From the NCBI GenBank assembly GCA_030066985.1, contig JASJAN010000013.1:1-64000 (forward strand): a DNA stretch of 64,000 nucleotides. The letters run 5' to 3'. How positions within the stretch are numbered: position 1 is the stretch's first letter; each line of letters starts with the position of its first letter. Shown one piece after another: positions 1 through 64,000 of the stretch. Both the position numbers and the translations under genes were made by a program. The notes beneath the pieces are model-generated. The model saw only the letters and a list, made by a program, of their open reading frames with translations. It was not told where the DNA came from and made no database searches. The DNA is from Desulfobacterales bacterium. GTDB taxonomy: Bacteria; Desulfobacterota; Desulfobacteria; Desulfobacterales; JAHEIW01.

Positions 1-158
1 CTTTCAGCTATGGCCTGGCAGGGACGCCGAAAAGAAATAAACCCAAGCCCTTCGGGCACGGGCAAATCTATTTTACATCTAGCAGTAAAAGCAAGATGCT
101 GCCAATAATGCATAGGCTTGTTCTTTGAATAATTATCCCGCCGCGAAGCGGCTGAGGA

Positions 159-193
159 TTTTCATTTGTCGCCCTCTCAGCGACAAATGAAAA
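159..193. repeat. Perfect inverted repeat (13-bp arms)
   Basis: Arms TTTTCATTTGTCG and CGACAAATGAAAA flank a 9-nt loop. It has the shape of a transcription terminator hairpin but lacks a clear T-run on the plus strand. The rest of the first 250 bases holds a small GCCC-TTC-GGGC hairpin near 48-58 and no gene I can support. Confidence 0.6.
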
Positions 194-250
194 ATAATCT
201 CTCTGCGAACTCTGCGCCTCGAGCGTAGCGGGCGGTGGAAAACGAAATGT

Positions 251-1543
251 ATGATTATGAGCAATTCAGAAGAAATAGAAAAACTCAAGGCCTGTTTACG
301 GGATGCCGAAAACGTCCAATCCGAGCTGGATCGGCGGGTTTTTCACCTCAAAACCCTATACGATGTCAGCAAGGATATATACGGTAGTGTTCAATCCGAG
401 ACGATTCTGCGCAACTTCTTGTTGATGACCATGGGCAATTTCGGTTTAATGGAAGGCTTTATTATCCTGCTGGATGCACCTTCTCAAAGCATTGGGCAGC
501 TGGTTTCCATCGGCATGCAGGAAGGCGATGTGGCTGCTCTGCGGAAAAAAGTCATTGAGCTCCTTGCCCGCAAAGGCATGGCGGTCTGGACAGATGGCGG
601 AAAGAGTCTGGCAAATGCCAATCTCTGTGACAACAGCATGGGTTTTTCAATGCCCATCAGGGTTGAATACGGATGTATTGCCTTTTTGGGTCTGGGCGCC
701 AAATTGATTAAAGAACCGTTTAATGACGATGATAAGGAATTACTGGATACGCTGGTCAACAATCTGGCTATTGCCTTGAAAAATGCTCGATCATTTGAAG
801 AGATCAGCGAATTGAATGAAGAGCTGGTGGCCAAAAATGAACAGCTCGAAGAAGCCCTGAATGACTTAAAAAAAGCGCTGCGCAAAGTTGAAATTTTGGA
901 AGACGTCAAAGTGCAATTGAGCAAATTTGTCCCCAATACGGTCAGCCGGCTGATTGAAAAATCCCCGGACGGCGTCATCCCGGAGAGCAAAGAGCAGGAC
1001 GTTTCGGTGCTTTTTTTGGATATTGAGGGCTACACCAAAATGTGCGAGCAGCTTCAGGGTGCTGAAGTCAATAAGGTGATCGAAAATTGTTTCTCGGCCT
1101 TTATGGATGCGATTTTTGCCAACAACGGTGATGTCAATGAAACCGCCGGCGACGGATTGATGGTCCTTTTTCTCAATGAAGACAAACAGACCAATGCAAT
1201 AGAGGCGGTGCAAACGGCACTGAAGATCCGAGAAGAAGCCGCCCGCATCAAGAGCGAATTCAAAGCGCTTTCGGAACCGCTGACGATCAATATGGGCATT
1301 AATTCCGGGAGGGCTCTGGTGGGAGCGGCTAAATTTGAGAGCTACACCGGGTCACGCTGGACCTATACTGCCCGGGGACTGGTGACAAACGTGGCGGCCA
1401 GAATCGGCGCCCAGGCCACCCATGGCAAAATCTTTCTGTCTGGATCCACAGCTGAACGTATTAAGGATCAATTCACCTTAACCCCGCTAGGCAGCTTCAA
1501 ATTGAAGAACCTTTCCAAAGAAATCCAGATTTTCCAGGTATGA
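251..1543 (+). CDS. GAF domain - class III adenylate/guanylate cyclase
   Basis: A signalling protein of 430 residues. An N-terminal coiled segment (about 5-35) is followed by a GAF-like sensory domain (about 38-178), a coiled-coil linker (about 183-218) and a class III nucleotide cyclase domain (about 248-430). The cyclase core begins VSVLFLDIEGYT, with a metal-binding Asp at about 257, and continues with the hallmark NETAGDGLMVLF holding the second metal Asp at about 301. The family makes cAMP or cGMP from the NTP; which one is not decidable here. No membrane segment is visible, so it is probably cytoplasmic. Two ATG codons (251 and 257) are possible starts. It faces the phosphatase gene, and the 169-base gap to it holds no gene. 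Confidence 0.88.
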   Translation: MIMSNSEEIEKLKACLRDAENVQSELDRRVFHLKTLYDVSKDIYGSVQSETILRNFLLMTMGNFGLMEGFIILLDAPSQSIGQLVSIGMQEGDVAALRKKVIELLARKGMAVWTDGGKSLANANLCDNSMGFSMPIRVEYGCIAFLGLGAKLIKEPFNDDDKELLDTLVNNLAIALKNARSFEEISELNEELVAKNEQLEEALNDLKKALRKVEILEDVKVQLSKFVPNTVSRLIEKSPDGVIPESKEQDVSVLFLDIEGYTKMCEQLQGAEVNKVIENCFSAFMDAIFANNGDVNETAGDGLMVLFLNEDKQTNAIEAVQTALKIREEAARIKSEFKALSEPLTINMGINSGRALVGAAKFESYTGSRWTYTARGLVTNVAARIGAQATHGKIFLSGSTAERIKDQFTLTPLGSFKLKNLSKEIQIFQV

Positions 1544-1712
1544 ATTCAAAACAGCTAAGGCCAGCGTTTGACGGTTGAACAAACACAGCACGCCGAGAAG
1601 ATCTCATTGCGAGGGCTTTTATAACGCACCTTACTTGCTGGGTTTACGTGCAGGAAACCAGGTCGGCATTTAACTGGATCTGTCAAAAAAATGAAATTGG
1701 GTTCGCGATTCA

Positions 1713-3833
1713 TTATTCGACACTGATCGCGATCATTGTCTGGTCGTCATGCTGGGCTGCTTTGCCCGTAAATGCCTGCACCTTGTTGAGAACATCTTTC
1801 AGGAGTGAATCCGCATCCATAAATGCTGCCCCCTGGACCACATCTATCAGTCTTTGAAACCCAAAAATTTCTTCCTTATCATTCATGGCCTCGACCACAC
1901 CATCGGTGTAAAACAACAGGCGGTCGCCCGGCGAAAGCTGCAACTGGGTTTCCCGATAGTCCACATCTGCCATAATGCCCAGCGGGAAGGTATCGCCTTC
2001 AGACCCCAATAGTTTGGTTTTACCGGTTTGTGCGCAAAAATATATTGGCTGGGTTTGCCCGGCATTGCAGAGGGTCAGCTTCCGGTCAGCTGAATTTAAA
2101 ACCGCAAACAGCAATGCCACAAACATTCCGGACTTGACATCTTTTTTTAATCTCCGGTTGGCGCGCATCATGCTTTCACGCACCGACAGCTGTTCTTCTT
2201 CAGATAAAATTCGGAAGACGCTGCGCGAAGCCGACATGATCAAGGCACCCGAGACACTTTTTCCGGTCACATCACCAATGATCACACCGGTGTTATCCTG
2301 GCCCATTACCATGAAATCATAAAAATCTCCGCCCACCTCTCTGGCGGGGGTTGAGCTGGCAGCAATCCGAAACCCTTCTATCTGCGGGCAGGTGGTCGGC
2401 AGCATGCTCATCTGAACATCGCGTGCCACTGACAGATCCTTTTCCATACGCAGTTTTATCAGGGCCTCTTTGAAAAGACTGGCATGCTCAATGGAAACCG
2501 CGCCGATAAATGCCAGAGGGGCCTGGAAAAATAACGGGATCACGATTGGAACCCACTTGCCACTGGTTTTAAACACAAAAACGGCCACAATAAGGTAAAG
2601 AATGCTTAACCCCATAGTTCCCAAAGCCCCTATTTTTAACGAAGAAATACGGCAGATGACGCCCATCAGAACGCCCCATAGAAAAATAAATGTAATATGG
2701 ACACCCAAGGGGATCGGTCGTACAGGACTATCTTCGAGAATATTGGCAAATGCTGTTGCGGCAATTTCGACGCCACTGATAAATATGCCGTTGGCCTGCG
2801 AAAAAACCGTATAGAAGCTGTCTTTTCTATCGGCCAGCAGGATCTCCGAGAGCCCTACAAACACCACCTTGCCATTAAGATCCATCTGTTCTTTTTCGGC
2901 ACTCAGTTGCAGGGCCTGATGATAGGGTAGGGTGGTCATGGTGCGAGGCGGGCCATAATAATTAATGTAGCGGCTATTGGGTGCAGCATACATCTTTATG
3001 AGGGATTTAAGCCATCGATGGGTTCTTTCATCTGCCTGCGATCGCTCTAATTGTGCGAGCATTTTTACAGCCATCATCGGATCGCTTTCAAATATTTCCC
3101 TGATGTCTCTGATTAATCTTTTTGGGCCTCTGGCTAAAATGGCGCTATCACTGTCTTTTGGAAGCATGGACGCCTGATCGGGGGACACAGATTCAATCAG
3201 TTGGATAAACTTTTCATACACCGGTAAGGTGAAAAACTGGAAGGCAATGATCGGCAATGTGGGCGAATCTCCGGCTTCCGTCTGGAAAGCCCAATACCGG
3301 TTTACTTTAAACGGTATTCTGGGCAAAGAAAAAGGCGCTGTAGCAGCGGCAGATTTTGAAAAAAGAGCGACCGGTTTCACAATTTTGACGATACGATGGG
3401 CGTCTGTACCAGACCCACCCTGGCTGGACAAAGGCACTTCCTTGGCGATGAGCGGTTCCGCCAGTAAAACATTTTGCGCCTGTTTGATCGCCTCGGCGAA
3501 TAAAAGATCATCTTCTGCGGAGCGCGGTTCAATGAAATGCAAGTCAAAGGCAATCACCTCAGCGCCCGCTTTAACCAAATTTTCAACTAAACGGGCATGC
3601 AGGGAGCGCGGCCATTTATCGGGGTTATTGGGCAAGCCCAGATGTTCAGAAGAGTCTTTTTCGATGCTGACGATGACAACATCAGATGGTGCCGGCCGGG
3701 TGCCCCTTAATTTGAATAACAAGCCCAGACCTGTATTTTCCTCAAGATCGAGAGCGAAGCGAAAAGGGCTGATCAAAAGCCCCACGACGCCAATGATAAG
3801 ACCTAGGATCAGCGCTTTAAATAGGCGGGACAT
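1713..3833 (-). CDS. CHASE2 sensor - PP2C-type (SpoIIE/RsbU) serine phosphatase
   Basis: A membrane protein of 706 residues. An N-terminal membrane anchor (about 5-25) is followed by an extracytoplasmic CHASE2 domain (about 35-365; note FDLHFIEPRSAEDD), then three closely spaced hydrophobic segments (about 375-450), then a cytoplasmic PP2C-type SpoIIE phosphatase domain (about 465-706). The phosphatase signature is visible: EVGGDFYDF, GDVTGKSVSGALIMS and LLFYTDGVVEAMN, carrying the metal-binding Asp residues. Proteins of this architecture usually dephosphorylate an anti-sigma-factor antagonist in a partner-switching pathway in response to an outside signal. No anti-sigma partner lies beside it. 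The start ATG at 3833 follows a weak purine-rich stretch. Confidence 0.88.
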   Translation of the reverse strand: MSRLFKALILGLIIGVVGLLISPFRFALDLEENTGLGLLFKLRGTRPAPSDVVIVSIEKDSSEHLGLPNNPDKWPRSLHARLVENLVKAGAEVIAFDLHFIEPRSAEDDLLFAEAIKQAQNVLLAEPLIAKEVPLSSQGGSGTDAHRIVKIVKPVALFSKSAAATAPFSLPRIPFKVNRYWAFQTEAGDSPTLPIIAFQFFTLPVYEKFIQLIESVSPDQASMLPKDSDSAILARGPKRLIRDIREIFESDPMMAVKMLAQLERSQADERTHRWLKSLIKMYAAPNSRYINYYGPPRTMTTLPYHQALQLSAEKEQMDLNGKVVFVGLSEILLADRKDSFYTVFSQANGIFISGVEIAATAFANILEDSPVRPIPLGVHITFIFLWGVLMGVICRISSLKIGALGTMGLSILYLIVAVFVFKTSGKWVPIVIPLFFQAPLAFIGAVSIEHASLFKEALIKLRMEKDLSVARDVQMSMLPTTCPQIEGFRIAASSTPAREVGGDFYDFMVMGQDNTGVIIGDVTGKSVSGALIMSASRSVFRILSEEEQLSVRESMMRANRRLKKDVKSGMFVALLFAVLNSADRKLTLCNAGQTQPIYFCAQTGKTKLLGSEGDTFPLGIMADVDYRETQLQLSPGDRLLFYTDGVVEAMNDKEEIFGFQRLIDVVQGAAFMDADSLLKDVLNKVQAFTGKAAQHDDQTMIAISVE

Positions 3834-4212
3834 AATGAAACGACTCCCGTTTTCTGAGCGATGTCGTAAAAAGAAAAACTAAAGGAAAATCCTGTCAAGA
3901 CAGTATCATAGCCTGCAGTGTTGGAAACGTTTGAAATTCATAAAATGTGGATGGCATTCCATTTCAATGAAAATAAATATAGGCTGAAGGGACCCTGGGT
4001 GTCAAGCATGGCCATCTAAGAAGCTGCCTTGCTTCGGGTTTGAGCTTGTGGATAAAATCCCAATTTTTTGCCCCAAACTATAAGACTTGCTTTTTTGCCA
4101 ACGTCATGAAATGAATGCGGTGAAAGGAGGTGAACGGGCTATATCGGGTTTTTTTTGATTATGGGAGGCCAGTTTTCATAAAATTTTTGTTTTAAAGCAA
4201 GGAGGTGAAGAA
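3834..4212. other. Intergenic region with an orphan Shine-Dalgarno-like sequence
   Basis: This gap separates the phosphatase from the small Sec-candidate gene. A near-perfect anti-16S sequence (GAAAGGAGGTGAA, about 4122-4134) has no start codon at a usable distance. A second one (AAGGAGGTGAAG, about 4199-4210) serves the gene at 4213. No other gene or repeat is apparent. Confidence 0.4.
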
Positions 4213-4467
4213 ATGGGAAGAGAAGAATTTAAAGCAAAAAAAATGAAAATCAAATTGAAAGCAAAAGATGGTAAGGTGGAATATGTACAAGGTGATAACC
4301 AACCGGTACCTGATTTAGATAAGCCGGATATCAGTCCCGCCGAGATAGAAGAACGGTTAAATGGTTTAGGTAATTTAAAGTACGTCGGAGCTATATTTCA
4401 TAGTCATTCAAGCCCCGGGTGAGTCTATTATTATTCAGGCGGCAGGTGTCGCCGGATCTGTTTTTAG
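4213..4467 (+). CDS. Small peptide with in-frame UGA, candidate Sec-containing peptide
   Basis: An excellent ribosome binding site (AAGGAGGTGAAGAA) precedes ATG 4213. The frame runs 69 codons, meets TGA at 4420-4422 and continues in frame for 14 codons to TAG at 4465-4467. If UGA is read as selenocysteine, the product is 84 residues: a charged Lys/Glu-rich N-terminal part (1-57), a hydrophobic/His/Ser stretch VGAIFHSHSSPG, Sec70, and then VYYYSGGRCRRICF with two cysteines. A hairpin with GGU in its loop lies 22 bases after the UGA, as expected for a bacterial SECIS element. A leader-like N-terminus and a short Cys/Sec-rich tail suggest a modified peptide (RiPP) precursor, but no maturase is adjacent. 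If UGA is a plain stop the product is 69 residues. The gene is probable; the readthrough is inference. Confidence 0.6.
4440..4454 (+). promoter_or_regulatory. Candidate bacterial SECIS hairpin
   Basis: Stem CGGC/GCCG closes the 7-nt loop AGGTGTC, which contains the GGU typical of bacterial SelB-binding hairpins. The loop GGU starts about 22 nt past the UGA at 4420, inside the usual window for bacterial SECIS elements. Confidence 0.5.
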
Positions 4468-4506
4468 AGCCCACACGTAAATGCAAATTGACAGTAGGCA
4501 CGTTAA

Positions 4507-4536
4507 AAAGGCAAGGCCGGAGATGGCCTTGCCTTT
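4507..4536. terminator. Bidirectional Rho-independent-like terminator
   Basis: The stem is AAAGGCAAGGCC / GGCCTTGCCTTT with a 6-nt loop (GGAGAT). It lies between the convergent Sec-peptide gene (plus) and lipoprotein gene (minus), with A/T-rich flanks on both sides. Confidence 0.75.
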
Positions 4537-4608
4537 AATTTGATCAGTATAGATTAGAAGTTTTGATTTTTGGATTAACAGCAGACCGCTGTTGAATTAT
4601 TAATTATT

Positions 4609-5022
4609 TCAGCCTCGCGGTATATAGCGTGTACGTCCTCCAGAGGTATACTGAAAGCAGTATGGACTATTTTCATAATGCACAATAGCTTCTGGACAGT
4701 ATTGATTTCCAGTACCCGATGCGGTTTTGGGAATAGGGATTTTTCCTTCTTCAACTGGTTTAATAGGTTCCTTATACTTCTCATCCGAGCAATCTTTAGT
4801 GATCCGATGGAATACCCTATCAGCGCACAAATTTCCTCCTCTTATAATTTCAATGTACGTAGGGGGATCTTTTTTTAAAAATTTACATTCTACAGTATTA
4901 TCGCCTGGAAGCAATTTTATTTTAATTGGTGGTTCTTCTGCTTCAACCCTATTCGATGCATGCGTGCAGCCCAAAGCAGCGATTAACAGCACGTAAAATA
5001 TCATGGATCTTCTTTTTAGCAT
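4609..5022 (-). CDS. Putative lipoprotein, function unknown
   Basis: The 137-residue product has a lipoprotein signal peptide: basic KRR start, a hydrophobic core, and the lipobox LIAALGC with the acylated Cys at about 19. The mature part has five further Cys residues in three places (ECKF; NLCADR with KDCSDE; QYCPEA with PYCFQ) that could form disulfides in the envelope, and it ends in GGRTRYIPRG. A strong ribosome binding site (AAAGGAGGATAAA) precedes the ATG. I do not recognise a family. It is convergent with the small Sec-candidate gene and shares its terminator region; the pairing may be accidental. Confidence 0.72.
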   Translation of the reverse strand: MLKRRSMIFYVLLIAALGCTHASNRVEAEEPPIKIKLLPGDNTVECKFLKKDPPTYIEIIRGGNLCADRVFHRITKDCSDEKYKEPIKPVEEGKIPIPKTASGTGNQYCPEAIVHYENSPYCFQYTSGGRTRYIPRG

Positions 5023-5159
5023 TTTATCCTCCTTTCGATATTCGCCTTAAAGTTTTTTAGAAAAATGGCTTAATGGATTGCTAAATGCTGTCTTAAGCTA
5101 TAGTTGTAAACGGTTTTAGCCACATTCCTTTCCTTCAAACATAAATGCAGTTCCGATTT

Positions 5160-8100
5160 TCATGGAAAAGCGAGTGTGACTCTACCGAAGATAGTTCTAT
5201 CCGGTTGTATTCGGGGGTTATCGACGTCAGTATCGAAATGCTCGAAATCTTCGTCAAATAAATTTGTCGCGCCGACCGTTATAAAACCATACCGTTTGGG
5301 TAAGCGATAGCGGATGGCGGCATCGAATAACCAGAAATTATCATCACCATTTTCAAATTCGCCGGTTGCAGCCGCTCCTTGCCGCTCAAATTTGCCGTCC
5401 TGATCGATATAGGTGCCTTTGAGTGAGACACTCAACCCACTGGGGTGAAAAAAATTAATCCCCAGGGGAAGATAATGGGTCTCGAGGTCTTTGGCGCCTT
5501 CCGCGTTATCTTCATCTCGGTCGAAATCTTCATATAGATATTCAGCGCTAAGCGCAAGCCATTCATGCGGTGTCCAGAAAAGATAGGCGCGGAAAATCTT
5601 TTCTTCCCAGTTGGCTTCCTCCACCGTGTCGCTAAAAAACGGTGTGTCCAGATCCCTATACGTATACTCTGCCCCTGCAAATAAACTTTCTGAAAATTTT
5701 TGATCGATTGCGCCCCCATAGCGCCAGGCATCGGTTGCATTATTATCGTCAAAGAACTGGTTGAATCCGGCGACCTGGGTCGGCTCAAGCGTCTGGTCGG
5801 TAATCAGCGTTCTTTTCAACGTTCTGAATGCCGCAGCCCGTAGCGTGGTATTTGTAAAAGGATTCCAGGTAATTCCAAACTTGGGGTTAAATTGATTGGT
5901 ATCATCTTCGGCATCACTATCAGGATCGAAGAAATCACCACTGGCGCCGACGGTCAGTGCCAGATTGACAGGCAGCTTGATATAGGAATACAGATAAAGA
6001 TTAGCGTGATGGACATCGAGGTCATCTTCTGTTACGTCCCGCACAGTCACACCTGGGGGATCAAAAAATACCTCTTCTGTAATGGTATCTTGTGCATCGA
6101 TATCAAAATACCCTGCGCCCGTCACAATGTTGATAAATTTGGAGCGGAACAGATGTTGTAATTCATAGCTATAGGCATCATCATCGCCGTCAATTTTTGC
6201 CAGCGGTACGAATACCGGTACGGGACTGTCTTTTATATTGCGGTCCACATCCTGGTACGCAAAATTGCCAATGAGAACATTGGCCGGCGAAAAAGCATGT
6301 CGAAAGCCTGCCCGGATCAATTTGCTTTCGTTATTTTCATCTTTGTTTGGCAGAAAGTCATCCTCAAAGAACCTCAGCTGAAGATCGCCGCTTTCGGTAT
6401 CCCGGTAACGGTATTCAGCCTGAATGCTTGTTTTATAAGAAAGTTGCAGTTGGCCGAAAGCATTGGCAATTTTATCTGTTTGGTCGGCGTTTTTCCGCCA
6501 ACCGTCGGTATCAAAGTAGGTATAACCGCTGCTGAAGGAAAATTTTTTGTAGATGCCGGAAACCACGCCTTCCCCGCCAGATGTTTCATTTTCACCGACC
6601 AGTCCGGCACCCTGAGCGGCAATGCGATTGCGGTTGAAAATGGGATTAAACTCGTTGAACGCAAGCGTTTCAGGGCCGCTGGCGCTGATCAGAAACTGGT
6701 TGCTTTCGCCCAGGCGGGGCTGAACAGGGGTGATGTTGAGGGGCTGCAGCAGCTGGGATTGGAGCAGCTCGCTGACCCTCGCAATCTCATGACGGGGTCG
6801 AATGGAGTAAGAATCAGCGAGAAACCGGTGCGCCGAAAAGTTGGTTGGATCGGTGTTAACCGCCGTCCAGCCTTCAAATAGAGCACGCTCCTGGAAACCC
6901 AAGTCACTGTAGATTCGTGCCAGTGCGGCGCTGCGAGCTGCTAAATCCGAATCGAGCAGGAGCCTGGAACGGTAAACGGCACGGTTATCGTTAAGTGCTC
7001 TGGCCTTTTGCAGATTCTTCAGGGCCTCAACCGGGCGGTTGGTGGTCTGCTTGGCAATGGCATCGTAAAACCAGGGGGTGGGGTCGTTGGGATCAAGCTC
7101 CTTGGCGATGGCGAACTCGCGCTCATCCAATCCGATGTTCTTCTTTTCAAAGTATACCTTGCCCAGGTAACTTCTGACCAATGAATTGTTGGGATCGAGG
7201 CTGGCGGCAATTTCAATCTGCCGGCCGCCGGCAGTCAGATCCCCATCCCGGATGATGGCCAGACCCAGTCCCAGTCTCGCCAGCGGGTCGGCCTGATCAA
7301 GCGCGATGGCTTTTTCAAAGGCTTCGCGCGATGCGGTGGTTCGCACCTGGGTCAGATAAGCAAAGCCCAAAACCATCTGTGTACGCGAAAGGTTCGGCTC
7401 TAAATCAACGGCCTTTTTGGCCGCTTCCAGGGCCTTGCCCAGTCTGCCAAATGATGACCACAGCTCCGCCAGGCGCGCCCATGCCAGCGCATTCCTCGGA
7501 TCCAGCTTCAGCGCCTCTTCGATACTGGCACGAGCGCCCTCAAGATCAAAGCTGGCCTGCAGGGCATAAGACATGGCGATGCGGGCCGTGGCTGAGCTTG
7601 GGTCCGTATCGACGGCTTTTTGAGCAGAAATAGAAGCTTTGTCTCTTTCATTTTGCACGACGAATATAATGGCTTGAAGGGCATGCGCATCGCTGAACCC
7701 CGGGTCTAAACTAAGGGCGCGCTGGATATCAGTGTTGGCATCGTCCACGCGGCCCACCGCCAGCAGTTGTGAGGCGCGATAGGCCAAAAAGCGTGGGTCA
7801 GCCGGATTTTCTTTCGGGGCTGTGCCGGGAGACACAAACAAGACCGGCAGGTAATATAGGGCCCAATGGACAGCATCCCGGGGTCGCACCACAACCCGCA
7901 GCACCGGGGCTTTGCCTGCTTCGGCCACAGCCGATTGACCGCTGGTTAGCGTGAGGCTACCGGCGGTGTTTGAAGCCAGTACCTGGCCTTCAAAAATGGA
8001 TATGAAGGTTCTGTCTGTCTCGACCCTGATAAATCCTTCTGTTCCTTCCACACCGGCATTTACAAATCCGGTTATGACTTCAAGATTGCGGCGAATGCGG

Positions 8101-8462
8101 CTGAAAAAATGGACAGCGCCCTTGGCCAGCTCGACAACCGATGTTTTCTTCTGCTTTATTCCGCCAAGGGTGATGGTTGTGTTTTGATCCAGACGCAGCA
8201 GAGGCTGATTCACCAAAGAAAGACCAGCGCGGCTTCTGTCATTGACGCGAATTTTATCACCCGGGCAGAAGGTGTCATTTAATTCGACCTTTTGCCATTG
8301 CGTTTCGCCAACCTTGCGTGCCTCCACACTTCCTTGTACAGAGACTGCTTTGGCGACCCATTGCTCGCAACTTGCGGCAATTGAAGCGCAGGGAACGAGC
8401 AACACGATCATGCAGCTTAAACATAGGATAACGCTAAGCCAACATGAAAACATACGTTTCAT
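5160..8462 (-). CDS. FecR domain - TPR - outer-membrane beta-barrel protein
   Basis: The 1100-residue product starts with a Sec signal peptide ending near ASIAA. A FecR-like domain follows (about 30-190, with VELAKGAVHFFSR and VGVEGTEGFIRVE-like character), then many tetratricopeptide repeats (about 205-565, such as LDPRNALAWARLAELW), then a region rich in alternating polar/aromatic strands (about 620-1100) ending VGATNLFDEDF...FGRVTLAFP, typical of a TonB-dependent-receptor-like barrel. I chose ATG 8462 over 8486 because AAAGGAGG sits at proper spacing before it. A FecR-TPR-barrel chain suggests an envelope assembly or export role, perhaps of polysaccharide or metal ligands; substrate unknown. 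It is transcribed alone. Confidence 0.8.
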   Translation of the reverse strand: MKRMFSCWLSVILCLSCMIVLLVPCASIAASCEQWVAKAVSVQGSVEARKVGETQWQKVELNDTFCPGDKIRVNDRSRAGLSLVNQPLLRLDQNTTITLGGIKQKKTSVVELAKGAVHFFSRIRRNLEVITGFVNAGVEGTEGFIRVETDRTFISIFEGQVLASNTAGSLTLTSGQSAVAEAGKAPVLRVVVRPRDAVHWALYYLPVLFVSPGTAPKENPADPRFLAYRASQLLAVGRVDDANTDIQRALSLDPGFSDAHALQAIIFVVQNERDKASISAQKAVDTDPSSATARIAMSYALQASFDLEGARASIEEALKLDPRNALAWARLAELWSSFGRLGKALEAAKKAVDLEPNLSRTQMVLGFAYLTQVRTTASREAFEKAIALDQADPLARLGLGLAIIRDGDLTAGGRQIEIAASLDPNNSLVRSYLGKVYFEKKNIGLDEREFAIAKELDPNDPTPWFYDAIAKQTTNRPVEALKNLQKARALNDNRAVYRSRLLLDSDLAARSAALARIYSDLGFQERALFEGWTAVNTDPTNFSAHRFLADSYSIRPRHEIARVSELLQSQLLQPLNITPVQPRLGESNQFLISASGPETLAFNEFNPIFNRNRIAAQGAGLVGENETSGGEGVVSGIYKKFSFSSGYTYFDTDGWRKNADQTDKIANAFGQLQLSYKTSIQAEYRYRDTESGDLQLRFFEDDFLPNKDENNESKLIRAGFRHAFSPANVLIGNFAYQDVDRNIKDSPVPVFVPLAKIDGDDDAYSYELQHLFRSKFINIVTGAGYFDIDAQDTITEEVFFDPPGVTVRDVTEDDLDVHHANLYLYSYIKLPVNLALTVGASGDFFDPDSDAEDDTNQFNPKFGITWNPFTNTTLRAAAFRTLKRTLITDQTLEPTQVAGFNQFFDDNNATDAWRYGGAIDQKFSESLFAGAEYTYRDLDTPFFSDTVEEANWEEKIFRAYLFWTPHEWLALSAEYLYEDFDRDEDNAEGAKDLETHYLPLGINFFHPSGLSVSLKGTYIDQDGKFERQGAAATGEFENGDDNFWLFDAAIRYRLPKRYGFITVGATNLFDEDFEHFDTDVDNPRIQPDRTIFGRVTLAFP

Positions 8463-8636
8463 TACCTGCCTCCTTTTTTGGAGCACCTTGAATCCCCCCG
8501 GCTTGAATTTGATCCCAACAAATCTATGGCTTGATAGAGTGTCGTGTATCGGTGTTCGGTAACCTGTTCATCCTAACCTAAGGGGGTACTAGATGATGCC
8601 CTTAACGATTAGAGATGGCTCCAGAGTATACTGCCT

Positions 8637-8694
8637 AAATTTTGCATGAAATGCCTTGCATATGAAAGCCTCCGACTCGTGCAAAATTCAGGTA
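8637..8694. repeat. Imperfect inverted repeat
   Basis: Arms CCTAAATTTTGCA and TGCAAAATTCAGG (one mismatch) enclose about 30 bases. It lies upstream of the FecR-TPR-barrel gene; the role is unknown. Confidence 0.5.
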
Positions 8695-8828
8695 CTCAGC
8701 AAGAGCTGGCGATTTGGCAATCTTCTATCGGATGTAGTTACGCTTGAAATCTCACAAGGGGGTGGTTTGCTTAAACCGCTTTTTCCCGCTTCTGAGTTGC
8801 GCACAGGACGGTTTTACGGCGCCTAAAC

Positions 8829-8871
8829 AAAAAAGCCTCCACTGAGGTTGGCTAGACCCCGCAGAGGCTTT
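8829..8871 (-). terminator. Rho-independent terminator (minus strand), possibly of a small RNA
   Basis: Read on the minus strand, AAAGCCTC pairs with GAGGCTTT, followed by TTTTG. Upstream on the same strand, a TTGACA at about 9021-9016 could be a -35 box, so a transcript of 140-190 nt is conceivable. No recognised RNA family was identified. The rest of 8487-9309 shows no supported gene. Confidence 0.55.
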
Positions 8872-9321
8872 GTACCGTCATAATTGGGAACCAGTGATTC
8901 ATAACCCACTCCAAATACTTCCATTCGCATTTCAGGGGATTAAGTTTATTGGTTCTCTTGAATTCGACATAGTGGCATTTTACGGTATTAAGGCTACAAT
9001 GTTGTAATATAGATATATTGTCAAGGACTTTTTAGATTATTTCAGGCATTTAAAGCAACATTCGTGGAGGTGCATTACCTGTGTTCATCGTGAGGCTCGA
9101 AAAATTCATGTATTGGTTAAAAACCCGGCCAACCCCCATGCATCACCCATAAACCTGATCCGTAGGCCTATAGCTTTTCAACCCACAAACATCAGTCCAC
9201 AGGCTGCATTGACAACCCCTGATAAATACCTACTTTTTCACTAAATTGGACCGTATCACTACCTTTTGAACAATGTGTCCCTGCACATGCATCATATCGT
9301 AATAGTTAATTGATAAGAATA

Positions 9322-10668
9322 ATGAACCTTTTCTTACTCAGTCTTGGATGTGCCAGAAATCAGGTGGACAGCGAAATTATGCTCGGTCGTATTAAAAAGG
9401 CCGGCTGGGCAATTGTTGAAGATCCCGAAGATGCAGACGCCATTGTGGTCAACACTTGCAGTTTCATCGAAGATGCCGCCGATGAAAGTATCGAAATGAT
9501 CCTGGAGCTGGCTCATTACAAACAATCCGGCAAGTGTCAAAGGCTGGTTGTTGCCGGTTGCCTGCCGGAGCGCTACCGCGATCAAATTGTCGATCAGCTA
9601 CCCGAAGTGGACGCTTTTATCGGTACTGGGGCTTTTGACCGTATAGTTGAAGCCTTAGAAGGGTCAACTATTTCCAGTGGATGTTTGCTGCCCGATCCGG
9701 TAACCATTTCACCCCAGGATAAAAATGCGCCCCGGGCGCTGAGTACTTCACACATGGCCTACCTTAAGGTTGCCGAGGGTTGCAGTCAGCATTGTACCTA
9801 TTGCATTATCCCCAAATTGCGCGGCAAAAAACGAAGTCGGCCGCCGCAAGAAGTTATTTCCGAAGCGCAGGCATTGTTTGCAGACGGTGTCAAGGAATTG
9901 GTTCTTGTGGCGCAGGACACAACATCTTACGGTAAGGATTTACAACCGACGGCTTCTTTAAGTCAGTTGGTCGAAGACTTGGCCAGCCTGCCTGTAAAAA
10001 CGGCAGCCGGTCCCGAAGCCTGGATCCGTGTACTTTACGGGCATCCGGAAAGCATTGATGATGCTTTCATTAAAACTGTTGCATCGTATCCCAATATATG
10101 CTCTTACTTCGACATCCCAATTCAGCATGTCAGCAGGCCCATTTTAAAAAGGATGGGCCGTAATTACAATCAGGATGACCTCCAACGGCTTTTTGATAAA
10201 ATTCGTAAAGAAGTGCCAGGCGCCTCGCTGAGGACAACCCTTATCGTTGGGTTTCCCGGGGAAAGTGAAAAGGATTTTAAAACCCTGCTGCGTTTCATTG
10301 AAAGCACACAGTTTGATCATCTGGGTGTTTTTTTGTATTCCGATTCTGAGGATCTTCAATCGCACCGTTTGCCTGGCCACGTTCCGGCTGAAGTGGCTCA
10401 GGAGCGCTATGATCAGCTGATGTCCAGTCAGCTGGATATCTCGGCTCAAAAGTATCAACAATATATTGGTCAAACACTGTCGGTTTTAGTCGAAGAGTCT
10501 GTGGAGAATAGATTATATGCCGGACGTGCGCCCTTTCAGGCTCCTGAAGTCGATGGTATGACTTACGTTAAATTTGGTCCTGATCAGCCGGATCCGGCCA
10601 TTGGATCATTTTCAAAAATCAAGGTAAGCGATGCAATGGAATATGACCTCATAGGAGATGCCATATGA
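9322..10668 (+). CDS. rimO: Ribosomal protein S12 methylthiotransferase RimO
   Basis: A radical SAM enzyme that methylthiolates the conserved Asp of ribosomal protein S12. The N-terminal UPF0004 domain carries the three cysteines of the auxiliary cluster (LLSLGCARNQVDSE, VVNTCSFIEDAA, VAGCLPERY). The radical SAM core has the CxxxCxxC motif in CSQHCTYCIIPKLRGKKRSR, and a TRAM-like C-terminus ends the protein. The S12-specific form is supported by GCARNQVDSE and the overall length (448). ATG 9322 begins MNLFLLSLGC, the usual start; an upstream in-frame TTG (9310) lacks support. The last four bases overlap the prenyltransferase start (ATGA), so the two are probably co-transcribed. Confidence 0.93.
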   Translation: MNLFLLSLGCARNQVDSEIMLGRIKKAGWAIVEDPEDADAIVVNTCSFIEDAADESIEMILELAHYKQSGKCQRLVVAGCLPERYRDQIVDQLPEVDAFIGTGAFDRIVEALEGSTISSGCLLPDPVTISPQDKNAPRALSTSHMAYLKVAEGCSQHCTYCIIPKLRGKKRSRPPQEVISEAQALFADGVKELVLVAQDTTSYGKDLQPTASLSQLVEDLASLPVKTAAGPEAWIRVLYGHPESIDDAFIKTVASYPNICSYFDIPIQHVSRPILKRMGRNYNQDDLQRLFDKIRKEVPGASLRTTLIVGFPGESEKDFKTLLRFIESTQFDHLGVFLYSDSEDLQSHRLPGHVPAEVAQERYDQLMSSQLDISAQKYQQYIGQTLSVLVEESVENRLYAGRAPFQAPEVDGMTYVKFGPDQPDPAIGSFSKIKVSDAMEYDLIGDAI

Positions 10669-11645
10669 AAGACCTCAAGAAGCGGATTCTGGCGGAAAAC
10701 AAACAAGACCTGACTGAAATTGAAACGCAGTTGGCAGAGAATTTAAAACCTTACCTGGATCTAGTGTCTGAAGTCGCCCATCATATTCTGTTTGCCGGTG
10801 GTAAGCGGCTGCGGCCTTTGCTGCTGGTTCTTGCTGCTAAAATTTGTGGCTATAAAGAAACATACGCCAAAAACGTTGCTTCAGCGATGGAATACCTGCA
10901 TGCCGCTACGCTTCTGCACGATGACGTCATTGACGATGCAGCTCTGCGACGCGGCAAAACCGTCGCCCATTCGGTATATGGTAATGCGATTACCATATTA
11001 GTGGGTGATTTCCTGCTTTCACGTGCGTTGTCCATATGTGCGGATTCCGGAAAAATAGAAGTTATGCGCATCGTTGCCGATCTAACCGAGCACATGTCCA
11101 CCGGCGAAGTCCACCAATTGATGCGCAAGGGTGATGTCTCTCTGACCGAGGATGAATATATGGAGGTGATCCGTCGTAAAACCGCCGTTCTTTTTGAGGC
11201 CGCCTGCAAGGTAAGTGCGGTCATCGCTGAAGCATCCCCTGAAGAAGAACAAGCGCTGTCAGAATACGGCTTCAATCTTGGATTGGCTTTTCAGATGGTG
11301 GACGATTTATTCGATTATACCAAGGATACGGCAGCTTTGGGCAAAGAGGTCGGGGCCGATCTCAGAGAGGGCAAGCTGACCCTGCCCATCATACAGGCTT
11401 TAAAAGAGGCCGATCCTTCTGAGCATGATCAGATGGTTAACATCATACAAAATGAAGATTTTACGATCGATGAATTTAAGACCCTGGTGACACTTTTGCA
11501 CAAAAATAACGGGATCGACTACACGGTAGAAACAGCCTCGCTGTACATTGATAAGGCCAAAGAAGCCCTGGCGCTATTTGAAGATTCGAGATACAAGAAT
11601 TCATTGTTTGATATTGCGGACTACTCGCTTGCCCGCCACCTGTAG
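10665..11645 (+). CDS. ispB: Polyprenyl diphosphate synthase (octaprenyl/heptaprenyl type)
   Basis: A trans-isoprenyl diphosphate synthase of 326 residues that condenses isopentenyl diphosphate units onto an allylic primer, making the side chain of menaquinone or ubiquinone. The signatures are GGKRLRPLLLVLAA, the first Asp-rich motif LLHDDVIDDAALRRG and the second Asp-rich motif FQMVDDLFDYTKD. Chain length cannot be read from this directly; long-chain (C35-C40) products are typical for proteins this size. It overlaps rimO by 4 bases. The stop codon touches the large palindromic repeat that follows. Confidence 0.9.
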   Translation: MKDLKKRILAENKQDLTEIETQLAENLKPYLDLVSEVAHHILFAGGKRLRPLLLVLAAKICGYKETYAKNVASAMEYLHAATLLHDDVIDDAALRRGKTVAHSVYGNAITILVGDFLLSRALSICADSGKIEVMRIVADLTEHMSTGEVHQLMRKGDVSLTEDEYMEVIRRKTAVLFEAACKVSAVIAEASPEEEQALSEYGFNLGLAFQMVDDLFDYTKDTAALGKEVGADLREGKLTLPIIQALKEADPSEHDQMVNIIQNEDFTIDEFKTLVTLLHKNNGIDYTVETASLYIDKAKEALALFEDSRYKNSLFDIADYSLARHL

Positions 11646-11787
11646 TTTCCACCCCTAAATGGCTATTTTTCCGATGAGCTGTGTTCTCCGCGTTTTTCTG
11701 CCTTCGACGTACTTCAAGTACGCCGAAGGCAAAAAAACTTGTGCGGCCGAGCTCATCGAAAAACTATCTCATTTATGGATGGAAACT
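11644..11787. repeat. Large palindromic intergenic repeat abutting a stop codon
   Basis: Outer imperfect arms (AGTTTCC...GGCTATTTTTCCGATGAGCT and its partner ending GGATGGAAACT) of about 36 bp enclose an inner near-perfect hairpin (GCCTTCG-ac-GTACTT / AAGTAC-gc-CGAAGGC). It begins at the ispB stop codon. It resembles REP/MITE-like elements and may act as a 3' mRNA structure. The remaining gap up to 12054 holds no gene. Confidence 0.7.
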
Positions 11788-12054
11788 AAATATTCTTAAA
11801 GCATATCGTTTTGAAGCCAGTTTTACGTTTTATATAACCACGAAACCGCATTGTAATCTGCCTTTTGAACCCCATCATTATTACAAAAATAGACGTGAAA
11901 CCCCGTAATATATCCTAAAATCGTTAAATTCATGCTCAGAAAATTTTGGTGTTTGTGAATTGCGCTTCAAATCGATGGTTTAAATCTTGAATTTATTTTA
12001 AAATTCAATTAAGGGATATTACCACTATTCAATTGATGAAACGGGAGCCTTAAA

Positions 12055-13260
12055 ATGTTCAGGATGTCCTTCAAATGGTACCGGCGGGTTGTTGCAAGTG
12101 CGATGGTCCTGATGCTGTCATTTTCTGTTGCGGCCTACGCTCAGAAGAAGGTGCAGAATAAAACCTTTGTGGTTGTCGGAACGAGCGTAATTCAAGGCGG
12201 CAATATCCAGGCTGCCCGGGAAGCTGCCATATCTGAGGGCCTGGTGGCAGCCGTTGCCTTGATGACCAAAGAAGTGCTTGAGGTGAATTCGCTGATTGAG
12301 TATTTCCCAGAGGTGAATCAAATCATTTTCGCAAAGCCCAATGCCTTTGTCCTGGATTACAAAGTGTTGACCGAAACAGAGTCTGATAAGAACTATCGCG
12401 TCCTGGTCAAAGCCCGGGTGGCGGGCAAAAAAATTGCCAAACAGCTGTCAAATGCGGATATTTTGAGAACCAAAGTCGATCTGCCAGCAATCCTTTTCTT
12501 TATATCAGAACAGAATCTTCAGGAGGATGCACCGCGATACTGGTGGGGAAAACAAATGGGGGGCTTTGAGGCAATTAGCGAAGAAACCATGGCAGATATC
12601 TTAAAAACCAGGGGTTTTCCAATTGTCAATCATCGCGGTGTGGGCATCGGAAAAACGACTGGTCTCGGTGACGGTCTGACACCGGTATTAACCGATGAAG
12701 CCGCCATTAACATTGGTACCCGTTTGCAGGCCGATTTGATTATCATGGGCTCTTCTGTTGCCAGCCCAACGGCCAGTATCATGGGCGATGATTTAAAGTC
12801 GTTTAAAGCCATACTGCAGGCGCGCGTTTTGCGGACCCAAAATGGTGAAGAGCTGCTTAACATTTCGCGAACATCGGTGACCGCCAACATCAATGAGGCT
12901 GTGGGTGGCAGAGAAGCCCTTACCATGGTCGCCACCCTGGCCGGCGATGACCTGGCCACTCAATTGGACGCTGCCTGGCGCCGTTTGGCCGAGCGACCCT
13001 CCCAGGTGGAGGTTTTTGTGGAAGGGACGGGGAATCTGGCTCATTTCGTAAAATTTCGTCGTGCATTGAGCAGCGTTTCCGGTGTCGAAGGAATTCGGGT
13101 AAAAGAAATCAAGCCCAATGAGACAACTCTGATCGTTGATTATAAAGGCAAAGCCGAGGAGCTGGCTGAAGCCCTGATGCGGCAGAATTTTGAGAATTTC
13201 GGTATTAACATCTACGAGATCAGCAATCAAAACCTTAAAATTACGCTGGTTTCAGGCTAA
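12055..13260 (+). CDS. Secreted FlgT/CsgG-like protein, function unknown
   Basis: The 401-residue product carries a signal peptide (VVASAMVLMLSFSVAAYAQ, cleaved at about 30). The mature part begins with a domain like the N-terminal part of FlgT-type proteins (VVVGTSVIQGGNIQAAREAAISEGLVAAV), followed by a central region of TolB-N/CsgG-like character (INIGTRLQADLIIMGSSVASPT) and a C-terminal domain with VEGTGNLAHFVKFRRAL. This suggests a periplasmic protein, possibly in envelope or flagellar assembly, but no flagellar gene is near. It stands alone after a 267-base spacer and is followed by tRNA-Val. Assignment rests on general pattern only. Confidence 0.7.
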   Translation: MFRMSFKWYRRVVASAMVLMLSFSVAAYAQKKVQNKTFVVVGTSVIQGGNIQAAREAAISEGLVAAVALMTKEVLEVNSLIEYFPEVNQIIFAKPNAFVLDYKVLTETESDKNYRVLVKARVAGKKIAKQLSNADILRTKVDLPAILFFISEQNLQEDAPRYWWGKQMGGFEAISEETMADILKTRGFPIVNHRGVGIGKTTGLGDGLTPVLTDEAAINIGTRLQADLIIMGSSVASPTASIMGDDLKSFKAILQARVLRTQNGEELLNISRTSVTANINEAVGGREALTMVATLAGDDLATQLDAAWRRLAERPSQVEVFVEGTGNLAHFVKFRRALSSVSGVEGIRVKEIKPNETTLIVDYKGKAEELAEALMRQNFENFGINIYEISNQNLKITLVSG

Positions 13261-13325
13261 AAAAGGACCAACTGATTAGCTCTTGACACCATACTGCACC
13301 AATGTTAGGTGACAATAAAATTTTA

Positions 13326-13400
13326 AGGCACGTAGCTCAGGGGGAGAGCGCTACCCTGACACGGTAGAGGTCGTGAGTTCAAATCTCACCGTGCCTACCA
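13326..13400 (+). tRNA. tRNA-Val (GAC anticodon)
   Basis: The complete cloverleaf is 75 nt including encoded CCA. The acceptor AGGCACG pairs with CGTGCCT; the D arm is GCTC/GAGC; the anticodon stem CTACC/GGTAG holds loop CTGACAC with anticodon GAC; the T arm is GTGAG-TTCAAAT-CTCAC; the end is A-CCA. Confidence 0.96.
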
Positions 13401-13407
13401 TGAAATC

Positions 13408-13450
13408 AAAGGGTTGCAGCAGAAGCTGTAACCCTTTCTGCTTTTTGGCT
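13408..13450 (+). terminator. Rho-independent terminator after tRNA-Val
   Basis: Stem AAAGGGTTGCAGC / GCTGTAACCCTTT with loop AGAA, followed by CTGCTTTTTGG, just after the tRNA 3' end. The gap to 13759 holds nothing else I can support. Confidence 0.8.
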
Positions 13451-13759
13451 TCTTTAATTTTCGTAACAAATTCAATAGCGAAACCGCATAAGGATCAATC
13501 GTTACAGCAAAACCGCTCCAATCCATCGCGTTTCACCTGTCACTTAACGCAATATTTACAATGATGTGCAAATCTATTTTTGAGATCGAAAGTGATTCAG
13601 AAAAAAAATACTGTTTGATTAACATAAATTATTTCTTATATTACATTATAATTTTGTATAGGAAAGACACGTGCTTTGAGGGGACAGGACTGTAATTAAA
13701 TTTCTATCCTTTTCTTTATAGCCCACTGTTAAAAATGATCCAATTTGAAAGGTTTTGCC

Positions 13760-15013
13760 ATGCCGTCTGGTAAAGGCATGATCGTATTGATGGGGTCCGG
13801 TGAGCTGACCGCCACCATGGTTGAAGTTCATAAGGAATTGCTGAAGCGTCTGGCAGGTGCGCCTAGCGCGGTTTTTTTGGACACGCCGGCGGGTTTTCAG
13901 CTTAATGTTGATCAAATTTCTGAAAAAGCCCAGGATTACTTCCGTTCTCATATTCAGCAAGCCCTCAAAATTGCGTCGTTTAAATCCAATGATTCCATTT
14001 CCCCATTTGACGCTGAGCAAGCCTATCAAACACTGCGAGATGCTGATTATGTTTTGATTGGCCCCGGCAGTCCGACTTATGCGGTTCGGCAGTGGATACC
14101 ATCCGCTATTCCCAAAATCCTGACCGACCTCGTCAAGGGCGGTGGATGTTTAGTAGCCGCCAGCGCAGCTGCTCTGACCGTTGGTCGCTTCACGCTTCCG
14201 GTTTATGAAATATACAAGGTCGGCCAGGAATTGCACTGGGTTGACGGAATGGACCTACTGAAGGACTTTGGCTTTAACCTGGTGGTGGTACCGCATTGGA
14301 ACAATGCAGAAGGGGGCAATCATGACACGCGGTTTTGTTTTATGGGACAACCGCGTTTTGAGCAATTGATCGCATCTTTACCGCAGGATGTTGCAGTTTT
14401 CGGTTTGGATGAGCACACGGCCTGTATCCTTGACTTTGAAAGCGATCAAGCGATCATCAAGGGCATCGGTCAGGTCACTCTCCAGCGGGCAGGGCAACAG
14501 GCCGTTTTTGAAAGTGGTCGCCGCTTTTCGCTCGACCTACTGCGGGGTTCGGACTTTGGGCAACTCTGGGAGCATCCCCCTTCAACACCAAATGACGCCG
14601 TAGTAACAGATACGGCCAGCGGTGATGACTTCTGGGATCAAATTCATCAGCTGGAAAATGAGTTTAACAGCGGCCTCGATGCCCATGACGCGCAGAAAGC
14701 TACCAACGCTCTGCTTGAGCTGGACCGTATTATCTGGCAGGCACAGCAGAGTGTCGAAAATGAGGAATCGATTATTCAGGCACGCGATACGCTCAGAGAG
14801 CGCATTGCCGTTCTGGGGACCCGGCTGGCGACCTTGCCGCGCAGCCAGATAGATTGCCTGACGCCAGTGGTTGAACAACTACTGGTGGCCAGAGAAACAT
14901 TCAGAAGGCGCAAACAGTTTGAAGAAGCAGATACCATTCGGGACTGCTTGCAAAAAGTAAACATCGTTATCGAAGACGACAAAAAGGGGTCTCGCTGGCG
15001 GTTGTTGTCGTAA
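13760..15013 (+). CDS. Peptidase S51-like domain fused to a CysRS-type C-terminal tail
   Basis: The product has 417 residues. The first part (about 5-250) resembles the type 1 glutamine amidotransferase/peptidase S51 (cyanophycinase-like) fold: IVLMGSGELTATMVEVH, VLIGPGSPTYAVRQW, and a nucleophile-elbow-like VAASAAALTVG in place of the usual GxSAG. The last part (about 290-417) looks like the C-terminal helical tail of cysteinyl-tRNA synthetase: FWDQIHQLENEFNSGLD..., then RRRKQFEEADTIRDCLQK and IEDDKKGSRWRL, matching the F..AD.IRD.L...I..ED...G..W pattern of CysRS. I chose ATG 13760 over the upstream TTG because GAAAGG lies at suitable distance. Substrate unknown. Confidence 0.75.
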   Translation: MPSGKGMIVLMGSGELTATMVEVHKELLKRLAGAPSAVFLDTPAGFQLNVDQISEKAQDYFRSHIQQALKIASFKSNDSISPFDAEQAYQTLRDADYVLIGPGSPTYAVRQWIPSAIPKILTDLVKGGGCLVAASAAALTVGRFTLPVYEIYKVGQELHWVDGMDLLKDFGFNLVVVPHWNNAEGGNHDTRFCFMGQPRFEQLIASLPQDVAVFGLDEHTACILDFESDQAIIKGIGQVTLQRAGQQAVFESGRRFSLDLLRGSDFGQLWEHPPSTPNDAVVTDTASGDDFWDQIHQLENEFNSGLDAHDAQKATNALLELDRIIWQAQQSVENEESIIQARDTLRERIAVLGTRLATLPRSQIDCLTPVVEQLLVARETFRRRKQFEEADTIRDCLQKVNIVIEDDKKGSRWRLLS

Positions 15014-15023
15014 GTAAAGGTTG

Positions 15024-15166
15024 CAGGTGTCAGGTGTCAGGTTTCAGGCCATAGGTAGAGAATTTTGAGTCCTTTCAACCTTGTTACCACTACGGTCACT
15101 TTGTTTTTTGTAAGTTCTGCTTCAGTCTTGTTTTTACTGACACTTGACACCTGAACACTGACATCT
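15024..15166. repeat. Inverted pair of GTGTCAGG-type word repeats
   Basis: The left arm (15024-15048) is built of GGTGTCAGG/GGTTTCAGG words and the right arm (15137-15166) of their reverse complements (GACACCTGAACACTGACA). The same words recur in other gaps of this window. Confidence 0.7.
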
Positions 15167-15235
15167 AATTATCATCCAGCAGCAAAACACCAGCAACATA
15201 AATATTTACCATTACAAAAGCATAGATTGGCGATT

Positions 15236-16888
15236 ATGTTTAAACATCCTTCATTATCTGTATTAGCGATTGTCAGACAAGAAAAGACCGATCTGGCTTC
15301 CTTTTTAGAATATTTGCAATCCATGCCGCATGTGTCTCTGAATATCAGCTCCGACATCCCGGCCGACCTGAGTCCCTTTGATGTGGTCATTACAGCTCAA
15401 AGCTCAGAGCACAATCAAAATAACCACCCGCTTGAGCAATACGTGAATGCCGGCGGTGGATGGCTGGGGCTGGTGCACCGGTCCACTGAGCCGCTGCCTG
15501 AGATTTTTGGCGTCCGACCCGATAAAATAGGGCCGGTCGCTGAATTGCGGATATTATTCGATGACCCGAACCATGTGCTGGCTCAACGTCTTCCTGATGC
15601 GGTATACCTCCAGGGTGTCTACCAGCCATTAAGACCGTCTGCAGATGATACGGAGATGATTTTATACGCCGACTGGCATTACGCGCACCATGCGATGCTG
15701 GTTGCACGCACTGCCGGGAAAGGCAAAGTTGCCTGTACCTCCCTGCAGGACTACCGCAACCCGGTCTTTCAGCAAATCCTCTATCGCCTCATTCGCGACT
15801 TGGCGGGGAGACGTCATAACGGTCAAACTTTAGGAATCGGTTTGTTGGGTTACGCCCCGTCGGTGGGTCAAATCCATGGCCAGGGCGCCAAGGTAACCAG
15901 TGGATTGGATTTGCGGGCGGCCTGCGATCTAAATCTTGAGCGGTTAGACCAGGCTCGGCAGGATTTTACACAATTACAGACGTATACAAGCACTGATGAA
16001 TTTGCAGCGGATAATGACATTGATTTGGTGATTATTGCCACCCCTCCCAGTACCCATGCGGAGCTTGCCATCCAGATGATGGCGGCCGGCAAACATGTGG
16101 TTTGTGAAAAACCTCTGGCAATATCACAACGAGAAACCGATGCCATGATTGACATGGCAGAAAAACAAGGCGTCCATTTAAGCTGTCATCAAAACCGACG
16201 CTGGGATGTCGATTATCTGGCGATCAAACAGGCATTGAGAGAAGAATTGATCGGGGAGCTGTATTTCATAGAAACCTTTGTGGGCGGTTATCATCATCCC
16301 TGCGGGTATTGGCATTCCCATGATAAGATCTCCGGCGGACTGACATACGACTGGGGAGCGCACTATCTGGATTGGATCGTCAGTCTGATGCCAGAGCGCG
16401 TCCAATCGGTGATGTGTCATCGTCACAAACGTGTCTGGCACGACGTAACCAATGCGGATCAGGAACGTATTCTGCTCCGCTTTGCAGGCGGTCAGGAAGC
16501 GGAGTTTATGCATTCAGATATTGCTGCTGTGCGCAAACCCAAATGGTACTTGCTGGGAACTCAGGGCGCGATCAGCGGTCACTGGAAAGATGTGGTTGAA
16601 TATACGCCTGATCCCCTGGTTTATTTTGAACAGCTTGATATACCGGCCACTGAAATGCCGCCGGATTTAATTTTACACCGGCGCCATTCCTCGGGCCAGA
16701 TAATCGCCCAGAATCTGGCGGTGCCCGAGCGCCAGCATTTTCTTTTCCACCAAAACATTGCCGATCACCTGCTGCTCGGCGAACCCATTGCAGCTCCGCT
16801 GGCGCATTCTGTAAAGGTGGTGGCCATCCTTGAGGCTGCAGCCAGATCGGCCGCCAATGGCGGAAGTCTGGAGACACTGCATGACTGA
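15236..16888 (+). CDS. ThuA-like domain fused to Gfo/Idh/MocA oxidoreductase
   Basis: The 550-residue product has an N-terminal ThuA/class-I-amidotransferase-like domain (about 1-195; GGGWLGLVHRSTEPLPEIFG) joined to a Gfo/Idh/MocA NAD(P)-dependent oxidoreductase (about 200-545). The Rossmann part reads LGIGLLGYAPSVGQIHGQGA, the family's signature CEKPLA appears as KHVVCEKPLAIS, and the substrate-domain motif is SGGLTYDWGAHYLDWI. Such enzymes oxidise or epimerise sugars, inositols or related polyols. Start taken at ATG 15236; an in-frame TTG at 15227 is possible. It overlaps the next oxidoreductase gene by 8 bases, implying a joint pathway, probably sugar metabolism. Confidence 0.82.
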   Translation: MFKHPSLSVLAIVRQEKTDLASFLEYLQSMPHVSLNISSDIPADLSPFDVVITAQSSEHNQNNHPLEQYVNAGGGWLGLVHRSTEPLPEIFGVRPDKIGPVAELRILFDDPNHVLAQRLPDAVYLQGVYQPLRPSADDTEMILYADWHYAHHAMLVARTAGKGKVACTSLQDYRNPVFQQILYRLIRDLAGRRHNGQTLGIGLLGYAPSVGQIHGQGAKVTSGLDLRAACDLNLERLDQARQDFTQLQTYTSTDEFAADNDIDLVIIATPPSTHAELAIQMMAAGKHVVCEKPLAISQRETDAMIDMAEKQGVHLSCHQNRRWDVDYLAIKQALREELIGELYFIETFVGGYHHPCGYWHSHDKISGGLTYDWGAHYLDWIVSLMPERVQSVMCHRHKRVWHDVTNADQERILLRFAGGQEAEFMHSDIAAVRKPKWYLLGTQGAISGHWKDVVEYTPDPLVYFEQLDIPATEMPPDLILHRRHSSGQIIAQNLAVPERQHFLFHQNIADHLLLGEPIAAPLAHSVKVVAILEAAARSAANGGSLETLHD

Positions 16889-17891
16889 AGCGGTTAAATG
16901 GGGCATAATGGGCAATGCCAACATTGCCCGCAAGTGTGTGATTCCGGCTATCGGCAAATCATGCAATGGTGAAATTTACGCACTGGCCACACGTTTGCCG
17001 GCAGAGGCGGCCCCTCTGGCAGCTGAGCATCAAATCGATCAGGTCTACGACGATTATGAAGCCCTGCTGGTTGACCCGCAAGTGGATCTTGTATATATTC
17101 CGCTGCCCAACCACCTTCACCACCCTTGGACGATAAAGGCGCTTGAGGCCGGCAAACATGTTTTGTGTGAAAAGCCCCTGGCCTGCAATGCCAAGGAAGC
17201 CAGCGAGATGGTCGCAGTTGCCAAACGCAGCGGGCGGCTGCTGATGGAAGCCTTTATGTATCGCTTTCATCCGCGCAGTCAGCGAATCAAACAGCTGGTG
17301 GTGGAAGGCGCAATCGGCCTACCGCGGTTGGTCAGATCCGCCTTTTGTTTCCGGATGTCCGACACGGAATGGGGCGATCCGCCAAACGTCCGTTTGAGAC
17401 CGGAAATGGGGGGCGGTGCTTTGCTGGATGTTGGCTGTTACAGTGTCAGTGTGGCGCGCTGGTTTATGGGTGCCGAACCCTCGCAGGTTCAGGCCCAGGC
17501 CAAATATCATCAAGGCGGCGTCGATGTGCATGTGGTCGGCACCCTGGATTTCGGGGATCATCGCCTAGCTTGTTTTGAGGCCAGTTTTATTACAGCGTTA
17601 CAGCAAACATACTGTATCGTCGGCCCGGATGGTGCCATCGAATTGCCCCACAATGCCTTTGTGCCCTGGGAAAATGAGGCGGTTTTCTATCTACGGACCA
17701 GCGATCAAGAGGCGGGTGAAAAACACACAATCCCCGGGGCTGATGAATATCAGCTGATGGTTGAGCACTTTGCCGATGCCGCCATGGGACAAACCGAACT
17801 GATTTTTTCGACAGCAGACAGCATTGAAAATATGCGGGTGCTTGATGCTCTGGCACAGGCGGCCCAAACAGGGAAAACGGTAAAGCTGTAG
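16881..17891 (+). CDS. Gfo/Idh/MocA family NAD(P)-dependent oxidoreductase
   Basis: The 336-residue product begins MTEAVKWGIMGNANIARK (Rossmann fold, about 1-120), carries the family signature KHVLCEKPLACNAKEA, and has a C-terminal substrate domain (MEAFMYRFHPRSQ, GGGALLDVGCYSVSVARWF). Trans-1,2-dihydrobenzene-1,2-diol dehydrogenase-like and xylose dehydrogenase-like members share this MEAFMYR motif. ATG 16881 fits the usual N-terminus, with GGAG upstream, and overlaps the preceding oxidoreductase gene by 8 bases. Specific substrate not predictable. Confidence 0.87.
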   Translation: MTEAVKWGIMGNANIARKCVIPAIGKSCNGEIYALATRLPAEAAPLAAEHQIDQVYDDYEALLVDPQVDLVYIPLPNHLHHPWTIKALEAGKHVLCEKPLACNAKEASEMVAVAKRSGRLLMEAFMYRFHPRSQRIKQLVVEGAIGLPRLVRSAFCFRMSDTEWGDPPNVRLRPEMGGGALLDVGCYSVSVARWFMGAEPSQVQAQAKYHQGGVDVHVVGTLDFGDHRLACFEASFITALQQTYCIVGPDGAIELPHNAFVPWENEAVFYLRTSDQEAGEKHTIPGADEYQLMVEHFADAAMGQTELIFSTADSIENMRVLDALAQAAQTGKTVKL

Positions 17892-17894
17892 CAT

Positions 17895-18047
17895 AAAGGT
17901 TCAGGGTTCAAAGGTTCAAAGGTTCAGGGTTTAGGGGTGCACGTTGCGTCTTCGAGTCTCAGACCACCAGCGGCAGGAGTCCCAGCGGCGGCAGTTTGAG
18001 CCTCAAACTCCAGAACCGCGGAACGCTGAACCTTGAACCCTGGAACC
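17895..18047. repeat. Inverted pair of GGTTCAGGGTTCA word repeats
   Basis: The left arm (17895-17935) repeats AAAGGTTCAGGGTTC; the right arm (18025-18047) has GCTGAACCTTGAACCCTGG in reverse orientation. It is a variant of the word-repeat family seen elsewhere in this window. Confidence 0.7.
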
Positions 18048-18102
18048 GGATGACTAAACCCGATAGCGACACCCGTAACCTAATGTTTAAAAATTACCCC
18101 AA

Positions 18103-19101
18103 ATGTTGATGGCAGCAAACAAAACATACACCATAAATCAAGAGTCGATTGAGTCTCTCACTGAGCTCTGGCATGACCCCACCAACCGTCTGAAATGGGA
18201 TTGTATGTTTGTATTGCCGGGGTGGTTAAAAGCCTGGTGGCAGACCTTTGGCGAAGGCCAGACATCCTACTTGTGCTCGATCCGCAGCCGTGGAGAATTG
18301 ATCGGAATTGCACCTTTGATGGTCCGCGGCGAAACGGGCTACCTTATGGGGGATACGGATGTATGCGACTTTCTGGATGTTGTCGTTGTGCCCGGCAAAG
18401 AAACGGTGTTTTTCAACGCCCTTTTTGATCATCTCAGACAGCAGGGCATCCGTCAGCTGGATCTGGAGGCCGTGCGCGCAGATTCAACGTTCTATCGCCA
18501 CCTGTCAGCCCCGGCCGCCGGTCAACACAATTCGATAGCTTGCCAGATGGTGGATGCCACCATGATGTTGGAACTGCCATCCTCCTGGGACGCCTATTTA
18601 CAGCAACTAACCGGCAAGCAGCGGCACGAAGTCAGACGTAAGCTTAGACGGCTTGAAGAGAGCGGACGGGTGTACTTAGATGCCGTCGATGATGTTTCAG
18701 GCGTAAAAAGGGAAATGGATACCTTTTTAACGCTTTTTAAACGCAATCGAGCAGATAAAGCACATTTTATGACCGAACAAATGGCGTCTTTTTTTCAATT
18801 GCTGGCATCTGAAATGACAGCCGAACAAATTCTCAAGCTTTTCTTTCTGACGCTCGATGATGCCGTCACTGCAGCCGCCATGATCTTTGACTATGATGGC
18901 ACTTTTCATTTGTATAATAATGGTTATGATCAAAGGTATTATTCTTTAAGCGTGGGGTTGCTCAGCAAACTATTGACGATAAAAGAAAGCATACAGCAGG
19001 GCAAAAAAAAATATGATTTCCTCAAAGGAACTGAAGTTTATAAACATCGACTGGGGGGCAGACAGATCCCGCTTTATCGCTGCCGGGTTCATTTCGAATA
19101 A
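18103..19101 (+). CDS. GNAT/FemAB-like acyltransferase (CelD/BioF2-like)
   Basis: The 332-residue product resembles the acetyltransferase-6 (FemAB/CelD-like) group: an N-terminal part with WLKAWWQTFG and LIGIAPLMVRG, a linker rich in basic residues (QRHEVRRKLRRLEE) and a C-terminal GNAT half (AAAMIFDYDGTFHLYNNGYDQRY, SVGLLSKLLTIKESIQQGKKKYDFLKGTE). Members often act in polysaccharide or cell-surface biosynthesis, consistent with the glycosyltransferase gene 54 bases downstream. The acceptor is unknown. Confidence 0.82.
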   Translation: MLMAANKTYTINQESIESLTELWHDPTNRLKWDCMFVLPGWLKAWWQTFGEGQTSYLCSIRSRGELIGIAPLMVRGETGYLMGDTDVCDFLDVVVVPGKETVFFNALFDHLRQQGIRQLDLEAVRADSTFYRHLSAPAAGQHNSIACQMVDATMMLELPSSWDAYLQQLTGKQRHEVRRKLRRLEESGRVYLDAVDDVSGVKREMDTFLTLFKRNRADKAHFMTEQMASFFQLLASEMTAEQILKLFFLTLDDAVTAAAMIFDYDGTFHLYNNGYDQRYYSLSVGLLSKLLTIKESIQQGKKKYDFLKGTEVYKHRLGGRQIPLYRCRVHFE

Positions 19102-19155
19102 TCCAGCTTTCCGGTTTTTAGCTTCGGAACAGCAGATTCAAGGAAGGGGTTAGAT

Positions 19156-20421
19156 TTGAAAACAGACCCGTTGCAGCTGGCAATGTTCAGCATTCATTCG
19201 AGCCCGATCGGTGAATTGGGAACCAAAAACACCGGCGGGATGAGTGTTTATATTCGGGAATTAGCTCGTGAGTTGGGTCGTCGTGGTCATAAGGTGGACA
19301 TTTATACCCGGTTGAATGGCACCCGGCATGACCACCTTGTCGATCTTTACGAAAATGTACGTTTAATTCACCTGAGTGCGGGCAACAATGGCCAGGTAAA
19401 AAAACTTAAGCTTTACTATTACCTGGCTGATTTTTTGCGGGCGCTTGAAAAATTCAAAAGCCAGCAAAATCTTCGTTACGATTTGGTTCACAGCCATTAC
19501 TGGCTGTCCGGGCGACTGGGCAGTTGGGTGCAGGAGCGTTGGCACATACCCCATATCGTTATGTTCCATACCCTGGGCGTTGTCAAAAACATTGTCGGAC
19601 TGGCTGAGCAGGAACCGGATTTGCGCCTGGCCACCGAACGAAAATTGGTGCAGTCCTGCCAGCGGATCTTGGCACCCACCGCAATGGAAAAACAGAACCT
19701 GATGAAATATTATCATGCGGCTGACGAAAAAATCGCTGTGATTCCCTGCGGTGTCAATCTCGATCTTTTTCAGCCCCAGGATAAAAAAACCGCACGTCAA
19801 TTGCTGGACTTAGATGAAGACACACCGATTGCTTTATACGTTGGTCGCTTTGATCCGATCAAAGGCATTGAACGCTTGCTAAAAGCGATTGTTCACCTGC
19901 GGCGCCGTCAACGCGTACAACTGCTGATCATCGGCGGTGATGGACCGCAAACCGAAGAATTCCATCATTTACAACATTTGATAAACGAGTTGGGTATTCA
20001 GCAATCGGTCACATTCCTGGGCCGCATAGAGCAAAAACAGCTGCCGCTGTATTACAGCGCCGCTGATGTTGTGGTGATTCCCTCCTACTACGAAAGCTTT
20101 GGATTGGTAGGACTCGAATCCCTGGCCTGTGGCACACCGGTGGTATCAACTCGGGTAGGGGCAATGAGTGCTGTCTTGCAAAATAACCAGATCGGATTTC
20201 TGGTCGATAATAACGAGCCAGACTCGCTTGCAAACCGTATCGCCAAGGTTTTCGAGCAGCAGCGCACCCAGGGATTTTCGACCTCCCGCCTGCGCCAATC
20301 GGTTTGTCAATTCGGCTGGAAAAATGTTGCCTCAAGCATCATTAACGAATATGCCGCTGTTGTCAATGGAATGCCACCGGAAGCGTTTTCGAAAGTGCCA
20401 TCCCGGGTTTCATGCCAATAA
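19156..20421 (+). CDS. Family 4 glycosyltransferase
   Basis: The 421-residue product is a GT-B fold, GT4-type retaining glycosyltransferase. The N-terminal acceptor domain has the glycine-rich NTGGMSVYIRELARELGRRGHKVDIYTR typical of MshA/sucrose-phosphate-synthase-like members, split here as separate elements. The C-terminal nucleotide-sugar domain contains ALYVGRFDPIKGIERLL, VIPSYYESFGLVGLESLACG and a GTPVVSTRVGA segment with the E-x7-E motif. I chose the TTG at 19156 because AGGAAGGGG precedes it at 5-6 bases; the first ATG lies 10 codons inside. Sugar donor and acceptor unknown; likely surface glycan or small glycoside synthesis. Confidence 0.88.
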   Translation: MKTDPLQLAMFSIHSSPIGELGTKNTGGMSVYIRELARELGRRGHKVDIYTRLNGTRHDHLVDLYENVRLIHLSAGNNGQVKKLKLYYYLADFLRALEKFKSQQNLRYDLVHSHYWLSGRLGSWVQERWHIPHIVMFHTLGVVKNIVGLAEQEPDLRLATERKLVQSCQRILAPTAMEKQNLMKYYHAADEKIAVIPCGVNLDLFQPQDKKTARQLLDLDEDTPIALYVGRFDPIKGIERLLKAIVHLRRRQRVQLLIIGGDGPQTEEFHHLQHLINELGIQQSVTFLGRIEQKQLPLYYSAADVVVIPSYYESFGLVGLESLACGTPVVSTRVGAMSAVLQNNQIGFLVDNNEPDSLANRIAKVFEQQRTQGFSTSRLRQSVCQFGWKNVASSIINEYAAVVNGMPPEAFSKVPSRVSCQ

Positions 20422-20506
20422 CCTGATGGATTATTTTGATTTTTAAGAGCTAGAATGGACTCTCAAGCTGAAGTGATTTGCTGAGTCGCATTAAAAAAGT
20501 GGCAAC

Positions 20507-21439
20507 ATGAATTCAGACGTGGAAACCAAAGCCTTTGCTGAAACCGACCTATTTCCCGAACCCACCGAGCACTTTTTAAATTTACACGACGGGCGCATTC
20601 ACTACCTGGACTGGGGGGGTGACGGTCTACAAGCTCATTTTTTGCACGGAAACGGTTTTTGTGCGGGTACTTATACCCCCTTCATTCAATACCTTGTCGA
20701 CGATCTTCACATTCTGGCCAGTGATGTGCGCGGCCACGGGGGATCTGATCAACCCAGGGTCGAACGTATTCGTCACTGGGACATCTTTGCCGAGGATTTA
20801 AGAATTCTGATCGAGGAAAAGATGACTGCGCCGGTTATTGGCATCGGCCATTCGCTGGGCGCCGTCACGACCTATATCGCCGCCGCAAAATATCCGCACC
20901 TTTTTGATGGAATTATTTTGATCGACCCGGTTATTTTGCCGCGGCGACTGCTGTGGTTGCTGGCGATTGTTAAATTGCTGGGACTCAGAGGGATTATCCC
21001 TTTGGCAAAAATGGCACGACGACGACGAAGGCTCTTTAAGGGCAAACAGGAAGCATTGAGGCTCTTTGCCGCTGGCCGGGGTATTTTTAAAAATTGGTCA
21101 AAAGAATTTGTACACGCCTATTTGGAGTGCGGGCTTCTTGAAAAAGATGAAAAAACCGCGATTCTGCAATGTGACCCGGAACTTGAAGCCCAGATTTTTG
21201 AATCCATCCCGCAAAATGTCTGGCGTTATGCCAGCAAAATCAATTGCCCCGTGCTGGCGATTCGTGGAGAATCATCAGATGTTTTTTATGAAGATGCGGC
21301 CAATCGTCTAAAGACCAGTATCGCTGACATTGAACTGCAAACCATACCCCATTCAGGCCACTTCCCGCCAATGGAAAAACCACAGGAATGCGCCGATTTG
21401 ATATTAGATTTTGTCGATCGAAAAATAAAGTCAAATTAA
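20507..21439 (+). CDS. Alpha/beta hydrolase
   Basis: The 310-residue product has the alpha/beta hydrolase fold: FLHGNGFCAGTY forms the oxyanion-hole region, GIGHSLGAVTTY holds the nucleophile Ser in GHSLG, and the C-terminal HSGHFPPMEKP holds the catalytic His. The acid is probably in the stretch after LAIRGESSDVF. There is no signal peptide. Substrate unknown; the family covers esterases, lipases and haloalkane-type hydrolases. The 85-base spacing from the glycosyltransferase leaves co-transcription possible. Confidence 0.85.
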   Translation: MNSDVETKAFAETDLFPEPTEHFLNLHDGRIHYLDWGGDGLQAHFLHGNGFCAGTYTPFIQYLVDDLHILASDVRGHGGSDQPRVERIRHWDIFAEDLRILIEEKMTAPVIGIGHSLGAVTTYIAAAKYPHLFDGIILIDPVILPRRLLWLLAIVKLLGLRGIIPLAKMARRRRRLFKGKQEALRLFAAGRGIFKNWSKEFVHAYLECGLLEKDEKTAILQCDPELEAQIFESIPQNVWRYASKINCPVLAIRGESSDVFYEDAANRLKTSIADIELQTIPHSGHFPPMEKPQECADLILDFVDRKIKSN

Positions 21440-21687
21440 AACAGGCCTCAAATATCATCGAACCTTGCGACCCCTGACGGGTAAATTTCTCTAATATCTG
21501 AATCGGCTTCATTACCCTGAAGGTCAAAAGTAAGTTTATAAACAAATTCTTTTGCGAACTAATTGACCGTATGTATTGGAGTATCGGTTGCATGCCCATC
21601 TACTTTTCAAATCCATTTTAAATTTGGATCCAAAATGGTATTATGTGAACTCTGCTCCCTGTAGCAATAATTTCTGAAATTCTGCTT

Positions 21688-22608
21688 ATGATTGTGCAAC
21701 TGAACATTCGCCAAATAATCTGGCTTGTGACAGTAGCCGGTATATTAATTCTCCAGGGGATGACCTCTCAAGCAATTGCAAAGGTCCTAACCGATCAACT
21801 GGGATATCGGGTTACGTTGCCGCAGACGCCCCAGCGCGTTATCTCATTGGCACCCAGCATCACTGAAATTATTTTTGCTGTCGGCCAGGAAAAACGCCTA
21901 AAAGGCGTCAGTCGCTTCAGTGATTATCCGCACGCCGCATCAATGCTTCCTAAAGTTGGTTCTTATACCCAACCGAATCTTGAACGGATTGTGGCGTTAA
22001 ATCCGGACCTTTGCATTGCCACCAAAGACGGAAATCCCAAAAGCGTGATCGACCGGCTTCGATCACTAAATATTCCGGTCTATGCGGTTGATCCCCGCAA
22101 CTTAGACACAGTGATGTTAACGATTCTTGACATCGGCACCCTTTTGGAAGCAACTGAAAAAGCCAAATCGTTGGCTGATAGTATGCGCTCAAGGATTGAG
22201 ATGATTAAATCAGTCATCAAAACCGCACGATTTCAACCACGGGTTTTTTTCCAAATTGGGATTTCGCCGATCGTATCTGTTGGGAATGATTCATTCATCA
22301 ATGAGCTGATTTCGCTTGCTGGTGGTATAAATGTTGCGGCCGGAGACATTGCCTACCCTCGTTTCAGCCGGGAACAGGTATTGGCGCTATCTCCCGATGT
22401 TTTCATTATCTCCTCCATGGCCCGTGATGTGCTCTTTGAAAAAGTGAAAGCAGACTGGAATCAATGGCCGAATATGCCGGCTGTCCATAACCGACGCATC
22501 CATCTGGTGGATTCAAACCTTTTTGATCGTCCTTCACCGCGGCTGGTTGAGGCACTTGAAGTCCTGGCCAAATTGATTCATCCCGAACTATTTAGGAAAG
22601 ACGAGTGA
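21688..22608 (+). CDS. btuF: Cobalamin-type ABC transporter substrate-binding protein
   Basis: The 306-residue product is a periplasmic binding protein of the BtuF/FepB class with a signal peptide (about 1-30; VTVAGILILQGMTSQAIA). The mature part has PQRVISLAPSITEIIFAVG, VGVS-like KGVSRFSDYP, VGSYTQPNLERIVALNPDL and the C-terminal ALSPDVFIIS. The first gene of a compact three-gene transporter operon, it ends overlapping btuC by 4 bases. Corrinoid is the likely cargo because the surrounding genes act on corrinoids; a haem or siderophore cargo cannot be excluded from sequence alone. No B12-box riboswitch was seen in the 248-base gap upstream. Confidence 0.85.
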   Translation: MIVQLNIRQIIWLVTVAGILILQGMTSQAIAKVLTDQLGYRVTLPQTPQRVISLAPSITEIIFAVGQEKRLKGVSRFSDYPHAASMLPKVGSYTQPNLERIVALNPDLCIATKDGNPKSVIDRLRSLNIPVYAVDPRNLDTVMLTILDIGTLLEATEKAKSLADSMRSRIEMIKSVIKTARFQPRVFFQIGISPIVSVGNDSFINELISLAGGINVAAGDIAYPRFSREQVLALSPDVFIISSMARDVLFEKVKADWNQWPNMPAVHNRRIHLVDSNLFDRPSPRLVEALEVLAKLIHPELFRKDE

Positions 22609-23615
22609 AATCCAAAGCCCCATTTTTGATTAGACATGTTCTTGGAATTTCAGCCATTTTGTTTTTCGGCCTTGCACTTGTCATGTGGGTCGGGGTTGCG
22701 ATCGGGCCGGCCGGCAGCGGATGGGAGCCGTTATATCAACTGTTGGTAGGCAAAGGAGAGGTGGATGCCACCCTTGCTGCCATTATATTGAAGATTCGAT
22801 TGCCCAGGGTGCTTTTAGCGGCTATGGTGGGTGCGACACTTTCTTTAGGAGGACTTGTTTTTCAGGCCTTGCTGAGAAATCCGTTAGCCGAACCCTTTAT
22901 CCTGGGTGTCTCCGGCGGCGCAGCGATTGGGGCGATCATCGGTATCCTGATGGGTCTGTCGCGTTTTCCGGGCGTTGGCTTGGCCGCCTTCTTAGGTAGT
23001 AGCGGAACGCTGGCCCTGATTCTTTTTTTAATCACCGGTCAAACAATGGTAAAAAAGGAATCCCTGCTTTTATCCGGTGTGATGGTCAACGCGTTTTGTT
23101 CGGCAGTGATAATGTTTTTGATTTCAGTCACCCAGGATGCCCGCCTGCACAATATCATCTTTTGGCTCATGGGTGATCTGTCTTCGGCCGACATTCCACA
23201 GGCAGGACTTTTGGCCCTTATGCTGGCACCCTGTTTTGTTTTATTATTCTGGTTTTCCCATAAAATGAACCTGCTGTTAATGGGCAAGGAAATGGCTCAA
23301 ACCATGGGTGTCAACATCAAAATCGTTACGCTTATATTGCTGGTGGTATCTTCTTTTATGGTGAGTGCGACGGTTAGCTATTGCGGGCTGGTGGGATTCG
23401 TGGGGCTGGTCATTCCACATTTGTTCAGGCGGCTATTGGGTGCCGACCACCGTATATTGGTTCCGGCCTGCATTCTGGGCGGCGGTGCCTATTTGGTTAT
23501 TTGTGATATGATAGCGCGAGTATTTACGCCTCAAGGTGAGATGCCCGCCGGCGTGGTTACGGCCATCATTGGTGCACCTTTGTTTATTTTACTCTTGAAA
23601 AAATCAAACAGATGA
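22605..23615 (+). CDS. btuC: FecCD/BtuC-type ABC transporter permease
   Basis: The 336-residue integral membrane protein has about ten predicted transmembrane helices and FecCD family motifs: RLPRVLLAAMVGATLSLGGLVFQALLRNPLAEPFILGVSGGA, read as consecutive parts, and the ATPase-coupling region GLVGFVGLVIPHLFRRLLGADHR. It starts with GTG (22605) overlapping the btuF stop (GTGA) with AGGAAAG upstream, and its stop overlaps the btuD start (ATGA). It forms the transmembrane channel for corrinoid uptake together with BtuD. Confidence 0.9.
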   Translation: MKSKAPFLIRHVLGISAILFFGLALVMWVGVAIGPAGSGWEPLYQLLVGKGEVDATLAAIILKIRLPRVLLAAMVGATLSLGGLVFQALLRNPLAEPFILGVSGGAAIGAIIGILMGLSRFPGVGLAAFLGSSGTLALILFLITGQTMVKKESLLLSGVMVNAFCSAVIMFLISVTQDARLHNIIFWLMGDLSSADIPQAGLLALMLAPCFVLLFWFSHKMNLLLMGKEMAQTMGVNIKIVTLILLVVSSFMVSATVSYCGLVGFVGLVIPHLFRRLLGADHRILVPACILGGGAYLVICDMIARVFTPQGEMPAGVVTAIIGAPLFILLLKKSNR

Positions 23616-24415
23616 GTTCTGCAATCAACACCATAAATGTCAGCTATGCCTTTGCCAACCGGACGGTCATCAGGAATCTTTCCTTTTCTGTTGCCGAAGG
23701 TGATTTCTTCATCATCATTGGTCCAAATGGGTCCGGCAAAACCACCCTATTGAAAATTTTTGCTGGCCTGCTCAAACTCCAGAAGGGCCATATTCAAATT
23801 TTTGGTCGTCACGTCACAGATTACAAACAGAAATCGTTGGCCAGGACCATTGCGATGGTTCCGCAACAATTGCCGTTGGATTTTCCGTTCACTGTAGCAG
23901 AGTCTGTATTGATGGGCCGCGCGCCCCATCAAGGGGCTTTGGGAATTGAAAATAAAAAGGATTTTGCGGTTGCAACGCAGGCGATGGCATTTACCGAAGT
24001 GGAGCATCTGGCGGATCGTCGCCTTGACCAGTTAAGCGGCGGCGAACAGCAACGTGTTTTTATTGCCCGGGCGATTTGCCAGGAGCCCCAGATCATGCTT
24101 TTGGATGAACCCACCGCGTCTTTGGATCTGGCCCATCAGGTGCGAACTATGGATTTAATGGAAAGGCTCAAAACCGAAAAACAGGTAACAGTCATTATGG
24201 TCTCCCATGATATCAACATCGCGGCGATGTATGCCGATCAACTCCTCTTGCTTAAAGATGGCCAAATTCTCAGCCTTGGATCACCCCGAGAGGTTCTAAC
24301 TTTTCAGAATCTGGAAGCGGCCTACAGCTGCCGGCTTCTGGTCGATGAAAGCCCCCTTGACAAATCCCCCCGAATTACATTGGTACCGAGAAAATTTCTA
24401 AGCGGTCCCAAATAG
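23612..24415 (+). CDS. btuD: BtuD/FecE-type ABC transporter ATP-binding protein
   Basis: The 267-residue ATPase has Walker A GPNGSGKTTLLKIFAG, Q-loop region MVPQQLPLDFPFTV, signature LSGGEQQRVFIARAI, Walker B IMLLDEPTASLD and the switch His in VSHDINIAA. It powers the BtuFCD importer and completes the operon, overlapping btuC by four bases. Confidence 0.92.
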   Translation: MSSAINTINVSYAFANRTVIRNLSFSVAEGDFFIIIGPNGSGKTTLLKIFAGLLKLQKGHIQIFGRHVTDYKQKSLARTIAMVPQQLPLDFPFTVAESVLMGRAPHQGALGIENKKDFAVATQAMAFTEVEHLADRRLDQLSGGEQQRVFIARAICQEPQIMLLDEPTASLDLAHQVRTMDLMERLKTEKQVTVIMVSHDINIAAMYADQLLLLKDGQILSLGSPREVLTFQNLEAAYSCRLLVDESPLDKSPRITLVPRKFLSGPK

Positions 24416-24588
24416 TTGAGGGGACGAAACGTTTTCACCATTGGGCTGCTGATTGAATCATCATTCCCGCATGGGCAGGTTTCAAACTCATAATTAGAAT
24501 CTGTTTCAAAACCCCTTTTCGGTTTGTTTGCAGCTTTTAGAAAAAGGCCGCAAGATGAATCCCAAGGGTATTTTGAAACCACTTCTAA

Positions 24589-25242
24589 TCATTTTGGCCG
24601 GTGCTTGAATGTTTGAATAATGCCGTGACAGCTACAAGCGGTACTCAGCAATACCGGTTTTTGGGTGGTTTGAATCCTATCCAGCGTCTTAAATAAAGTG
24701 CGGGGTGTGTACCCCCCCACACCGGGCGCCAACTGATGGCTTTGGATGACGATGGATGTGAAATCTTTGAGTTGAATGGATTTCAAAAATTCATGCAAGA
24801 TCATAGGGCGCCGTTTGTTGGTATAGGTGCAAATTTTTTGTGGCTCAAGGCAGCCAGCTGGGCATTTAAAATCGGCGATGCTGATAAAAAATTGCCCGGT
24901 TACGCCCTGGATGGGATTTGGCAATTCGCTGACGATGACATATGGTACGCTATCATCTTCTATTATGAACCTTGCGGACATTTTGGCCCTGATCCATTCA
25001 TAGGCCACATGCAAAGGGATGGCCGGGACAATCCAGTCCGGAGAATGGGTGCGCGTCAAATGGTATTCAAGGTATTTTACGCCGTCTGTACAAACAGTCT
25101 CAAATCCCAAGCGGTCCGACTGCCTACAAACGGCTTTTTGTTTATCGACGATTGTTATTTGATGGGTGGAATCAATTTTGCGGAGTTCTTGGGCCGCTCT
25201 AAAGCCAAATTTACCGCCGCCGATGATCCAAAATTTGTCCAC
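24589..25242 (-). CDS. Rossmann-fold (NAD-binding) protein, function unknown
   Basis: The 217-residue product starts VDKFWIIGGGKFGFRAAQELRK, a dinucleotide-binding GxGxxG-type motif like TrkA-N domains (KFWIIGGGKFG, then ITIVDKQ with the acidic residue after strand 2). The C-terminal half is Cys-rich (CPAGCLEPQKIC, STACSCHG) and may bind a metal or cluster. The GTG at 25242 is preferred: the longer ATG reading (25323) would run 59 bases into the DUF169 gene. It follows that gene by 22 bases, so the pair is probably one operon. Role unknown. Confidence 0.7.
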   Translation of the reverse strand: MDKFWIIGGGKFGFRAAQELRKIDSTHQITIVDKQKAVCRQSDRLGFETVCTDGVKYLEYHLTRTHSPDWIVPAIPLHVAYEWIRAKMSARFIIEDDSVPYVIVSELPNPIQGVTGQFFISIADFKCPAGCLEPQKICTYTNKRRPMILHEFLKSIQLKDFTSIVIQSHQLAPGVGGYTPRTLFKTLDRIQTTQKPVLLSTACSCHGIIQTFKHRPK

Positions 25243-25264
25243 GATTGATTGTCCCGGCTTATTT

Positions 25265-25987
25265 TCAAGAACTGGCGCCTTGTTTTTTAAGCATGGCGAT
25301 CGGTTTGGCCATATCCAGAACATGATTATGAATCATTTCCAGCTGATCCCCGGGTGCGCCCAACATCAAGTCGCAGGGGTCCACGGAAGATTTTAGTCTG
25401 CACCCCAATCCCAAAAACGTTATGTTCGCCACCCCTTCCAAAAGAGGCATGGCTGTGATATCGGCGCAGCCGCCCAAAGCGCCCCCGGATTGAGGCAGGT
25501 TCATGTGTCCGCCTTTTTCATAGTTCAATGCGTAAAGCAGCCACATCACTTGTTCGCTGTTGGCAGTAAAAACCGCTACTTGTGGCGCTTGTTTAAGATA
25601 TGACAGGGGCGCTATTAGGGCCGTTTTGGTTTTACCCTTTTCCAGATACGATGATTTTAAAATGGTTTCAGCCGATGCTTCCTCGGTCTCAAAAAGACCC
25701 ACACCGTATTTTTCCAGAACGCCGTCATCCAGGTAGGCCTCCATGTCTTCTTCCATACCCAAAACGGAGGTCCCTAATTTACAGCCCATCTGTTCCTTTT
25801 TGAGAAGCAAGACTTCACCCTCACCGGCGGCCACCAGGGCATGGCAATAGCTTTTGTACTCCTTTTGGGTGAAGGTCAGATCTGCGGGTAGGGTGCCTGT
25901 TTCATTATACAGATTGACACCGACAGGCTCATATTGCAGCGATAAACTGTTAATCAAGTTTTGAGAAATGGTTTGGAAATCATGCAT
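25265..25987 (-). CDS. DUF169 family protein
   Basis: The 240-residue product shows the DUF169 pattern: an N-terminal QYEPVGVNLY, CHALVAAGEGEVLLLKKEQMGCKLGTSVLG, EKYGVGLFETEEASAETI, LKQAPQVAVFTANSEQVMWLL and the Cys-containing GGALGGCADITAM. The family is common in anaerobes and methanogens and has no firm activity that I know of. It is the first gene of a pair with the Rossmann-fold gene. Context between corrinoid uptake and remodelling genes hints at a link with corrinoid or one-carbon metabolism, but this is inference. Confidence 0.82.
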   Translation of the reverse strand: MHDFQTISQNLINSLSLQYEPVGVNLYNETGTLPADLTFTQKEYKSYCHALVAAGEGEVLLLKKEQMGCKLGTSVLGMEEDMEAYLDDGVLEKYGVGLFETEEASAETILKSSYLEKGKTKTALIAPLSYLKQAPQVAVFTANSEQVMWLLYALNYEKGGHMNLPQSGGALGGCADITAMPLLEGVANITFLGLGCRLKSSVDPCDLMLGAPGDQLEMIHNHVLDMAKPIAMLKKQGASS

Positions 25988-26106
25988 GCCGGATTCCTCT
26001 TAAGTAAAATTTAATTCAAAATAGATTTAGATCTAATATCAAATAATCATATAACACACAACCAGCCAAAGGATCTAAAATGGAATCGGCATTCCTTGCC
26101 CCAACG

Positions 26107-26922
26107 CTACTGCCTGTTGTCAATATGGCAAAATTGATCTAAATAATCCAGAGAGGCCTGCAGGTCTTCGAACGAAAATACCTCTATGGATACTGTTTTT
26201 TGGAAATTATTTAATATCCAGAATATCGTTTGAGCATGTTTCGGGGATAAATGGTTCAAGGCCATGTGGTCGCGGTTTTTGGCAAAAGCGTGAAGATGGA
26301 TGATTACCGTATTGTGACCATAGGCATTAAATACGGTTTTCATATCATACGCACCAGCCATGAGATGCCCGAGATCCAGGCAAACGCTTAAATTTAAATT
26401 CTCAATGATGGGTTCAAGCAAATTAAATGGATAATCCAGAGTTTCAATTGCGATTAATTCCGGTTGCGCTCCGCTTTCTAGTATCTTGATCAGATTCCGC
26501 TGCACTCTTTTCTGCCATTTATTTAGATGATTTCTGATATATGAATTTTGATAATATGGAATATGCAGCGTGCAGGTCGTGGGAGAAAGAGGTCTGACAA
26601 GATTTATAACTGCCAATAGGGTATCGACAGCCTGTTGTTGTTTTTTAGGGTCTGAATGACTGATGGATACATCGATTGGCAGATGAATATTATAACGCAG
26701 ATCGTGTTCTCCGCCAATTTGGCAGAGTTCATCGATGACGGCCTTGGTGGGCAGTGATTGCGGTGGCAAACTTTCAAATAAGAGCAGCTCGATCTCATCC
26801 AGATAGGGCCCCAGCATTTTGATATTTGGGATATAATCAGCCGGATATATATACGACGTCGTTCCCAGTCTAAATGGGTACAGCCCTTTATACGATTTTT
26901 TTAATGCAGGATACGACATCAT
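26107..26922 (-). CDS. cbiR: CbiR-like cobamide-remodelling phosphodiesterase
   Basis: The 271-residue product belongs to the AP-endonuclease-2/TIM-barrel superfamily and matches the pattern I recall for CbiR (LYPFRLGTTSYIYPADY near the N-terminus). CbiR hydrolyses cobamides so that a different lower ligand can be attached. Candidate metal ligands are spread in order along the barrel: NIHLPID, TLHIPYYQ, IAIETLDYP, CLDLGHLMAG, IIHLHAF and SIEVFSFED. Context supports it: btuFCD is upstream, two cobO genes and cobU/cobS/cobQ lie in the same window, and a truncated copy of this N-terminus lies at 58593-58745. Without family comparison, a related sugar-phosphate isomerase-like enzyme cannot be ruled out. 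Confidence 0.72.
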   Translation of the reverse strand: MMSYPALKKSYKGLYPFRLGTTSYIYPADYIPNIKMLGPYLDEIELLLFESLPPQSLPTKAVIDELCQIGGEHDLRYNIHLPIDVSISHSDPKKQQQAVDTLLAVINLVRPLSPTTCTLHIPYYQNSYIRNHLNKWQKRVQRNLIKILESGAQPELIAIETLDYPFNLLEPIIENLNLSVCLDLGHLMAGAYDMKTVFNAYGHNTVIIHLHAFAKNRDHMALNHLSPKHAQTIFWILNNFQKTVSIEVFSFEDLQASLDYLDQFCHIDNRQ

Positions 26923-27141
26923 GGGTAAACTCGTCTGGTGCTAGCTTCTAAAACCAAAATAACATCGTCCATGGCTATCAGCAAGCGCATCCTTACCATT
27001 CCTGATCTTATTATGCAAAGCAAACGGTTCAGTATCCATACCATAACACTTGACACTTAAACGAGGGATGCATATAAAATGCAAGAAGCGATCTGTTCAA
27101 TCGCATTTGTTTCAATTTCCGCCATTTAGGAGATATGCGCC

Positions 27142-27837
27142 ATGGGTAAAGAAATCGAAACAGCATCGCCACAAAATGCCAATCCGGTTCTGTCCACCGA
27201 ATTGTTAAACCGTCGTTGGTTATCAAAGAATGTTTTTGAAATCGAACTGAGCCGACCGGAATCATTTGAGTTTGAAGCCGGTCACACCATCTGTTTTATC
27301 CACCAATCAATCGAAAGATATTATTCTTTGCTTTCCACACCGCAAGACCCCCATTTGGCCCTTTGCGTCTTTCATGTGCCGCAAGGCCAATTTTCTCCGA
27401 TTCTTGCCAATGCCGAGATAGGCGCCCGATTTGAATTTACCGGTCCGCACGGATATTTCACCTTTAAACCCTCTCCGCGCAAGCCCATCTTTGTTGCCAC
27501 CGGCACCGGGATTGCCCCGTTTGTGTCTCTCGCGCGGTCCGGCATTAAGAACTTTACCCTGTTTCATGAAGCCAGAATCGCTGATGAACTTTACTATCAA
27601 TCTTTTTTTGAAGAAATTCAATCAACCTATTTTCCGTGTTTGCCATCGCCTGAAAACGCGAGACCGAAACCCGAGGGAATGTTTCAGGGTCATGTAGCCG
27701 ACTGCATCAAAGCGAATCTGCCACACAAAACATATGATTTTTATCTGTGCGGAGAACGTGAAATGATCCGTGAAGTCACTTTGCTGGTCGATGAACTATA
27801 TACGGGCTCTTATGTTTTTACTGAGGTATTCTTTTAA
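27142..27837 (+). CDS. Ferredoxin-NADP reductase-type flavoprotein
   Basis: The 231-residue product has the FNR-like two-domain fold: the flavin-binding part with the RxYS motif (IERYYSLLSTP) and a second signature GPHGYFTF, and the NAD(P)-binding part (FVATGTGIAPFVSLARS, then YLCGEREMIREV). It lacks an iron-sulfur domain. GGAG precedes ATG 27142. It lies just before cobO, so it could provide electrons for corrinoid reduction before adenosylation; this is inference from position. Confidence 0.82.
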   Translation: MGKEIETASPQNANPVLSTELLNRRWLSKNVFEIELSRPESFEFEAGHTICFIHQSIERYYSLLSTPQDPHLALCVFHVPQGQFSPILANAEIGARFEFTGPHGYFTFKPSPRKPIFVATGTGIAPFVSLARSGIKNFTLFHEARIADELYYQSFFEEIQSTYFPCLPSPENARPKPEGMFQGHVADCIKANLPHKTYDFYLCGEREMIREVTLLVDELYTGSYVFTEVFF

Positions 27838-28068
27838 TTCAGGGGTTAACGGAATCCTGCATACCGGCTAAAATCCTACCATCTTCCCTTTTATTAAATA
27901 TAAATAATCGCTTTCCGATCCGGGACGGCCGTGATATACCGGTGGCGGTAAAAGCACTGTGGCGAATTGATTTCCCATCACAAATCTGCAGTGGTCATCC
28001 TCAAAATCGGTCGATCGTCAAGCTGACATCATCGGTACGGATCGGAGCGGTAAATAGAGGGCATCTAC

Positions 28069-28596
28069 ATGCAACGTAAAGGATTAATTTTAATTCATAC
28101 GGGCAACGGAAAAGGAAAAACCACCGCGGCATTTGGAGCCGCCTTTCGCGCGGCAGGACATGGGATGAATGTGTTGATTTTGCAGTTTATGAAAGGGCGA
28201 AAAGACCTGGGTGAATTAAAGGCTTTAAGGTCTATCAATTTGCCGATTGAATTAAAGCAGTTTGGCCGAGGTGTGTTTTTTAAGAGCCGGGCCTGCGAAC
28301 TCATTGACATCTATCTGGCTTATCAAGGCCTGTGGGCATTCCGCGAAGCTATCGAAAGTCGTGTATTTGATTTGATCATACTGGATGAAATTATTACTGC
28401 CATTAATTTTCATATTCTCAACCTAACTGCGGTCAAAAAAGCCATCACACTGAAGTATCCGGAACTTCATTTAATTCTTACTGGTGGTAATGCCCCGCAG
28501 GCGCTATTGGAGATGGCCGACCTGGTGACCGAAATGCACCCCATCAAGCATCATTATGATCGGGGCATCCAGGCCCAAAAAGGGATCGAATATTAA
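28069..28596 (+). CDS. cobO: Corrinoid adenosyltransferase (CobO/CobA type), copy 1
   Basis: The 175-residue product has the P-loop GNGKGKTTAAFGAAFRAAGHG and the family region LIILDEIITAINF followed by HLILTGGNAPQALLEMADLVTEM and KHHYDRGIQAQKGIEY. CobO/CobA transfers the adenosyl group of ATP to reduced corrinoid. It is one of two copies in this window (see 57813-58343). GAGGG precedes the ATG; DUF1638 follows by 35 bases, so they are likely one transcript. Confidence 0.92.
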   Translation: MQRKGLILIHTGNGKGKTTAAFGAAFRAAGHGMNVLILQFMKGRKDLGELKALRSINLPIELKQFGRGVFFKSRACELIDIYLAYQGLWAFREAIESRVFDLIILDEIITAINFHILNLTAVKKAITLKYPELHLILTGGNAPQALLEMADLVTEMHPIKHHYDRGIQAQKGIEY

Positions 28597-28631
28597 TTTA
28601 AACAGATACTATTATCAGGGGATACCCGGGT

Positions 28632-29399
28632 ATGGGCATTTTAGGGATTCTGACCTGTGAAATTCTGGAGCTGGAATTTGCCGATCTGCTTGGCAAAGAC
28701 AGCGACGTGGGCCGGATTAGTATTTTGGATGATCTGCGCTCCCAGCATTTGATCGCGTCCTTGGAATCCCAAATCGGCGACCGCTTAGAACGGATCAGCA
28801 GTCTGGACCAGTTTAAAGCTGCCGGCAACCATCAGCTTGAAGTCCTGGTCGGCGTGCTGGAACTGGCTTTGCACAATCGCAAAGACACCCTCCAGCAGGG
28901 CTTAATTGAAGCAGCGCTTGCATTTGGTGCCCACGTGGACGCCCTGATGCTGGGATACGGCCTGTGCGGCAATGCTTTGGAAAAACCTGATGAGCTGCTG
29001 TCGGATGCCGGTGTTCCGATCTTTATTCCCATGGATGAAGATCATCCGGTTGACGATTGTATTGGTCTGCTGATTGGCGGGCGTGAACGCTATTATGAGG
29101 AACAATGCCAGGTAGCGGGGACATTTTTTATGATACCAGGCTGGACTACCCATTGGAAGCGCATGTTTGAACAGGAGTTTGGCAATCTGAGCCCTGAAAT
29201 GGCCAAAAGGATATTCAAACACTATGAACGATCGCTTTTGATTTCGACACCCATTATGTCCCTCGAAGAGATGAAACAAAATTCAGAGGCCTTTAATGAT
29301 TTGTTCGATTTGCGTACCGAAGTGTGCAAGGGCACGCTCAGCATCCTCCACAAGACCTGGGATTCGGCTAAGACCTGCCTGCTTTCTAAAATCGATTGA
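28632..29399 (+). CDS. DUF1638 family protein
   Basis: The 255-residue product fits the DUF1638 family: ILTCEILELEFADLL at the start, LMLGYGLCGNAL, DHPVDDCIGLLIGG and GTFFMIPGWTTHWKRMF. The conserved Cys residues (GYGLCGN, DDCIG) suggest metal or corrinoid-related chemistry. Members are common beside corrinoid methyltransferase genes in methanogens and anaerobes; no activity is established to my knowledge. Co-directional with cobO. Confidence 0.85.
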   Translation: MGILGILTCEILELEFADLLGKDSDVGRISILDDLRSQHLIASLESQIGDRLERISSLDQFKAAGNHQLEVLVGVLELALHNRKDTLQQGLIEAALAFGAHVDALMLGYGLCGNALEKPDELLSDAGVPIFIPMDEDHPVDDCIGLLIGGRERYYEEQCQVAGTFFMIPGWTTHWKRMFEQEFGNLSPEMAKRIFKHYERSLLISTPIMSLEEMKQNSEAFNDLFDLRTEVCKGTLSILHKTWDSAKTCLLSKID

Positions 29400-29470
29400 C
29401 TCAGATTCGCTTCGTTATGTATCAATTTATGAGATCCCTCTGTGTATCCCCCCATGCTTTGTCTCTTGCT

Positions 29471-29512
29471 AAAACTATCTTTTTTCTGTAAAAAAATCAA
29501 CTATTAGACGAT
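29471..29512. promoter_or_regulatory. Degenerate copy of the conserved 42-bp regulatory module
   Basis: AAAACTATCT, an 11-bp spacer, then A-rich sequence ending ATCAACTATTAGACGAT. It matches the modules at 36261 and 44062 with two mismatches in each half and identical spacing. It lies 83 bp upstream of the TSCPD-Sec-SMC operon. Confidence 0.55.
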
Positions 29513-29594
29513 TTCCATCTTACTGGGTGTCGTGTAAAAAAATCAAACCGATCATTTAGCACCCATTCCAATTGGGGCGAAACCCCCAGCTTGT

Positions 29595-30563
29595 ATGGTG
29601 TCCGATATGCCTGAGAAAACCAGAACAAAACGTTTTATCTATCCAACTCAGGGTGTTTGCCCACCTGAGATTCATTTTAAGCTTAACAACGACCATCTTG
29701 AGGAAATTCGTTTTGTGGGGGGTGGCTGCCCGGGCAACGCTCAGCTGGTGGCACGTCTTTTAGAAGGAAAACCATTGGCAGAAGCCTTGGAATACTTGAT
29801 CGGAATTGACTGTCGCAATGGAACATCCTGCCCCGATCAACTAGCCACTGCCCTAACTGCCGCTAAAAACGGCAACCTGAACCCCGCCGAATCTTTTCGA
29901 GTACATATAGATCCTGCCGACAGGGATCGGATCGGCCTGATCAGTGCTACAGATGGCAATCCCGTTATTTTACAGAAATTTATTGATCACACCCAAGCCA
30001 ACAGAATAGAGACACTTTATTGCGTTGGTAACTTGACCGGGAATTCTGATCAAAACAAAGCATTAATTCAGAAAATACGTCGACACAAAATGATAGCGAT
30101 CCAGGGGGAAAACGACTGGCGCTATGCCCAGGTTCAAGAACAAAAGAACATGCCGCCACTCGAACAAAAGCAAAGGGATTGGCTGCTGCGGTTGCCTCAG
30201 GTGCTGCGCTTTCAAATGAAGCAAAAAAAAGGGATTGTCTTTTTCGGCGATTACATTCAAGGACTACCCGATTATTCTGACTTTGAACCCTTTGCCCTGG
30301 AAATGAACATGGTGTGTGGATTGACCGATTTCATGCAGGATGAAACCGTTTTTCCGGCACTGGAGGCGATGGTACCCCAATTTCAAGCCGATATTATTAT
30401 TTTTAGCCAGCTCAAACGCTGGGGACATTGGCATATTGCCGGCAAAGACTTCATCAGTCTCGGGCCGGCTATGGACGCAAAGGGCCTATCCTGGGGTTTG
30501 CTGGAAGTTTCTGATGAATTGATCGAATTTAAGATCATGCAGGCTGAAATCCAAGGAGGATGA
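29595..30563 (+). CDS. TSCPD domain - degenerate metallophosphoesterase fusion
   Basis: The 322-residue product begins with a TSCPD domain (about 8-95): FIYPTQGVCPPEIHF, VGGGCPGNAQLVARLLEG and the hallmark NGTSCPDQL. The rest (about 110-322) resembles a YfcE-like metallophosphoesterase: LISATDGN replaces the usual S-D-x-H-G-N, VGNLTG replaces GD, and GEND replaces GNHD. Most metal ligands have therefore changed and catalysis is doubtful. A ribosome binding site for the next gene (AAGGAGGA) overlaps its 3' end. First gene of an operon with the Sec-thioredoxin and SMC-like genes. Confidence 0.75.
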   Translation: MVSDMPEKTRTKRFIYPTQGVCPPEIHFKLNNDHLEEIRFVGGGCPGNAQLVARLLEGKPLAEALEYLIGIDCRNGTSCPDQLATALTAAKNGNLNPAESFRVHIDPADRDRIGLISATDGNPVILQKFIDHTQANRIETLYCVGNLTGNSDQNKALIQKIRRHKMIAIQGENDWRYAQVQEQKNMPPLEQKQRDWLLRLPQVLRFQMKQKKGIVFFGDYIQGLPDYSDFEPFALEMNMVCGLTDFMQDETVFPALEAMVPQFQADIIIFSQLKRWGHWHIAGKDFISLGPAMDAKGLSWGLLEVSDELIEFKIMQAEIQGG

Positions 30564-30564
30564 T

Positions 30565-30861
30565 TTGACACAACCCGTGCTGGTGGATGTGCTATTGACC
30601 GATTTTCGCCAATGAGCGGCCTGCGTCTATATGGCGGAATCGGTAAAGGTTTTACCACAAGACATCCAAGACATCATCGAAGTGCATGAATGGGATTTGC
30701 GCACCCGTGAAGGGGTGCAGCGCTTTCGGGAACTGAAGGCCAAGTCCCTGCCCAGCGTTGCTTTGGATGGCGAACTGGTTTATGAATCCCTTATCCCCAT
30801 GCAGGAAGAGCTCATCGATGAAATTCGCAGACGGTATAAGGACAAGAATCAAAATGAATAA
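30565..30861 (+). CDS. Selenocysteine-containing thioredoxin-fold protein (UAAC motif)
   Basis: Reading from TTG 30565 (AAGGAGGA just upstream) the frame passes TGA at 30613-30615 and continues to TAA at 30861: 98 residues with Sec17. The active site reads DFRQ-U-A-A-C-VYMAESV. The paralogue at 50594 has SVQ-C-A-A-C-GYMMESI at the same position, so UGA replaces a redox Cys exactly. The C-terminal half keeps thioredoxin-fold features (LPSVALDGELVYESLIP, with the cis-Pro). A six-bp hairpin with loop GGU lies 33 bases after the UGA. If UGA were a stop, only an N-terminally truncated 76-residue protein from ATG 30631 would remain. Expected role: redox partner of corrinoid or methyltransferase proteins (inference). 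Confidence 0.85.
30642..30656 (+). promoter_or_regulatory. Candidate bacterial SECIS hairpin (GGU loop)
   Basis: GGTAAA-GGT-TTTACC is a perfect six-bp stem with a GGU triloop. The loop begins 33 nt past the UGA at 30613-30615, at the far end of the usual window. Confidence 0.6.
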
Positions 30862-31843
30862 TATCTATTTAGAAGATGTGAACATTGAAGGCTTTAAATC
30901 CTTTTCCGAAGAAACCAACATGAGCTTTCAGCCCGGCATCGGTGTTATTATCGGAAATAACGGTGTCGGAAAATCTAATATTCTGGATGCGATTGTTTGG
31001 GCACTGGGCGAAAATGATCTGGACCGCATCCGCTGTTATGAACAGCAAGAGTTGTTTTTTGCCGGTAGCAAGGACTATCCGCCGGCACCCAAAATTCGAG
31101 TGGAGCTGTTTCTTAAAGAGGGAGACAATAAGGACGCCTCCGGCATCCGACTGGCCCGCGAAAGAACCCAAAATGGGGAAGATCGTTACTGGATTAATAA
31201 AACCCGCTATGAACGCGATGCCTATCGGCAAAAATTAGATGCCTATCATCTGAAGCACTGTCTATCGACCATCATCCGGCAGGAACAAATTAATGACATC
31301 CTGCAGCTGGACCCCTGGCAGCGGTTTGACAACATTCGGCAAATGCTGAATCTGCCATCCGAAGCCGAAATTCTTGGCTGCCTGCAAGATGTTATTGGTC
31401 CTTTATTTCAGCGCTATATGGCTTATCTGATTCCGCTTGGAGACGTTGGGCTGGAAGTGATTTCAAAAGATGGGCAAAAGGGATTGGAGATCGAAGTCAA
31501 CCTCCCTGGCAATCGCCTGCGCCGGGCACATCAATTATCCGGCGGTGAAAAATCAATTACCAGTCTGGCACTGAAGCTGGCGATATTTCATCAACTTGAA
31601 AGCCCCTTTTTTCTGCTGGATGAAGTAGAGCCCTCTTTGGACTATACCAACCACAAGTCGATGCAGGCTTTTCTCAAAGACGTGGCCGACAGCAAACAGC
31701 TGATTATGATTACGCACCTGCGTAGCACAATCGCCCTGGCGAATACAGTGCACGGCGTCAGAACCCGCTGGGATGGATCCTCGTTCATGAAGTTTTATTT
31801 TGTGATGGACGAGAGGCTGCTTAGGCTATATAAATGCTGTTGA
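30854..31843 (+). CDS. Head-only SMC-like ATPase
   Basis: The 329-residue product joins both halves of an SMC-type ATPase head without the long coiled coil and hinge. The N-terminal part has EGFKSFSEETNMSF and Walker A IGNNGVGKSNILDAIVWALGE; the C-terminal part has the signature QLSGGEKSITSLALKLAIF, Walker B FFLLDEVEPSLD and the D-loop/switch region MITHLRSTIALA. Full SMC proteins are about 1100-1200 residues. ATG 30854 overlaps the Sec-thioredoxin stop by eight bases (translational coupling likely). A role in DNA metabolism or as a novel ABC-type redox/assembly ATPase is open. Its stop codon overlaps the start of a palindromic repeat. Confidence 0.8.
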   Translation: MNNIYLEDVNIEGFKSFSEETNMSFQPGIGVIIGNNGVGKSNILDAIVWALGENDLDRIRCYEQQELFFAGSKDYPPAPKIRVELFLKEGDNKDASGIRLARERTQNGEDRYWINKTRYERDAYRQKLDAYHLKHCLSTIIRQEQINDILQLDPWQRFDNIRQMLNLPSEAEILGCLQDVIGPLFQRYMAYLIPLGDVGLEVISKDGQKGLEIEVNLPGNRLRRAHQLSGGEKSITSLALKLAIFHQLESPFFLLDEVEPSLDYTNHKSMQAFLKDVADSKQLIMITHLRSTIALANTVHGVRTRWDGSSFMKFYFVMDERLLRLYKCC

Positions 31844-32001
31844 AGCTATCTCAAAAATGCATCTAGCACCCAATGGTCCGCCAATATTCGTGGCGGATTA
31901 AAAACCGATTCAAAATACTCGAATACTAACGTGTATGCTCCGTTTTTGAATCGATTTTTGTCGCGCCCTTGGGCGTAATCTACTATTTTTGAGATAGCTT
32001 C
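31842..32001. repeat. Palindromic intergenic repeat, copy A
   Basis: Terminal arms GAAGCTATCTCAAAAAT and ATTTTTGAGATAGCTTC close a 160-bp element. The core (CCGATTCAAAATACTCGAAT..., GCCCTTGGGCG) is shared with copy B at 54103, but the terminal arms differ. It starts inside the TGA stop of the SMC-like gene. An extra small hairpin (TCCGCC/GGCGGA) is inserted in the left half. Confidence 0.8.
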
Positions 32002-32131
32002 TATCAGTTCAAAAATAACCGAGGCGAAATAAGTGGGGTTAAAAACTAAAAATTAATATTCATTTGAAATAAAACTATCTTCAGATGATTGATAGCATCT
32101 GATCTGTATTGATAATCAAAAATAGTTGAAA

Positions 32132-32878
32132 ATGATTACGATCGAAGAAATAAACGCTGCTATAAATGAAGTGAAACCCCTGTTTGCAGATCTGCAGAAT
32201 TTATACGACAGTTTACCTGAGACCCAATGTCGCTGCGATCAACCTGGTGTCTGCTGTACTTTTCTACCCCAAATAACAGGCTTGGAGGCGATACAGTGGG
32301 TGGCGGTTATCAATGATCTGCCTGAAGCAGCCAGACGTGATATTCTGCGAAAATTCGTTGAATTCTATTTGACAACACCCCTGCGCCACACCGGATGTTC
32401 ATTTTTGAGCGATGGCCATTGCGGCATCTATCCTTACCGCGGTTTTGCATGCCGTGCCTATGGTCTCTGGAGTCAAAAAATAGGTGTTAAGCGTACTATG
32501 GAAAATCGTCGCTCACGTGAAGCATTGCTGCAGCAATGGCAGCGATTTGGGGTGAAGGTCCCACCCCAGCGGGTGGTCTCTGAAATCAACTATTGTGATC
32601 AGGTCCGTTGCATAACTGAAAAAAAGATGTCCGATAGTCAGCTCATGGATATTTTACAGCAAATTTATCAACTGGATCAGGCCCTACCAGACCTGCAAAC
32701 TAAATTTGAGGCTGAATATCATTCCGATTTTAGTTTTTTGATCGCATCTTTGGCGCTGGGCTACCGCAAAGCGGTACTCGGGAAATTTGCGGTCATCAAG
32801 GAAATTGTTCAGCAGGGAACCGAGGAAAGGCTTGAGCAAATGCTGGGCAAGGCTGCGGCAGGGGTGCTTTTTAAATAG
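32132..32878 (+). CDS. YkgJ family cysteine-cluster protein
   Basis: The 248-residue product shows the YkgJ-type zinc/iron-chelating pattern: CRCDQPGVCCTFLPQITGLEAIQW near residue 35, then GCSFLSDGHCGIYPYRGFACRAYGLW, and a later YCDQVRC. This family binds Zn or Fe-S with conserved cysteines; specific function unknown. ATG 32132 is preferred to TTG 32126 by codon preference, with no strong ribosome binding site. The word-repeat element begins at its stop codon. Confidence 0.85.
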   Translation: MITIEEINAAINEVKPLFADLQNLYDSLPETQCRCDQPGVCCTFLPQITGLEAIQWVAVINDLPEAARRDILRKFVEFYLTTPLRHTGCSFLSDGHCGIYPYRGFACRAYGLWSQKIGVKRTMENRRSREALLQQWQRFGVKVPPQRVVSEINYCDQVRCITEKKMSDSQLMDILQQIYQLDQALPDLQTKFEAEYHSDFSFLIASLALGYRKAVLGKFAVIKEIVQQGTEERLEQMLGKAAAGVLFK

Positions 32879-33023
32879 GTTTCAGGTTTCAGTGTTCAGG
32901 TGTCAGGCCTTCGGTGGCCAATGTCGTACCCTTGCTATCAGTAGCCACAACGGCCGAATGTTTTCGTTGTATTCAAATTTTAGACTTATGCTCCCTGACA
33001 CCCGACACCTGACACCTGAAACC
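32877..33023. repeat. Inverted pair of GTGTCAGG-type word repeats
   Basis: The left arm (32877-32908) has AGGTTTCAGGTTTCAGTGTT and the right arm (32993-33023) ACACCTGACACCTGAAACC. They flank about 85 bases without coding signal, between convergent genes. Confidence 0.7.
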
Positions 33024-33033
33024 ATCGTCATTA

Positions 33034-34050
33034 CTAGGAAGCTTCAACCAAACAGCGTTTTAGGTTTTTGAGGGTTTTTTGTTTATCGATTTTCCATCCG
33101 ATAAAGGCCAGCCGGGTTTCGACTTCACCTTCCCATGGGGACCATTCGCTCTTACCGCCGACAAAATTGAGCATTTCCAAGCGATCGGCAAAACGCACCG
33201 TGCCTTTAATCCGGAATAACTCCCAAGGTAATTGGCGGATAAAATTTTTAAAGCGGATCTCGTCGAAGATTCTTGAATCCCGGAAAGAAAAGGTTACAAA
33301 GTCAACCGACTTGGCCTCATGGCTGTCGTGCGCTTCGCTGGGCGCATGAGGATCATATAGATGGGACTCGGCGTTTAACGAAGCCGGCTGGAAAAAATCA
33401 ATCGGCTTTAATGCGGGCATTTTCGGTTGCGCTTGAGTCCAAAGGGTTTCGGGATCGATTCCACAGTGTATCGTGGGCACCACCTGGGAGTCGGGTATGG
33501 CCTTATGGATTTCTTCCAGAAACTGCGGAATTTTTTCGGCTGCCATTAAATCGATTTTATTTAAAAGGATTAAATGGGCCATTTCAAGCTGGTTGTAAAA
33601 AAGTTGGCCGAATACGTCGCGCGCGGCCCAAATATCGGCTTCCAACACCGTAATAATTTTTTTCAACTCCATATATCGACCGATCTGGGGGTCCTGCAAA
33701 ACCGCTGTGATCGATTTGGGGTCCGCTACGCCTGAGGCTTCTACTATAATGCGGCGGGGTTTGAATTGGGTCCATATGCGCGTCAGCGACTGATGGAGAT
33801 CGGCGCTAAGCGTGCAGCAGATGCATCCGCTGGTCAGTTCGATCACGTCAGAACCGGAATCTTTAAGCAAGGCGCCATCGATCCCGACGTCGCCAAACTC
33901 ATTGACCATGACAACGGTATCGGATAGGTCAGCTTCCCAGGAAAGGATTCTTTTGAGTAAGGTGGTTTTGCCGGCACCTAAAAAGCCCGATAAAAGTAGA
34001 ATATCGGCTTTATCGTCTGACCGAGGGCTAAGCGGTGTGCTCATTGACAT
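33034..34050 (-). CDS. CobW/HypB/UreG-family GTPase, copy 1
   Basis: The 338-residue product is a COG0523-type metal-chaperone GTPase: Walker A LLSGFLGAGKTTLLKR, switch region MVNEFGDVGIDG, the metal-binding CxCC in TSGCICCTL, and the guanine specificity motif NKID in LLNKIDLM. A CobW C-terminal domain follows (FRDSRIFDEIRFKNFIRQLPWELFRIKGTVRF). The family inserts or delivers metals (Co, Zn, Fe, Ni); here cobalt or zinc delivery for corrinoid/methyltransferase proteins is plausible but unproven. A second copy is at 51975. Small GTGTCA-type words lie in its 5' region. Confidence 0.88.
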   Translation of the reverse strand: MSMSTPLSPRSDDKADILLLSGFLGAGKTTLLKRILSWEADLSDTVVMVNEFGDVGIDGALLKDSGSDVIELTSGCICCTLSADLHQSLTRIWTQFKPRRIIVEASGVADPKSITAVLQDPQIGRYMELKKIITVLEADIWAARDVFGQLFYNQLEMAHLILLNKIDLMAAEKIPQFLEEIHKAIPDSQVVPTIHCGIDPETLWTQAQPKMPALKPIDFFQPASLNAESHLYDPHAPSEAHDSHEAKSVDFVTFSFRDSRIFDEIRFKNFIRQLPWELFRIKGTVRFADRLEMLNFVGGKSEWSPWEGEVETRLAFIGWKIDKQKTLKNLKRCLVEAS

Positions 34051-34203
34051 TTTCCGCTATATCAATCCTTCATAAGTTCCGCCGGTGGCGGTTTAGGTGT
34101 CATCTGAACACTGTCCTCTGATAACAAGAGCCTGACACCTTTAGTGTTGAAATAAATTGATAAAATCAATCTGGGCTTTGTGAATTAATTATAGGACACA
34201 ACA

Positions 34204-36162
34204 TTAGACAGCGATGGTTGCAACCTGGTAGCACCGCAAACATCGCTCGGCTTCGGCCACGGCTTCTTGGGCCGAGAGGCCTTGCTCGATTTCATCAAAG
34301 GTTGATTTTCGCTCGTCCGGTGGGAGCATATTTGGCTTGAATCCCGGTTTGCTCTCAACCTTAAGAATTTCTTCATCCGGGTCATAGACTTTTACAGTTT
34401 CGAAAAGCTTATCAAAATAGTGATTGTTATCGTAATCGAGAGGCTGCCCATTAATAAATCGATCGATGCTGTATGCTGCCCGGCGGCCACCAGCACAGGC
34501 GGTAATCAAAGCATCCGGTCCGGTTTCACAGTCACCGGCAACGAAAATTTTTGGACGGCTGCTCTGCTTGGTGTACTCGTCAACGACAATGGTATTCCAT
34601 TTTGTTGTTTCAACATCGTCCATTCCGGCAAGCATTGAAAGATCGACCTGCTGCCCGATAGCCGAAATGATGGTATCGCAATCGAAAACAAACTCCGAAC
34701 CTTCAACCGGAACCGGTCGTGGTCTGCCGCTGTCATCCGGTTCTCCCAGTTCCATTTTGATGCATTCGAGGCCGACCACTTTACCCGCTTCAGCCAGAAT
34801 CCGCACCGGCGCAGTCAGGAAGTGAAATTGCACCTGTTCTTGTTCGGCATCGTGAATCTCGACTTCATCGGCCGGCATCTCGTTGCGGGTCCGTCGGTAC
34901 ACCAGATGAATATCTTCATTGTCGGTTCGCAGGCAACAGCGAACACAATCAATGGCAACATTGCCGCCGCCGATCACTACGGCTTTTTTGCCTTGTGGAT
35001 ACGGATCGCGGCCGGCATTCACTTCTCGCAGGTAACTAAGCCCTGGGATAAATCCCTGATATTCATCGCTTTCTCCCTCGATACCCATTTGAGTGCTGTG
35101 CTGCGCGCCCATACCGATAAATACCGCATCAAACTGATTATCAAGCTCTGAAAGTGTCAGATCATTTCCGATGGTTTGACCGTAGTTGATGACGACCCCC
35201 ATTTTTTGAATTTGCAGCACCTCAACCTGCAGGATATTGCGGGGCAGACGGTAGTCGGGGATCCCCACAGCTGACATGCCGCCGGGCTCATCGAGGCGCT
35301 CGTAAATCGTCACCTGATGTCCTTTGCGGGCCAGGTGAAAGGCACAGGTAATTCCAGCGGGCCCGGCGCCCACAATGGCCACTTTCCCGGTTTTTTCGGA
35401 GGGTGTGATTTCGTATTCGGGTTCCTTTTGTTCGGAAAGTTCATGATCCGCCACAAAGCGTTTGAGCGCTTTTATCGAAATGGGTTCATCCAGATTCCCG
35501 CGGCGGCAATGCTTTTCACAGGGTCTGAAACAGACACGCCCCACGATGCCCGCTATGGGCAGACGTTCGCGAATGACCGTGAGGGATTCTGCAAATTTGG
35601 CATCTTTGATCAACTCGACGTATTTGGGAATATCGAGATGAATCGGGCAGGCGTCCAGACAGGGGGCCGTCAGTTTTGAATAATAGTCTCCCTTTGCCAT
35701 CTGTTTTTCGCCGCTGATGACCTGCGAAAAATCATCGGCAAAATATTTGAGGGCATCAAACAATGGCGCCGGTCCGGATTTGCCGATGCTGCATTTTGCA
35801 TTGCTGACGATTGCTTCAGCAGCCGACTGCAAAAACTCAAGATCTTCTTCGGTGGCTTCCCCGTTGGCCATATCCTCAAAGACCTCGAGCATCTCCTCCC
35901 AGCCCGTTTTGCAGTAGTTGCATTTGTCACAGGTTTTTGAATGCGCCAGAACGGCCTCAAAATACTCCCGGCACAGATCAATGATATCCACTTCACGGGA
36001 ACGCAGGACAATTCCTTTCCAGCCCATCAATGCTTTGATTTTTTCGTCCTGCTTGAAATATTCGGGCAAATCCAGGTCGTTGATTGATTTCTGTTCCTGC
36101 GTTTCATCACCGCGGTTTTCAACAATTTCTCCGCCCCATGAACTAAAAATTATATCCGACAT
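34204..36162 (-). CDS. NuoF-type iron-sulfur domain fused to GltD-like FAD/NAD(P) oxidoreductase
   Basis: The 652-residue product has an N-terminal segment with a NuoF-like [4Fe-4S] site (C78-x2-C81-x2-C84 in TCDKCNYCKTGWEEM, and a later Cys in NAKCSIGKSG), then a GltD/DHODH-type Fe-S domain (CLDACPIHLDIPKYVELI, GRVCFRPCEKHCRRGNLDEPISI), then FAD- and NAD(P)-binding folds (VAIVGAGPAGITCAFHLARKG, YERLDEPGGM, VVIGGGNVAIDCVR, FVAGDCETGPDALITACAGG). It probably moves electrons between NAD(P)H and iron-sulfur partners, here perhaps to corrinoid activation or methyl-group oxidation. It faces away from mtrH across a 324-bp spacer that carries the regulatory module. Confidence 0.85.
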   Translation of the reverse strand: MSDIIFSSWGGEIVENRGDETQEQKSINDLDLPEYFKQDEKIKALMGWKGIVLRSREVDIIDLCREYFEAVLAHSKTCDKCNYCKTGWEEMLEVFEDMANGEATEEDLEFLQSAAEAIVSNAKCSIGKSGPAPLFDALKYFADDFSQVISGEKQMAKGDYYSKLTAPCLDACPIHLDIPKYVELIKDAKFAESLTVIRERLPIAGIVGRVCFRPCEKHCRRGNLDEPISIKALKRFVADHELSEQKEPEYEITPSEKTGKVAIVGAGPAGITCAFHLARKGHQVTIYERLDEPGGMSAVGIPDYRLPRNILQVEVLQIQKMGVVINYGQTIGNDLTLSELDNQFDAVFIGMGAQHSTQMGIEGESDEYQGFIPGLSYLREVNAGRDPYPQGKKAVVIGGGNVAIDCVRCCLRTDNEDIHLVYRRTRNEMPADEVEIHDAEQEQVQFHFLTAPVRILAEAGKVVGLECIKMELGEPDDSGRPRPVPVEGSEFVFDCDTIISAIGQQVDLSMLAGMDDVETTKWNTIVVDEYTKQSSRPKIFVAGDCETGPDALITACAGGRRAAYSIDRFINGQPLDYDNNHYFDKLFETVKVYDPDEEILKVESKPGFKPNMLPPDERKSTFDEIEQGLSAQEAVAEAERCLRCYQVATIAV

Positions 36163-36260
36163 GCTATTGCCTCCATAATATTAATAACTCACTCGATTTT
36201 CCGGTAAAATTTTTCGCATACCGTATAACCGATGTCAATGCATTCGATTTTTTTGCTTAT

Positions 36261-36302
36261 AAAATCATCTATATTCATTCTAAAAATCATCTTTTAGACG
36301 AT
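36261..36302. promoter_or_regulatory. Conserved 42-bp regulatory module, copy 1
   Basis: AAAATCATCT, an 11-bp spacer, then A-rich sequence ending in the near palindrome ATCATCTTTTAGACGAT (ATCRTCT-N3-AGAYGAT). It is identical in its conserved parts and in spacing to 44062-44103. It lies between the divergent flavoprotein and mtrH genes. Confidence 0.7.
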
Positions 36303-36486
36303 ATAAAAAAGGAAAAGTTTTGATAATAGATAATTGACGTACAATACAAGGTTTTTTGAATTCAGTGGGGAGGATGACCCCCGGGGTATATTCCAGTACG
36401 CGTTGCGTTCATATTTCGCTTAACGTAACAGGGCCCTACGGGGTGGTTTTCAGAATTTTTTTTTTAAAGACCAAAGGAGGTGGGCA

Positions 36487-37470
36487 ATGCAACGTTTTAA
36501 AAAAGAGCCAGAGATTTATGACGTCGGTGGAGTGAAAGTCGGCGGTCAGCCGGGAGAATACCCCACAGTCTGCTGCTTCTCCATTTTTCAGGAAAGCGAT
36601 AAGTTGTTTGACAAGGGCAGCCGCAGAAAAGGCTTTAATGAAAAGCGCGGAGAAGAATTGCTGAAAGGGGCCGAAAAACTGTGGAAGGAAACGGGAGTGC
36701 CCGTTATGGCTGACATTGTCGCCAGCCCGGGTGAAAAATTTAAAAAATATGTGGATTTTGTTTCCTCGGTAAGCGACATGCCTTTTTGCGTGGACGCCAT
36801 TATGATGCCGGCCAAACTGGAAGGCGCAGCCTATTGTGCCGAGAAGGGGCTGCTGGATCGGATGTTCTACAACAGCATTACCGTCTGGGAGGAAGACTTA
36901 GAAACGGAAGTCAAGGAATTAGCCCAGATAGGCGTCAAGCACGTCCTTCTGGTTGCCTTTGATCAGGATGATCAGACGCCCAATGGCAGGATTAAGGGCG
37001 CCCAAAAATTGCTCGATGCCATCGAAAAGGCCGACGCTAAATTTGAAAGCATCATTGTCGACACGACAACCCTCAATGCGCCCGCCAATGCGTTGTGCGG
37101 AATTTCGAATCAGTTAATAAAGGAAAAATGGGGTTTTGCGACCGCCAGTGCGCCCAGCAACGGTTCCTATATGGAATTGCAGCGGTTTAAGGATATGTTT
37201 GAATTTAAGGGTTGGGCCGGTTTTGATGCTGCTGTGGAAGCCCTTTCGGCATTTTATTACAACGATTTAATTTTTACCGGGCCCATGGCAGGTGCACCAC
37301 GGGTCGTATCAGCAGTTGCGGCGGCTGATGCATTTTTAGCCACCTCGGTTTTTAATGAAACCAAAGAGCTGCCCAAAGATCCAAACCATCCATTGCTCAA
37401 GCTGTTTCCGGAGTTTGCCGAACAGCTCAAGCTGGCCTGGGAAAAACCCAGTGACCTGGAAAAATTGTAG
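36487..37470 (+). CDS. mtrH: MtrH-family methyltransferase (methylcorrinoid:tetrahydropterin)
   Basis: The 327-residue TIM-barrel protein matches the methyltransferase subunit H family: an N-terminal KKEPEIYDVGGVKVGGQPGEYP, SIFQESDKLF, LFD-like EKLWKETGVPVMADIVAS, CVDAIMMPAKLEGAAYC and C-terminal IFTGPMAGAPRVVSAVAAADAF. In bacteria, stand-alone MtrH proteins pass methyl groups between methylcorrinoid and tetrahydrofolate. It has a strong ribosome binding site (AAAGGAGGTGGGCA). Its upstream region carries the shared regulatory module, and a terminator follows. It is the natural partner of the corrinoid methyltransferase genes at 44-50 kb. Confidence 0.9.
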   Translation: MQRFKKEPEIYDVGGVKVGGQPGEYPTVCCFSIFQESDKLFDKGSRRKGFNEKRGEELLKGAEKLWKETGVPVMADIVASPGEKFKKYVDFVSSVSDMPFCVDAIMMPAKLEGAAYCAEKGLLDRMFYNSITVWEEDLETEVKELAQIGVKHVLLVAFDQDDQTPNGRIKGAQKLLDAIEKADAKFESIIVDTTTLNAPANALCGISNQLIKEKWGFATASAPSNGSYMELQRFKDMFEFKGWAGFDAAVEALSAFYYNDLIFTGPMAGAPRVVSAVAAADAFLATSVFNETKELPKDPNHPLLKLFPEFAEQLKLAWEKPSDLEKL

Positions 37471-37539
37471 GCGCCGGGGATGTGGAATATGGAATGATGC
37501 GTTTGTGACCCTCAGTTGCATACCTTCTTCAGTCGTGTC

Positions 37540-37583
37540 GGGCGAGGATCGATTAGCAAATTTCTTGAGATCCTCGCCCTTTT
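37540..37583 (+). terminator. Rho-independent terminator after mtrH
   Basis: Stem GGGCGAGGATC / GATCCTCGCCC with an 18-nt loop, followed by TTTTC. The rest of the gap to 37885 holds no gene I can support. Confidence 0.75.
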
Positions 37584-37885
37584 CACCCTCACCATAATGT
37601 CACCTTCGGGCGCTGCTCAGAGCCCTCTTCACCCGAAGAGCAGATAATTCCCGAAACCAGGACTTGATCTGCAAACAGCGGCACATGTTCCTCTATGGAA
37701 TGGAGGGACAGCCAATTTTCCGTTTGGATGAAAATCGGCTTGCCGATTAACATTATCAGTGTTAATAAGGATTTGGCGCGAGCCGGCATATTTTGCACTG
37801 ATTATCGTTCTGCAGGAAGACCTTGCCTGATATCAGCGTGACATAAAATGATGCCATCTTTCATTATCCTTCACTCAGGTGGGAA

Positions 37886-38410
37886 ATGACTATTTTTAAC
37901 TGGCAAAACGAATTTAACCGGGACGGGCACCGGGTCGTGATCTCGGGGCAACCCGTTGCCTTGCACTGCCATCACTACAATATCAATTTACAGAAAACGC
38001 TGGAAGAGACACTGGGCGCCGAAGGTGTCGAGCTTCTGTACCGTTCGGCTGAGGAAACCAATTATAATAGTTTGCAGCATCTTTCTAGCCAATATGAAAA
38101 AATCAGAACCCTTAAGTCGAAGCTGGAAATGGCCTCTTTGCTCTATCAGAATTGCGGTTTGGGGATCATCCATTTCAGGAAGGTCAGACCCCATGCGGCT
38201 TATATTGCGAGTACCTCCAGCCATCATGTCACCGGGTGGCTCGCCAAACACGGGCGGCGCGAAACGCCGGGCTGCCACTTTACGCGGGGATGGATTGCCG
38301 GCGCGCTGGAGGCGATTTACCAGCGCCCCCTTGGTTTTTATAGCGTGGCGGAACGCCACTGCAAAATGAAGCGGGATGCGGAGTGTGTCTTTCATGTTAA
38401 GGAGCGTTAA
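37886..38410 (+). CDS. V4R-domain-like small sensor protein 1
   Basis: The 174-residue product resembles V4R (4-vinyl reductase-like) ligand-binding domains: the C-terminal part reads HFTRGWIAGALEAI...FYSVAERHCKMKRDAECVFHVKER, ending in the typical C-x-M-x-x-D-x-x-C-x-F pattern. V4R domains bind small hydrophobic molecules or metals and often sit in regulators. It directly precedes a second V4R-like gene and the histidine kinase, so it could be part of a sensory unit for the methyltransferase regulon. Function inferred from pattern and position. Confidence 0.65.
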   Translation: MTIFNWQNEFNRDGHRVVISGQPVALHCHHYNINLQKTLEETLGAEGVELLYRSAEETNYNSLQHLSSQYEKIRTLKSKLEMASLLYQNCGLGIIHFRKVRPHAAYIASTSSHHVTGWLAKHGRRETPGCHFTRGWIAGALEAIYQRPLGFYSVAERHCKMKRDAECVFHVKER

Positions 38411-39013
38411 GTGGCCATAGATGTCAGCAAGATTATCCATGCGGTCATGGAAGGCAGCAAAATAAGGGAATCCAAAGGGATCATCCCTCTTTTCGGGGTC
38501 TATCTCTCGCTATTTTCGGTGAACTATTACAACCGGCTGAGCTTTGACTTCGAAATCAAAATGGGTAAACAGCGTGAAACTGAAGCAAAGGCACTTTTGA
38601 TTGCAGCTGCCCAGGAGTGCGGCTATGCGACGTTTCAAGGCATACGAGATTCCTGGGAGTGGCAGCAGGTTGTTGCGCCCATGGTTGAAAATAAAAAAGA
38701 TCAGATTTTCGGTTTTGTGGCCGTGGCCGTAGCGTTTGGCTGGGGGGACCTGGCAGTCGAGGAGTTGGTTCCGGGTGAAAAACTGATCATTCGCGCCAGC
38801 GACTCTTATGAGGCCAGCGGCTACCTGGAGCAATACGGTGCTGCAAAATCGGAAAAATGCTACATGCTGCGCGGAGTCACCGCTGCTTTCATGGACCTGG
38901 TTTACGGCGGTGATTATCCGGATGGCTGTTTTGCCTTCGCAGCTCAAGAGCCGAGTTGCCGGGTGAAAGGAGACCCGTATTGTGAGTTTATTGCTCGAAG
39001 ATCATCTGATTGA
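38411..39013 (+). CDS. V4R-domain-like small sensor protein 2
   Basis: The 200-residue product starts with GTG directly after the TAA of the first V4R-like gene and overlaps the kinase gene by 32 bases. A V4R-like half is seen at the C-terminus (YMLRGVTAAFMDLVYGG, SCRVKGDPYCEFIARR), the same C-x-V-x-G-D-x-x-C-x-F pattern as its neighbour. The close coupling to the kinase supports a sensory role. I know no specific ligand. Confidence 0.65.
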   Translation: MAIDVSKIIHAVMEGSKIRESKGIIPLFGVYLSLFSVNYYNRLSFDFEIKMGKQRETEAKALLIAAAQECGYATFQGIRDSWEWQQVVAPMVENKKDQIFGFVAVAVAFGWGDLAVEELVPGEKLIIRASDSYEASGYLEQYGAAKSEKCYMLRGVTAAFMDLVYGGDYPDGCFAFAAQEPSCRVKGDPYCEFIARRSSD

Positions 39014-41240
39014 GGTCACAGTTAAGGATAAAAAGCTTATAAAAAAGCAGACCTGTTGGAAATACTTATCCTGTTCCAAAGTGTTGTGCCCGGCTCATGG
39101 GAAAGAGTCGGTAGAGTGCTGGCTGATTCCCAGAACCCACTGTGCGGAAGATGTTAAAGACGATTTTTTTCAAAAAATATCCTCATGCATTGCCTGCAGC
39201 TATTTCAAGAAGCAGGGGGGAATGCACCCCGAGGGCTGGCATTTTTTTCTTTCAGAACAAATCCGTCAATACAATGCCATGGCCCTTGAGCATATCTATC
39301 AGAAAGAAGAAAGCTTTGTGGAGATATTCAACCGGATTCCGGACGGACTCTTCACCACCGATGAAGAATGGCGTATTACTTACTTCAACCCGGCGGCCGA
39401 AAAAATTACCGGTTTTTCGGCCGATGATGCAGTGGGAATGTACTGTAAAGATGTGTTCAAAAACTCGATCTGCGAGTCTGACTGTGCCCTAAAGGAGGCG
39501 ATCGTAAAAGGCAGGGATATCCACAATCGGGAATATGAGATCACCAACATCGACGGCCAGCAGATACCCATTATTTGCTCAACCTCGGCGTTTCGAGACA
39601 CTGCCGGGCGTGTTACCGGAGGTCTTGAAATATTTAAAGATATATCCGAGCTGAAACAACTTCAGGAAGAGGTCGCCAAGCGTGAGAAAAAATATCGTCG
39701 CATCTTTGAAGGCAGCCACGATATGATCTATACCACCAACGAGCAGGGCCAGATTCTGGATATTAATCAAGCCGGTGTCGAAATGCTAAACTTTCCATCC
39801 AAAAAAGAAATGCTGAAAACGATATCGGCCCAGAATTTTTATCGCAACTCTCTGGATAGAGATCGATTTCTGGCGACCATCAACCGGCGGGGCCAGGTAA
39901 AAGATTATGAAGTTGAATTTAAAAAACGGGATGGCGCTGCGATGCATGCCCTGATTTCCAGCCGAAGATACCAAAATCCTGAAACCGGCGATGTCGAGTA
40001 TGAGGGGATCATCAAGGATATTACCCATCGTAAACGCACTGAAGAAGCGCTTAAGCAGCGCAACCGGGAGCTTTCGATTTTAAACAGCATCGCGGTGGCC
40101 TTAAATCACAATATGGCCTTGAACCTGATTTTGCGCGAGGCGCTCAAAAACGTATTGAAGGTCTTAGAACTCAATCGAGGGGCCATTTTTTTGATCAATC
40201 GCGAAAAAGAAAAAACCGAGGTCATTGCCAAATATGGTTTTAATGCGGAAGACACTGAAGCCAACCCAGCGGTATTTTTTAAAGATCCGCTATTGAGCAA
40301 AGCCCTTCTTGAAGATGATATGATTTTAAAACCAGAACCCATCTTCCCGACCTTTAAAGCCCGTTTTGAGTCCAAAGCACTAAACTTTTCACCCTGGCTG
40401 ACCTCTTTTCTGATTACCTTCAAAGGCAAAGGGGTGGGGTTTTTGGGACTCGACATCCCCGCATCCCGCAGACTGACCCAATATGAGTTCCATTTGATGG
40501 GTTCGCTGGGCAACTTTCTGGGGGGGGCCATCGTGAATGCCCAGATGCGGGAGACGATCCGTCGCGACCGGCATGAGTTAAGACGGTTGACGGCAAAACT
40601 ATTTCAAAGCCAGGAGGAGGAACGACGTCGTATTGCTCGAGAGTTGCATGATGAATCCGGGCAATCTCTGACCGCCGTGAAACTGTCCCTGGAACGACTG
40701 GAAGAAAATGTGCCACCGCAAGAAGAAGGTCTCCGGGAAGCCATCGGCGAAATCATTACGATGGTGCGGCGAACTTCTTCGGAAATCAGGCACCTTTCAT
40801 ACCATCTGCACCCGACCCTGTTAAGTGATCTGGGTCTTGAACCGGCGCTGGATCTGTATTTCAAGGAAATCAAAAATCATACAGGCCACAATATCGATTT
40901 TAGCATGGTGGGATTTGATCACCGCCTGGATCCTGACATGGAAACGGTTTTCTACCGTTTCAGCCAGGAAGCCCTGACCAATTCCCTGAAGCATTCCGGT
41001 TCGTATAACTTCCGGCTTTCCATTATCAAAAGCTATCCCAAGATCATTTTCCGGGCAGAGGATGACGGTGTTGGTTTTGACACCCAGATCATTGGAACCG
41101 ATAAACGCAATCTGGGCCTGCTGGGCATGAGGGAGCGGACTTCTCATCTGGGAGGGAAATTCCAGCTGCGCAGTCAACCGGGAGAAGGAACCCGAATCCG
41201 GATTGAGATACCTTTTACTGAGTCATTGAGTCATGGCTAA
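38982..41240 (+). CDS. PAS-PAS-GAF histidine kinase (NarX/DegS type)
   Basis: The 752-residue product begins with a Cys-rich region (CWKYLSCSKVLCPAHGKESVECW and SSCIACSYFKK), two PAS domains (about 105-225 and 232-345), a GAF-like domain (about 370-520) and a HisKA_3/HATPase core (about 540-750). The H-box is RRRIARELHDESGQSLTAVK and the G-box region is LLGMRERTSHLGGKFQLRS. It lacks transmembrane helices, so the input is cytoplasmic, perhaps via an iron-sulfur or redox signal at the Cys-rich head. GTG 38982 is chosen from AAAGGAG upstream. It overlaps the response regulator gene by eight bases. Confidence 0.88.
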   Translation: MSLLLEDHLIEVTVKDKKLIKKQTCWKYLSCSKVLCPAHGKESVECWLIPRTHCAEDVKDDFFQKISSCIACSYFKKQGGMHPEGWHFFLSEQIRQYNAMALEHIYQKEESFVEIFNRIPDGLFTTDEEWRITYFNPAAEKITGFSADDAVGMYCKDVFKNSICESDCALKEAIVKGRDIHNREYEITNIDGQQIPIICSTSAFRDTAGRVTGGLEIFKDISELKQLQEEVAKREKKYRRIFEGSHDMIYTTNEQGQILDINQAGVEMLNFPSKKEMLKTISAQNFYRNSLDRDRFLATINRRGQVKDYEVEFKKRDGAAMHALISSRRYQNPETGDVEYEGIIKDITHRKRTEEALKQRNRELSILNSIAVALNHNMALNLILREALKNVLKVLELNRGAIFLINREKEKTEVIAKYGFNAEDTEANPAVFFKDPLLSKALLEDDMILKPEPIFPTFKARFESKALNFSPWLTSFLITFKGKGVGFLGLDIPASRRLTQYEFHLMGSLGNFLGGAIVNAQMRETIRRDRHELRRLTAKLFQSQEEERRRIARELHDESGQSLTAVKLSLERLEENVPPQEEGLREAIGEIITMVRRTSSEIRHLSYHLHPTLLSDLGLEPALDLYFKEIKNHTGHNIDFSMVGFDHRLDPDMETVFYRFSQEALTNSLKHSGSYNFRLSIIKSYPKIIFRAEDDGVGFDTQIIGTDKRNLGLLGMRERTSHLGGKFQLRSQPGEGTRIRIEIPFTESLSHG

Positions 41241-41895
41241 TCCAGTTCGCATACTTATCGCTGATGATCATACGATTGTGCGCCAGGGTTTAGCGAGTTT
41301 GCTGAACGACCAGCCTGATTTGAAGGTCGTCGGCCAGGCGGACAATGGCAGATCAGCGGTAGACAAAACGCTGGAGCTAAAGCCTGATATCATCATTATG
41401 GATATCGCCATGCCCCAGATGAATGGCATTGAGGCCGTAAAGCGTATAAAGAAAAAGATTCCGAAATCGAAGGTTTTGATTCTGTCCATGTATTCCCATG
41501 AACATTATATCCATGAACTTTTAGAAACGGGTGTGTCCGGCTATCTTCTCAAAGATTCCAGCGGCCGGGATATTATCACTGCGATTCACGCTGCCATGAA
41601 CAACGAGACCTTTTTAAGCCCTTCGATCTCCAAAGTGGTTGTGGACACCTATCGATCCCCCCGTAAAGGAACCGCCAGTGCGGAGCGTTATAAACGCCTG
41701 TCCAATAGAGAACGGGAGGTTTTCCAGTTGATTGCCGAAGGGCATTCCACCCGGCAAATCGCTGATATGCTGTGTGTCAGCATCAGTACGATCAAATCCC
41801 ATCGGGCCAAAATCATGGAAAAACTCGAAATCTATTCGCCGGTCAAACTGGTCCATTTTGCCATCCAGCTCGGATTGGTTGACCCGGAATTATAG
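41233..41895 (+). CDS. NarL/LuxR-family response regulator
   Basis: The 220-residue product has a receiver domain (ILIADDHTIVRQGLASLL, phospho-acceptor Asp in IIIMDIAMPQMNG, Lys in YLLKDSSGRD) and a LuxR-type HTH (LSNREREVFQLIAEGHSTRQIADMLCVS, ISTIKSHRAKIMEKL). Paired with the kinase upstream. A plausible binding site is the palindromic module upstream of mtrH and the 44.3-kb operon, since NarL-type regulators bind such short inverted repeats; this link is inference. Confidence 0.93.
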   Translation: MANPVRILIADDHTIVRQGLASLLNDQPDLKVVGQADNGRSAVDKTLELKPDIIIMDIAMPQMNGIEAVKRIKKKIPKSKVLILSMYSHEHYIHELLETGVSGYLLKDSSGRDIITAIHAAMNNETFLSPSISKVVVDTYRSPRKGTASAERYKRLSNREREVFQLIAEGHSTRQIADMLCVSISTIKSHRAKIMEKLEIYSPVKLVHFAIQLGLVDPEL

Positions 41896-41975
41896 AGATC
41901 GTCCCTTTCAGTCATATGGTTTCACATCCGGCGATGTTTCCTGGTCTATTGCCCTGAAAACCCCAACATAATGAT

Positions 41976-43862
41976 ATGAATAAAAATAAAAAAATAGGCA
42001 TCATCACCCTTACCCGGCAGACGAGTTTAGCCTATTCAGCGCTCAAAGGGATTGTTGAGGACCTGGCATACGAACCCATTTGTGGTGAGGCGATCGGGTC
42101 CGACTGTATCTTTTTTCCGTTAGAAGAAATCAATCTGGTGGGGTATGATTTTTTAGCTGATTTTTTTAACAAGGCAAAGCTGTCAGATGCGGATGTTATC
42201 TTAATTTCAGCGCCTTATACCGTTAACTGGTTTATGTTACCGAAGGTCGTTCATTGCTTGAGAACCATATCTGAGGCTCCCATCATCCTGGGGGGCAATG
42301 AAGCCTCCAACAATTACAAAAACCTGATGGATTTTAGATTCTCCACTTTTGTGAACGAGGTGATCGACGTCGCTCCTGATTTCATCGTCCGAGGAGCCGC
42401 TGAAAACGTATTGCCCGACCTTTTGCCCTTGCTGGATAAGCGCACCATGGCCAACAACTGGAATCGAGATTTCCTGAAACAGTTGCTCAAAATCCCCAAT
42501 ATTGTCTTTTGGCTGCCTCGGAGAAAGGCGCTGGTTGCCACTGATTTTTGCGCTGAAGATTTATCTGAAAAAGATATTTTTTCCTTTGTGAAATATGGGG
42601 AGAAATCTATTGCGGTGACGCTGCAAAGAGCCTGTGTCTGGGCCAAAAAATCCCGCGGAGGATGTTTATTCTGCGCAATTGCGAGTCAGTTCGGAAATCA
42701 TTTTCATTGTGCGGTTCAAAGTGATTTTTTTGTAGACGATCTTAGCCGGTTTTTAAGAAAAAATCCCCAGGTTAAATATGTCGATATCTGGGATGATACC
42801 TTTAATATCAATCCGGAATGGGCGGTTAAAATTTGTCGTTATTTGCAAACCTTAAGTAGAAAAGCCGGTCGAAAAATCAGATATTCCTGTTTCCTGAGAC
42901 CCAAGGGCTTAACCGAGCAACTCGTCGCACAAATGGCTGAGGCCAATATTCGGACGGCCTTTATCGGCGCAGATGCAATGACCGATGAACTATCGCGGCG
43001 CCTGCGAAGGGGTTGCACCATTTCGGAAATGAACACCTCGATCGCATTGCTGGCAAAGGGAAAAATCCAGCCCCGACTAAGCGTTCAGCTATTTTCGCCT
43101 GAGTCAACGATCGATGATGTTGGCATTACATCCACACTGGCGCTGGGGTGCATTAAAAATGGGGAATCAACGGTTCATGTCCACCTCTATACTTATCCCT
43201 TGTATGGATCGGACATCCAAAAACTGCTTGCCGCCAGGGATAATCTAAAAAAAATTCCGTCTCCCCTGTTAAAATTAGATAAAAATAGCGGTTTTGAGCC
43301 GTATTTAATTGCCTATGACTATATGAACTATGATCCTGATGTTGAAAAAATAAAGCAGAAAATATTTAAACTTTTGAATATTGAAACCTCATTTTATGTT
43401 CGAACCTATCCCGGTGATACCGTTGATGCCCAGGCACTCAAGGAAATTCTAAACCAGGTCAGAAGCTGGTGTTTAGATGTTAAAAAGTCTCACGCCATCA
43501 AATCACTCTGGTATTTGATTATCCTTTTTGTAGAAAATCAAAATGGGGGTCTCAGCAAAACGGAGTTAATCGATTGCCTGTCGAAAAATGAACCGGATGT
43601 GCTAGTGCCACAGCATTTAAGAAAAACTTTTGGCAATTTCGGTTACCGGTACACATTGGCCAGAACGTTTAACGAGGTCATGGCCATCCTCGTAAAAAAC
43701 AAATGGGTAAAAAAAAATAAAAAGACCAAATATCGTCTGACCCCGGCCGGGATAAACAAATTGGAATCGCTGATTAAAGCAGACCAGACCGCTTCTTTTC
43801 CTATTGCCGCATATGGTGTCATAACCGCTAACGATTTGCTGGCGCGTATCGCCGATGGTTAA
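41976..43862 (+). CDS. B12-binding-type radical SAM protein with unusual Cys spacing
   Basis: The 628-residue product has an N-terminal B12-binding-like fold (about 5-155, with LISAPYTVNWFMLPKVVHC and ILGGNEASNNYK) and a radical SAM-type barrel whose cluster motif seems to be RACVWAKKSRGGCLFCAI, i.e. C220-x9-C230-x2-C233 rather than CxxxCxxC. Downstream is a TIM-barrel stretch (KYVDIWDDTFNINPEWAVKICR, FIGADAMTDELSRRLRRGC). A C-terminal part (about 500-628) looks like a winged-helix region. It lies between the two-component genes and the methyltransferase operon, so a link to corrinoid or methyl-group chemistry is plausible. Substrate unknown. Confidence 0.72.
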   Translation: MNKNKKIGIITLTRQTSLAYSALKGIVEDLAYEPICGEAIGSDCIFFPLEEINLVGYDFLADFFNKAKLSDADVILISAPYTVNWFMLPKVVHCLRTISEAPIILGGNEASNNYKNLMDFRFSTFVNEVIDVAPDFIVRGAAENVLPDLLPLLDKRTMANNWNRDFLKQLLKIPNIVFWLPRRKALVATDFCAEDLSEKDIFSFVKYGEKSIAVTLQRACVWAKKSRGGCLFCAIASQFGNHFHCAVQSDFFVDDLSRFLRKNPQVKYVDIWDDTFNINPEWAVKICRYLQTLSRKAGRKIRYSCFLRPKGLTEQLVAQMAEANIRTAFIGADAMTDELSRRLRRGCTISEMNTSIALLAKGKIQPRLSVQLFSPESTIDDVGITSTLALGCIKNGESTVHVHLYTYPLYGSDIQKLLAARDNLKKIPSPLLKLDKNSGFEPYLIAYDYMNYDPDVEKIKQKIFKLLNIETSFYVRTYPGDTVDAQALKEILNQVRSWCLDVKKSHAIKSLWYLIILFVENQNGGLSKTELIDCLSKNEPDVLVPQHLRKTFGNFGYRYTLARTFNEVMAILVKNKWVKKNKKTKYRLTPAGINKLESLIKADQTASFPIAAYGVITANDLLARIADG

Positions 43863-44323
43863 TAATGGGTAATGGGCAGTGATTTTTGAAAAATGTTCCG
43901 GCCTCTTTCAATGCAATCCCCCTGAAAAAAAGGATCTGGTGCCTTTCCATTTAGATCGGCTGGCCGATCCCTCCGATCTGCTTTGTTTTGCCATGCCAGA
44001 TTCCTGAAACCCGCCGCAGTATTTCGGTTTCAATTTTGATGTAAGTTTTAGATTTCAAATGAAAATCATCTCCTATCACCATAAAAATCATCTTTTAGAC
44101 GATTTTCAAGATATGTTTAAATCGGTTAAGAAGATGAGATAATTTTGGGAGCCTTTGCTAAAAAAGCGAATTTATATCGCTTTCCATAATAATGTTCCTA
44201 AATACGGAAGTGCGGCATAAAAGCGTGTACGGTTGTAGAAAAAAACCATTCAATATCGGAACGTTTTTTTGATAACCACTATAAAGCTAAATTTAACATT
44301 TAACAAAGAAAGGAGCTTTAATT
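43863..44323. other. Intergenic region upstream of the UroD methyltransferase operon
   Basis: This 461-base gap carries the regulatory module (44062-44103) and the ribosome binding site AAAGGAGC before the ATG at 44324. I see no promoter box close to consensus, and no gene. Confidence 0.5.
44062..44103. promoter_or_regulatory. Conserved 42-bp regulatory module, copy 2
   Basis: AAAATCATCT, an 11-bp spacer (CCTATCACCAT), then A-rich sequence ending ATCATCTTTTAGACGAT. It is identical to the mtrH copy in both conserved blocks and in spacer length. Confidence 0.7.
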
Positions 44324-45400
44324 ATGGCTGAGCTGACTCCCATAGAACGAGTACAGCGATTTTTTAATCGTGAACCCGTAGACAAGATGCCATTTTTTTC
44401 TGGGATGGGTATGGTCCTGCTGCCTGCCATCAAAAAATTGGGCTACAACTTTCCATCGGTCCACCGGGATGCAGAGCGGATGGCTCGTTCTGCAATTGAA
44501 TCCGCCCGTATGTTCAATTTGGATTCTGTGGTGGTTCCCTTTGATATGTGCTGGGAATCCGAAGCCCTGGGTAATGAAATCAGTTTATACGAAGATTCGG
44601 AGGATATCCTTTATCCGACCATTCCTTATAAAAATTGGACGGAAGTGGATCAAGTCGAAATTTCCCAGGATGACATCGACAATATCATGGATAAATATCC
44701 AATGAATTTGATACCCGAGGCCATCGCGATTGTCAAAAAGGAAGCACCGGATCTGGCCCTGGGTGCCTGGCAATTGGGTCCCTTTACCCAGTGCGGCCAG
44801 ACCATTGAACTGGACAAGGTTCTGAAAGCGGTTTTCAAAGACACAGCCCGCGTAGAGGACATTCTGGACAAGCTTTCGGATATGATCATTAATATCGGAA
44901 AAGCACTCCAGGCTGCTGGAGCGGATTTTATCACATTGAGGGAGCCCGGGGTGGCTGCAGACCTTTTGAGTCCCAAGACCTTCAAGGAGATGATCGCACC
45001 TCGACTCACACGGATTTTGTCGGCCTGGGAGTCACCGAAAGTGTTGCATATTTGCGGTTCCACCGATCCGCTGGTGGAGATGATGTGGAAGATTGTGACT
45101 GACTCGGGCGCTCAGGCGGTCAGTTTCGACGTCAAAAACAATCTTTTAGAAGCACGTCAGAAATTAGGTGATGATGCCCTGATCCTCGGTAATTACGATG
45201 TTTTCGGACTACCCTGTGCGGAAGAAACAACCGTCGAGCAGGCTATTGAGGGTATCAGGACCAATATTGACGGCAAAGTCGATGCGGTCTGGCCGGGTTG
45301 CGATCTCTGGCCGGATATCAAAGAAGAAAACTTTAGGGCAATGGAAAAGACGGCCCGCGAGTATAATGTCGGACCGACACCAGCTGTTGGGCGGCTTTAA
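44324..45400 (+). CDS. UroD-family corrinoid methyltransferase (MtaA/CmuA-like)
   Basis: The 358-residue product belongs to the uroporphyrinogen-decarboxylase superfamily of zinc-dependent methyltransferases. The zinc motif appears as LHICGSTDPLV (His-x-Cys) and WPGCDLWPD (third ligand Cys) near the C-terminus. N-terminal TPIERVQRFFNREPVDKMP and an internal substrate-pocket pattern fit the family. It could move a methyl group between substrate or thiol and the corrinoid protein encoded 30 bases downstream. The methyl donor is unknown. Confidence 0.88.
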   Translation: MAELTPIERVQRFFNREPVDKMPFFSGMGMVLLPAIKKLGYNFPSVHRDAERMARSAIESARMFNLDSVVVPFDMCWESEALGNEISLYEDSEDILYPTIPYKNWTEVDQVEISQDDIDNIMDKYPMNLIPEAIAIVKKEAPDLALGAWQLGPFTQCGQTIELDKVLKAVFKDTARVEDILDKLSDMIINIGKALQAAGADFITLREPGVAADLLSPKTFKEMIAPRLTRILSAWESPKVLHICGSTDPLVEMMWKIVTDSGAQAVSFDVKNNLLEARQKLGDDALILGNYDVFGLPCAEETTVEQAIEGIRTNIDGKVDAVWPGCDLWPDIKEENFRAMEKTAREYNVGPTPAVGRL

Positions 45401-45430
45401 ATTTAAAATAGACCGATAAGGAGAATAAAA

Positions 45431-46102
45431 ATGCCGAGCAAAGAAGAATTATTGGAAGCACTGAAAGACGGTGTGATCAATTACAAAGAGGAACAGGTGA
45501 AGGAAGCCTCACAGCAGGCTGTTGATGATGGACTCCCGGCGCTAGAGATGATCATGGATGGTTTGGCTGCCGGAATGGAGGTCGTCGGAGATCTTTATGA
45601 ACGCCACGAATATTTTGTCCCCGAGGTGCTTATGTGCGCCGATGCCTTATATCTGGGTCTGGACATACTGCGACCCCATGTCCCCAAGACAGATGCAGGT
45701 TCGGTGGCGCAGGTGGTGATTGGCAGCATTCAGGGAGATGTGCACGACATCGGCAAAAATCTGGTTAAAATGATGTTTGATGTCGCCGGTTGGGAGGTTT
45801 ACGACCTTGGCCGGGATGTGCCCCTCGAGAATTTTGTGGAGGAGCAGTTGCGGACGGACGCCGAAGTCGTGGCCATGTCAGCCATGATGACGACGACCAT
45901 GCTGGGTATGAAAAAAGTGATCAAGATGATCAAAGATAAGAACCCGGATGTGGCCATCATGTTAGGCGGGGCGCCGGTGACCCAGGATGTCGCCAACCTA
46001 TTTGGTGCGGATGGATATGCCGAATCTGCCGGAAATGCGGTGGCGGAAGGCATCAAGATGATCGGTCGCCTGCGGGAATTTGAAAAAAAGAAGGAAGGAT
46101 AA
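45431..46102 (+). CDS. Corrinoid (B12-binding) methyl-carrier protein
   Basis: The 223-residue product has an N-terminal helical cap domain (about 1-90, VVGDLYERHEYFVPEVLMCADAL) and a Rossmann-like B12 domain (about 95-215) with the cobalt-ligating motif IQGDVHDIGKNLVKMM (D-x-H-x-x-G), AMSAMMTTTMLGM and MLGGAPVTQDVA. This is the MtmC/MtbC/MtaC type: it carries the methyl group on cobalt between methyltransferases. It is encoded between a UroD-family methyltransferase gene and a reactivase gene, likely in one operon. Confidence 0.94.
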   Translation: MPSKEELLEALKDGVINYKEEQVKEASQQAVDDGLPALEMIMDGLAAGMEVVGDLYERHEYFVPEVLMCADALYLGLDILRPHVPKTDAGSVAQVVIGSIQGDVHDIGKNLVKMMFDVAGWEVYDLGRDVPLENFVEEQLRTDAEVVAMSAMMTTTMLGMKKVIKMIKDKNPDVAIMLGGAPVTQDVANLFGADGYAESAGNAVAEGIKMIGRLREFEKKKEG

Positions 46103-46274
46103 TTCATCGCTTCCGTTTGGAAATCCCGGCGGGCATCCGCCATTATCGGGGCGCTCTGCCGGGGTTCCCATACCCGAGATATGTTCCGCAAGGGGATTGC
46201 CCTATATTCAGATCAGATAGCCGTCAGTCGTGCTGACAGCCTGCTAATTTCAAAATGAAGGAGGATTTGAGCGC

Positions 46275-48341
46275 ATGGGAGACAAGGATAACAACGCGAT
46301 GGTTATTTTTCAACCGTCCGGGCGAAGAGGAGAGGTGCCTAAGGGCATCAATTTGATAGAAGCGTCCCGGTTGCTAGGGGTGGACATCGAGGCCCTGTGC
46401 GGTGAAAAGAAAGTTTGTGGCAAGTGTAAAGTCCGCATCGAAGAAGGTCGTTTTGAGAAATACGGAATCGAGTCCCAAATGTCCAACGTGAGCGGCTGGC
46501 AGGAAGAGGAAGAAAAATTTATCGTCCCCAAAGAAAAAGAGACCGGTCATCGATTGGCCTGCGTCACTGAAATTCAGGGCGATCTTTTGGTCTTCGTGCC
46601 GGAGGAATCTCGCGCTGGCAAACAGGTGGTCAGCAAAGCGGCCCGAGACATTCATATTGAGCATAACCCGGCCGTAAGAATCTACACGGTAACAGTGGAA
46701 CCACCGACATTTGAAGAACCCACGGCGGATTTTGAACGCGTCTGCCGGGTACTGGAAAAAGAGCATGGGCTTAAGGATCTGGCGGTTGACATATTTGCCC
46801 TAAGGCAGTTGCCCGCGGCACTGCGTGACGGCGATTGGAGTGTGACGGTCAGTGTCTGGAACGACAAAGAAGTTGTGCGCTTCAGACCCGGTAAGGCCGA
46901 GAAAACTTACGGACTGGCGATCGATGTGGGCACCACCACCGTGGCGGCCTATTTTTGTGATCTGACCACGATGGAGGTCGTCGATACGGTCTCCATGATG
47001 AATCCGCAGTGCAAATATGGCGAGGACGTCATGGCGCGCATCACCTACCATATGACCTCCACCGATGGGCTGCAGCGCATGAACGATGACATCATCGAGG
47101 GACTGAACTCGTTGGTCGATAAGGCCATCCAGAACACCTATCCGCCCAAGAAGAAAATCAAGAAGAAGAAAGGTGAAGAAGGGCCGGATGAATTTGTGGA
47201 AGTGCCCGAGGAGGGCAAGACCTATCTGCGCCTGACCAAAGAAGATATTGAGGATGTGACCATTGGGGGTAACACCGCCATGCATCATATTTTTTTAAAT
47301 CTCAATCCCGAGCACGTGGGCCTGGCCCCTTTTCCCCCGGTGATCCATCACAGTCTGGATATCAAGGCGCGTGACATGGGCATCAACATCAATCCCGCTT
47401 CCTATGTATTTGTGCTTCCCAATGAAGCCGGATTTGTGGGGGCGGACAACGTCGGTGTGATGCTGGCCGAAGAGCCGTACAAAAAAGACGAAATCGCACT
47501 GATTATTGATATCGGCACCAATGGCGAGCTGGTGCTGGGGAACAAAGAGAAGTTGATCTCCTCTTCCTGTGCCACCGGTCCGGCCTTGGAGGGGGCCCAG
47601 ATTGCTTTCGGTATGCGGGCGGCGCCCGGGGCCATGGAACGGATCACCATTGATCCTGATACAAAAGAGGTGGATTATAAAGTCATCGGTCGAGATGCCT
47701 GGCGCAAATATTCGGAAGCCAAGGATATGAAGGCCAAAGGCATATGCGGTTCCGGTATTCTCGACCTGCTGTCCGAGCTTTACTGTGCTGGGGTGATTAT
47801 TAAAAGTGGCGCATTTAATAAAGAAGCCTTAGACGGACATCCCCGTTACCGATTAAATCCGGATACCAACCAGCCGGAATTTGTTCTGGCCTGGGCGGAG
47901 GAATCGAGCATCGATAAGGACATCGTGGTTACCCAAAAAGATGTCCGCCAGATTCAGCTGGCCAAAGGCGCCTTATATGCCGGCTGTAAGCTCATGATGC
48001 GACGCATGGGTATGGAGAAGGTGGATACGATCAAAATCGCCGGTGCCTTTGGCACCCATGTCGATCGGGAAAAGGCCCTGATTATGGGGCTTTTTCCGGA
48101 CTGCGAGATCGAAATGATCGAAAGTGTGGGTAATGCTGCCGGTGATGGATGTCGCGCGGCATTGTTAAATAAAGACAAGCGCAAGGAAGCCAACTGGGTA
48201 GCGCGTAATGTGGAATATATTGAGCTGACTGTCGAAGGCGACTTCCAGACCGAATTCATGGAGGCTATGCAGATACCGCATATGACGGACGAATTTCCAC
48301 ATCTGGCAGGTGTTGTTCCCGAGGAAATTCTAAAACAATAG
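46275..48341 (+). CDS. ASKHA-domain corrinoid reactivation ATPase (RamA/RACo-like)
   Basis: The 688-residue product has an N-terminal [2Fe-2S] ferredoxin-like domain (C42-x5-C48-x2-C51 with Cys96: EALCGEKKVCGKCKVRI, HRLACVTE) and a long C-terminal ATPase domain of the acetate/sugar kinase/Hsp70/actin type (DUF4445-like): AIDVGTTTVAAYFCDL, IIDIGTNGELVLGNKEKL, IKIAGAFGTHVDREKA. Such proteins use ATP hydrolysis to reduce Co(II) corrinoid back to Co(I). A Lys-rich insertion (KKKIKKKKGEEGPDEF) sits near residue 296. It is in the methyltransferase operon, so it services the corrinoid protein encoded upstream. Confidence 0.92.
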   Translation: MGDKDNNAMVIFQPSGRRGEVPKGINLIEASRLLGVDIEALCGEKKVCGKCKVRIEEGRFEKYGIESQMSNVSGWQEEEEKFIVPKEKETGHRLACVTEIQGDLLVFVPEESRAGKQVVSKAARDIHIEHNPAVRIYTVTVEPPTFEEPTADFERVCRVLEKEHGLKDLAVDIFALRQLPAALRDGDWSVTVSVWNDKEVVRFRPGKAEKTYGLAIDVGTTTVAAYFCDLTTMEVVDTVSMMNPQCKYGEDVMARITYHMTSTDGLQRMNDDIIEGLNSLVDKAIQNTYPPKKKIKKKKGEEGPDEFVEVPEEGKTYLRLTKEDIEDVTIGGNTAMHHIFLNLNPEHVGLAPFPPVIHHSLDIKARDMGININPASYVFVLPNEAGFVGADNVGVMLAEEPYKKDEIALIIDIGTNGELVLGNKEKLISSSCATGPALEGAQIAFGMRAAPGAMERITIDPDTKEVDYKVIGRDAWRKYSEAKDMKAKGICGSGILDLLSELYCAGVIIKSGAFNKEALDGHPRYRLNPDTNQPEFVLAWAEESSIDKDIVVTQKDVRQIQLAKGALYAGCKLMMRRMGMEKVDTIKIAGAFGTHVDREKALIMGLFPDCEIEMIESVGNAAGDGCRAALLNKDKRKEANWVARNVEYIELTVEGDFQTEFMEAMQIPHMTDEFPHLAGVVPEEILKQ

Positions 48342-48342
48342 A

Positions 48343-48693
48343 TTGCGGTGCACCTTGGCTTCTCAAAAACCGAAATGGATATGTGTAACAGTTGAACCGG
48401 GCATCTGCGGCTTTGCGTGTGTTATCAAGGCCCGCAAAACAGGTGCTCGCCAGGTTTCGCTCGAAATTACCGGTTCGGATTGCGAGCAGATTCAAAGACT
48501 GGCCGAGCGCCTAACAACTTTATCGATTAAAGAGCTTTTCACACCGCTGAGCCGCAATCCGGTTTATGTCGCAACTGAAAAGTCGGGCTGCCACCTGTCC
48601 TGTGCGATTCCGGCGGCGATCATCAAAGTGGCTGAAGTGGCGCTGGAGCTGGCACTTCCGCAGGAAGTTCATATCAAATTCGAAGCGTGTTAG
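48343..48693 (+). CDS. Small conserved Cys-containing protein, function unknown
   Basis: The 116-residue product (TTG start at 48343, or the TTG at 48355) has paired Cys (WICVTVEPGICGFACVIKA; GCHLSCAIPAAIIK; FEAC at the end) and no signal peptide. It directly follows the reactivase gene and precedes the DUF2284 gene by overlap of the tail, so it belongs to the same operon. Cys pattern suggests metal or Fe-S binding. I do not recognise a named family with certainty. Confidence 0.65.
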   Translation: MRCTLASQKPKWICVTVEPGICGFACVIKARKTGARQVSLEITGSDCEQIQRLAERLTTLSIKELFTPLSRNPVYVATEKSGCHLSCAIPAAIIKVAEVALELALPQEVHIKFEAC

Positions 48694-48707
48694 GAGTGCA
48701 ACAAGTA

Positions 48708-49304
48708 ATGCCTAAATCAAAAGTGGTACCGTTTAAAGCCGGTGAAGGTATTTCTCAGGCCTTAACCGAACGCCTGCTGGAAAAAGGCCGGTCTTATGGC
48801 CTCAATGCAATATTCCCGTTCAGTATCGATAAAATAAAGGTAGCCGAATGGGTCCATCTGAAATGCCGTTACGGCTGTAACCAGTATAATACGAACTGGT
48901 GCTGCCCCCCGGCCACACCGGATCCGGATAAAGTTCGTGCGATTCTGTCTGAGTATTCCACCGCGTTGCTTCTGGTGGGAACCACCAATTGTTCGGACTT
49001 TTACATGAACAATGAACGCAAGCGAACCTCTCAAGTTCGCTGCTGGAAGGGTACCATCAGCCTGGAGCGCATGTTGTTTCTTGAGGGCTATTACAAGGCG
49101 TTTAGTCTTGTAGGGGAGTGCTGCGCGCTTTGTAAGGAATGCGCATACCCGGATGATTGCCGGTTTCCGCAGGAAAAGAGACCGTCGGTGGAATCATTTT
49201 CCATTGATGTCATTGGCACCTTAAAAAATTTGGGAACGACTTCAACGGTTGCCGCCAAAACATGTGAAACCTACAGCTACTACGGCATAATTCTTTTAGA
49301 ATAA
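48708..49304 (+). CDS. DUF2284-type metal-binding protein
   Basis: The 198-residue product shows the DUF2284 Cys pattern: HLKCRYGCNQYNTNWCCPPATPDPDKV and GECCALCKECAYPDDCRFPQ. These cysteines probably bind zinc or an iron-sulfur cluster. GGAG lies ahead of ATG 48708; an in-frame GTG at 48687 would give a few more residues. It sits in the methyltransferase operon. Specific activity unknown. Confidence 0.82.
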   Translation: MPKSKVVPFKAGEGISQALTERLLEKGRSYGLNAIFPFSIDKIKVAEWVHLKCRYGCNQYNTNWCCPPATPDPDKVRAILSEYSTALLLVGTTNCSDFYMNNERKRTSQVRCWKGTISLERMLFLEGYYKAFSLVGECCALCKECAYPDDCRFPQEKRPSVESFSIDVIGTLKNLGTTSTVAAKTCETYSYYGIILLE

Positions 49305-49334
49305 GCCCCTGGCGGTAATAACCGAAAATGATTC

Positions 49335-49364
49335 TTGACAATTTTGATCGAGAATGATGTTAAG
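49335..49364 (+). promoter_or_regulatory. Possible sigma70-type promoter upstream of the Sec methyltransferase
   Basis: TTGACA (49335-49340) is followed after 17 bases by TGTTAA, a poor -10 match. An orphan Shine-Dalgarno-like GAAAGGAGGTGA also lies near 49453. Weak call. Confidence 0.3.
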
Positions 49365-49531
49365 TATTAATTGTCCAACATTCATGATCACTGCAGAGAA
49401 TCTGCAACTAACGATGTCTGGGATTTTTACCTAACAATGGCAATTAGACCATGAAAGGAGGTGATGAATAAAACGTTTATACAATTTTATGTAGAAACGT
49501 GACCCCTAATTAAAAAGAAAGGAGATTCCCA

Positions 49532-50566
49532 ATGGCCAAACAATTGTTGATCGACGCCTATCGGGGGAAAAGAACGGAAAAGCCACCCTGGGTGCCATAC
49601 GCAGGGGTTCACTGCGCCTTTTTGATCAATGAACCTGCTGACAAAATGCTACAGGATCCCGAACTGCTGGCGAAAGGAGTCGTTAATGCCGCCAAGAGAT
49701 ACAAAGCGGACGGGATTCCTCTGGTATTCGATCTTTCCGTCGAAGCCAATTCCATTGGTTGTGACCTGAAATGGTGGCCCGACAATGTACCCTCTGTTAC
49801 GAATCACCCCTGTTCCGATAAGACTCCCAAAGATGCCGGGCTCCAAATGCCCACCAAAGAATCGGGTCGTTGGCCGGTGCTTTATGAAGCCGCCAGAATT
49901 GCCAAACCCCAACTGGATGAACTCGATTGCGTCTTTATGGGTCTTTTTTGCGGTCCTTTGACCCTGGCTTCCCATCTGGCCGGTGTGCGCATCTTTACCG
50001 ATGTTTACAAGAATCCAGAATTTGCCGCCGATGTGATCAAATTTGCCGGTGAAGTCGGCGCGGAAGCTGCAAAGTTCTATGCCGAAATGGGTGCAGAGAT
50101 AATTGCCATCGTCGATCCGGTGGCCTCCCAGATTAAATCCGAGACCTTCCAGCAATTTGTCACCCCCAATTCGCAACCCGCCATTAAAGCGATTCATGAT
50201 GCCGGAGCGACCTCATCATTTTTCATTTGTGGCGACTGTACCAAAGTCATGGAAGATGTCTGTAAGATTGGTACCCACGGTTTTGCCATTGATGAACAGC
50301 TCAATATGAATTTTGTGAGGGACCTGGCGCGCAAACACGGGGTTGGCTTTGGCGGCAATCTAAAGCTGACGCTGGCCCTGAGCCTCGGATTGTTGTCTCC
50401 CCGAGAGGATGCGATTGTCAGCTTGGCTGCAGGTGGGCAAGAAGGTTATACCTTCGCCCCTGGCTGAGATATGCCTTACGATGTTCCGGTGGAACATATG
50501 GATCAGGCAATCGAAGCCAAAGAATGGTTTGAACAATATTATGCCAAGTATCCGGAATCTTGGTAA
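49532..50566 (+). CDS. Selenocysteine-containing UroD-family methyltransferase
   Basis: The frame from ATG 49532 (ribosome binding site AAGAAAGGAG) meets TGA at 50465-50467 and continues 32 codons to TAA at 50564-50566. With Sec312 the protein is 344 residues and its end reads FAPG-U-DMPYDVPVEHMDQ. In the paralogue at 44324 the same place is WPG-C-DLWPDIKEE, the third zinc ligand of this methyltransferase family, so Sec replaces a metal-binding Cys. The other motif is FFICGDCT, where the usual His of HxC is Phe. A perfect seven-bp hairpin with loop GGU begins 13 bases after the UGA. If UGA were a stop, the protein would lose its zinc ligand and 32 residues. Substrate unknown. Confidence 0.88.
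50481..50497 (+). promoter_or_regulatory. Candidate bacterial SECIS hairpin (GGU loop)
   Basis: ATGTTCC-GGT-GGAACAT is a perfect seven-bp stem with a GGU triloop. The loop lies about 21 nt past the UGA. This is the strongest SECIS-like element in the window. Confidence 0.75.
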
Positions 50567-50593
50567 ACACTCATAGAAAGGAGGATTCGGATC

Positions 50594-50995
50594 ATGGCAG
50601 ACAAAATTACCATTGATGTTCTGACACTGGACAGTGTGCAGTGCGCTGCCTGCGGCTACATGATGGAGTCCATAGCCGCCTTGCCATCTGATGTACAGGA
50701 TATGATCGTATACAAAGAGTGGTCGATCAAAAACAAAGACGGCATCGGCAAGTTTATGGAGCTTCAGGGTAAAGTGTTGCCGACCATCTGTATCGAGCGG
50801 GATCTGGTTTTTGAGAGTATCATTCCGCAATATGAGGAATTGATCGATGAGATGGCCAAACGGGCGCCCAATGACGACATGCGTGATCGTATCCAGTCCC
50901 TGCGCGAAAAAGGATTTGAGTTCGATAAAATTCAGGAGAATCTGAAAAAAGCAGGCGCCGGGTTGGCGACACGCACCGATTCCAAAGTCGAATGA
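50594..50995 (+). CDS. Thioredoxin-fold protein with CAAC active site
   Basis: The 133-residue product reads DSVQ-C-A-A-C-GYMMESIAALPSD near residue 17 and keeps the thioredoxin-fold C-terminal half (LPTICIERDLVFESIIPQYEELIDEM), followed by a helical tail. It is the cysteine paralogue of the UAAC protein at 30565. It begins 27 bases after the Sec methyltransferase, with AAAGGAGG upstream, so it is co-transcribed and could reduce or deliver to that enzyme. A terminator follows. Confidence 0.85.
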   Translation: MADKITIDVLTLDSVQCAACGYMMESIAALPSDVQDMIVYKEWSIKNKDGIGKFMELQGKVLPTICIERDLVFESIIPQYEELIDEMAKRAPNDDMRDRIQSLREKGFEFDKIQENLKKAGAGLATRTDSKVE

Positions 50996-51013
50996 TAACC
51001 GCATAAACATGTG

Positions 51014-51053
51014 CAAGCCGGGCCCTGCAAAAGGCCCGGCTTGTTTAATTTTT
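51014..51053 (+). terminator. Rho-independent terminator
   Basis: Stem CAAGCCGGGCC / GGCCCGGCTTG with loop CTGCAAAA, then TTTAATTTTT. It ends the methyltransferase-thioredoxin transcript. Confidence 0.85.
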
Positions 51054-51075
51054 AAGAAGGGGAGATGTATTCATA

Positions 51076-51372
51076 TTGGAAATAAATGAAGCGGTTGAAG
51101 AACTGAAAACGTTTGTCCTCAAACACGGCTTGCCCCAAACGGATATGGCACTATTTGGCATCATGTGCCCCTATTGCGGAAAATCCGATCGCATCCGGCA
51201 GTTGGAAGAACCGGATGCATTGAACGAGAAGATAGATTCAGAAAATATGGCAATCTATTTCAGTCTTTGGGAAAAACTCACCCGCGCTAACGGATCACTG
51301 GGTGTCTGTAAATTTTGCCAGAATCTTCTACTGCTGCAAGATAAGGCTAGTGCAGTACCTTTGTATGAGTGA
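51076..51372 (+). CDS. Small zinc-ribbon-like protein, function unknown
   Basis: The 98-residue product contains CPYCGKSDR near residue 31 and CKFCQNLL near residue 78, two CxxC pairs that could bind zinc or form a rubredoxin-like site. It starts with TTG (GGGGAG upstream). Cytoplasmic. Not recognised beyond the metal-site pattern; neighbours are redox proteins. Confidence 0.6.
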   Translation: MEINEAVEELKTFVLKHGLPQTDMALFGIMCPYCGKSDRIRQLEEPDALNEKIDSENMAIYFSLWEKLTRANGSLGVCKFCQNLLLLQDKASAVPLYE

Positions 51373-51424
51373 CCCATTAGCGGCGGTATTATATTTTGGA
51401 TAGTTGAGTTTTTTAAACAACGCT

Positions 51425-51663
51425 TGGTTCAAAGGTTCAGCGTTCAAAGATTCGAAAGTTGTTTAACAGAAGACAGATATCAGAGGTCAGATGACAGATG
51501 AAAACCGGCGAATCGGGCAGCCCTCGGCTCGACTACCTTCGACTGGAGCTACATTCTGTATGAGCTCATGTCGAAGGCAGGCCGAAAGAAGCACGTCGTA
51601 TGCTGTAGCTGCCAGAAACACTGAACCCTGAACCTTTGAACCTGACCCCTGAACACTGAAACC
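51425..51663. repeat. Inverted pair of GGTTCAG/GTTCAAAG word repeats
   Basis: The left arm (51425-51458) has GGTTCAAAGGTTCAGCGTTC and the right arm (51618-51663) CTGAACCCTGAACCTTTGAA. The 353-base gap also has a TCGACT...AGTCGA-like patch and no gene. Confidence 0.65.
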
Positions 51664-51725
51664 ATAATTGTTACAACTTTTGTAGCATTTTTAATGGACG
51701 TAACACGATCAAAGAGGAGATTTAC

Positions 51726-51971
51726 ATGAAAGTCGAAGTATTAGGGCCCGGCTGCAAGCGCTGTGACCAGTTGTATGAAAACGCCCAAAATGCGGTGGCC
51801 GAATTGGATTCCCCAGGGGATATCGAAGTTATAAAAATAGGAGATGTCAATTACTTTGCCAAAATGGGGGTGTTCATGACACCAGGGCTGGTGATTGATG
51901 GCGAGGTGATTTCAACCGGCAAAGTGCTGAGCCCCAACCAAATCAAGCAAAAGATTACGGAGAAGATGTAA
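51726..51971 (+). CDS. Small thioredoxin-like redox-active disulfide protein
   Basis: The 81-residue product reads MKVEVLGPGCKRCDQLYENAQ, a CxxC redox site at residues 10-13, and keeps the cis-Pro region (MTPGLVIDGEVISTGKVLS). This fits the small thioredoxin-like 'redox-active disulfide' family common in anaerobes. It lies four bases before the CobW-type gene, so they are probably co-transcribed. Confidence 0.87.
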   Translation: MKVEVLGPGCKRCDQLYENAQNAVAELDSPGDIEVIKIGDVNYFAKMGVFMTPGLVIDGEVISTGKVLSPNQIKQKITEKM

Positions 51972-51974
51972 AGC

Positions 51975-53009
51975 ATGTCCGATGTCACCCGTGTATATTT
52001 GATTACCGGTTTTTTAGGCAGTGGTAAGACCACCTTTCTGAATCGCATTATTCAGCAGTTTCCCAAGGATAAAAAACTGACCCTGCTGGTTAATGAATTT
52101 GGTGAAGTTGGCGTGGATGGTACCCTGGTGGAAGGCGATGATATTGATATGATGGAAATCAGCAAGGGCTCGATTTTCTGCGTTTGTGTCAAAACCGATT
52201 TTATAAAAGGTCTTTATGAGCTCAACACCAAAATACAACCGGATGTAATGCTGATAGAATCAACGGGTGTGGCTAACCCCTCTGATTTAAAAAGAGATTT
52301 GAAACTGCCCATATTTAATGACCGCTTTGAATTCATGGAACAATTTTGCGTGATCGATGCGGCCCACTTTCTAGATGCTTACGGCGTCTATGCCTCTTTG
52401 GAAAAACAGATTGCTTCTTCCACTGTATTTATCATGAATAAGATTGATAACGCCTCGCCGGAAACGATCCAGGAAACGAAAAATGTTATTCGGCAGTTTC
52501 ATCCCGATCCCTCATTTTTTGACACGACCTACGCCGACATCCCCTTGGAAGAATTTTTTGATTTCGCCGTTCAGGAACCATTTGAAACACTAGCACCGGA
52601 ACCCGAAAAGGCAGCAATGCCTGTTCTTTCGGAGAATGCCCTGGACCAATTTATTGATGATCTCCTGGACAGCCCGGATCTTGAAATTACGCCGCCAGAT
52701 ACGCTCATGTCTGTGACCTATTCCTGGAACGGAAATGATCTGAAGCAGATCAGCGCCTTGGCAGAGGCTTTGCCGCCTTCAGTTATCAGAGCCAAAGGAT
52801 TTGTGGAAGAAAAAGGGGATATGTATTTATTCAGCTATGTCATGGGCGATTGGTCCATGGAAAAAACCAAAGTGCCCAGGGATCGCATCAAACACAAAAA
52901 CATGGTTGTTTTTATCGGTCCGCCCGAATCGATGGAAGGCATCGAAGAGGCGTCCAAAACAGGTGATTGGACTGGCAAGGGCGTGTTTCAACCGTACACG
53001 CAATCCTGA
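51975..53009 (+). CDS. CobW/HypB/UreG-family GTPase, copy 2
   Basis: The 344-residue product has Walker A LITGFLGSGKTTFLNR, NEFGEVGVDGTLVEG, the metal motif in FCVCVKTDF (a CxC in place of the usual CxCC), and NKID (IMNKIDN). The C-terminal CobW domain (VTYSWNGNDLKQISALAEALPPSVIRAKGFV) follows. It shows only moderate similarity to the first copy at 33034, and the reduced metal motif suggests a different cargo. It is next to thioredoxin-like and TrxB-like genes. Confidence 0.87.
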   Translation: MSDVTRVYLITGFLGSGKTTFLNRIIQQFPKDKKLTLLVNEFGEVGVDGTLVEGDDIDMMEISKGSIFCVCVKTDFIKGLYELNTKIQPDVMLIESTGVANPSDLKRDLKLPIFNDRFEFMEQFCVIDAAHFLDAYGVYASLEKQIASSTVFIMNKIDNASPETIQETKNVIRQFHPDPSFFDTTYADIPLEEFFDFAVQEPFETLAPEPEKAAMPVLSENALDQFIDDLLDSPDLEITPPDTLMSVTYSWNGNDLKQISALAEALPPSVIRAKGFVEEKGDMYLFSYVMGDWSMEKTKVPRDRIKHKNMVVFIGPPESMEGIEEASKTGDWTGKGVFQPYTQS

Positions 53010-53075
53010 GTAAGCAGCAACTTAATTTTTACGATCACAGCAATTGTTGCCAGTTTAAATAACAAAGGACTAACA

Positions 53076-54002
53076 ATGTCTGAAAACCCTTATGACTTGA
53101 TGATATTGGGTGCAGGGCCCGCCGGTATTGCGGCCGCATTATACGGACAACGCCTGGGATTAAAAACAATAGTTTTTGGCGATATACCGGGGGGCAGTTC
53201 GTATATGATCGAACATCTGGCGAATTTCCCCGGACTGATGGAAGGGGCTACCGGCACGCAGTTTGGCACGAGGGCATTCCAGCAGGCCCAGAAAGAAGGG
53301 GCTAACTTTACATTGACGCGTTTGGAAAACTTCAGCCATAAGGATAATGTCTTTGTCGGTGTCGATGTTGATGGCAACGAATATACGGCTTGGAGCGCAA
53401 TTGTTGCCACCGGGCGGGTGCCCAAAAGATTGGCGGTTGCCAATGCCACTTTAAGAGGCGTTCATTTTTGTTCGATTTGTGACGGTCCTTTATACAGAGG
53501 GAAAAATGCCACCCTGGCGGTTGTCGGCAGCGATAATACTGCTGCCCAGCATGCGATCACCCTCGCTCGGACTGCCGATAAAGTTCTTCTCATCTGCCGC
53601 AGCAATACCCTTAAAATGGATGCCGTTCATAAAGACCAGATCGAGGAGCAAAGCAATATTACCTTGATGACAGACACGGAGGTTTGCGGATACGACGGTC
53701 AGGAGTTTGTCGAAACGATTGCGGTGGCATCAAAGGAAAAAGGACAGCAGGACTTGGCGGTTGATGGGATTTTCCTCGCCATCGGATGGCGGCCGAACAT
53801 ATCGGTACTTAAACTGGAGGTTGAAAAAACGGCAGAAGGCTATCTGGTTACCAATGATCAACTCATGACATCAGTTCCCGGGCTTTTTGCAGCCGGTGAC
53901 ATACGGGACACCGATATGTGGCAGGTGCTGACCGCCTGTGCCGATGGTGCCCGGACTGCCAAATATGCAGCCGAATATCTAGAAAAATTAAACCAAGCCT
54001 AA
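53076..54002 (+). CDS. Thioredoxin reductase-like FAD/NAD(P) oxidoreductase
   Basis: The 308-residue product is a TrxB-type flavoprotein: FAD motif LMILGAGPAGIAAALYGQRLG, redox-active FCSICDG (CxxC), NAD(P) site LAVVGSDNTAAQHA and C-terminal GLFAAGDIRDTDMWQVLTACADGA. It probably keeps the neighbouring thioredoxin-fold proteins reduced. AAAGGA precedes the ATG. The NAD(P) motif GSDNTA departs from the usual GGGxSA. Confidence 0.88.
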   Translation: MSENPYDLMILGAGPAGIAAALYGQRLGLKTIVFGDIPGGSSYMIEHLANFPGLMEGATGTQFGTRAFQQAQKEGANFTLTRLENFSHKDNVFVGVDVDGNEYTAWSAIVATGRVPKRLAVANATLRGVHFCSICDGPLYRGKNATLAVVGSDNTAAQHAITLARTADKVLLICRSNTLKMDAVHKDQIEEQSNITLMTDTEVCGYDGQEFVETIAVASKEKGQQDLAVDGIFLAIGWRPNISVLKLEVEKTAEGYLVTNDQLMTSVPGLFAAGDIRDTDMWQVLTACADGARTAKYAAEYLEKLNQA

Positions 54003-54102
54003 TCGCGTACGGCTTTCATTTTTATACCGCTTTAACCAGTTAAGCCGGCAGGCCCTGGACATTGCGAACGGCTCCTGCTAATGCCTCCATATCCGTAAGA
54101 AT

Positions 54103-54251
54103 TAGGAGCGGTCTTAAAAATAGTAGATCACGTCCAAGGGCGCGGCGCAAAACCGATTCAAAAACGGAGTATACACGTTAGTATTTGAGTATTTTGAATC
54201 GGTTTTTAACAATGCCCTTGGGCGTTAGATACCTTTTTAAGACCGCTCCTA
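54103..54251. repeat. Palindromic intergenic repeat, copy B
   Basis: The terminal arms TAGGAGCGGTCTTAAAAA and TTTTTAAGACCGCTCCTA enclose the same core as copy A (31842-32001), read in the opposite orientation. The right arm overlaps the stop codon of the GcvH-like gene at 54249. The arms differ in sequence from copy A but remain complementary. Confidence 0.85.
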
Positions 54252-54758
54252 GAATTTTTGCTCCCGGATGCCTGAATAAACCGCCTTGCAAATTCCTGAA
54301 ACACCCCCTTGCAGCCCATCCGGGTTTTTAAATCCCTCTGTGCCCTTTAAATTCTCGATATAGGCTTGCGCATCTGCCAAAGTCTGCCAGGCATCATTTC
54401 TATCGGCATCGGGTCGGATACGAAATAACCATCCGTTGCCGTATGGATCTGCTAAAGCCAGTGAAGGGCTTTGTTTTGCTTCCGGGTTAAAAAAAACAAT
54501 TCCCGCAACGGGGGTAGAGATGTATAAAATCTTACCGGTAATCGCAAATACCACATCCTGACCATCCGTGACGGAGACCTGATCTTCGACCAGCCAGTCC
54601 AGATCATTGACGCCGCCGGCCAGAATCAATGCGGGTTGGGTCAGGCCGAAAACAAGGTCCTGATCTTGCGCCTGGGCCCATAAACCCTGTTTTAAATGAT
54701 ATCTTCGATCCTCCGGGATCTCGACACGCTGACCTAGAAACTTTTCAATGACTGCCAT
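54249..54758 (-). CDS. GcvH-like (lipoyl-domain fold) protein without canonical lipoyl lysine
   Basis: The 169-residue product resembles glycine cleavage H protein: HLKQGLWAQAQDQDLVFGLTQPAL early on, FAITGKILYISTPVAGIVFFNPEA in the place of the E-S-V-K-A lipoylation hairpin, and NGWLFRIRPDAD. Counting back from PVAG, the lysine position holds Gly, with a Lys one residue on, so lipoylation is uncertain. The C-terminal tail (about 135-169) is unusual and holds a Cys (SGICKAVYSG). Role unknown. Ribosome binding site GGGAAAATGGC-like before ATG. Confidence 0.72.
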   Translation of the reverse strand: MAVIEKFLGQRVEIPEDRRYHLKQGLWAQAQDQDLVFGLTQPALILAGGVNDLDWLVEDQVSVTDGQDVVFAITGKILYISTPVAGIVFFNPEAKQSPSLALADPYGNGWLFRIRPDADRNDAWQTLADAQAYIENLKGTEGFKNPDGLQGGVSGICKAVYSGIREQKF

Positions 54759-55001
54759 TTTCCCTCCGCATTAGGATGCCATCAGGGCTTGACCGTGAAT
54801 TTATATCCTCTGCCTGTTTTAATTAGCGCTTTAAATCTATAAATGTCAAGGAGCTGGCATTTGAACGGTGTCCTATTGGCGCTGCCATTGGATTCTGTGA
54901 TTCGATGGTTTGATTCCTAAAATCAGCTTTAAGTTTATTGACCACATTCCAAGATTAATATTATACAATTTAGCATAGTTCATTACGGATACTGACGATC
55001 C

Positions 55002-55163
55002 GGTTTTGCAAGAGGTGTATGTTTTTATAAACTGGGCAATACCCGGCAGGCGACTGAAGATCTGGCGGCAGCAGCTATGCTGGGTTGTGAAGCGGCTGAA
55101 TTTTGGAGTCGATACGATAGAAAAAAATCCAAAAATCTGATGAAGATATCGGATCCTAAATGA
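55002..55163 (+). pseudogene. Orphan 3' fragment of a TPR-type gene
   Basis: A 53-codon open stretch ending TGA encodes RGVCFYKLGNTRQATEDL then AAAAMLGCEAAEFWSRY, the pattern of a final tetratricopeptide repeat. It is bounded upstream by an in-frame TGA (54993) with no start codon. Likely a remnant of a deleted gene. Confidence 0.5.
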
Positions 55164-55172
55164 GTGCTTGGG

Positions 55173-55625
55173 TTATCCTTTGGATATTTCAATGAGATCA
55201 AGTATTTGATCAATCAGATGGATATCGGCTTTATCCAAATTAGCAATTAAATCCACACCAGCTCGATATAATTCTTCGTGATTTGGCGGTAAGCCTGTGC
55301 TGCCCACCACCAGTCGAATATCTCCACCCTCGTCTGCCTGAAGTGTCTCGGCCAGCTTGATGACCAACGGCTGAAAGGTGACATCGCTTACACAGACGCA
55401 CATAATATGGACATCATTGTCAATTGCCAATCGGGCGGCTTGTAAGGGAGCCTGGTTCGCTGGACCGATATCAACATCAAATCCGCATTCGGCCAAATAA
55501 GCGGCCAGCGGTTTTGTCCAACGGCTGAAGGGTTCACCTTCCAGAGGCGCCAGAAGGATTCGCGGTCTTCTGCCCTCCTGCTGAACTAGGGTATGTATTC
55601 TGTTTTCGATTTGACTGGTATTCAT
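55173..55625 (-). CDS. B12-binding-fold protein lacking the cobalt-ligating His
   Basis: The 150-residue product resembles the C-terminal B12-binding domain of methylmalonyl-CoA mutase (GFDVDIGPANQAPLQAARLAIDNDVHIMCVCVSD, then RLVVGSTGLPPNHEELYRAGV), but the D-x-H-x-x-G motif is replaced by LEGEPFSRW, so the axial His is absent. It may bind another ligand or have lost cobalamin binding. The gap to 55847 holds no gene. Confidence 0.7.
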   Translation of the reverse strand: MNTSQIENRIHTLVQQEGRRPRILLAPLEGEPFSRWTKPLAAYLAECGFDVDIGPANQAPLQAARLAIDNDVHIMCVCVSDVTFQPLVIKLAETLQADEGGDIRLVVGSTGLPPNHEELYRAGVDLIANLDKADIHLIDQILDLIEISKG

Positions 55626-55847
55626 GGTGTTTACCTTAATTTTAGCAGGTACATCAATTTATTTAAAAGGGCGTCTGATGTCAAACAAATGCCAGCATCC
55701 ACCGATCCGAGACGTAATTCTTACGATACGGTCGCATTGAAAATGCTGACCGCCTGTGATATCTATTTAGCCATCCATCGCAGTGGATGACCGACCGTTT
55801 TTTGCGTACGTATTTAGTAATAACAATGATCATATATAAGGGCGATC

Positions 55848-56198
55848 ATGCCATCTAAAGGCAAAGCGAAAATTGTGATAGAAGTGATGTACAAAGCCGT
55901 TTACTGTCTGCCCTGTTTTTATATGGACGAAATGGTTCAAGAGGTGTTGCCGGCTTATTCCGACCGGGTCACCTATCATCGGGTCGATATCCTCAAAGGT
56001 GAAGGCAAAAAGCGTTTTTTGGAGCTTTCCTATATGCTTTTTGGCGAAGAAGGCGTTCACAAAAATCTCCGACTGGCACCGGTTCCTTCTCTGTGGATAA
56101 ACGGGGAGCTCTTCTTTGACGCAATACCCCCGCAGTTTGAACTGGAAGAGGCCCTTGATGAAGTACTCAACAAACAAATCAATTCCGAGGAAAATTAG
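55848..56198 (+). CDS. Thioredoxin-fold protein with CLPC active site
   Basis: The 116-residue product has YKAVY-C-L-P-C-FYMDEMVQ near residue 20 and the same VPSLWINGELFFDAIPPQF back half as the Sec and CAAC thioredoxin-fold proteins in this window. The gene with a UVPC site follows after seven bases, so the two form a pair. AAGGGCG precedes the ATG. Confidence 0.82.
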   Translation: MPSKGKAKIVIEVMYKAVYCLPCFYMDEMVQEVLPAYSDRVTYHRVDILKGEGKKRFLELSYMLFGEEGVHKNLRLAPVPSLWINGELFFDAIPPQFELEEALDEVLNKQINSEEN

Positions 56199-56205
56199 CA
56201 ATCAG

Positions 56206-56502
56206 ATGGCTGCTGACAAAATTCACCTGGAGGTCTTCCACGAAGGCGAGCACTGAGTCCCCTGTGTTTACATGACCCGTGTGGTCGAAGCGGTAGCGTT
56301 AGAATATGGCGACAGCTTGAACTGGGAAAAAATTGTCACCAAGGATTTAGCGGGTGCTAAGAGATACCAAGATTTTTCAAAGGCCCTCGGCAGACCGGCG
56401 CCCGTCCCCTGCATTGTCATAGAGGGCAAGCTGGTTTTTGACGCTACGCCCAGCACCGAGGCGTTAAAAGCCTGTATCGATCGATTTTTAAAAACGGCTT
56501 GA
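56206..56502 (+). CDS. Selenocysteine-containing thioredoxin-fold protein (UVPC motif)
   Basis: The frame from ATG 56206 passes TGA at 56254-56256 and continues to TGA at 56500-56502: 98 residues with Sec17. The active site is EGEH-U-V-P-C-VYMTRVV, aligned with UAAC (30565), CAAC (50594) and CLPC (55848), each followed by xYM. The back half (VPCIVIEGKLVFDATPSTEAL) fits the fold. The UGA sits at codon 17 in both Sec members. A short hairpin with G-U in its loop follows. No strong ribosome binding site is visible; translation may couple to the upstream CLPC gene. If UGA is a stop, only a 76-residue fragment from ATG 56272 remains. Confidence 0.82.
56273..56287 (+). promoter_or_regulatory. Candidate SECIS hairpin
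   Basis: TGACC / GGTCG (one T-G wobble) closes loop CGTGT, 22 nt past the UGA. It is weaker than the GGU-loop elements. Confidence 0.4.
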
Positions 56503-56514
56503 ACCACTGCAGAT

Positions 56515-57813
56515 TTATTTTTTTGTGGCATCGGCCGCGTATTCCTTCAAAAGCTCGGATATGGCCTTACTAACTTTTAAGTGATCTTCTGAACCCAGCG
56601 GAAAGGACGGGCCGCGATCCATTATTTTTTCTTCCTGAACAATTTGAATCTTGACCACCGGGATAAAGCTGGCATCCCATTGTTCCAGGCCGATGGATAC
56701 TTGATAGCCGGTACCGGGTGGATGCGGCAGGCTGGCCGGGACCGTTTTTGAAATCTGCGGGAAAAACGATTCCACCGGCTCTGCCTCAAGTGGCACGCAG
56801 GATACGCCCTTACCCTGCTTGATTTGTTCAAAGCAGTTATTGCATGAAATGCATTCTGCCTCCAGTAAATCGCCGGCCTTCCAACGATTAATCAGGTCGG
56901 GATCCCGGATAAATGGGCGTGACATGGAAATATAATCGGCCACGCCGTCTTCTAAAAGACGCGTGGCAACCGCTAAAGATCTTATGCCACCGACCAGGAT
57001 CAACGGGACCGTGATTTTTCCCTTAAAGGCCCGGGCCTCATTCTCAAAATAAGCTTCGACCGCATCCGTATCTATTTTACTCTGCATGATATTCGGATTG
57101 TTTAAGAGCCCGCCGCTTAATTCAATCGCATCAATTCCTTCTTCCTCGAGCATCATCCCCACCTGCAGAGAATCTTCCAAAGTAAGGCCGTTCTCGACGA
57201 AATCCTGGCAATTGAGTTTCACCAAAACCGGATAGTCTTCACCGGTGTGATGACGGACGGACTGCAGGACTTCCAAAAGCGCTCTGGCGCGATTGCGGAT
57301 ATTGCCGCCGTATGCATCGCTGCGGTCGTTATAGCGGGGGCAGAGCAGCTGGCTCAGAAAAAATCCGTGGGCTGCAAAAATCTGCACACCGTCGAAACCC
57401 GCTGTTTTGGCTCTCATCGCAGCGATGCCGTAGGCGGCAGCCAGCTCTTTATAATCGACAACGGTCATTTTCCTGATCCGCGATTTCGACAGGTAGGCGC
57501 CGCCATACCCCAGCTGTAAGACAATCTTAGCGCCGTTTTCATGGACTGCTTGCGTCACGGCCTTAAGCCCAGGGATCATCTCATCATTGTGAATACCCAA
57601 CTGCCAGGGAGAGTGCTGCCCATCCGGGCGAACATAGGCATGGCCGGTTATAATCAGCCCGACACCGCCGGCCGCCAGTCTTGCCATTAAATCAACTAAT
57701 TTGGAAGTGCTGGCACCATCATCCGATGCCAGACCTGCCCAGGTTGCCGAGCGTACAAATCGGTTGTCTAACACCATGCCATTTATTTCGCTTTGTTCAA
57801 AAAACCTCGTCAT
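56515..57813 (-). CDS. Old-yellow-enzyme-type NADH:flavin oxidoreductase
   Basis: The 432-residue product has an FMN-binding TIM barrel (VRSATWAGLASDDGASTSKLV, AAHGFFLSQLLCPRYNDRSDAYGG, DFVENGLTLED, VGGIRSLAVATRLL, SMSRPFIRDPDLINRWK) and a Cys-rich stretch CISCNNCFEQ expected to hold an Fe-S cluster, as in enoate reductases. It lacks the long C-terminal FAD/NADPH domain, so it is a shortened member. It shares the A of TAATG with cobO upstream. Confidence 0.87.
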   Translation of the reverse strand: MTRFFEQSEINGMVLDNRFVRSATWAGLASDDGASTSKLVDLMARLAAGGVGLIITGHAYVRPDGQHSPWQLGIHNDEMIPGLKAVTQAVHENGAKIVLQLGYGGAYLSKSRIRKMTVVDYKELAAAYGIAAMRAKTAGFDGVQIFAAHGFFLSQLLCPRYNDRSDAYGGNIRNRARALLEVLQSVRHHTGEDYPVLVKLNCQDFVENGLTLEDSLQVGMMLEEEGIDAIELSGGLLNNPNIMQSKIDTDAVEAYFENEARAFKGKITVPLILVGGIRSLAVATRLLEDGVADYISMSRPFIRDPDLINRWKAGDLLEAECISCNNCFEQIKQGKGVSCVPLEAEPVESFFPQISKTVPASLPHPPGTGYQVSIGLEQWDASFIPVVKIQIVQEEKIMDRGPSFPLGSEDHLKVSKAISELLKEYAADATKK

Positions 57814-58343
57814 TACTTTTCTATCCCCACTCTGGCAGGGACACCTTTTTCGAAATAGTGCTTTACGGGCAACATCTCGGTAACCAGATCGGCGATTTCA
57901 ATCACTCGCGAAGAAGCATGTCTTCCGGTGATCACCATCTCTACATCATAAGGTTTATTTACCATAAGTCCGAGGAGGTCCTGTTCCCGGAGGAGTCCAT
58001 ATTTGACGGCCACATTGGCCTCCTCCAGGATGATGACTTTGTATTCTTCTGAAGCCAGGATGGATTTAACCTGCTTGAGACCTTTCTGAGCCGCTGCAAT
58101 ATCCTCGGGCAAAGGCTTCCCGTCCGTGAAACGGCCCAGTCCGAATTGCTCGACGGTAATCAAATCGGAATAGCGTCTGAGTGCTTTAATTTCGCTGTAG
58201 TCCCCCCTTTTGATAAACTGCGCAATATAAACCTTTAATCCGGCACCTGCCGCCCGAATGGAGAGGCCGATGGCGGCCGTCGTTTTACCTTTGCCATTCC
58301 CCGTGTAAACCTGAATGTATCCTCTCGTTTCGTTTTTATCCAT
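57813..58343 (-). CDS. cobO: Corrinoid adenosyltransferase (CobO/CobA type), copy 2
   Basis: The 176-residue product has the P-loop YTGNGKGKTTAAIGLSIRAA, the IILEEANVAVKYG Walker B region, and VEMVITGRHASSRVIEIADLV, ending KHYFEKGVPARVGIEK. It adenosylates corrinoid. It differs from copy 1 (28069) and lies in the cobalamin assembly cluster. The OYE gene follows by TAATG overlap. Confidence 0.93.
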   Translation of the reverse strand: MDKNETRGYIQVYTGNGKGKTTAAIGLSIRAAGAGLKVYIAQFIKRGDYSEIKALRRYSDLITVEQFGLGRFTDGKPLPEDIAAAQKGLKQVKSILASEEYKVIILEEANVAVKYGLLREQDLLGLMVNKPYDVEMVITGRHASSRVIEIADLVTEMLPVKHYFEKGVPARVGIEK

Positions 58344-58489
58344 GTGAGTTTCCTCTGCTCCAAGGATTAAAGATACATAACCATTTCATCAGAAACATGC
58401 AACTGATTTGCCCCGCAAGCGGAATTCGCATCTGATTTTTTAAATTAGAGTACAACACGGTCTCCGATAAATGCTCAAAATCATTAAGC

Positions 58490-58560
58490 GAGCTAAAGTT
58501 TAAAGTGATCTAAAGTGACTAAAGTTGTGGCATTTTAGTTCACTTTAGGCACTTTTAGCC
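58490..58560. repeat. Tandem/inverted CTAAAGTG word repeat
   Basis: Several AAAGTGA and TCACTTTAG words form an inverted array (GCTAAAGT ... ACTTTTAGC). It lies between cobO and the truncated cbiR remnant; role unknown. Confidence 0.55.
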
Positions 58561-58592
58561 TTTGAACCTTATCGGCGGCTTTGGCGCCAATT

Positions 58593-58745
58593 CTAATCAA
58601 ATTTTCCTTTTGCTGATGGTGCCTGCATTTTTACACCGGGCACAAAATCAACCGGATAGATAAACGAAGTCATTCCGATATTAAACGGATATAGGCCTTT
58701 GTAGCATTTGCTCAACGAAAGATACACGTCGATAAAGAGTGTCAT
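58593..58745 (-). pseudogene. Truncated cbiR-like remnant
   Basis: An open frame of 50 codons encodes YKGLYPFNIGMTSFIYPVDF followed by VPGVKMQAP, closely matching the N-terminus of the intact CbiR-like protein at 26107-26922 (YKGLYPFRLGTTSYIYPADY). It stops at TAG after an unrelated tail, so only the first part of the gene remains. It sits between cobO and cbiB. Confidence 0.8.
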
Positions 58746-58795
58746 GTTTGGTGTGTCGTATTGGTTATATGATTCTGTATGAGCATGTCTGATTG

Positions 58796-59752
58796 CTAAA
58801 CACTAAACACGGCTTTTATTCCCCAGACGATGCCCAGCCACAGTATCGACGACAGCATCATGATGTCACAAGATCGCTTAATGTGTTCAATTTTAGTCTG
58901 GCCGAAACGAACACCGATGTAGGGTTTGTCGACAAGTTTGCCGTTGTATGTGTTGGGTCCGTTTAGTTTAACTGCCAGAGCGCCCGCAAATGCCGCCTCC
59001 GGTAATCCGGCATTGGGGCTGGAGTGATTGCGGCCTTCCCGCACAGCGGTTTTAAATGCGCGTGTGCCTTTACCGGCAAGAAGCTCAGATGCCAGCGCAA
59101 TGATTGGAATCGAGAGTCGCGCCGGCACATAGTTTAAAATATCATCCAGCCTTGCCGCCGTTTTTCCAAAATGCGCGTATGTTTCATTTTTATAACCAAT
59201 CATAGAGTCTAGTGTGTTGACCATTTTATAGGCCATTGCCATAGGAGCGCCGCCAATGGCCGCAAAGAAGATAGGTGCAATCACGCCGTCAACCAGATTT
59301 TCAGCGACTGTTTCTACAGCAGCCCGGGCAACGCCGTCTGCTCGATAATTATTTACGTCCCGGCCGACAATCAAAGCCACTTTCGATTTGGCGTCCGCCA
59401 ACCTTTCCTGCTGGAGACAGCGGCTGACTTCCATGGCAGCATCCTGGAGAGATCGCGCCGAGAGGCAGTAATAAATAAGAATAATTTCAATACTGATTTT
59501 TACCATGGGTTGAAAGGTCTGCGCCACAAAAAGCAGCAATGCTGTCAGGCCCCAGATGCCGAATACCAGTGTTGCCGTAAAAACTGCACCGGAAAGGGTA
59601 ACGGTCAGAGGCAGTCTGCGGAAAGGCGCTTCAAGGCTTTCGATGGACTTTCCCATCCATCGTACCGGGTGCGGTAAAAATCTTGGGTCACCCAAATAGA
59701 GGTCCAGCGCAAAAGCAGCCGGCAAAACCACCCATGCAGGGAAAAAATCCAT
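58796..59752 (-). CDS. cbiB: Adenosylcobinamide-phosphate synthase CbiB
   Basis: The 318-residue membrane protein joins the aminopropanol (or phosphate) linker to adenosylcobyric acid. Family motifs are LDLYLGDPRFLPHPVRWMG, YYCLSARSLQDAAMEV, ALIVGRDV, AAVETVAENLVDGVIAPIFF, the pair YKMVNTLDSMIGYKN, and the NAGLPEAAFAGALAVKL stretch. Several membrane helices. It shares the TAATG junction with the cobD-type gene upstream. Confidence 0.94.
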   Translation of the reverse strand: MDFFPAWVVLPAAFALDLYLGDPRFLPHPVRWMGKSIESLEAPFRRLPLTVTLSGAVFTATLVFGIWGLTALLLFVAQTFQPMVKISIEIILIYYCLSARSLQDAAMEVSRCLQQERLADAKSKVALIVGRDVNNYRADGVARAAVETVAENLVDGVIAPIFFAAIGGAPMAMAYKMVNTLDSMIGYKNETYAHFGKTAARLDDILNYVPARLSIPIIALASELLAGKGTRAFKTAVREGRNHSSPNAGLPEAAFAGALAVKLNGPNTYNGKLVDKPYIGVRFGQTKIEHIKRSCDIMMLSSILWLGIVWGIKAVFSV

Positions 59753-60879
59753 TATCCGCCAATACCTACTCTTTTTTCTGTTGCCCGGCTTTGGCCTGTT
59801 ATTTCTTGAAGCATTTCGACTAGCGTTTGAGCGAGCATGGCATTGTGTTGCGGCAATTTCAAGGATACACGGATATGACGTTCAGACAATCCTTTGAAAT
59901 TGCTGCAATTTCGAATCATAATGCTGTGTTCGGCCAAACGCCAGCAAACCTCGTCTGCATTTAAATTATGGTGTAAGCGTGCAACAAAATAATTTGTTTT
60001 ACTTGGATATACCGTAATGCCGGCGATATCTTCGAATGCCGCCAAAAATCGGTTTCGTTCCACCTTGATCATTTGGTTTGTTTTTTTCAGAAACACGTCC
60101 ATCTCATCTTTTTGGGCCATGAGATAACCAGTTGCCAATTGGGCAAGGCTGTTGACACTCCATGGCTGCAGATACCGCTTCAATTGTCTAATCCGTTGCC
60201 CAGATGATACCACAAACCCAATCCTCAAACCGGGGATGGCAAATATTTTGGAAATGGAAATCAAAACAATCAGATTGGCCAGATTCTGCCGACGAATGCT
60301 TTTTTCGTCAGCGCCCTCTATAAATGACAAATAGGATTCATCGACGATAAAAATCGTGTCCGGATGGGCCCGGCAAAGTGCCTTGAGGTCATCTGCCGGT
60401 ATGAGTGAACCGGTTGGGTTGTTGGGGTTGCAAATAAATACACAATCGACATCATCCAAAACCTTTTCTATGGCATTCAGGTTTGGCTGAAAATTTTGTG
60501 ATTCCTCTGCAATCATAAAAAACGTCTCGACATGATTTAGCCGACAGGCATCGGCATAATCGGAATACGTCGGACCGACGATTAGCGCTTTTTTTATCCC
60601 CAGCGCTTGCGGGAGTGTATAGATGAACTGAGTAGTGCCGTTACCGGCTAACACCCGATCCGAATCAATATGGTTCTGATCGCTAAAAACCATTGATATT
60701 TCCCTGCTGTCTACTTCAGGGAATCTGCCGATGGCATCGATATGGTTTGTTAAGTATCTGATTAAACCCGGGGGAGGGCCAAGCGGGTTGATATTGCTGC
60801 TCATGTCAATGATTTGTTGTGGAGAGCAGCCCAGTTGTTTTGCCAGTTCAATTCGATTACCGCCATGACCCTTTAGCAT
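59752..60879 (-). CDS. cobD: Threonine-phosphate decarboxylase CobD
   Basis: The 375-residue PLP-dependent enzyme (histidinol-phosphate aminotransferase-like) supplies the aminopropanol phosphate of the cobamide loop. Motifs are GGNRIELAKQLG, SSNINPLGPP, FICNPNNPTGSLIPADDL, FIVDESYLSF, and the Schiff-base Lys in LISISKIFAIPGLRIGF. It overlaps cobS by seven bases (ATGCTAA) and cbiB by TAATG. Confidence 0.92.
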   Translation of the reverse strand: MLKGHGGNRIELAKQLGCSPQQIIDMSSNINPLGPPPGLIRYLTNHIDAIGRFPEVDSREISMVFSDQNHIDSDRVLAGNGTTQFIYTLPQALGIKKALIVGPTYSDYADACRLNHVETFFMIAEESQNFQPNLNAIEKVLDDVDCVFICNPNNPTGSLIPADDLKALCRAHPDTIFIVDESYLSFIEGADEKSIRRQNLANLIVLISISKIFAIPGLRIGFVVSSGQRIRQLKRYLQPWSVNSLAQLATGYLMAQKDEMDVFLKKTNQMIKVERNRFLAAFEDIAGITVYPSKTNYFVARLHHNLNADEVCWRLAEHSIMIRNCSNFKGLSERHIRVSLKLPQHNAMLAQTLVEMLQEITGQSRATEKRVGIGG

Positions 60880-61601
60880 AATAAACCTCCAATAGACATC
60901 ATTAAAAATAACCCCGCTTCGGTGACCTCGGTCATCGCGCCTAACATGTCACCGGTAATACACCCCATCCGTTTGCGGTAAAATAATAAAATGGCTCCGA
61001 CAATCACTGCAAACATGAGATTCAGCCAGATCGCCTTCCAACCCAATAAAAATGAGAGTCCGACCGGGATGAGCAATCCCCAATGGGTTGTCCATTTTAA
61101 GCTCTCTTTGAAAAATGGTAGGCCCGTACCGTCCGTGCGGCCATAATCCAGAAACTGCATGCCAAAAAGGATGCCGGCTCTGGCGTATGCTGGGACAATG
61201 ATCAGCAGCAGACTTCTGTTTGCATCCAAGTTCAGAATGCCGCCCCACTTAAGCGCCAATCCAAACAAAATGGCAATCAGGCCCATAACGCCGATGCGGC
61301 TGTCTTTCATGATCTCAAGCGCCTGATCTTTTGAACGGGGGCTAAAAAGACCGTCAGCCGTATCGCCTAAACCGTCCAGGTGAAACGCACCGGTTAACAC
61401 TGCCAGTAAGATGACATCCAACAGGGCGACCACCGGCGGTGTCCAGATTTTGGCGATCAGCGTATCGAAAAGCGCCAATAGCAGGCCCAGCAAGATGCCC
61501 ACGAGGGGGAAATAGGGCACCATCTTGGGCGGTTCAAAGCTGCGGGCCTTCCCCAGCGGCAGTATGGTCATAAATTGCAGGGCGGCTATCAGGTTGCGCA
61601 T
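60873..61601 (-). CDS. cobS: Adenosylcobinamide-GDP ribazoletransferase CobS
   Basis: The 242-residue membrane enzyme joins the lower ligand nucleotide to adenosylcobinamide-GDP. The Asp-rich motif GAFHLDGLGDTADGLFSP and the C-terminal CITGDMLGAMTEVTEAGLF are diagnostic. A ribosome binding site for cobD (GGAGG) lies within its 3' end. Confidence 0.93.
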   Translation of the reverse strand: MRNLIAALQFMTILPLGKARSFEPPKMVPYFPLVGILLGLLLALFDTLIAKIWTPPVVALLDVILLAVLTGAFHLDGLGDTADGLFSPRSKDQALEIMKDSRIGVMGLIAILFGLALKWGGILNLDANRSLLLIIVPAYARAGILFGMQFLDYGRTDGTGLPFFKESLKWTTHWGLLIPVGLSFLLGWKAIWLNLMFAVIVGAILLFYRKRMGCITGDMLGAMTEVTEAGLFLMMSIGGLLC

Positions 61602-61672
61602 CAGCCTGTTTTCTACCTTTTTGGTGTTGGTTGTCGTTTATCAGATATCAGTTTCTTCAGTTCCGCCGTTGG

Positions 61673-61740
61673 CTGTTCAGGTGTCAGGTTTCAGGTGTCA
61701 GCTCTTTTAACCAACCCTGACACCTGACACCTGAAACCTA
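61673..61740. repeat. Inverted pair of GTGTCAGG words
   Basis: GTTCAGGTGTCAGGTTTCAG and its inverted partner GACACCTGACACCTGAAACC enclose 12 bases. They sit between cobS and cobU. Confidence 0.75.
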
Positions 61741-61790
61741 TCATCTTAGAAAATAATGAATACTAGCTTAAAGCATCCCATCCCAGAAAG

Positions 61791-62321
61791 TTACCCCGGC
61801 GGTTTAATAATCACCGGAATCCCCGCCGCCATCCAAACCACTTTGTCAGCGGTTTGAGCCGCCGCCTGATTTAAAGATCCTACCAGATCTCTGTATTGTC
61901 GGGCCAGTTTGTTTTCCGGCACGATGCCGGTTCCAACCTCATTGGAAACCAGCACAATCGGATGCGGAGCATTTTCGAGTGAGTCTATGAATCGGTGAAT
62001 AGATTCTTTGATTTGTTTTTCATCCCCGATTTTCAGCAACAGGTTGCTCATCCACAGGGTCAGACAGTCGACGAGCAGCACATCTGCTTGCGGGCTGTTT
62101 GCCTCAATGGCCTCCGAAAGATGGAGCGGCTCCTCAACCGTTGTCCAATCTTGGCTGCGTTCTTTTTGGTGTTTGGCCACCCGTGTTGCCATTTCTTCAT
62201 CCTGAGGTACACAGGTGGCAATAAAAACTTTTCTATCTCCAGGTATCTTTTCGGCTGCCTGCAAAGCATAAGCGCTTTTGCCGCTTCTGCAGCCGCCGAT
62301 CACAAAGACAATGTCTTTCAC
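61791..62321 (-). CDS. cobU: Adenosylcobinamide kinase/guanylyltransferase CobU
   Basis: The 176-residue bifunctional enzyme phosphorylates and then GMP-activates adenosylcobinamide. The P-loop IGGCRSGKSAYALQAAEKI, HQKERSQDWTTVEEP with the nucleophile His, LLVDCLTLWMSNLL and VSNEVGTGIVPENKLAR are diagnostic. Confidence 0.94.
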   Translation of the reverse strand: MKDIVFVIGGCRSGKSAYALQAAEKIPGDRKVFIATCVPQDEEMATRVAKHQKERSQDWTTVEEPLHLSEAIEANSPQADVLLVDCLTLWMSNLLLKIGDEKQIKESIHRFIDSLENAPHPIVLVSNEVGTGIVPENKLARQYRDLVGSLNQAAAQTADKVVWMAAGIPVIIKPPG

Positions 62322-62364
62322 TTTACCAATTCCGATCTTTTAATAGTGATTACGGGTAACAATA

Positions 62365-62459
62365 TTTCGGCTGCTGGCTACTCGCCTCTTGCTCCTGGCC
62401 AGCCTGCGACGAGCTCAGCCGAGTCGAAGCCAGTGACCAGAAGCCAGTAGCCAGAGTTT
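62365..62459. repeat. Inverted pair of CTGGCTACT-like words
   Basis: CTGGCTACTCGCCTC...TCCTGGCCAG on the left and CAGTGACCAGAAGCCAGTAGCCAG (in two parts) on the right. A variant of the intergenic word-repeat class, between cobU and cobQ. Confidence 0.55.
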
Positions 62460-62469
62460 GACACCTTTT

Positions 62470-63978
62470 TTATTCCTGATTTGCGATTAGCTTCATTATA
62501 CCTTCAACATCGATATGCTTCTGAAAATGCTCGGCCAGCAGGTTGTATTCTTTGTTGCGGACTTCAATGCCGCCAACACTAAGGGCATCGATGTCGTTTA
62601 ATCCGATATGGTTGAGCCAGGATTCTAGGATGGCCGGATTGTTAAACAATCCGTGAATATAGGTGCCCATGACCTTTAAATCGTCAGAGACACATCCATC
62701 TTCGTCATGGCATGGAATTTGGTTACGCTCCGTGACGCTAAACAGCGGGGTTCCAGCGGATCTAACCGTTTGACCCATGTGAATTTCATATCCCGCACCG
62801 GACCGACCGTCCCAGGAAAATTGCGTCAGGGTGGTCGTTTTGGGCGCTTTCAATATGGTTTCAGTCGGCAACAGGTCCAGTCCTTCGCTGGAGCCAGGTT
62901 GACCTTCCAGGCCTGTGGGATCATGCACGCTCTTACCCATCATCTGATAACCACCGCAAATTCCGAGCACATGACCGCCGGCGCTGACATATTCCAACAG
63001 TGCTTTGGCCCAACCGGAAGTCTGGATCCAGTCCAGATCAAAGCGGGTATTTTTGGAACCGGGCAGAATAACCGCTTTAAATCCAGTCAGGGGCTGTATT
63101 TTTTCCAGGAAATGGACGTCCAGCTGATCTAAAGTCATCAGTGGATCAAAATCGGTAAAGTTAGAGATATGCGGCAGTCTTATGACCCCAACCGCCGGAT
63201 TATGACTGTTTTCAACATTTGCTTTTTTGGGGTTCTCGATGACAACCGAATCTTCAGGCTCAATCTGGATATGGTTGTACCAGGGCAGGACACCGAAAAC
63301 CGGTTTGCGGGTCTTTTCTTCAATCCAACGCACCCCGTTCTCAAAAAGAGAGATATCGCCGCGAAAGCGGTTGATGACAAAGCCGCTTACCCGGGCGCGC
63401 TGTGATTGCCTCAGACACTCAAGGGTGCCGACCAATTGGGCAAAGACACCGCCGCGGTGGATGTCGGCTACCAGCAAAATAGGCGCTTGAGCATATTCGG
63501 CCATCCGGAAATTAACAATATCGTGTGGCATGAGGTTTACTTCGGCACAGGAACCGGCGCCTTCCAGGATGATCAGCTCATATTCCTGACGTAATCGATC
63601 CAGGGCGGCACAGGCTTCTTTAAATAGCTGGTCTTTTTTTTGGTGATAGGCAGCCGCAGTACTGTTTTCAATGGCGATCCCGGATAAGACGATCTGGGAT
63701 CCAATTTCACTGGTGGGTTTAAGCAGGATCGGATTCATGTCGACATGGGGTGGAATTTTGGCTGCTTCCGCCTGCACGATTTGGGCACGACCCATTTCCA
63801 ACCCCTCGGGTGTAACCCCCGAGTTGTTGGACATGTTCTGGGCTTTAAACGGCGCTACGCGCATACCCCGGTTTGCAAACATGCGACATAAGGCCGTAGC
63901 AACGACACTTTTGCCGACATCCGATCCGGTTCCGAAAACCGCCAGACAGCGTCCCTTTGTTTTACCTGTGACTGCCAA
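62470..63978 (-). CDS. cobQ: Cobyric acid synthase CobQ/CbiP
   Basis: The 502-residue glutamine-dependent amidotransferase amidates four side chains of adenosylcobyrinic acid a,c-diamide. The N-terminal P-loop domain has VFGTGSDVGKSVVATALCR, FKAQNMSNNS, LEGAGSCAEVNLM; the C-terminal class I glutaminase domain has VILPGSKNTRFDLDW and HVLGICGGYQMMG with the nucleophile Cys, and YIHGLFNN with the catalytic His. It is the first gene of the cobalamin assembly block in this window. Confidence 0.95.
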   Translation of the reverse strand: MAVTGKTKGRCLAVFGTGSDVGKSVVATALCRMFANRGMRVAPFKAQNMSNNSGVTPEGLEMGRAQIVQAEAAKIPPHVDMNPILLKPTSEIGSQIVLSGIAIENSTAAAYHQKKDQLFKEACAALDRLRQEYELIILEGAGSCAEVNLMPHDIVNFRMAEYAQAPILLVADIHRGGVFAQLVGTLECLRQSQRARVSGFVINRFRGDISLFENGVRWIEEKTRKPVFGVLPWYNHIQIEPEDSVVIENPKKANVENSHNPAVGVIRLPHISNFTDFDPLMTLDQLDVHFLEKIQPLTGFKAVILPGSKNTRFDLDWIQTSGWAKALLEYVSAGGHVLGICGGYQMMGKSVHDPTGLEGQPGSSEGLDLLPTETILKAPKTTTLTQFSWDGRSGAGYEIHMGQTVRSAGTPLFSVTERNQIPCHDEDGCVSDDLKVMGTYIHGLFNNPAILESWLNHIGLNDIDALSVGGIEVRNKEYNLLAEHFQKHIDVEGIMKLIANQE

Positions 63979-64000
63979 TTTCTAAAATATCCCTTATTTG

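Follow-up and report, generated by a model that had tools for sequence, protein, structure and literature searches.

The window analyzed here, a stretch of 64,000 nucleotides from a Desulfobacterales genome (GenBank assembly GCA_030066985.1, contig JASJAN010000013.1, positions 1 to 64,000), contained on its forward strand a gene at 49532-50566 with a single in-frame TGA at 50465-50467, codon 312. By the standard code the ORF stopped at 50467 and encoded 311 amino acids; past the TGA the frame stayed open for 32 codons, as the initial annotation had described, and then ended in a TAA. With the TGA read as selenocysteine, the product was a UROD-superfamily protein of 344 amino acids containing the motifs Phe231-x-Cys233 and Pro-Gly-Sec312-Asp, the codon for Cys233 lying at 50228-50230. 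The perfect 7-bp hairpin with a GGU loop that had been noted within 30 bases of the TGA was found at 50481-50497 on the same strand (AUGUUCC-GGU-GGAACAU, 7 bp with a 3-nt loop). It resembled bacterial SECIS elements, and its stem began 13 nt past the UGA.

The neighboring genes were also on the forward strand. Upstream were an MtaA-like UROD paralog with His-x-Cys and PG-Cys-D motifs (44324-45400), a B12-binding corrinoid protein (45431-46102; matches to the TIGR02370 and MtgC models, both below cut-off), a RACo-type corrinoid reductive activase (46275-48341), a DUF6951 protein (48343-48693), and a DUF2284 predicted metal-binding protein (48687-49304). Immediately downstream was a thioredoxin-like protein with the motif QCAACGYM (50594-50995), followed by a small thioredoxin (51726-51971; PF13192, and TIGR00412 of the MTH895/ArsE family, over cut-off), a CobW-type GTPase (51975-53009), and a thioredoxin-reductase-like flavoprotein (53076-54002; TIGR01292 at 256 bits, below the cut-off of 343). 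An MtrH-family protein was encoded at 36487-37470. It shared 66% identity with the MtrH/MtgA-like protein that related loci have upstream of the selenocysteine gene, and our guess is that it is linked to this cluster, though it lies 7 kb upstream of 44324. The corresponding protein of one related locus (L053) was over the cut-off of an MtrH-family model, with its MtgA match below cut-off.

Assignment of the protein to the UROD family, as first proposed, was supported by a PF01208 match of 164.7 bits against a cut-off of 23.9. The MtaA/CmuA model TIGR01463 gave 133.3 bits, and its cut-off of 235.4 was not reached. Chains of MtaA and UROD headed the fold matches. An AlphaFold2 model from a 21-row alignment (pLDDT 87.8, pTM 0.90, with residues 277-281 below 50 and the block 311-320 at 75) had the MtaA structure 4ay8 as its best structural match (Z 37.4, 2.4 Å over 324 residues). 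In the alignment to 4ay7, Phe231 matched the histidine and Cys233 the cysteine of the HIC motif, while Sec312 matched the cysteine of the APGC motif; we take these three residues of MtaA to be its zinc ligands. The comparison with the paralog at 44324 that the initial annotation had drawn also held: the UGA aligned with the third presumed zinc-ligand cysteine of the paralog (PGCD versus PG-U-D), and FFICG replaced LHICG, with Phe in place of the usual His.

Residue 231 was Phe in 58 of the 59 selenocysteine forms compared and Leu in one, and it was Phe in all six cysteine forms, while Cys233, Glu255, His148, and Asp195 were invariant in all 65 members. Cys236, in the CGDC motif, was rejected as a general replacement ligand, since among the 59 selenocysteine forms 32 had Cys at this position and 27 had Ala. 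One zinc ligand of MtaA thus appears to have been lost, with Cys233 and Sec312 kept where MtaA binds zinc, presumably at the catalytic site; the geometry and any metal are predictions from the alignment. Phe or Leu, Cys, and Sec therefore occupied the place of the His-Cys-Cys set that excerpts of PMC10418091 state as the rule for S-methyltransferases of the UROD superfamily.

Homologs were sought by scanning 84,980 species genomes with six short query peptides, which yielded 59 related loci. One of the peptides came from the tail (KEWFEQYY) and none spanned codon 312, so the scan found close relatives and perhaps slightly favored those that keep the tail. All 55 of the loci that reached codon 312 had TGA there; the other four ended earlier. 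These 55 loci were 68-98% identical and included Bacillota (L061, L062, L070, and L075). Searches of genomes from the phylum and class used the whole protein as query. Matches were found in 11 of the 395 genomes of the phylum, and eight of the 11, the window's own genome included, had the TGA; the others were an ortholog with TGT (G330) and distant homologs with TGC (G306 and G014). In the class, 35 of 291 genomes matched and 30 of these had the TGA, again including the window's own genome. The remainder were G624, whose ortholog had TGC, and four further genomes with distant forms; the codon was read in two of these, as TGT in G494 and TGC in G547, and not in G578 and G642. The phylum, class, and 59-locus sets overlap in part, and their counts are not independent.

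The column of codon 312 was occupied by selenocysteine (59) or cysteine (6) in all 65 aligned members of the subfamily. The six cysteines, which account for every non-TGA form read, belonged to two close orthologs and four distant homologs. Both genomes with a cysteine ortholog, G330 and G624, contained selB and tRNA-Sec, so the cysteine orthologs do not follow loss of the selenocysteine system. In a tree of 71 rows, the 59 selenocysteine rows and two cysteine rows formed one clade, in which the cysteine row L110 was beside the selenocysteine row L085, and the four distant cysteine forms fell outside; several outer branches were long, and the program flagged those joins as unsure.

The tail was alignable in 55 proteins, from the window and 54 full-length loci, and pN/pS was 0.186 before the TGA, 0.248 after it, and 0.221 after it when the hairpin codons were left out (1431 pairs from 54 sequences, excluding L070, in which the selenocysteine position is shifted). 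An open tail by itself is weak evidence for selenocysteine, because 14 of the 35 ORFs in the window of at least 100 amino acids that end in TGA (spurious ORFs included) also had at least 32 open codons beyond it; conservation across loci is decisive. Two of these 35 ORFs were followed by a perfect 7-bp hairpin with a loop of 3-8 nt at a distance of 12-45 nt, counted from the T of the TGA, and only one of the 35 had both the tail and the hairpin. Such a hairpin occurred in 146 of 20,000 random 33-nt draws from the window.

The strongest synonymous constraint in the gene was located at the hairpin. Codons 317-322, beneath it, had a pS of 0.09 against a median of 0.758, and the six-codon windows at 317 and 318 were the lowest of 335, as computed from 300 of the 1431 sequence pairs. 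Among 156 conserved columns with a choice of codon, the only ones using a single codon were V318, P319, and E321, all inside the stem. Standard pairs made up 93.2% of the pair cells in 38 sequences, picked from 63 TGA-bearing sequences, and at most 57.1% when the partner strand was slid. Covariation was modest, with a double change in two of the seven pairs; with the partner strand slid by +2 the covariation score was higher than in the true register, with one more pair type, and RNAalifold kept only four pairs. In single-sequence folding z was -3.1 for 50455-50520, and two shorter stretches scored -1.6 and -0.6. The hairpin was different or weaker in three selenocysteine loci (L084, L085, and L087). 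In the cysteine ortholog L088 pairing was possible only between GUUC and GAAC and was absent from the predicted fold, and the cysteine ortholog L110 had no such hairpin. No SECIS match was found in Rfam, where the sole match was a sub-threshold L19 leader, and this search was dismissed as uninformative. The codon usage and pairing show a hairpin that is under selection and SECIS-like.

The host genome encoded selA, selB, a tRNA-Sec (anticodon tca), and a selD that likewise contained a TGA. At an E value of 1e-60, selB was found in 41 of 43 related genomes. The two UGA genomes in which it was not found at this threshold, G470 and G592, both had tRNA-Sec and a TGA-containing selD, and we therefore take the absence of selB as a putative assembly gap.

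The conserved TGA, the cysteine homologs, the selected hairpin, and the complete selenocysteine machinery strongly support the proposal of the initial annotation, and it is virtually certain that UGA312 encodes selenocysteine. The initial annotation had also named findings that would argue against it, and these were not encountered: homologs kept the tail rather than ending without the 32 downstream residues, the column was never without Cys or Sec, and the genome was not without selB and tRNA-Sec. Readthrough of the UGA as some other amino acid would account for the open frame beyond it, but is very improbable given the cysteine in all six non-TGA forms read, the selection on the hairpin, and a genome whose selenocysteine machinery includes a TGA-containing selD. 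Equally improbable is a true stop, which agrees with the end of the standard-code ORF at 50467 and would leave a functional 311-amino acid product with a relic tail; it was rejected because the TGA and the tail are conserved, and it also conflicts with tail-keeping orthologs that have a cysteine codon and with the synonymous constraint directly beneath the hairpin.

Further TGA-containing genes of this class were also present in the window. A second selenoprotein gene, at 56203-56529 on the forward strand with its UGA at 56254, encoded a thioredoxin-like protein with a HUVPC motif that belongs to a known family (NF047660 at 146.6 bits, cut-off 105). A third, likely selenoprotein gene, at about 30550-30860 on the same strand with its UGA at 30613, was also thioredoxin-like, with the motif TDFRQ-U-AACVYM; 23 TGA readings of paralogs of this type were spread over 20 of the searched loci.

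Neighbor conservation was counted as the number of loci with a match among those whose sequence reached far enough. The thioredoxin-like gene was next to the selenocysteine gene in 52 of 54 loci. The first position of its CxxC motif was Cys in all 57 readings (L110 and L112-L115 included); the sole TGA reading at a similar distance, in L038, was from another thioredoxin-like paralog located upstream. In all four of the distant cysteine homologs that were read (L089, L090, L112, and L113), the UROD protein continued at its C-terminal end into a fused thioredoxin-like domain containing CAAC. The fusion proteins were 446-452 amino acids long and had Cys in the selenocysteine column. In L113 the fused domain passed the cut-off of Pfam Thioredoxin_3, whereas its match in L112 fell short; the domain was 33% identical to the thioredoxin-like protein of the window. 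The adjacency of the genes and their fusion in the distant cysteine forms are good evidence that the UROD and thioredoxin-like proteins work together. The thioredoxin-like protein itself had no match in PHROGs, and its sequence matches in PDB (pentatricopeptide proteins and one alpha-solenoid design, from about residue 74) were judged compositional. A single-sequence structure of the fused protein L113 was discarded (pLDDT 38).

The CobW-type GTPase gene was near in 38 of 44 loci within 3 kb and in 31 of 32 within 7.5 kb. Less constant were the genes for the DUF6951 protein (31/43), the corrinoid protein (23/31), the RACo activase (22/33), the MtaA-like paralog (19/31), the DUF2284 protein (26/46), the thioredoxin-reductase-like protein (20/36), and the MtrH-like protein (17/31). 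Three loci (L052, L057, and L058) had further ORFs in common behind the CobW gene; these were Hdr-like in L058, the only one of the three scanned. Near the distant form L113 were genes for a BCCT transporter and for a methyltransferase of the MttB family, and MtmB- and MttB-family genes were near the selenocysteine form in L068. An MttB partner was rejected as a rule, since MttB-like genes were present in only four of the loci examined (L113, L065, L068, and L078) and none was in the window. The selenoprotein is therefore accompanied by varied substrate methyltransferases, which would suit a second methyltransferase of the MtaA/MtbA type or a helper as much as a substrate-specific enzyme.

The explanation that best accounts for these data as a whole, with a probability of roughly 0.7, is a UROD-fold selenoprotein of corrinoid methyl transfer with a Cys233/Sec312 site coupled to thioredoxin. 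SelB would decode UGA312 as selenocysteine with the help of the hairpin just behind it, as the conservation suggests. Going by the family names of the neighbors, methyl groups would pass between a substrate or thiol and the cognate corrinoid protein, the RACo-type activase would keep this protein in the Co(I) state, and the MtrH-like enzyme would link the corrinoid methyl groups to tetrahydrofolate. Cys233 and Sec312 would form a soft-metal site or else act as a thiol/selenol pair that the thioredoxin-like protein, adjacent or fused, keeps reduced; behind this protein a thioredoxin-reductase-like or Hdr-like enzyme may stand. As a guess, the substrate could be a methylated compound of sulfur, selenium, or a metalloid. 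A role in corrinoid methyl transfer is likely, though the missed MtaA/CmuA cut-off, the presence of corrinoid and activase genes near many but not all loci, and the varying neighbors count against the explanation as a whole.

Two readings of the active site were given equal odds, each falling somewhat short of an even chance. In the first, Sec312 and Cys233, together with a third ligand that would be new, would coordinate zinc or some other soft metal, and thiols or selenols would be activated in the manner of MtaA; selenium would then tune the metal site, and the thioredoxin would serve only as a protective reductant. Both residues align with cysteines of MtaA that, with its His, presumably bind zinc; the conserved Glu255 and His148 are further candidate ligands; and the almost constant CobW-type GTPase belongs to a family tied to metal delivery. 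Against a metal site are the loss of the His in nearly all selenocysteine and all cysteine forms, contrary to the His-Cys-Cys rule in the excerpts of PMC10418091, and the thioredoxin fusion, which it leaves without explanation.

Alternatively, the site may be free of metal, with Cys233 and Sec312 joined in a selenenylsulfide during turnover and the thioredoxin-like partner reducing this bond, so that methyl transfer would be coupled to a reductive step, somewhat as in selenoenzymes of the glycine reductase type. The lost His, the adjoining or fused thioredoxin-like protein, the thioredoxin-reductase-like genes, and the Hdr-like genes of L058 (with related, unscanned ORFs in L052 and L057) fit this reading, as does CdmB, a UROD-superfamily methyltransferase that works without zinc according to the excerpts of PMC13222342. 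However, 16 of the 36 loci had no thioredoxin-reductase-type gene within the searched range, and two cysteines near a lost ligand are no proof of a disulfide. Thus, of the initial proposal that selenocysteine is a zinc ligand, the homology to a zinc-ligand position of MtaA stood, and Sec312 may be such a ligand, but without the His and with a thioredoxin-like partner the site suits a metal-free redox role equally well. A rather doubtful extension is that a UROD-fold methyltransferase has swapped its catalytic zinc for a Cys-Sec pair driven by its own, sometimes fused, thioredoxin, and that it links methyl transfer in the corrinoid system with a reduction or with the breaking of methyl-metalloid or methyl-selenium bonds. 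If true, this would be a corrinoid chemistry for which no description was found in the literature examined.

Among characterized proteins, MtaA, the methylcobalamin:coenzyme M methyltransferase (4ay7/4ay8), shares the UROD fold and the HIC and APGC cysteines matching Cys233 and Sec312. It differs in that its identity to the window protein is 23-25%, its His and second Cys are replaced by Phe and Sec, the host of the selenoprotein is not a methanogen, and a thioredoxin-like partner is present. MtaA-like proteins likewise go together with an activase and a corrinoid protein in the Sdm methyl-selenide system (PMC11097638) and in Type 1 mlp gene clusters (PMC10418091), and according to excerpts of both papers such sets often occur in anaerobes that use selenocysteine. 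In these excerpts, however, the MtaA-like proteins are stated to have His-Cys-Cys, save for several Mlps1, and selenocysteine in MtaA-like proteins, thioredoxin fusion, and a CobW partner are not mentioned. CdmB, a chloromethane methyltransferase, is similar as a zinc-independent corrinoid methyltransferase of the UROD superfamily whose partners are a corrinoid protein and a second methyltransferase, but its cavity is described as mainly aromatic, and the words thioredoxin and selenocysteine are absent from the text of PMC13222342. The selenoproteins of NF041536 (arsenite methyltransferase/DUF2284), NF045648 (MbdU), and NF047660 (HUIPC thioredoxin-like) are matched weakly by the DUF2284 and thioredoxin-like genes of the cluster, and are not UROD proteins.

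The gene at 49532-50566 very probably encodes a conserved selenium-containing relative of B12-linked methyl-transfer enzymes, and its carriers are mainly sulfate reducers. Carriers recorded under a species name include Desulfatitalea alkaliphila (L033), Desulfospira joergensenii (L051), and Desulfotomaculum copahuensis (L061). Table 1 of an inventory from 2026, which covers 119 families of prokaryotic selenoproteins (PMC13188914), had no UROD or MtaA-type entry, and the deep-Sep list of new selenoproteins likewise had none of this kind in its Table 3 (PMC12013277). No model of a UROD selenoprotein in NCBIfam 20.0 matched. The words UroD, MtaA, and uroporphyrinogen were absent from the texts of PMC9312934, PMC12013277, PMC5029168, and PMC8318568, the last of which places 34 putative selenoproteins in supplements outside this text comparison. 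The best reading is a new selenoprotein family, a putative thioredoxin-coupled corrinoid methyltransferase, with an earlier mention possible in unsearched papers or supplements. Corrinoid methyl transfer thereby gains a likely selenoprotein family, and as the metal site of the superfamily is well studied, the role of selenium can be addressed where the active site is already known, using the natural Cys and Sec orthologs as controls. The standard-code reading would end the protein at residue 311 and lose a probable catalytic residue, and Phe-Cys-Sec is a departure from the His-Cys-Cys residues on which substrate prediction in the superfamily relies.

Several other genes were observed in these genomes. 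MIP-type channel genes were near the selenocysteine gene in two loci (L061:9780-10907 and L029:10104-11285); the channel in L061 was fused to a domain matching the ArsE-type thioredoxin model below cut-off, and five loci had a related ORF, which was scanned in two of them. MtmB is known for pyrrolysine encoded by UAG, and the MtmB-family gene near the selenocysteine gene in L068 (L068:1158-2576) was open over its full length with no in-frame TAG. Nine MttB-family genes were found on two host contigs (C24 and C32), none with an internal stop, and it is therefore likely that the host organism has several corrinoid methyltransferase systems. In L061, an ORF at 4329-5072, near two corrinoid protein genes and the selenocysteine gene, matched positions 34-270 of the 468-position model of MbdU, a double selenoprotein, below cut-off.
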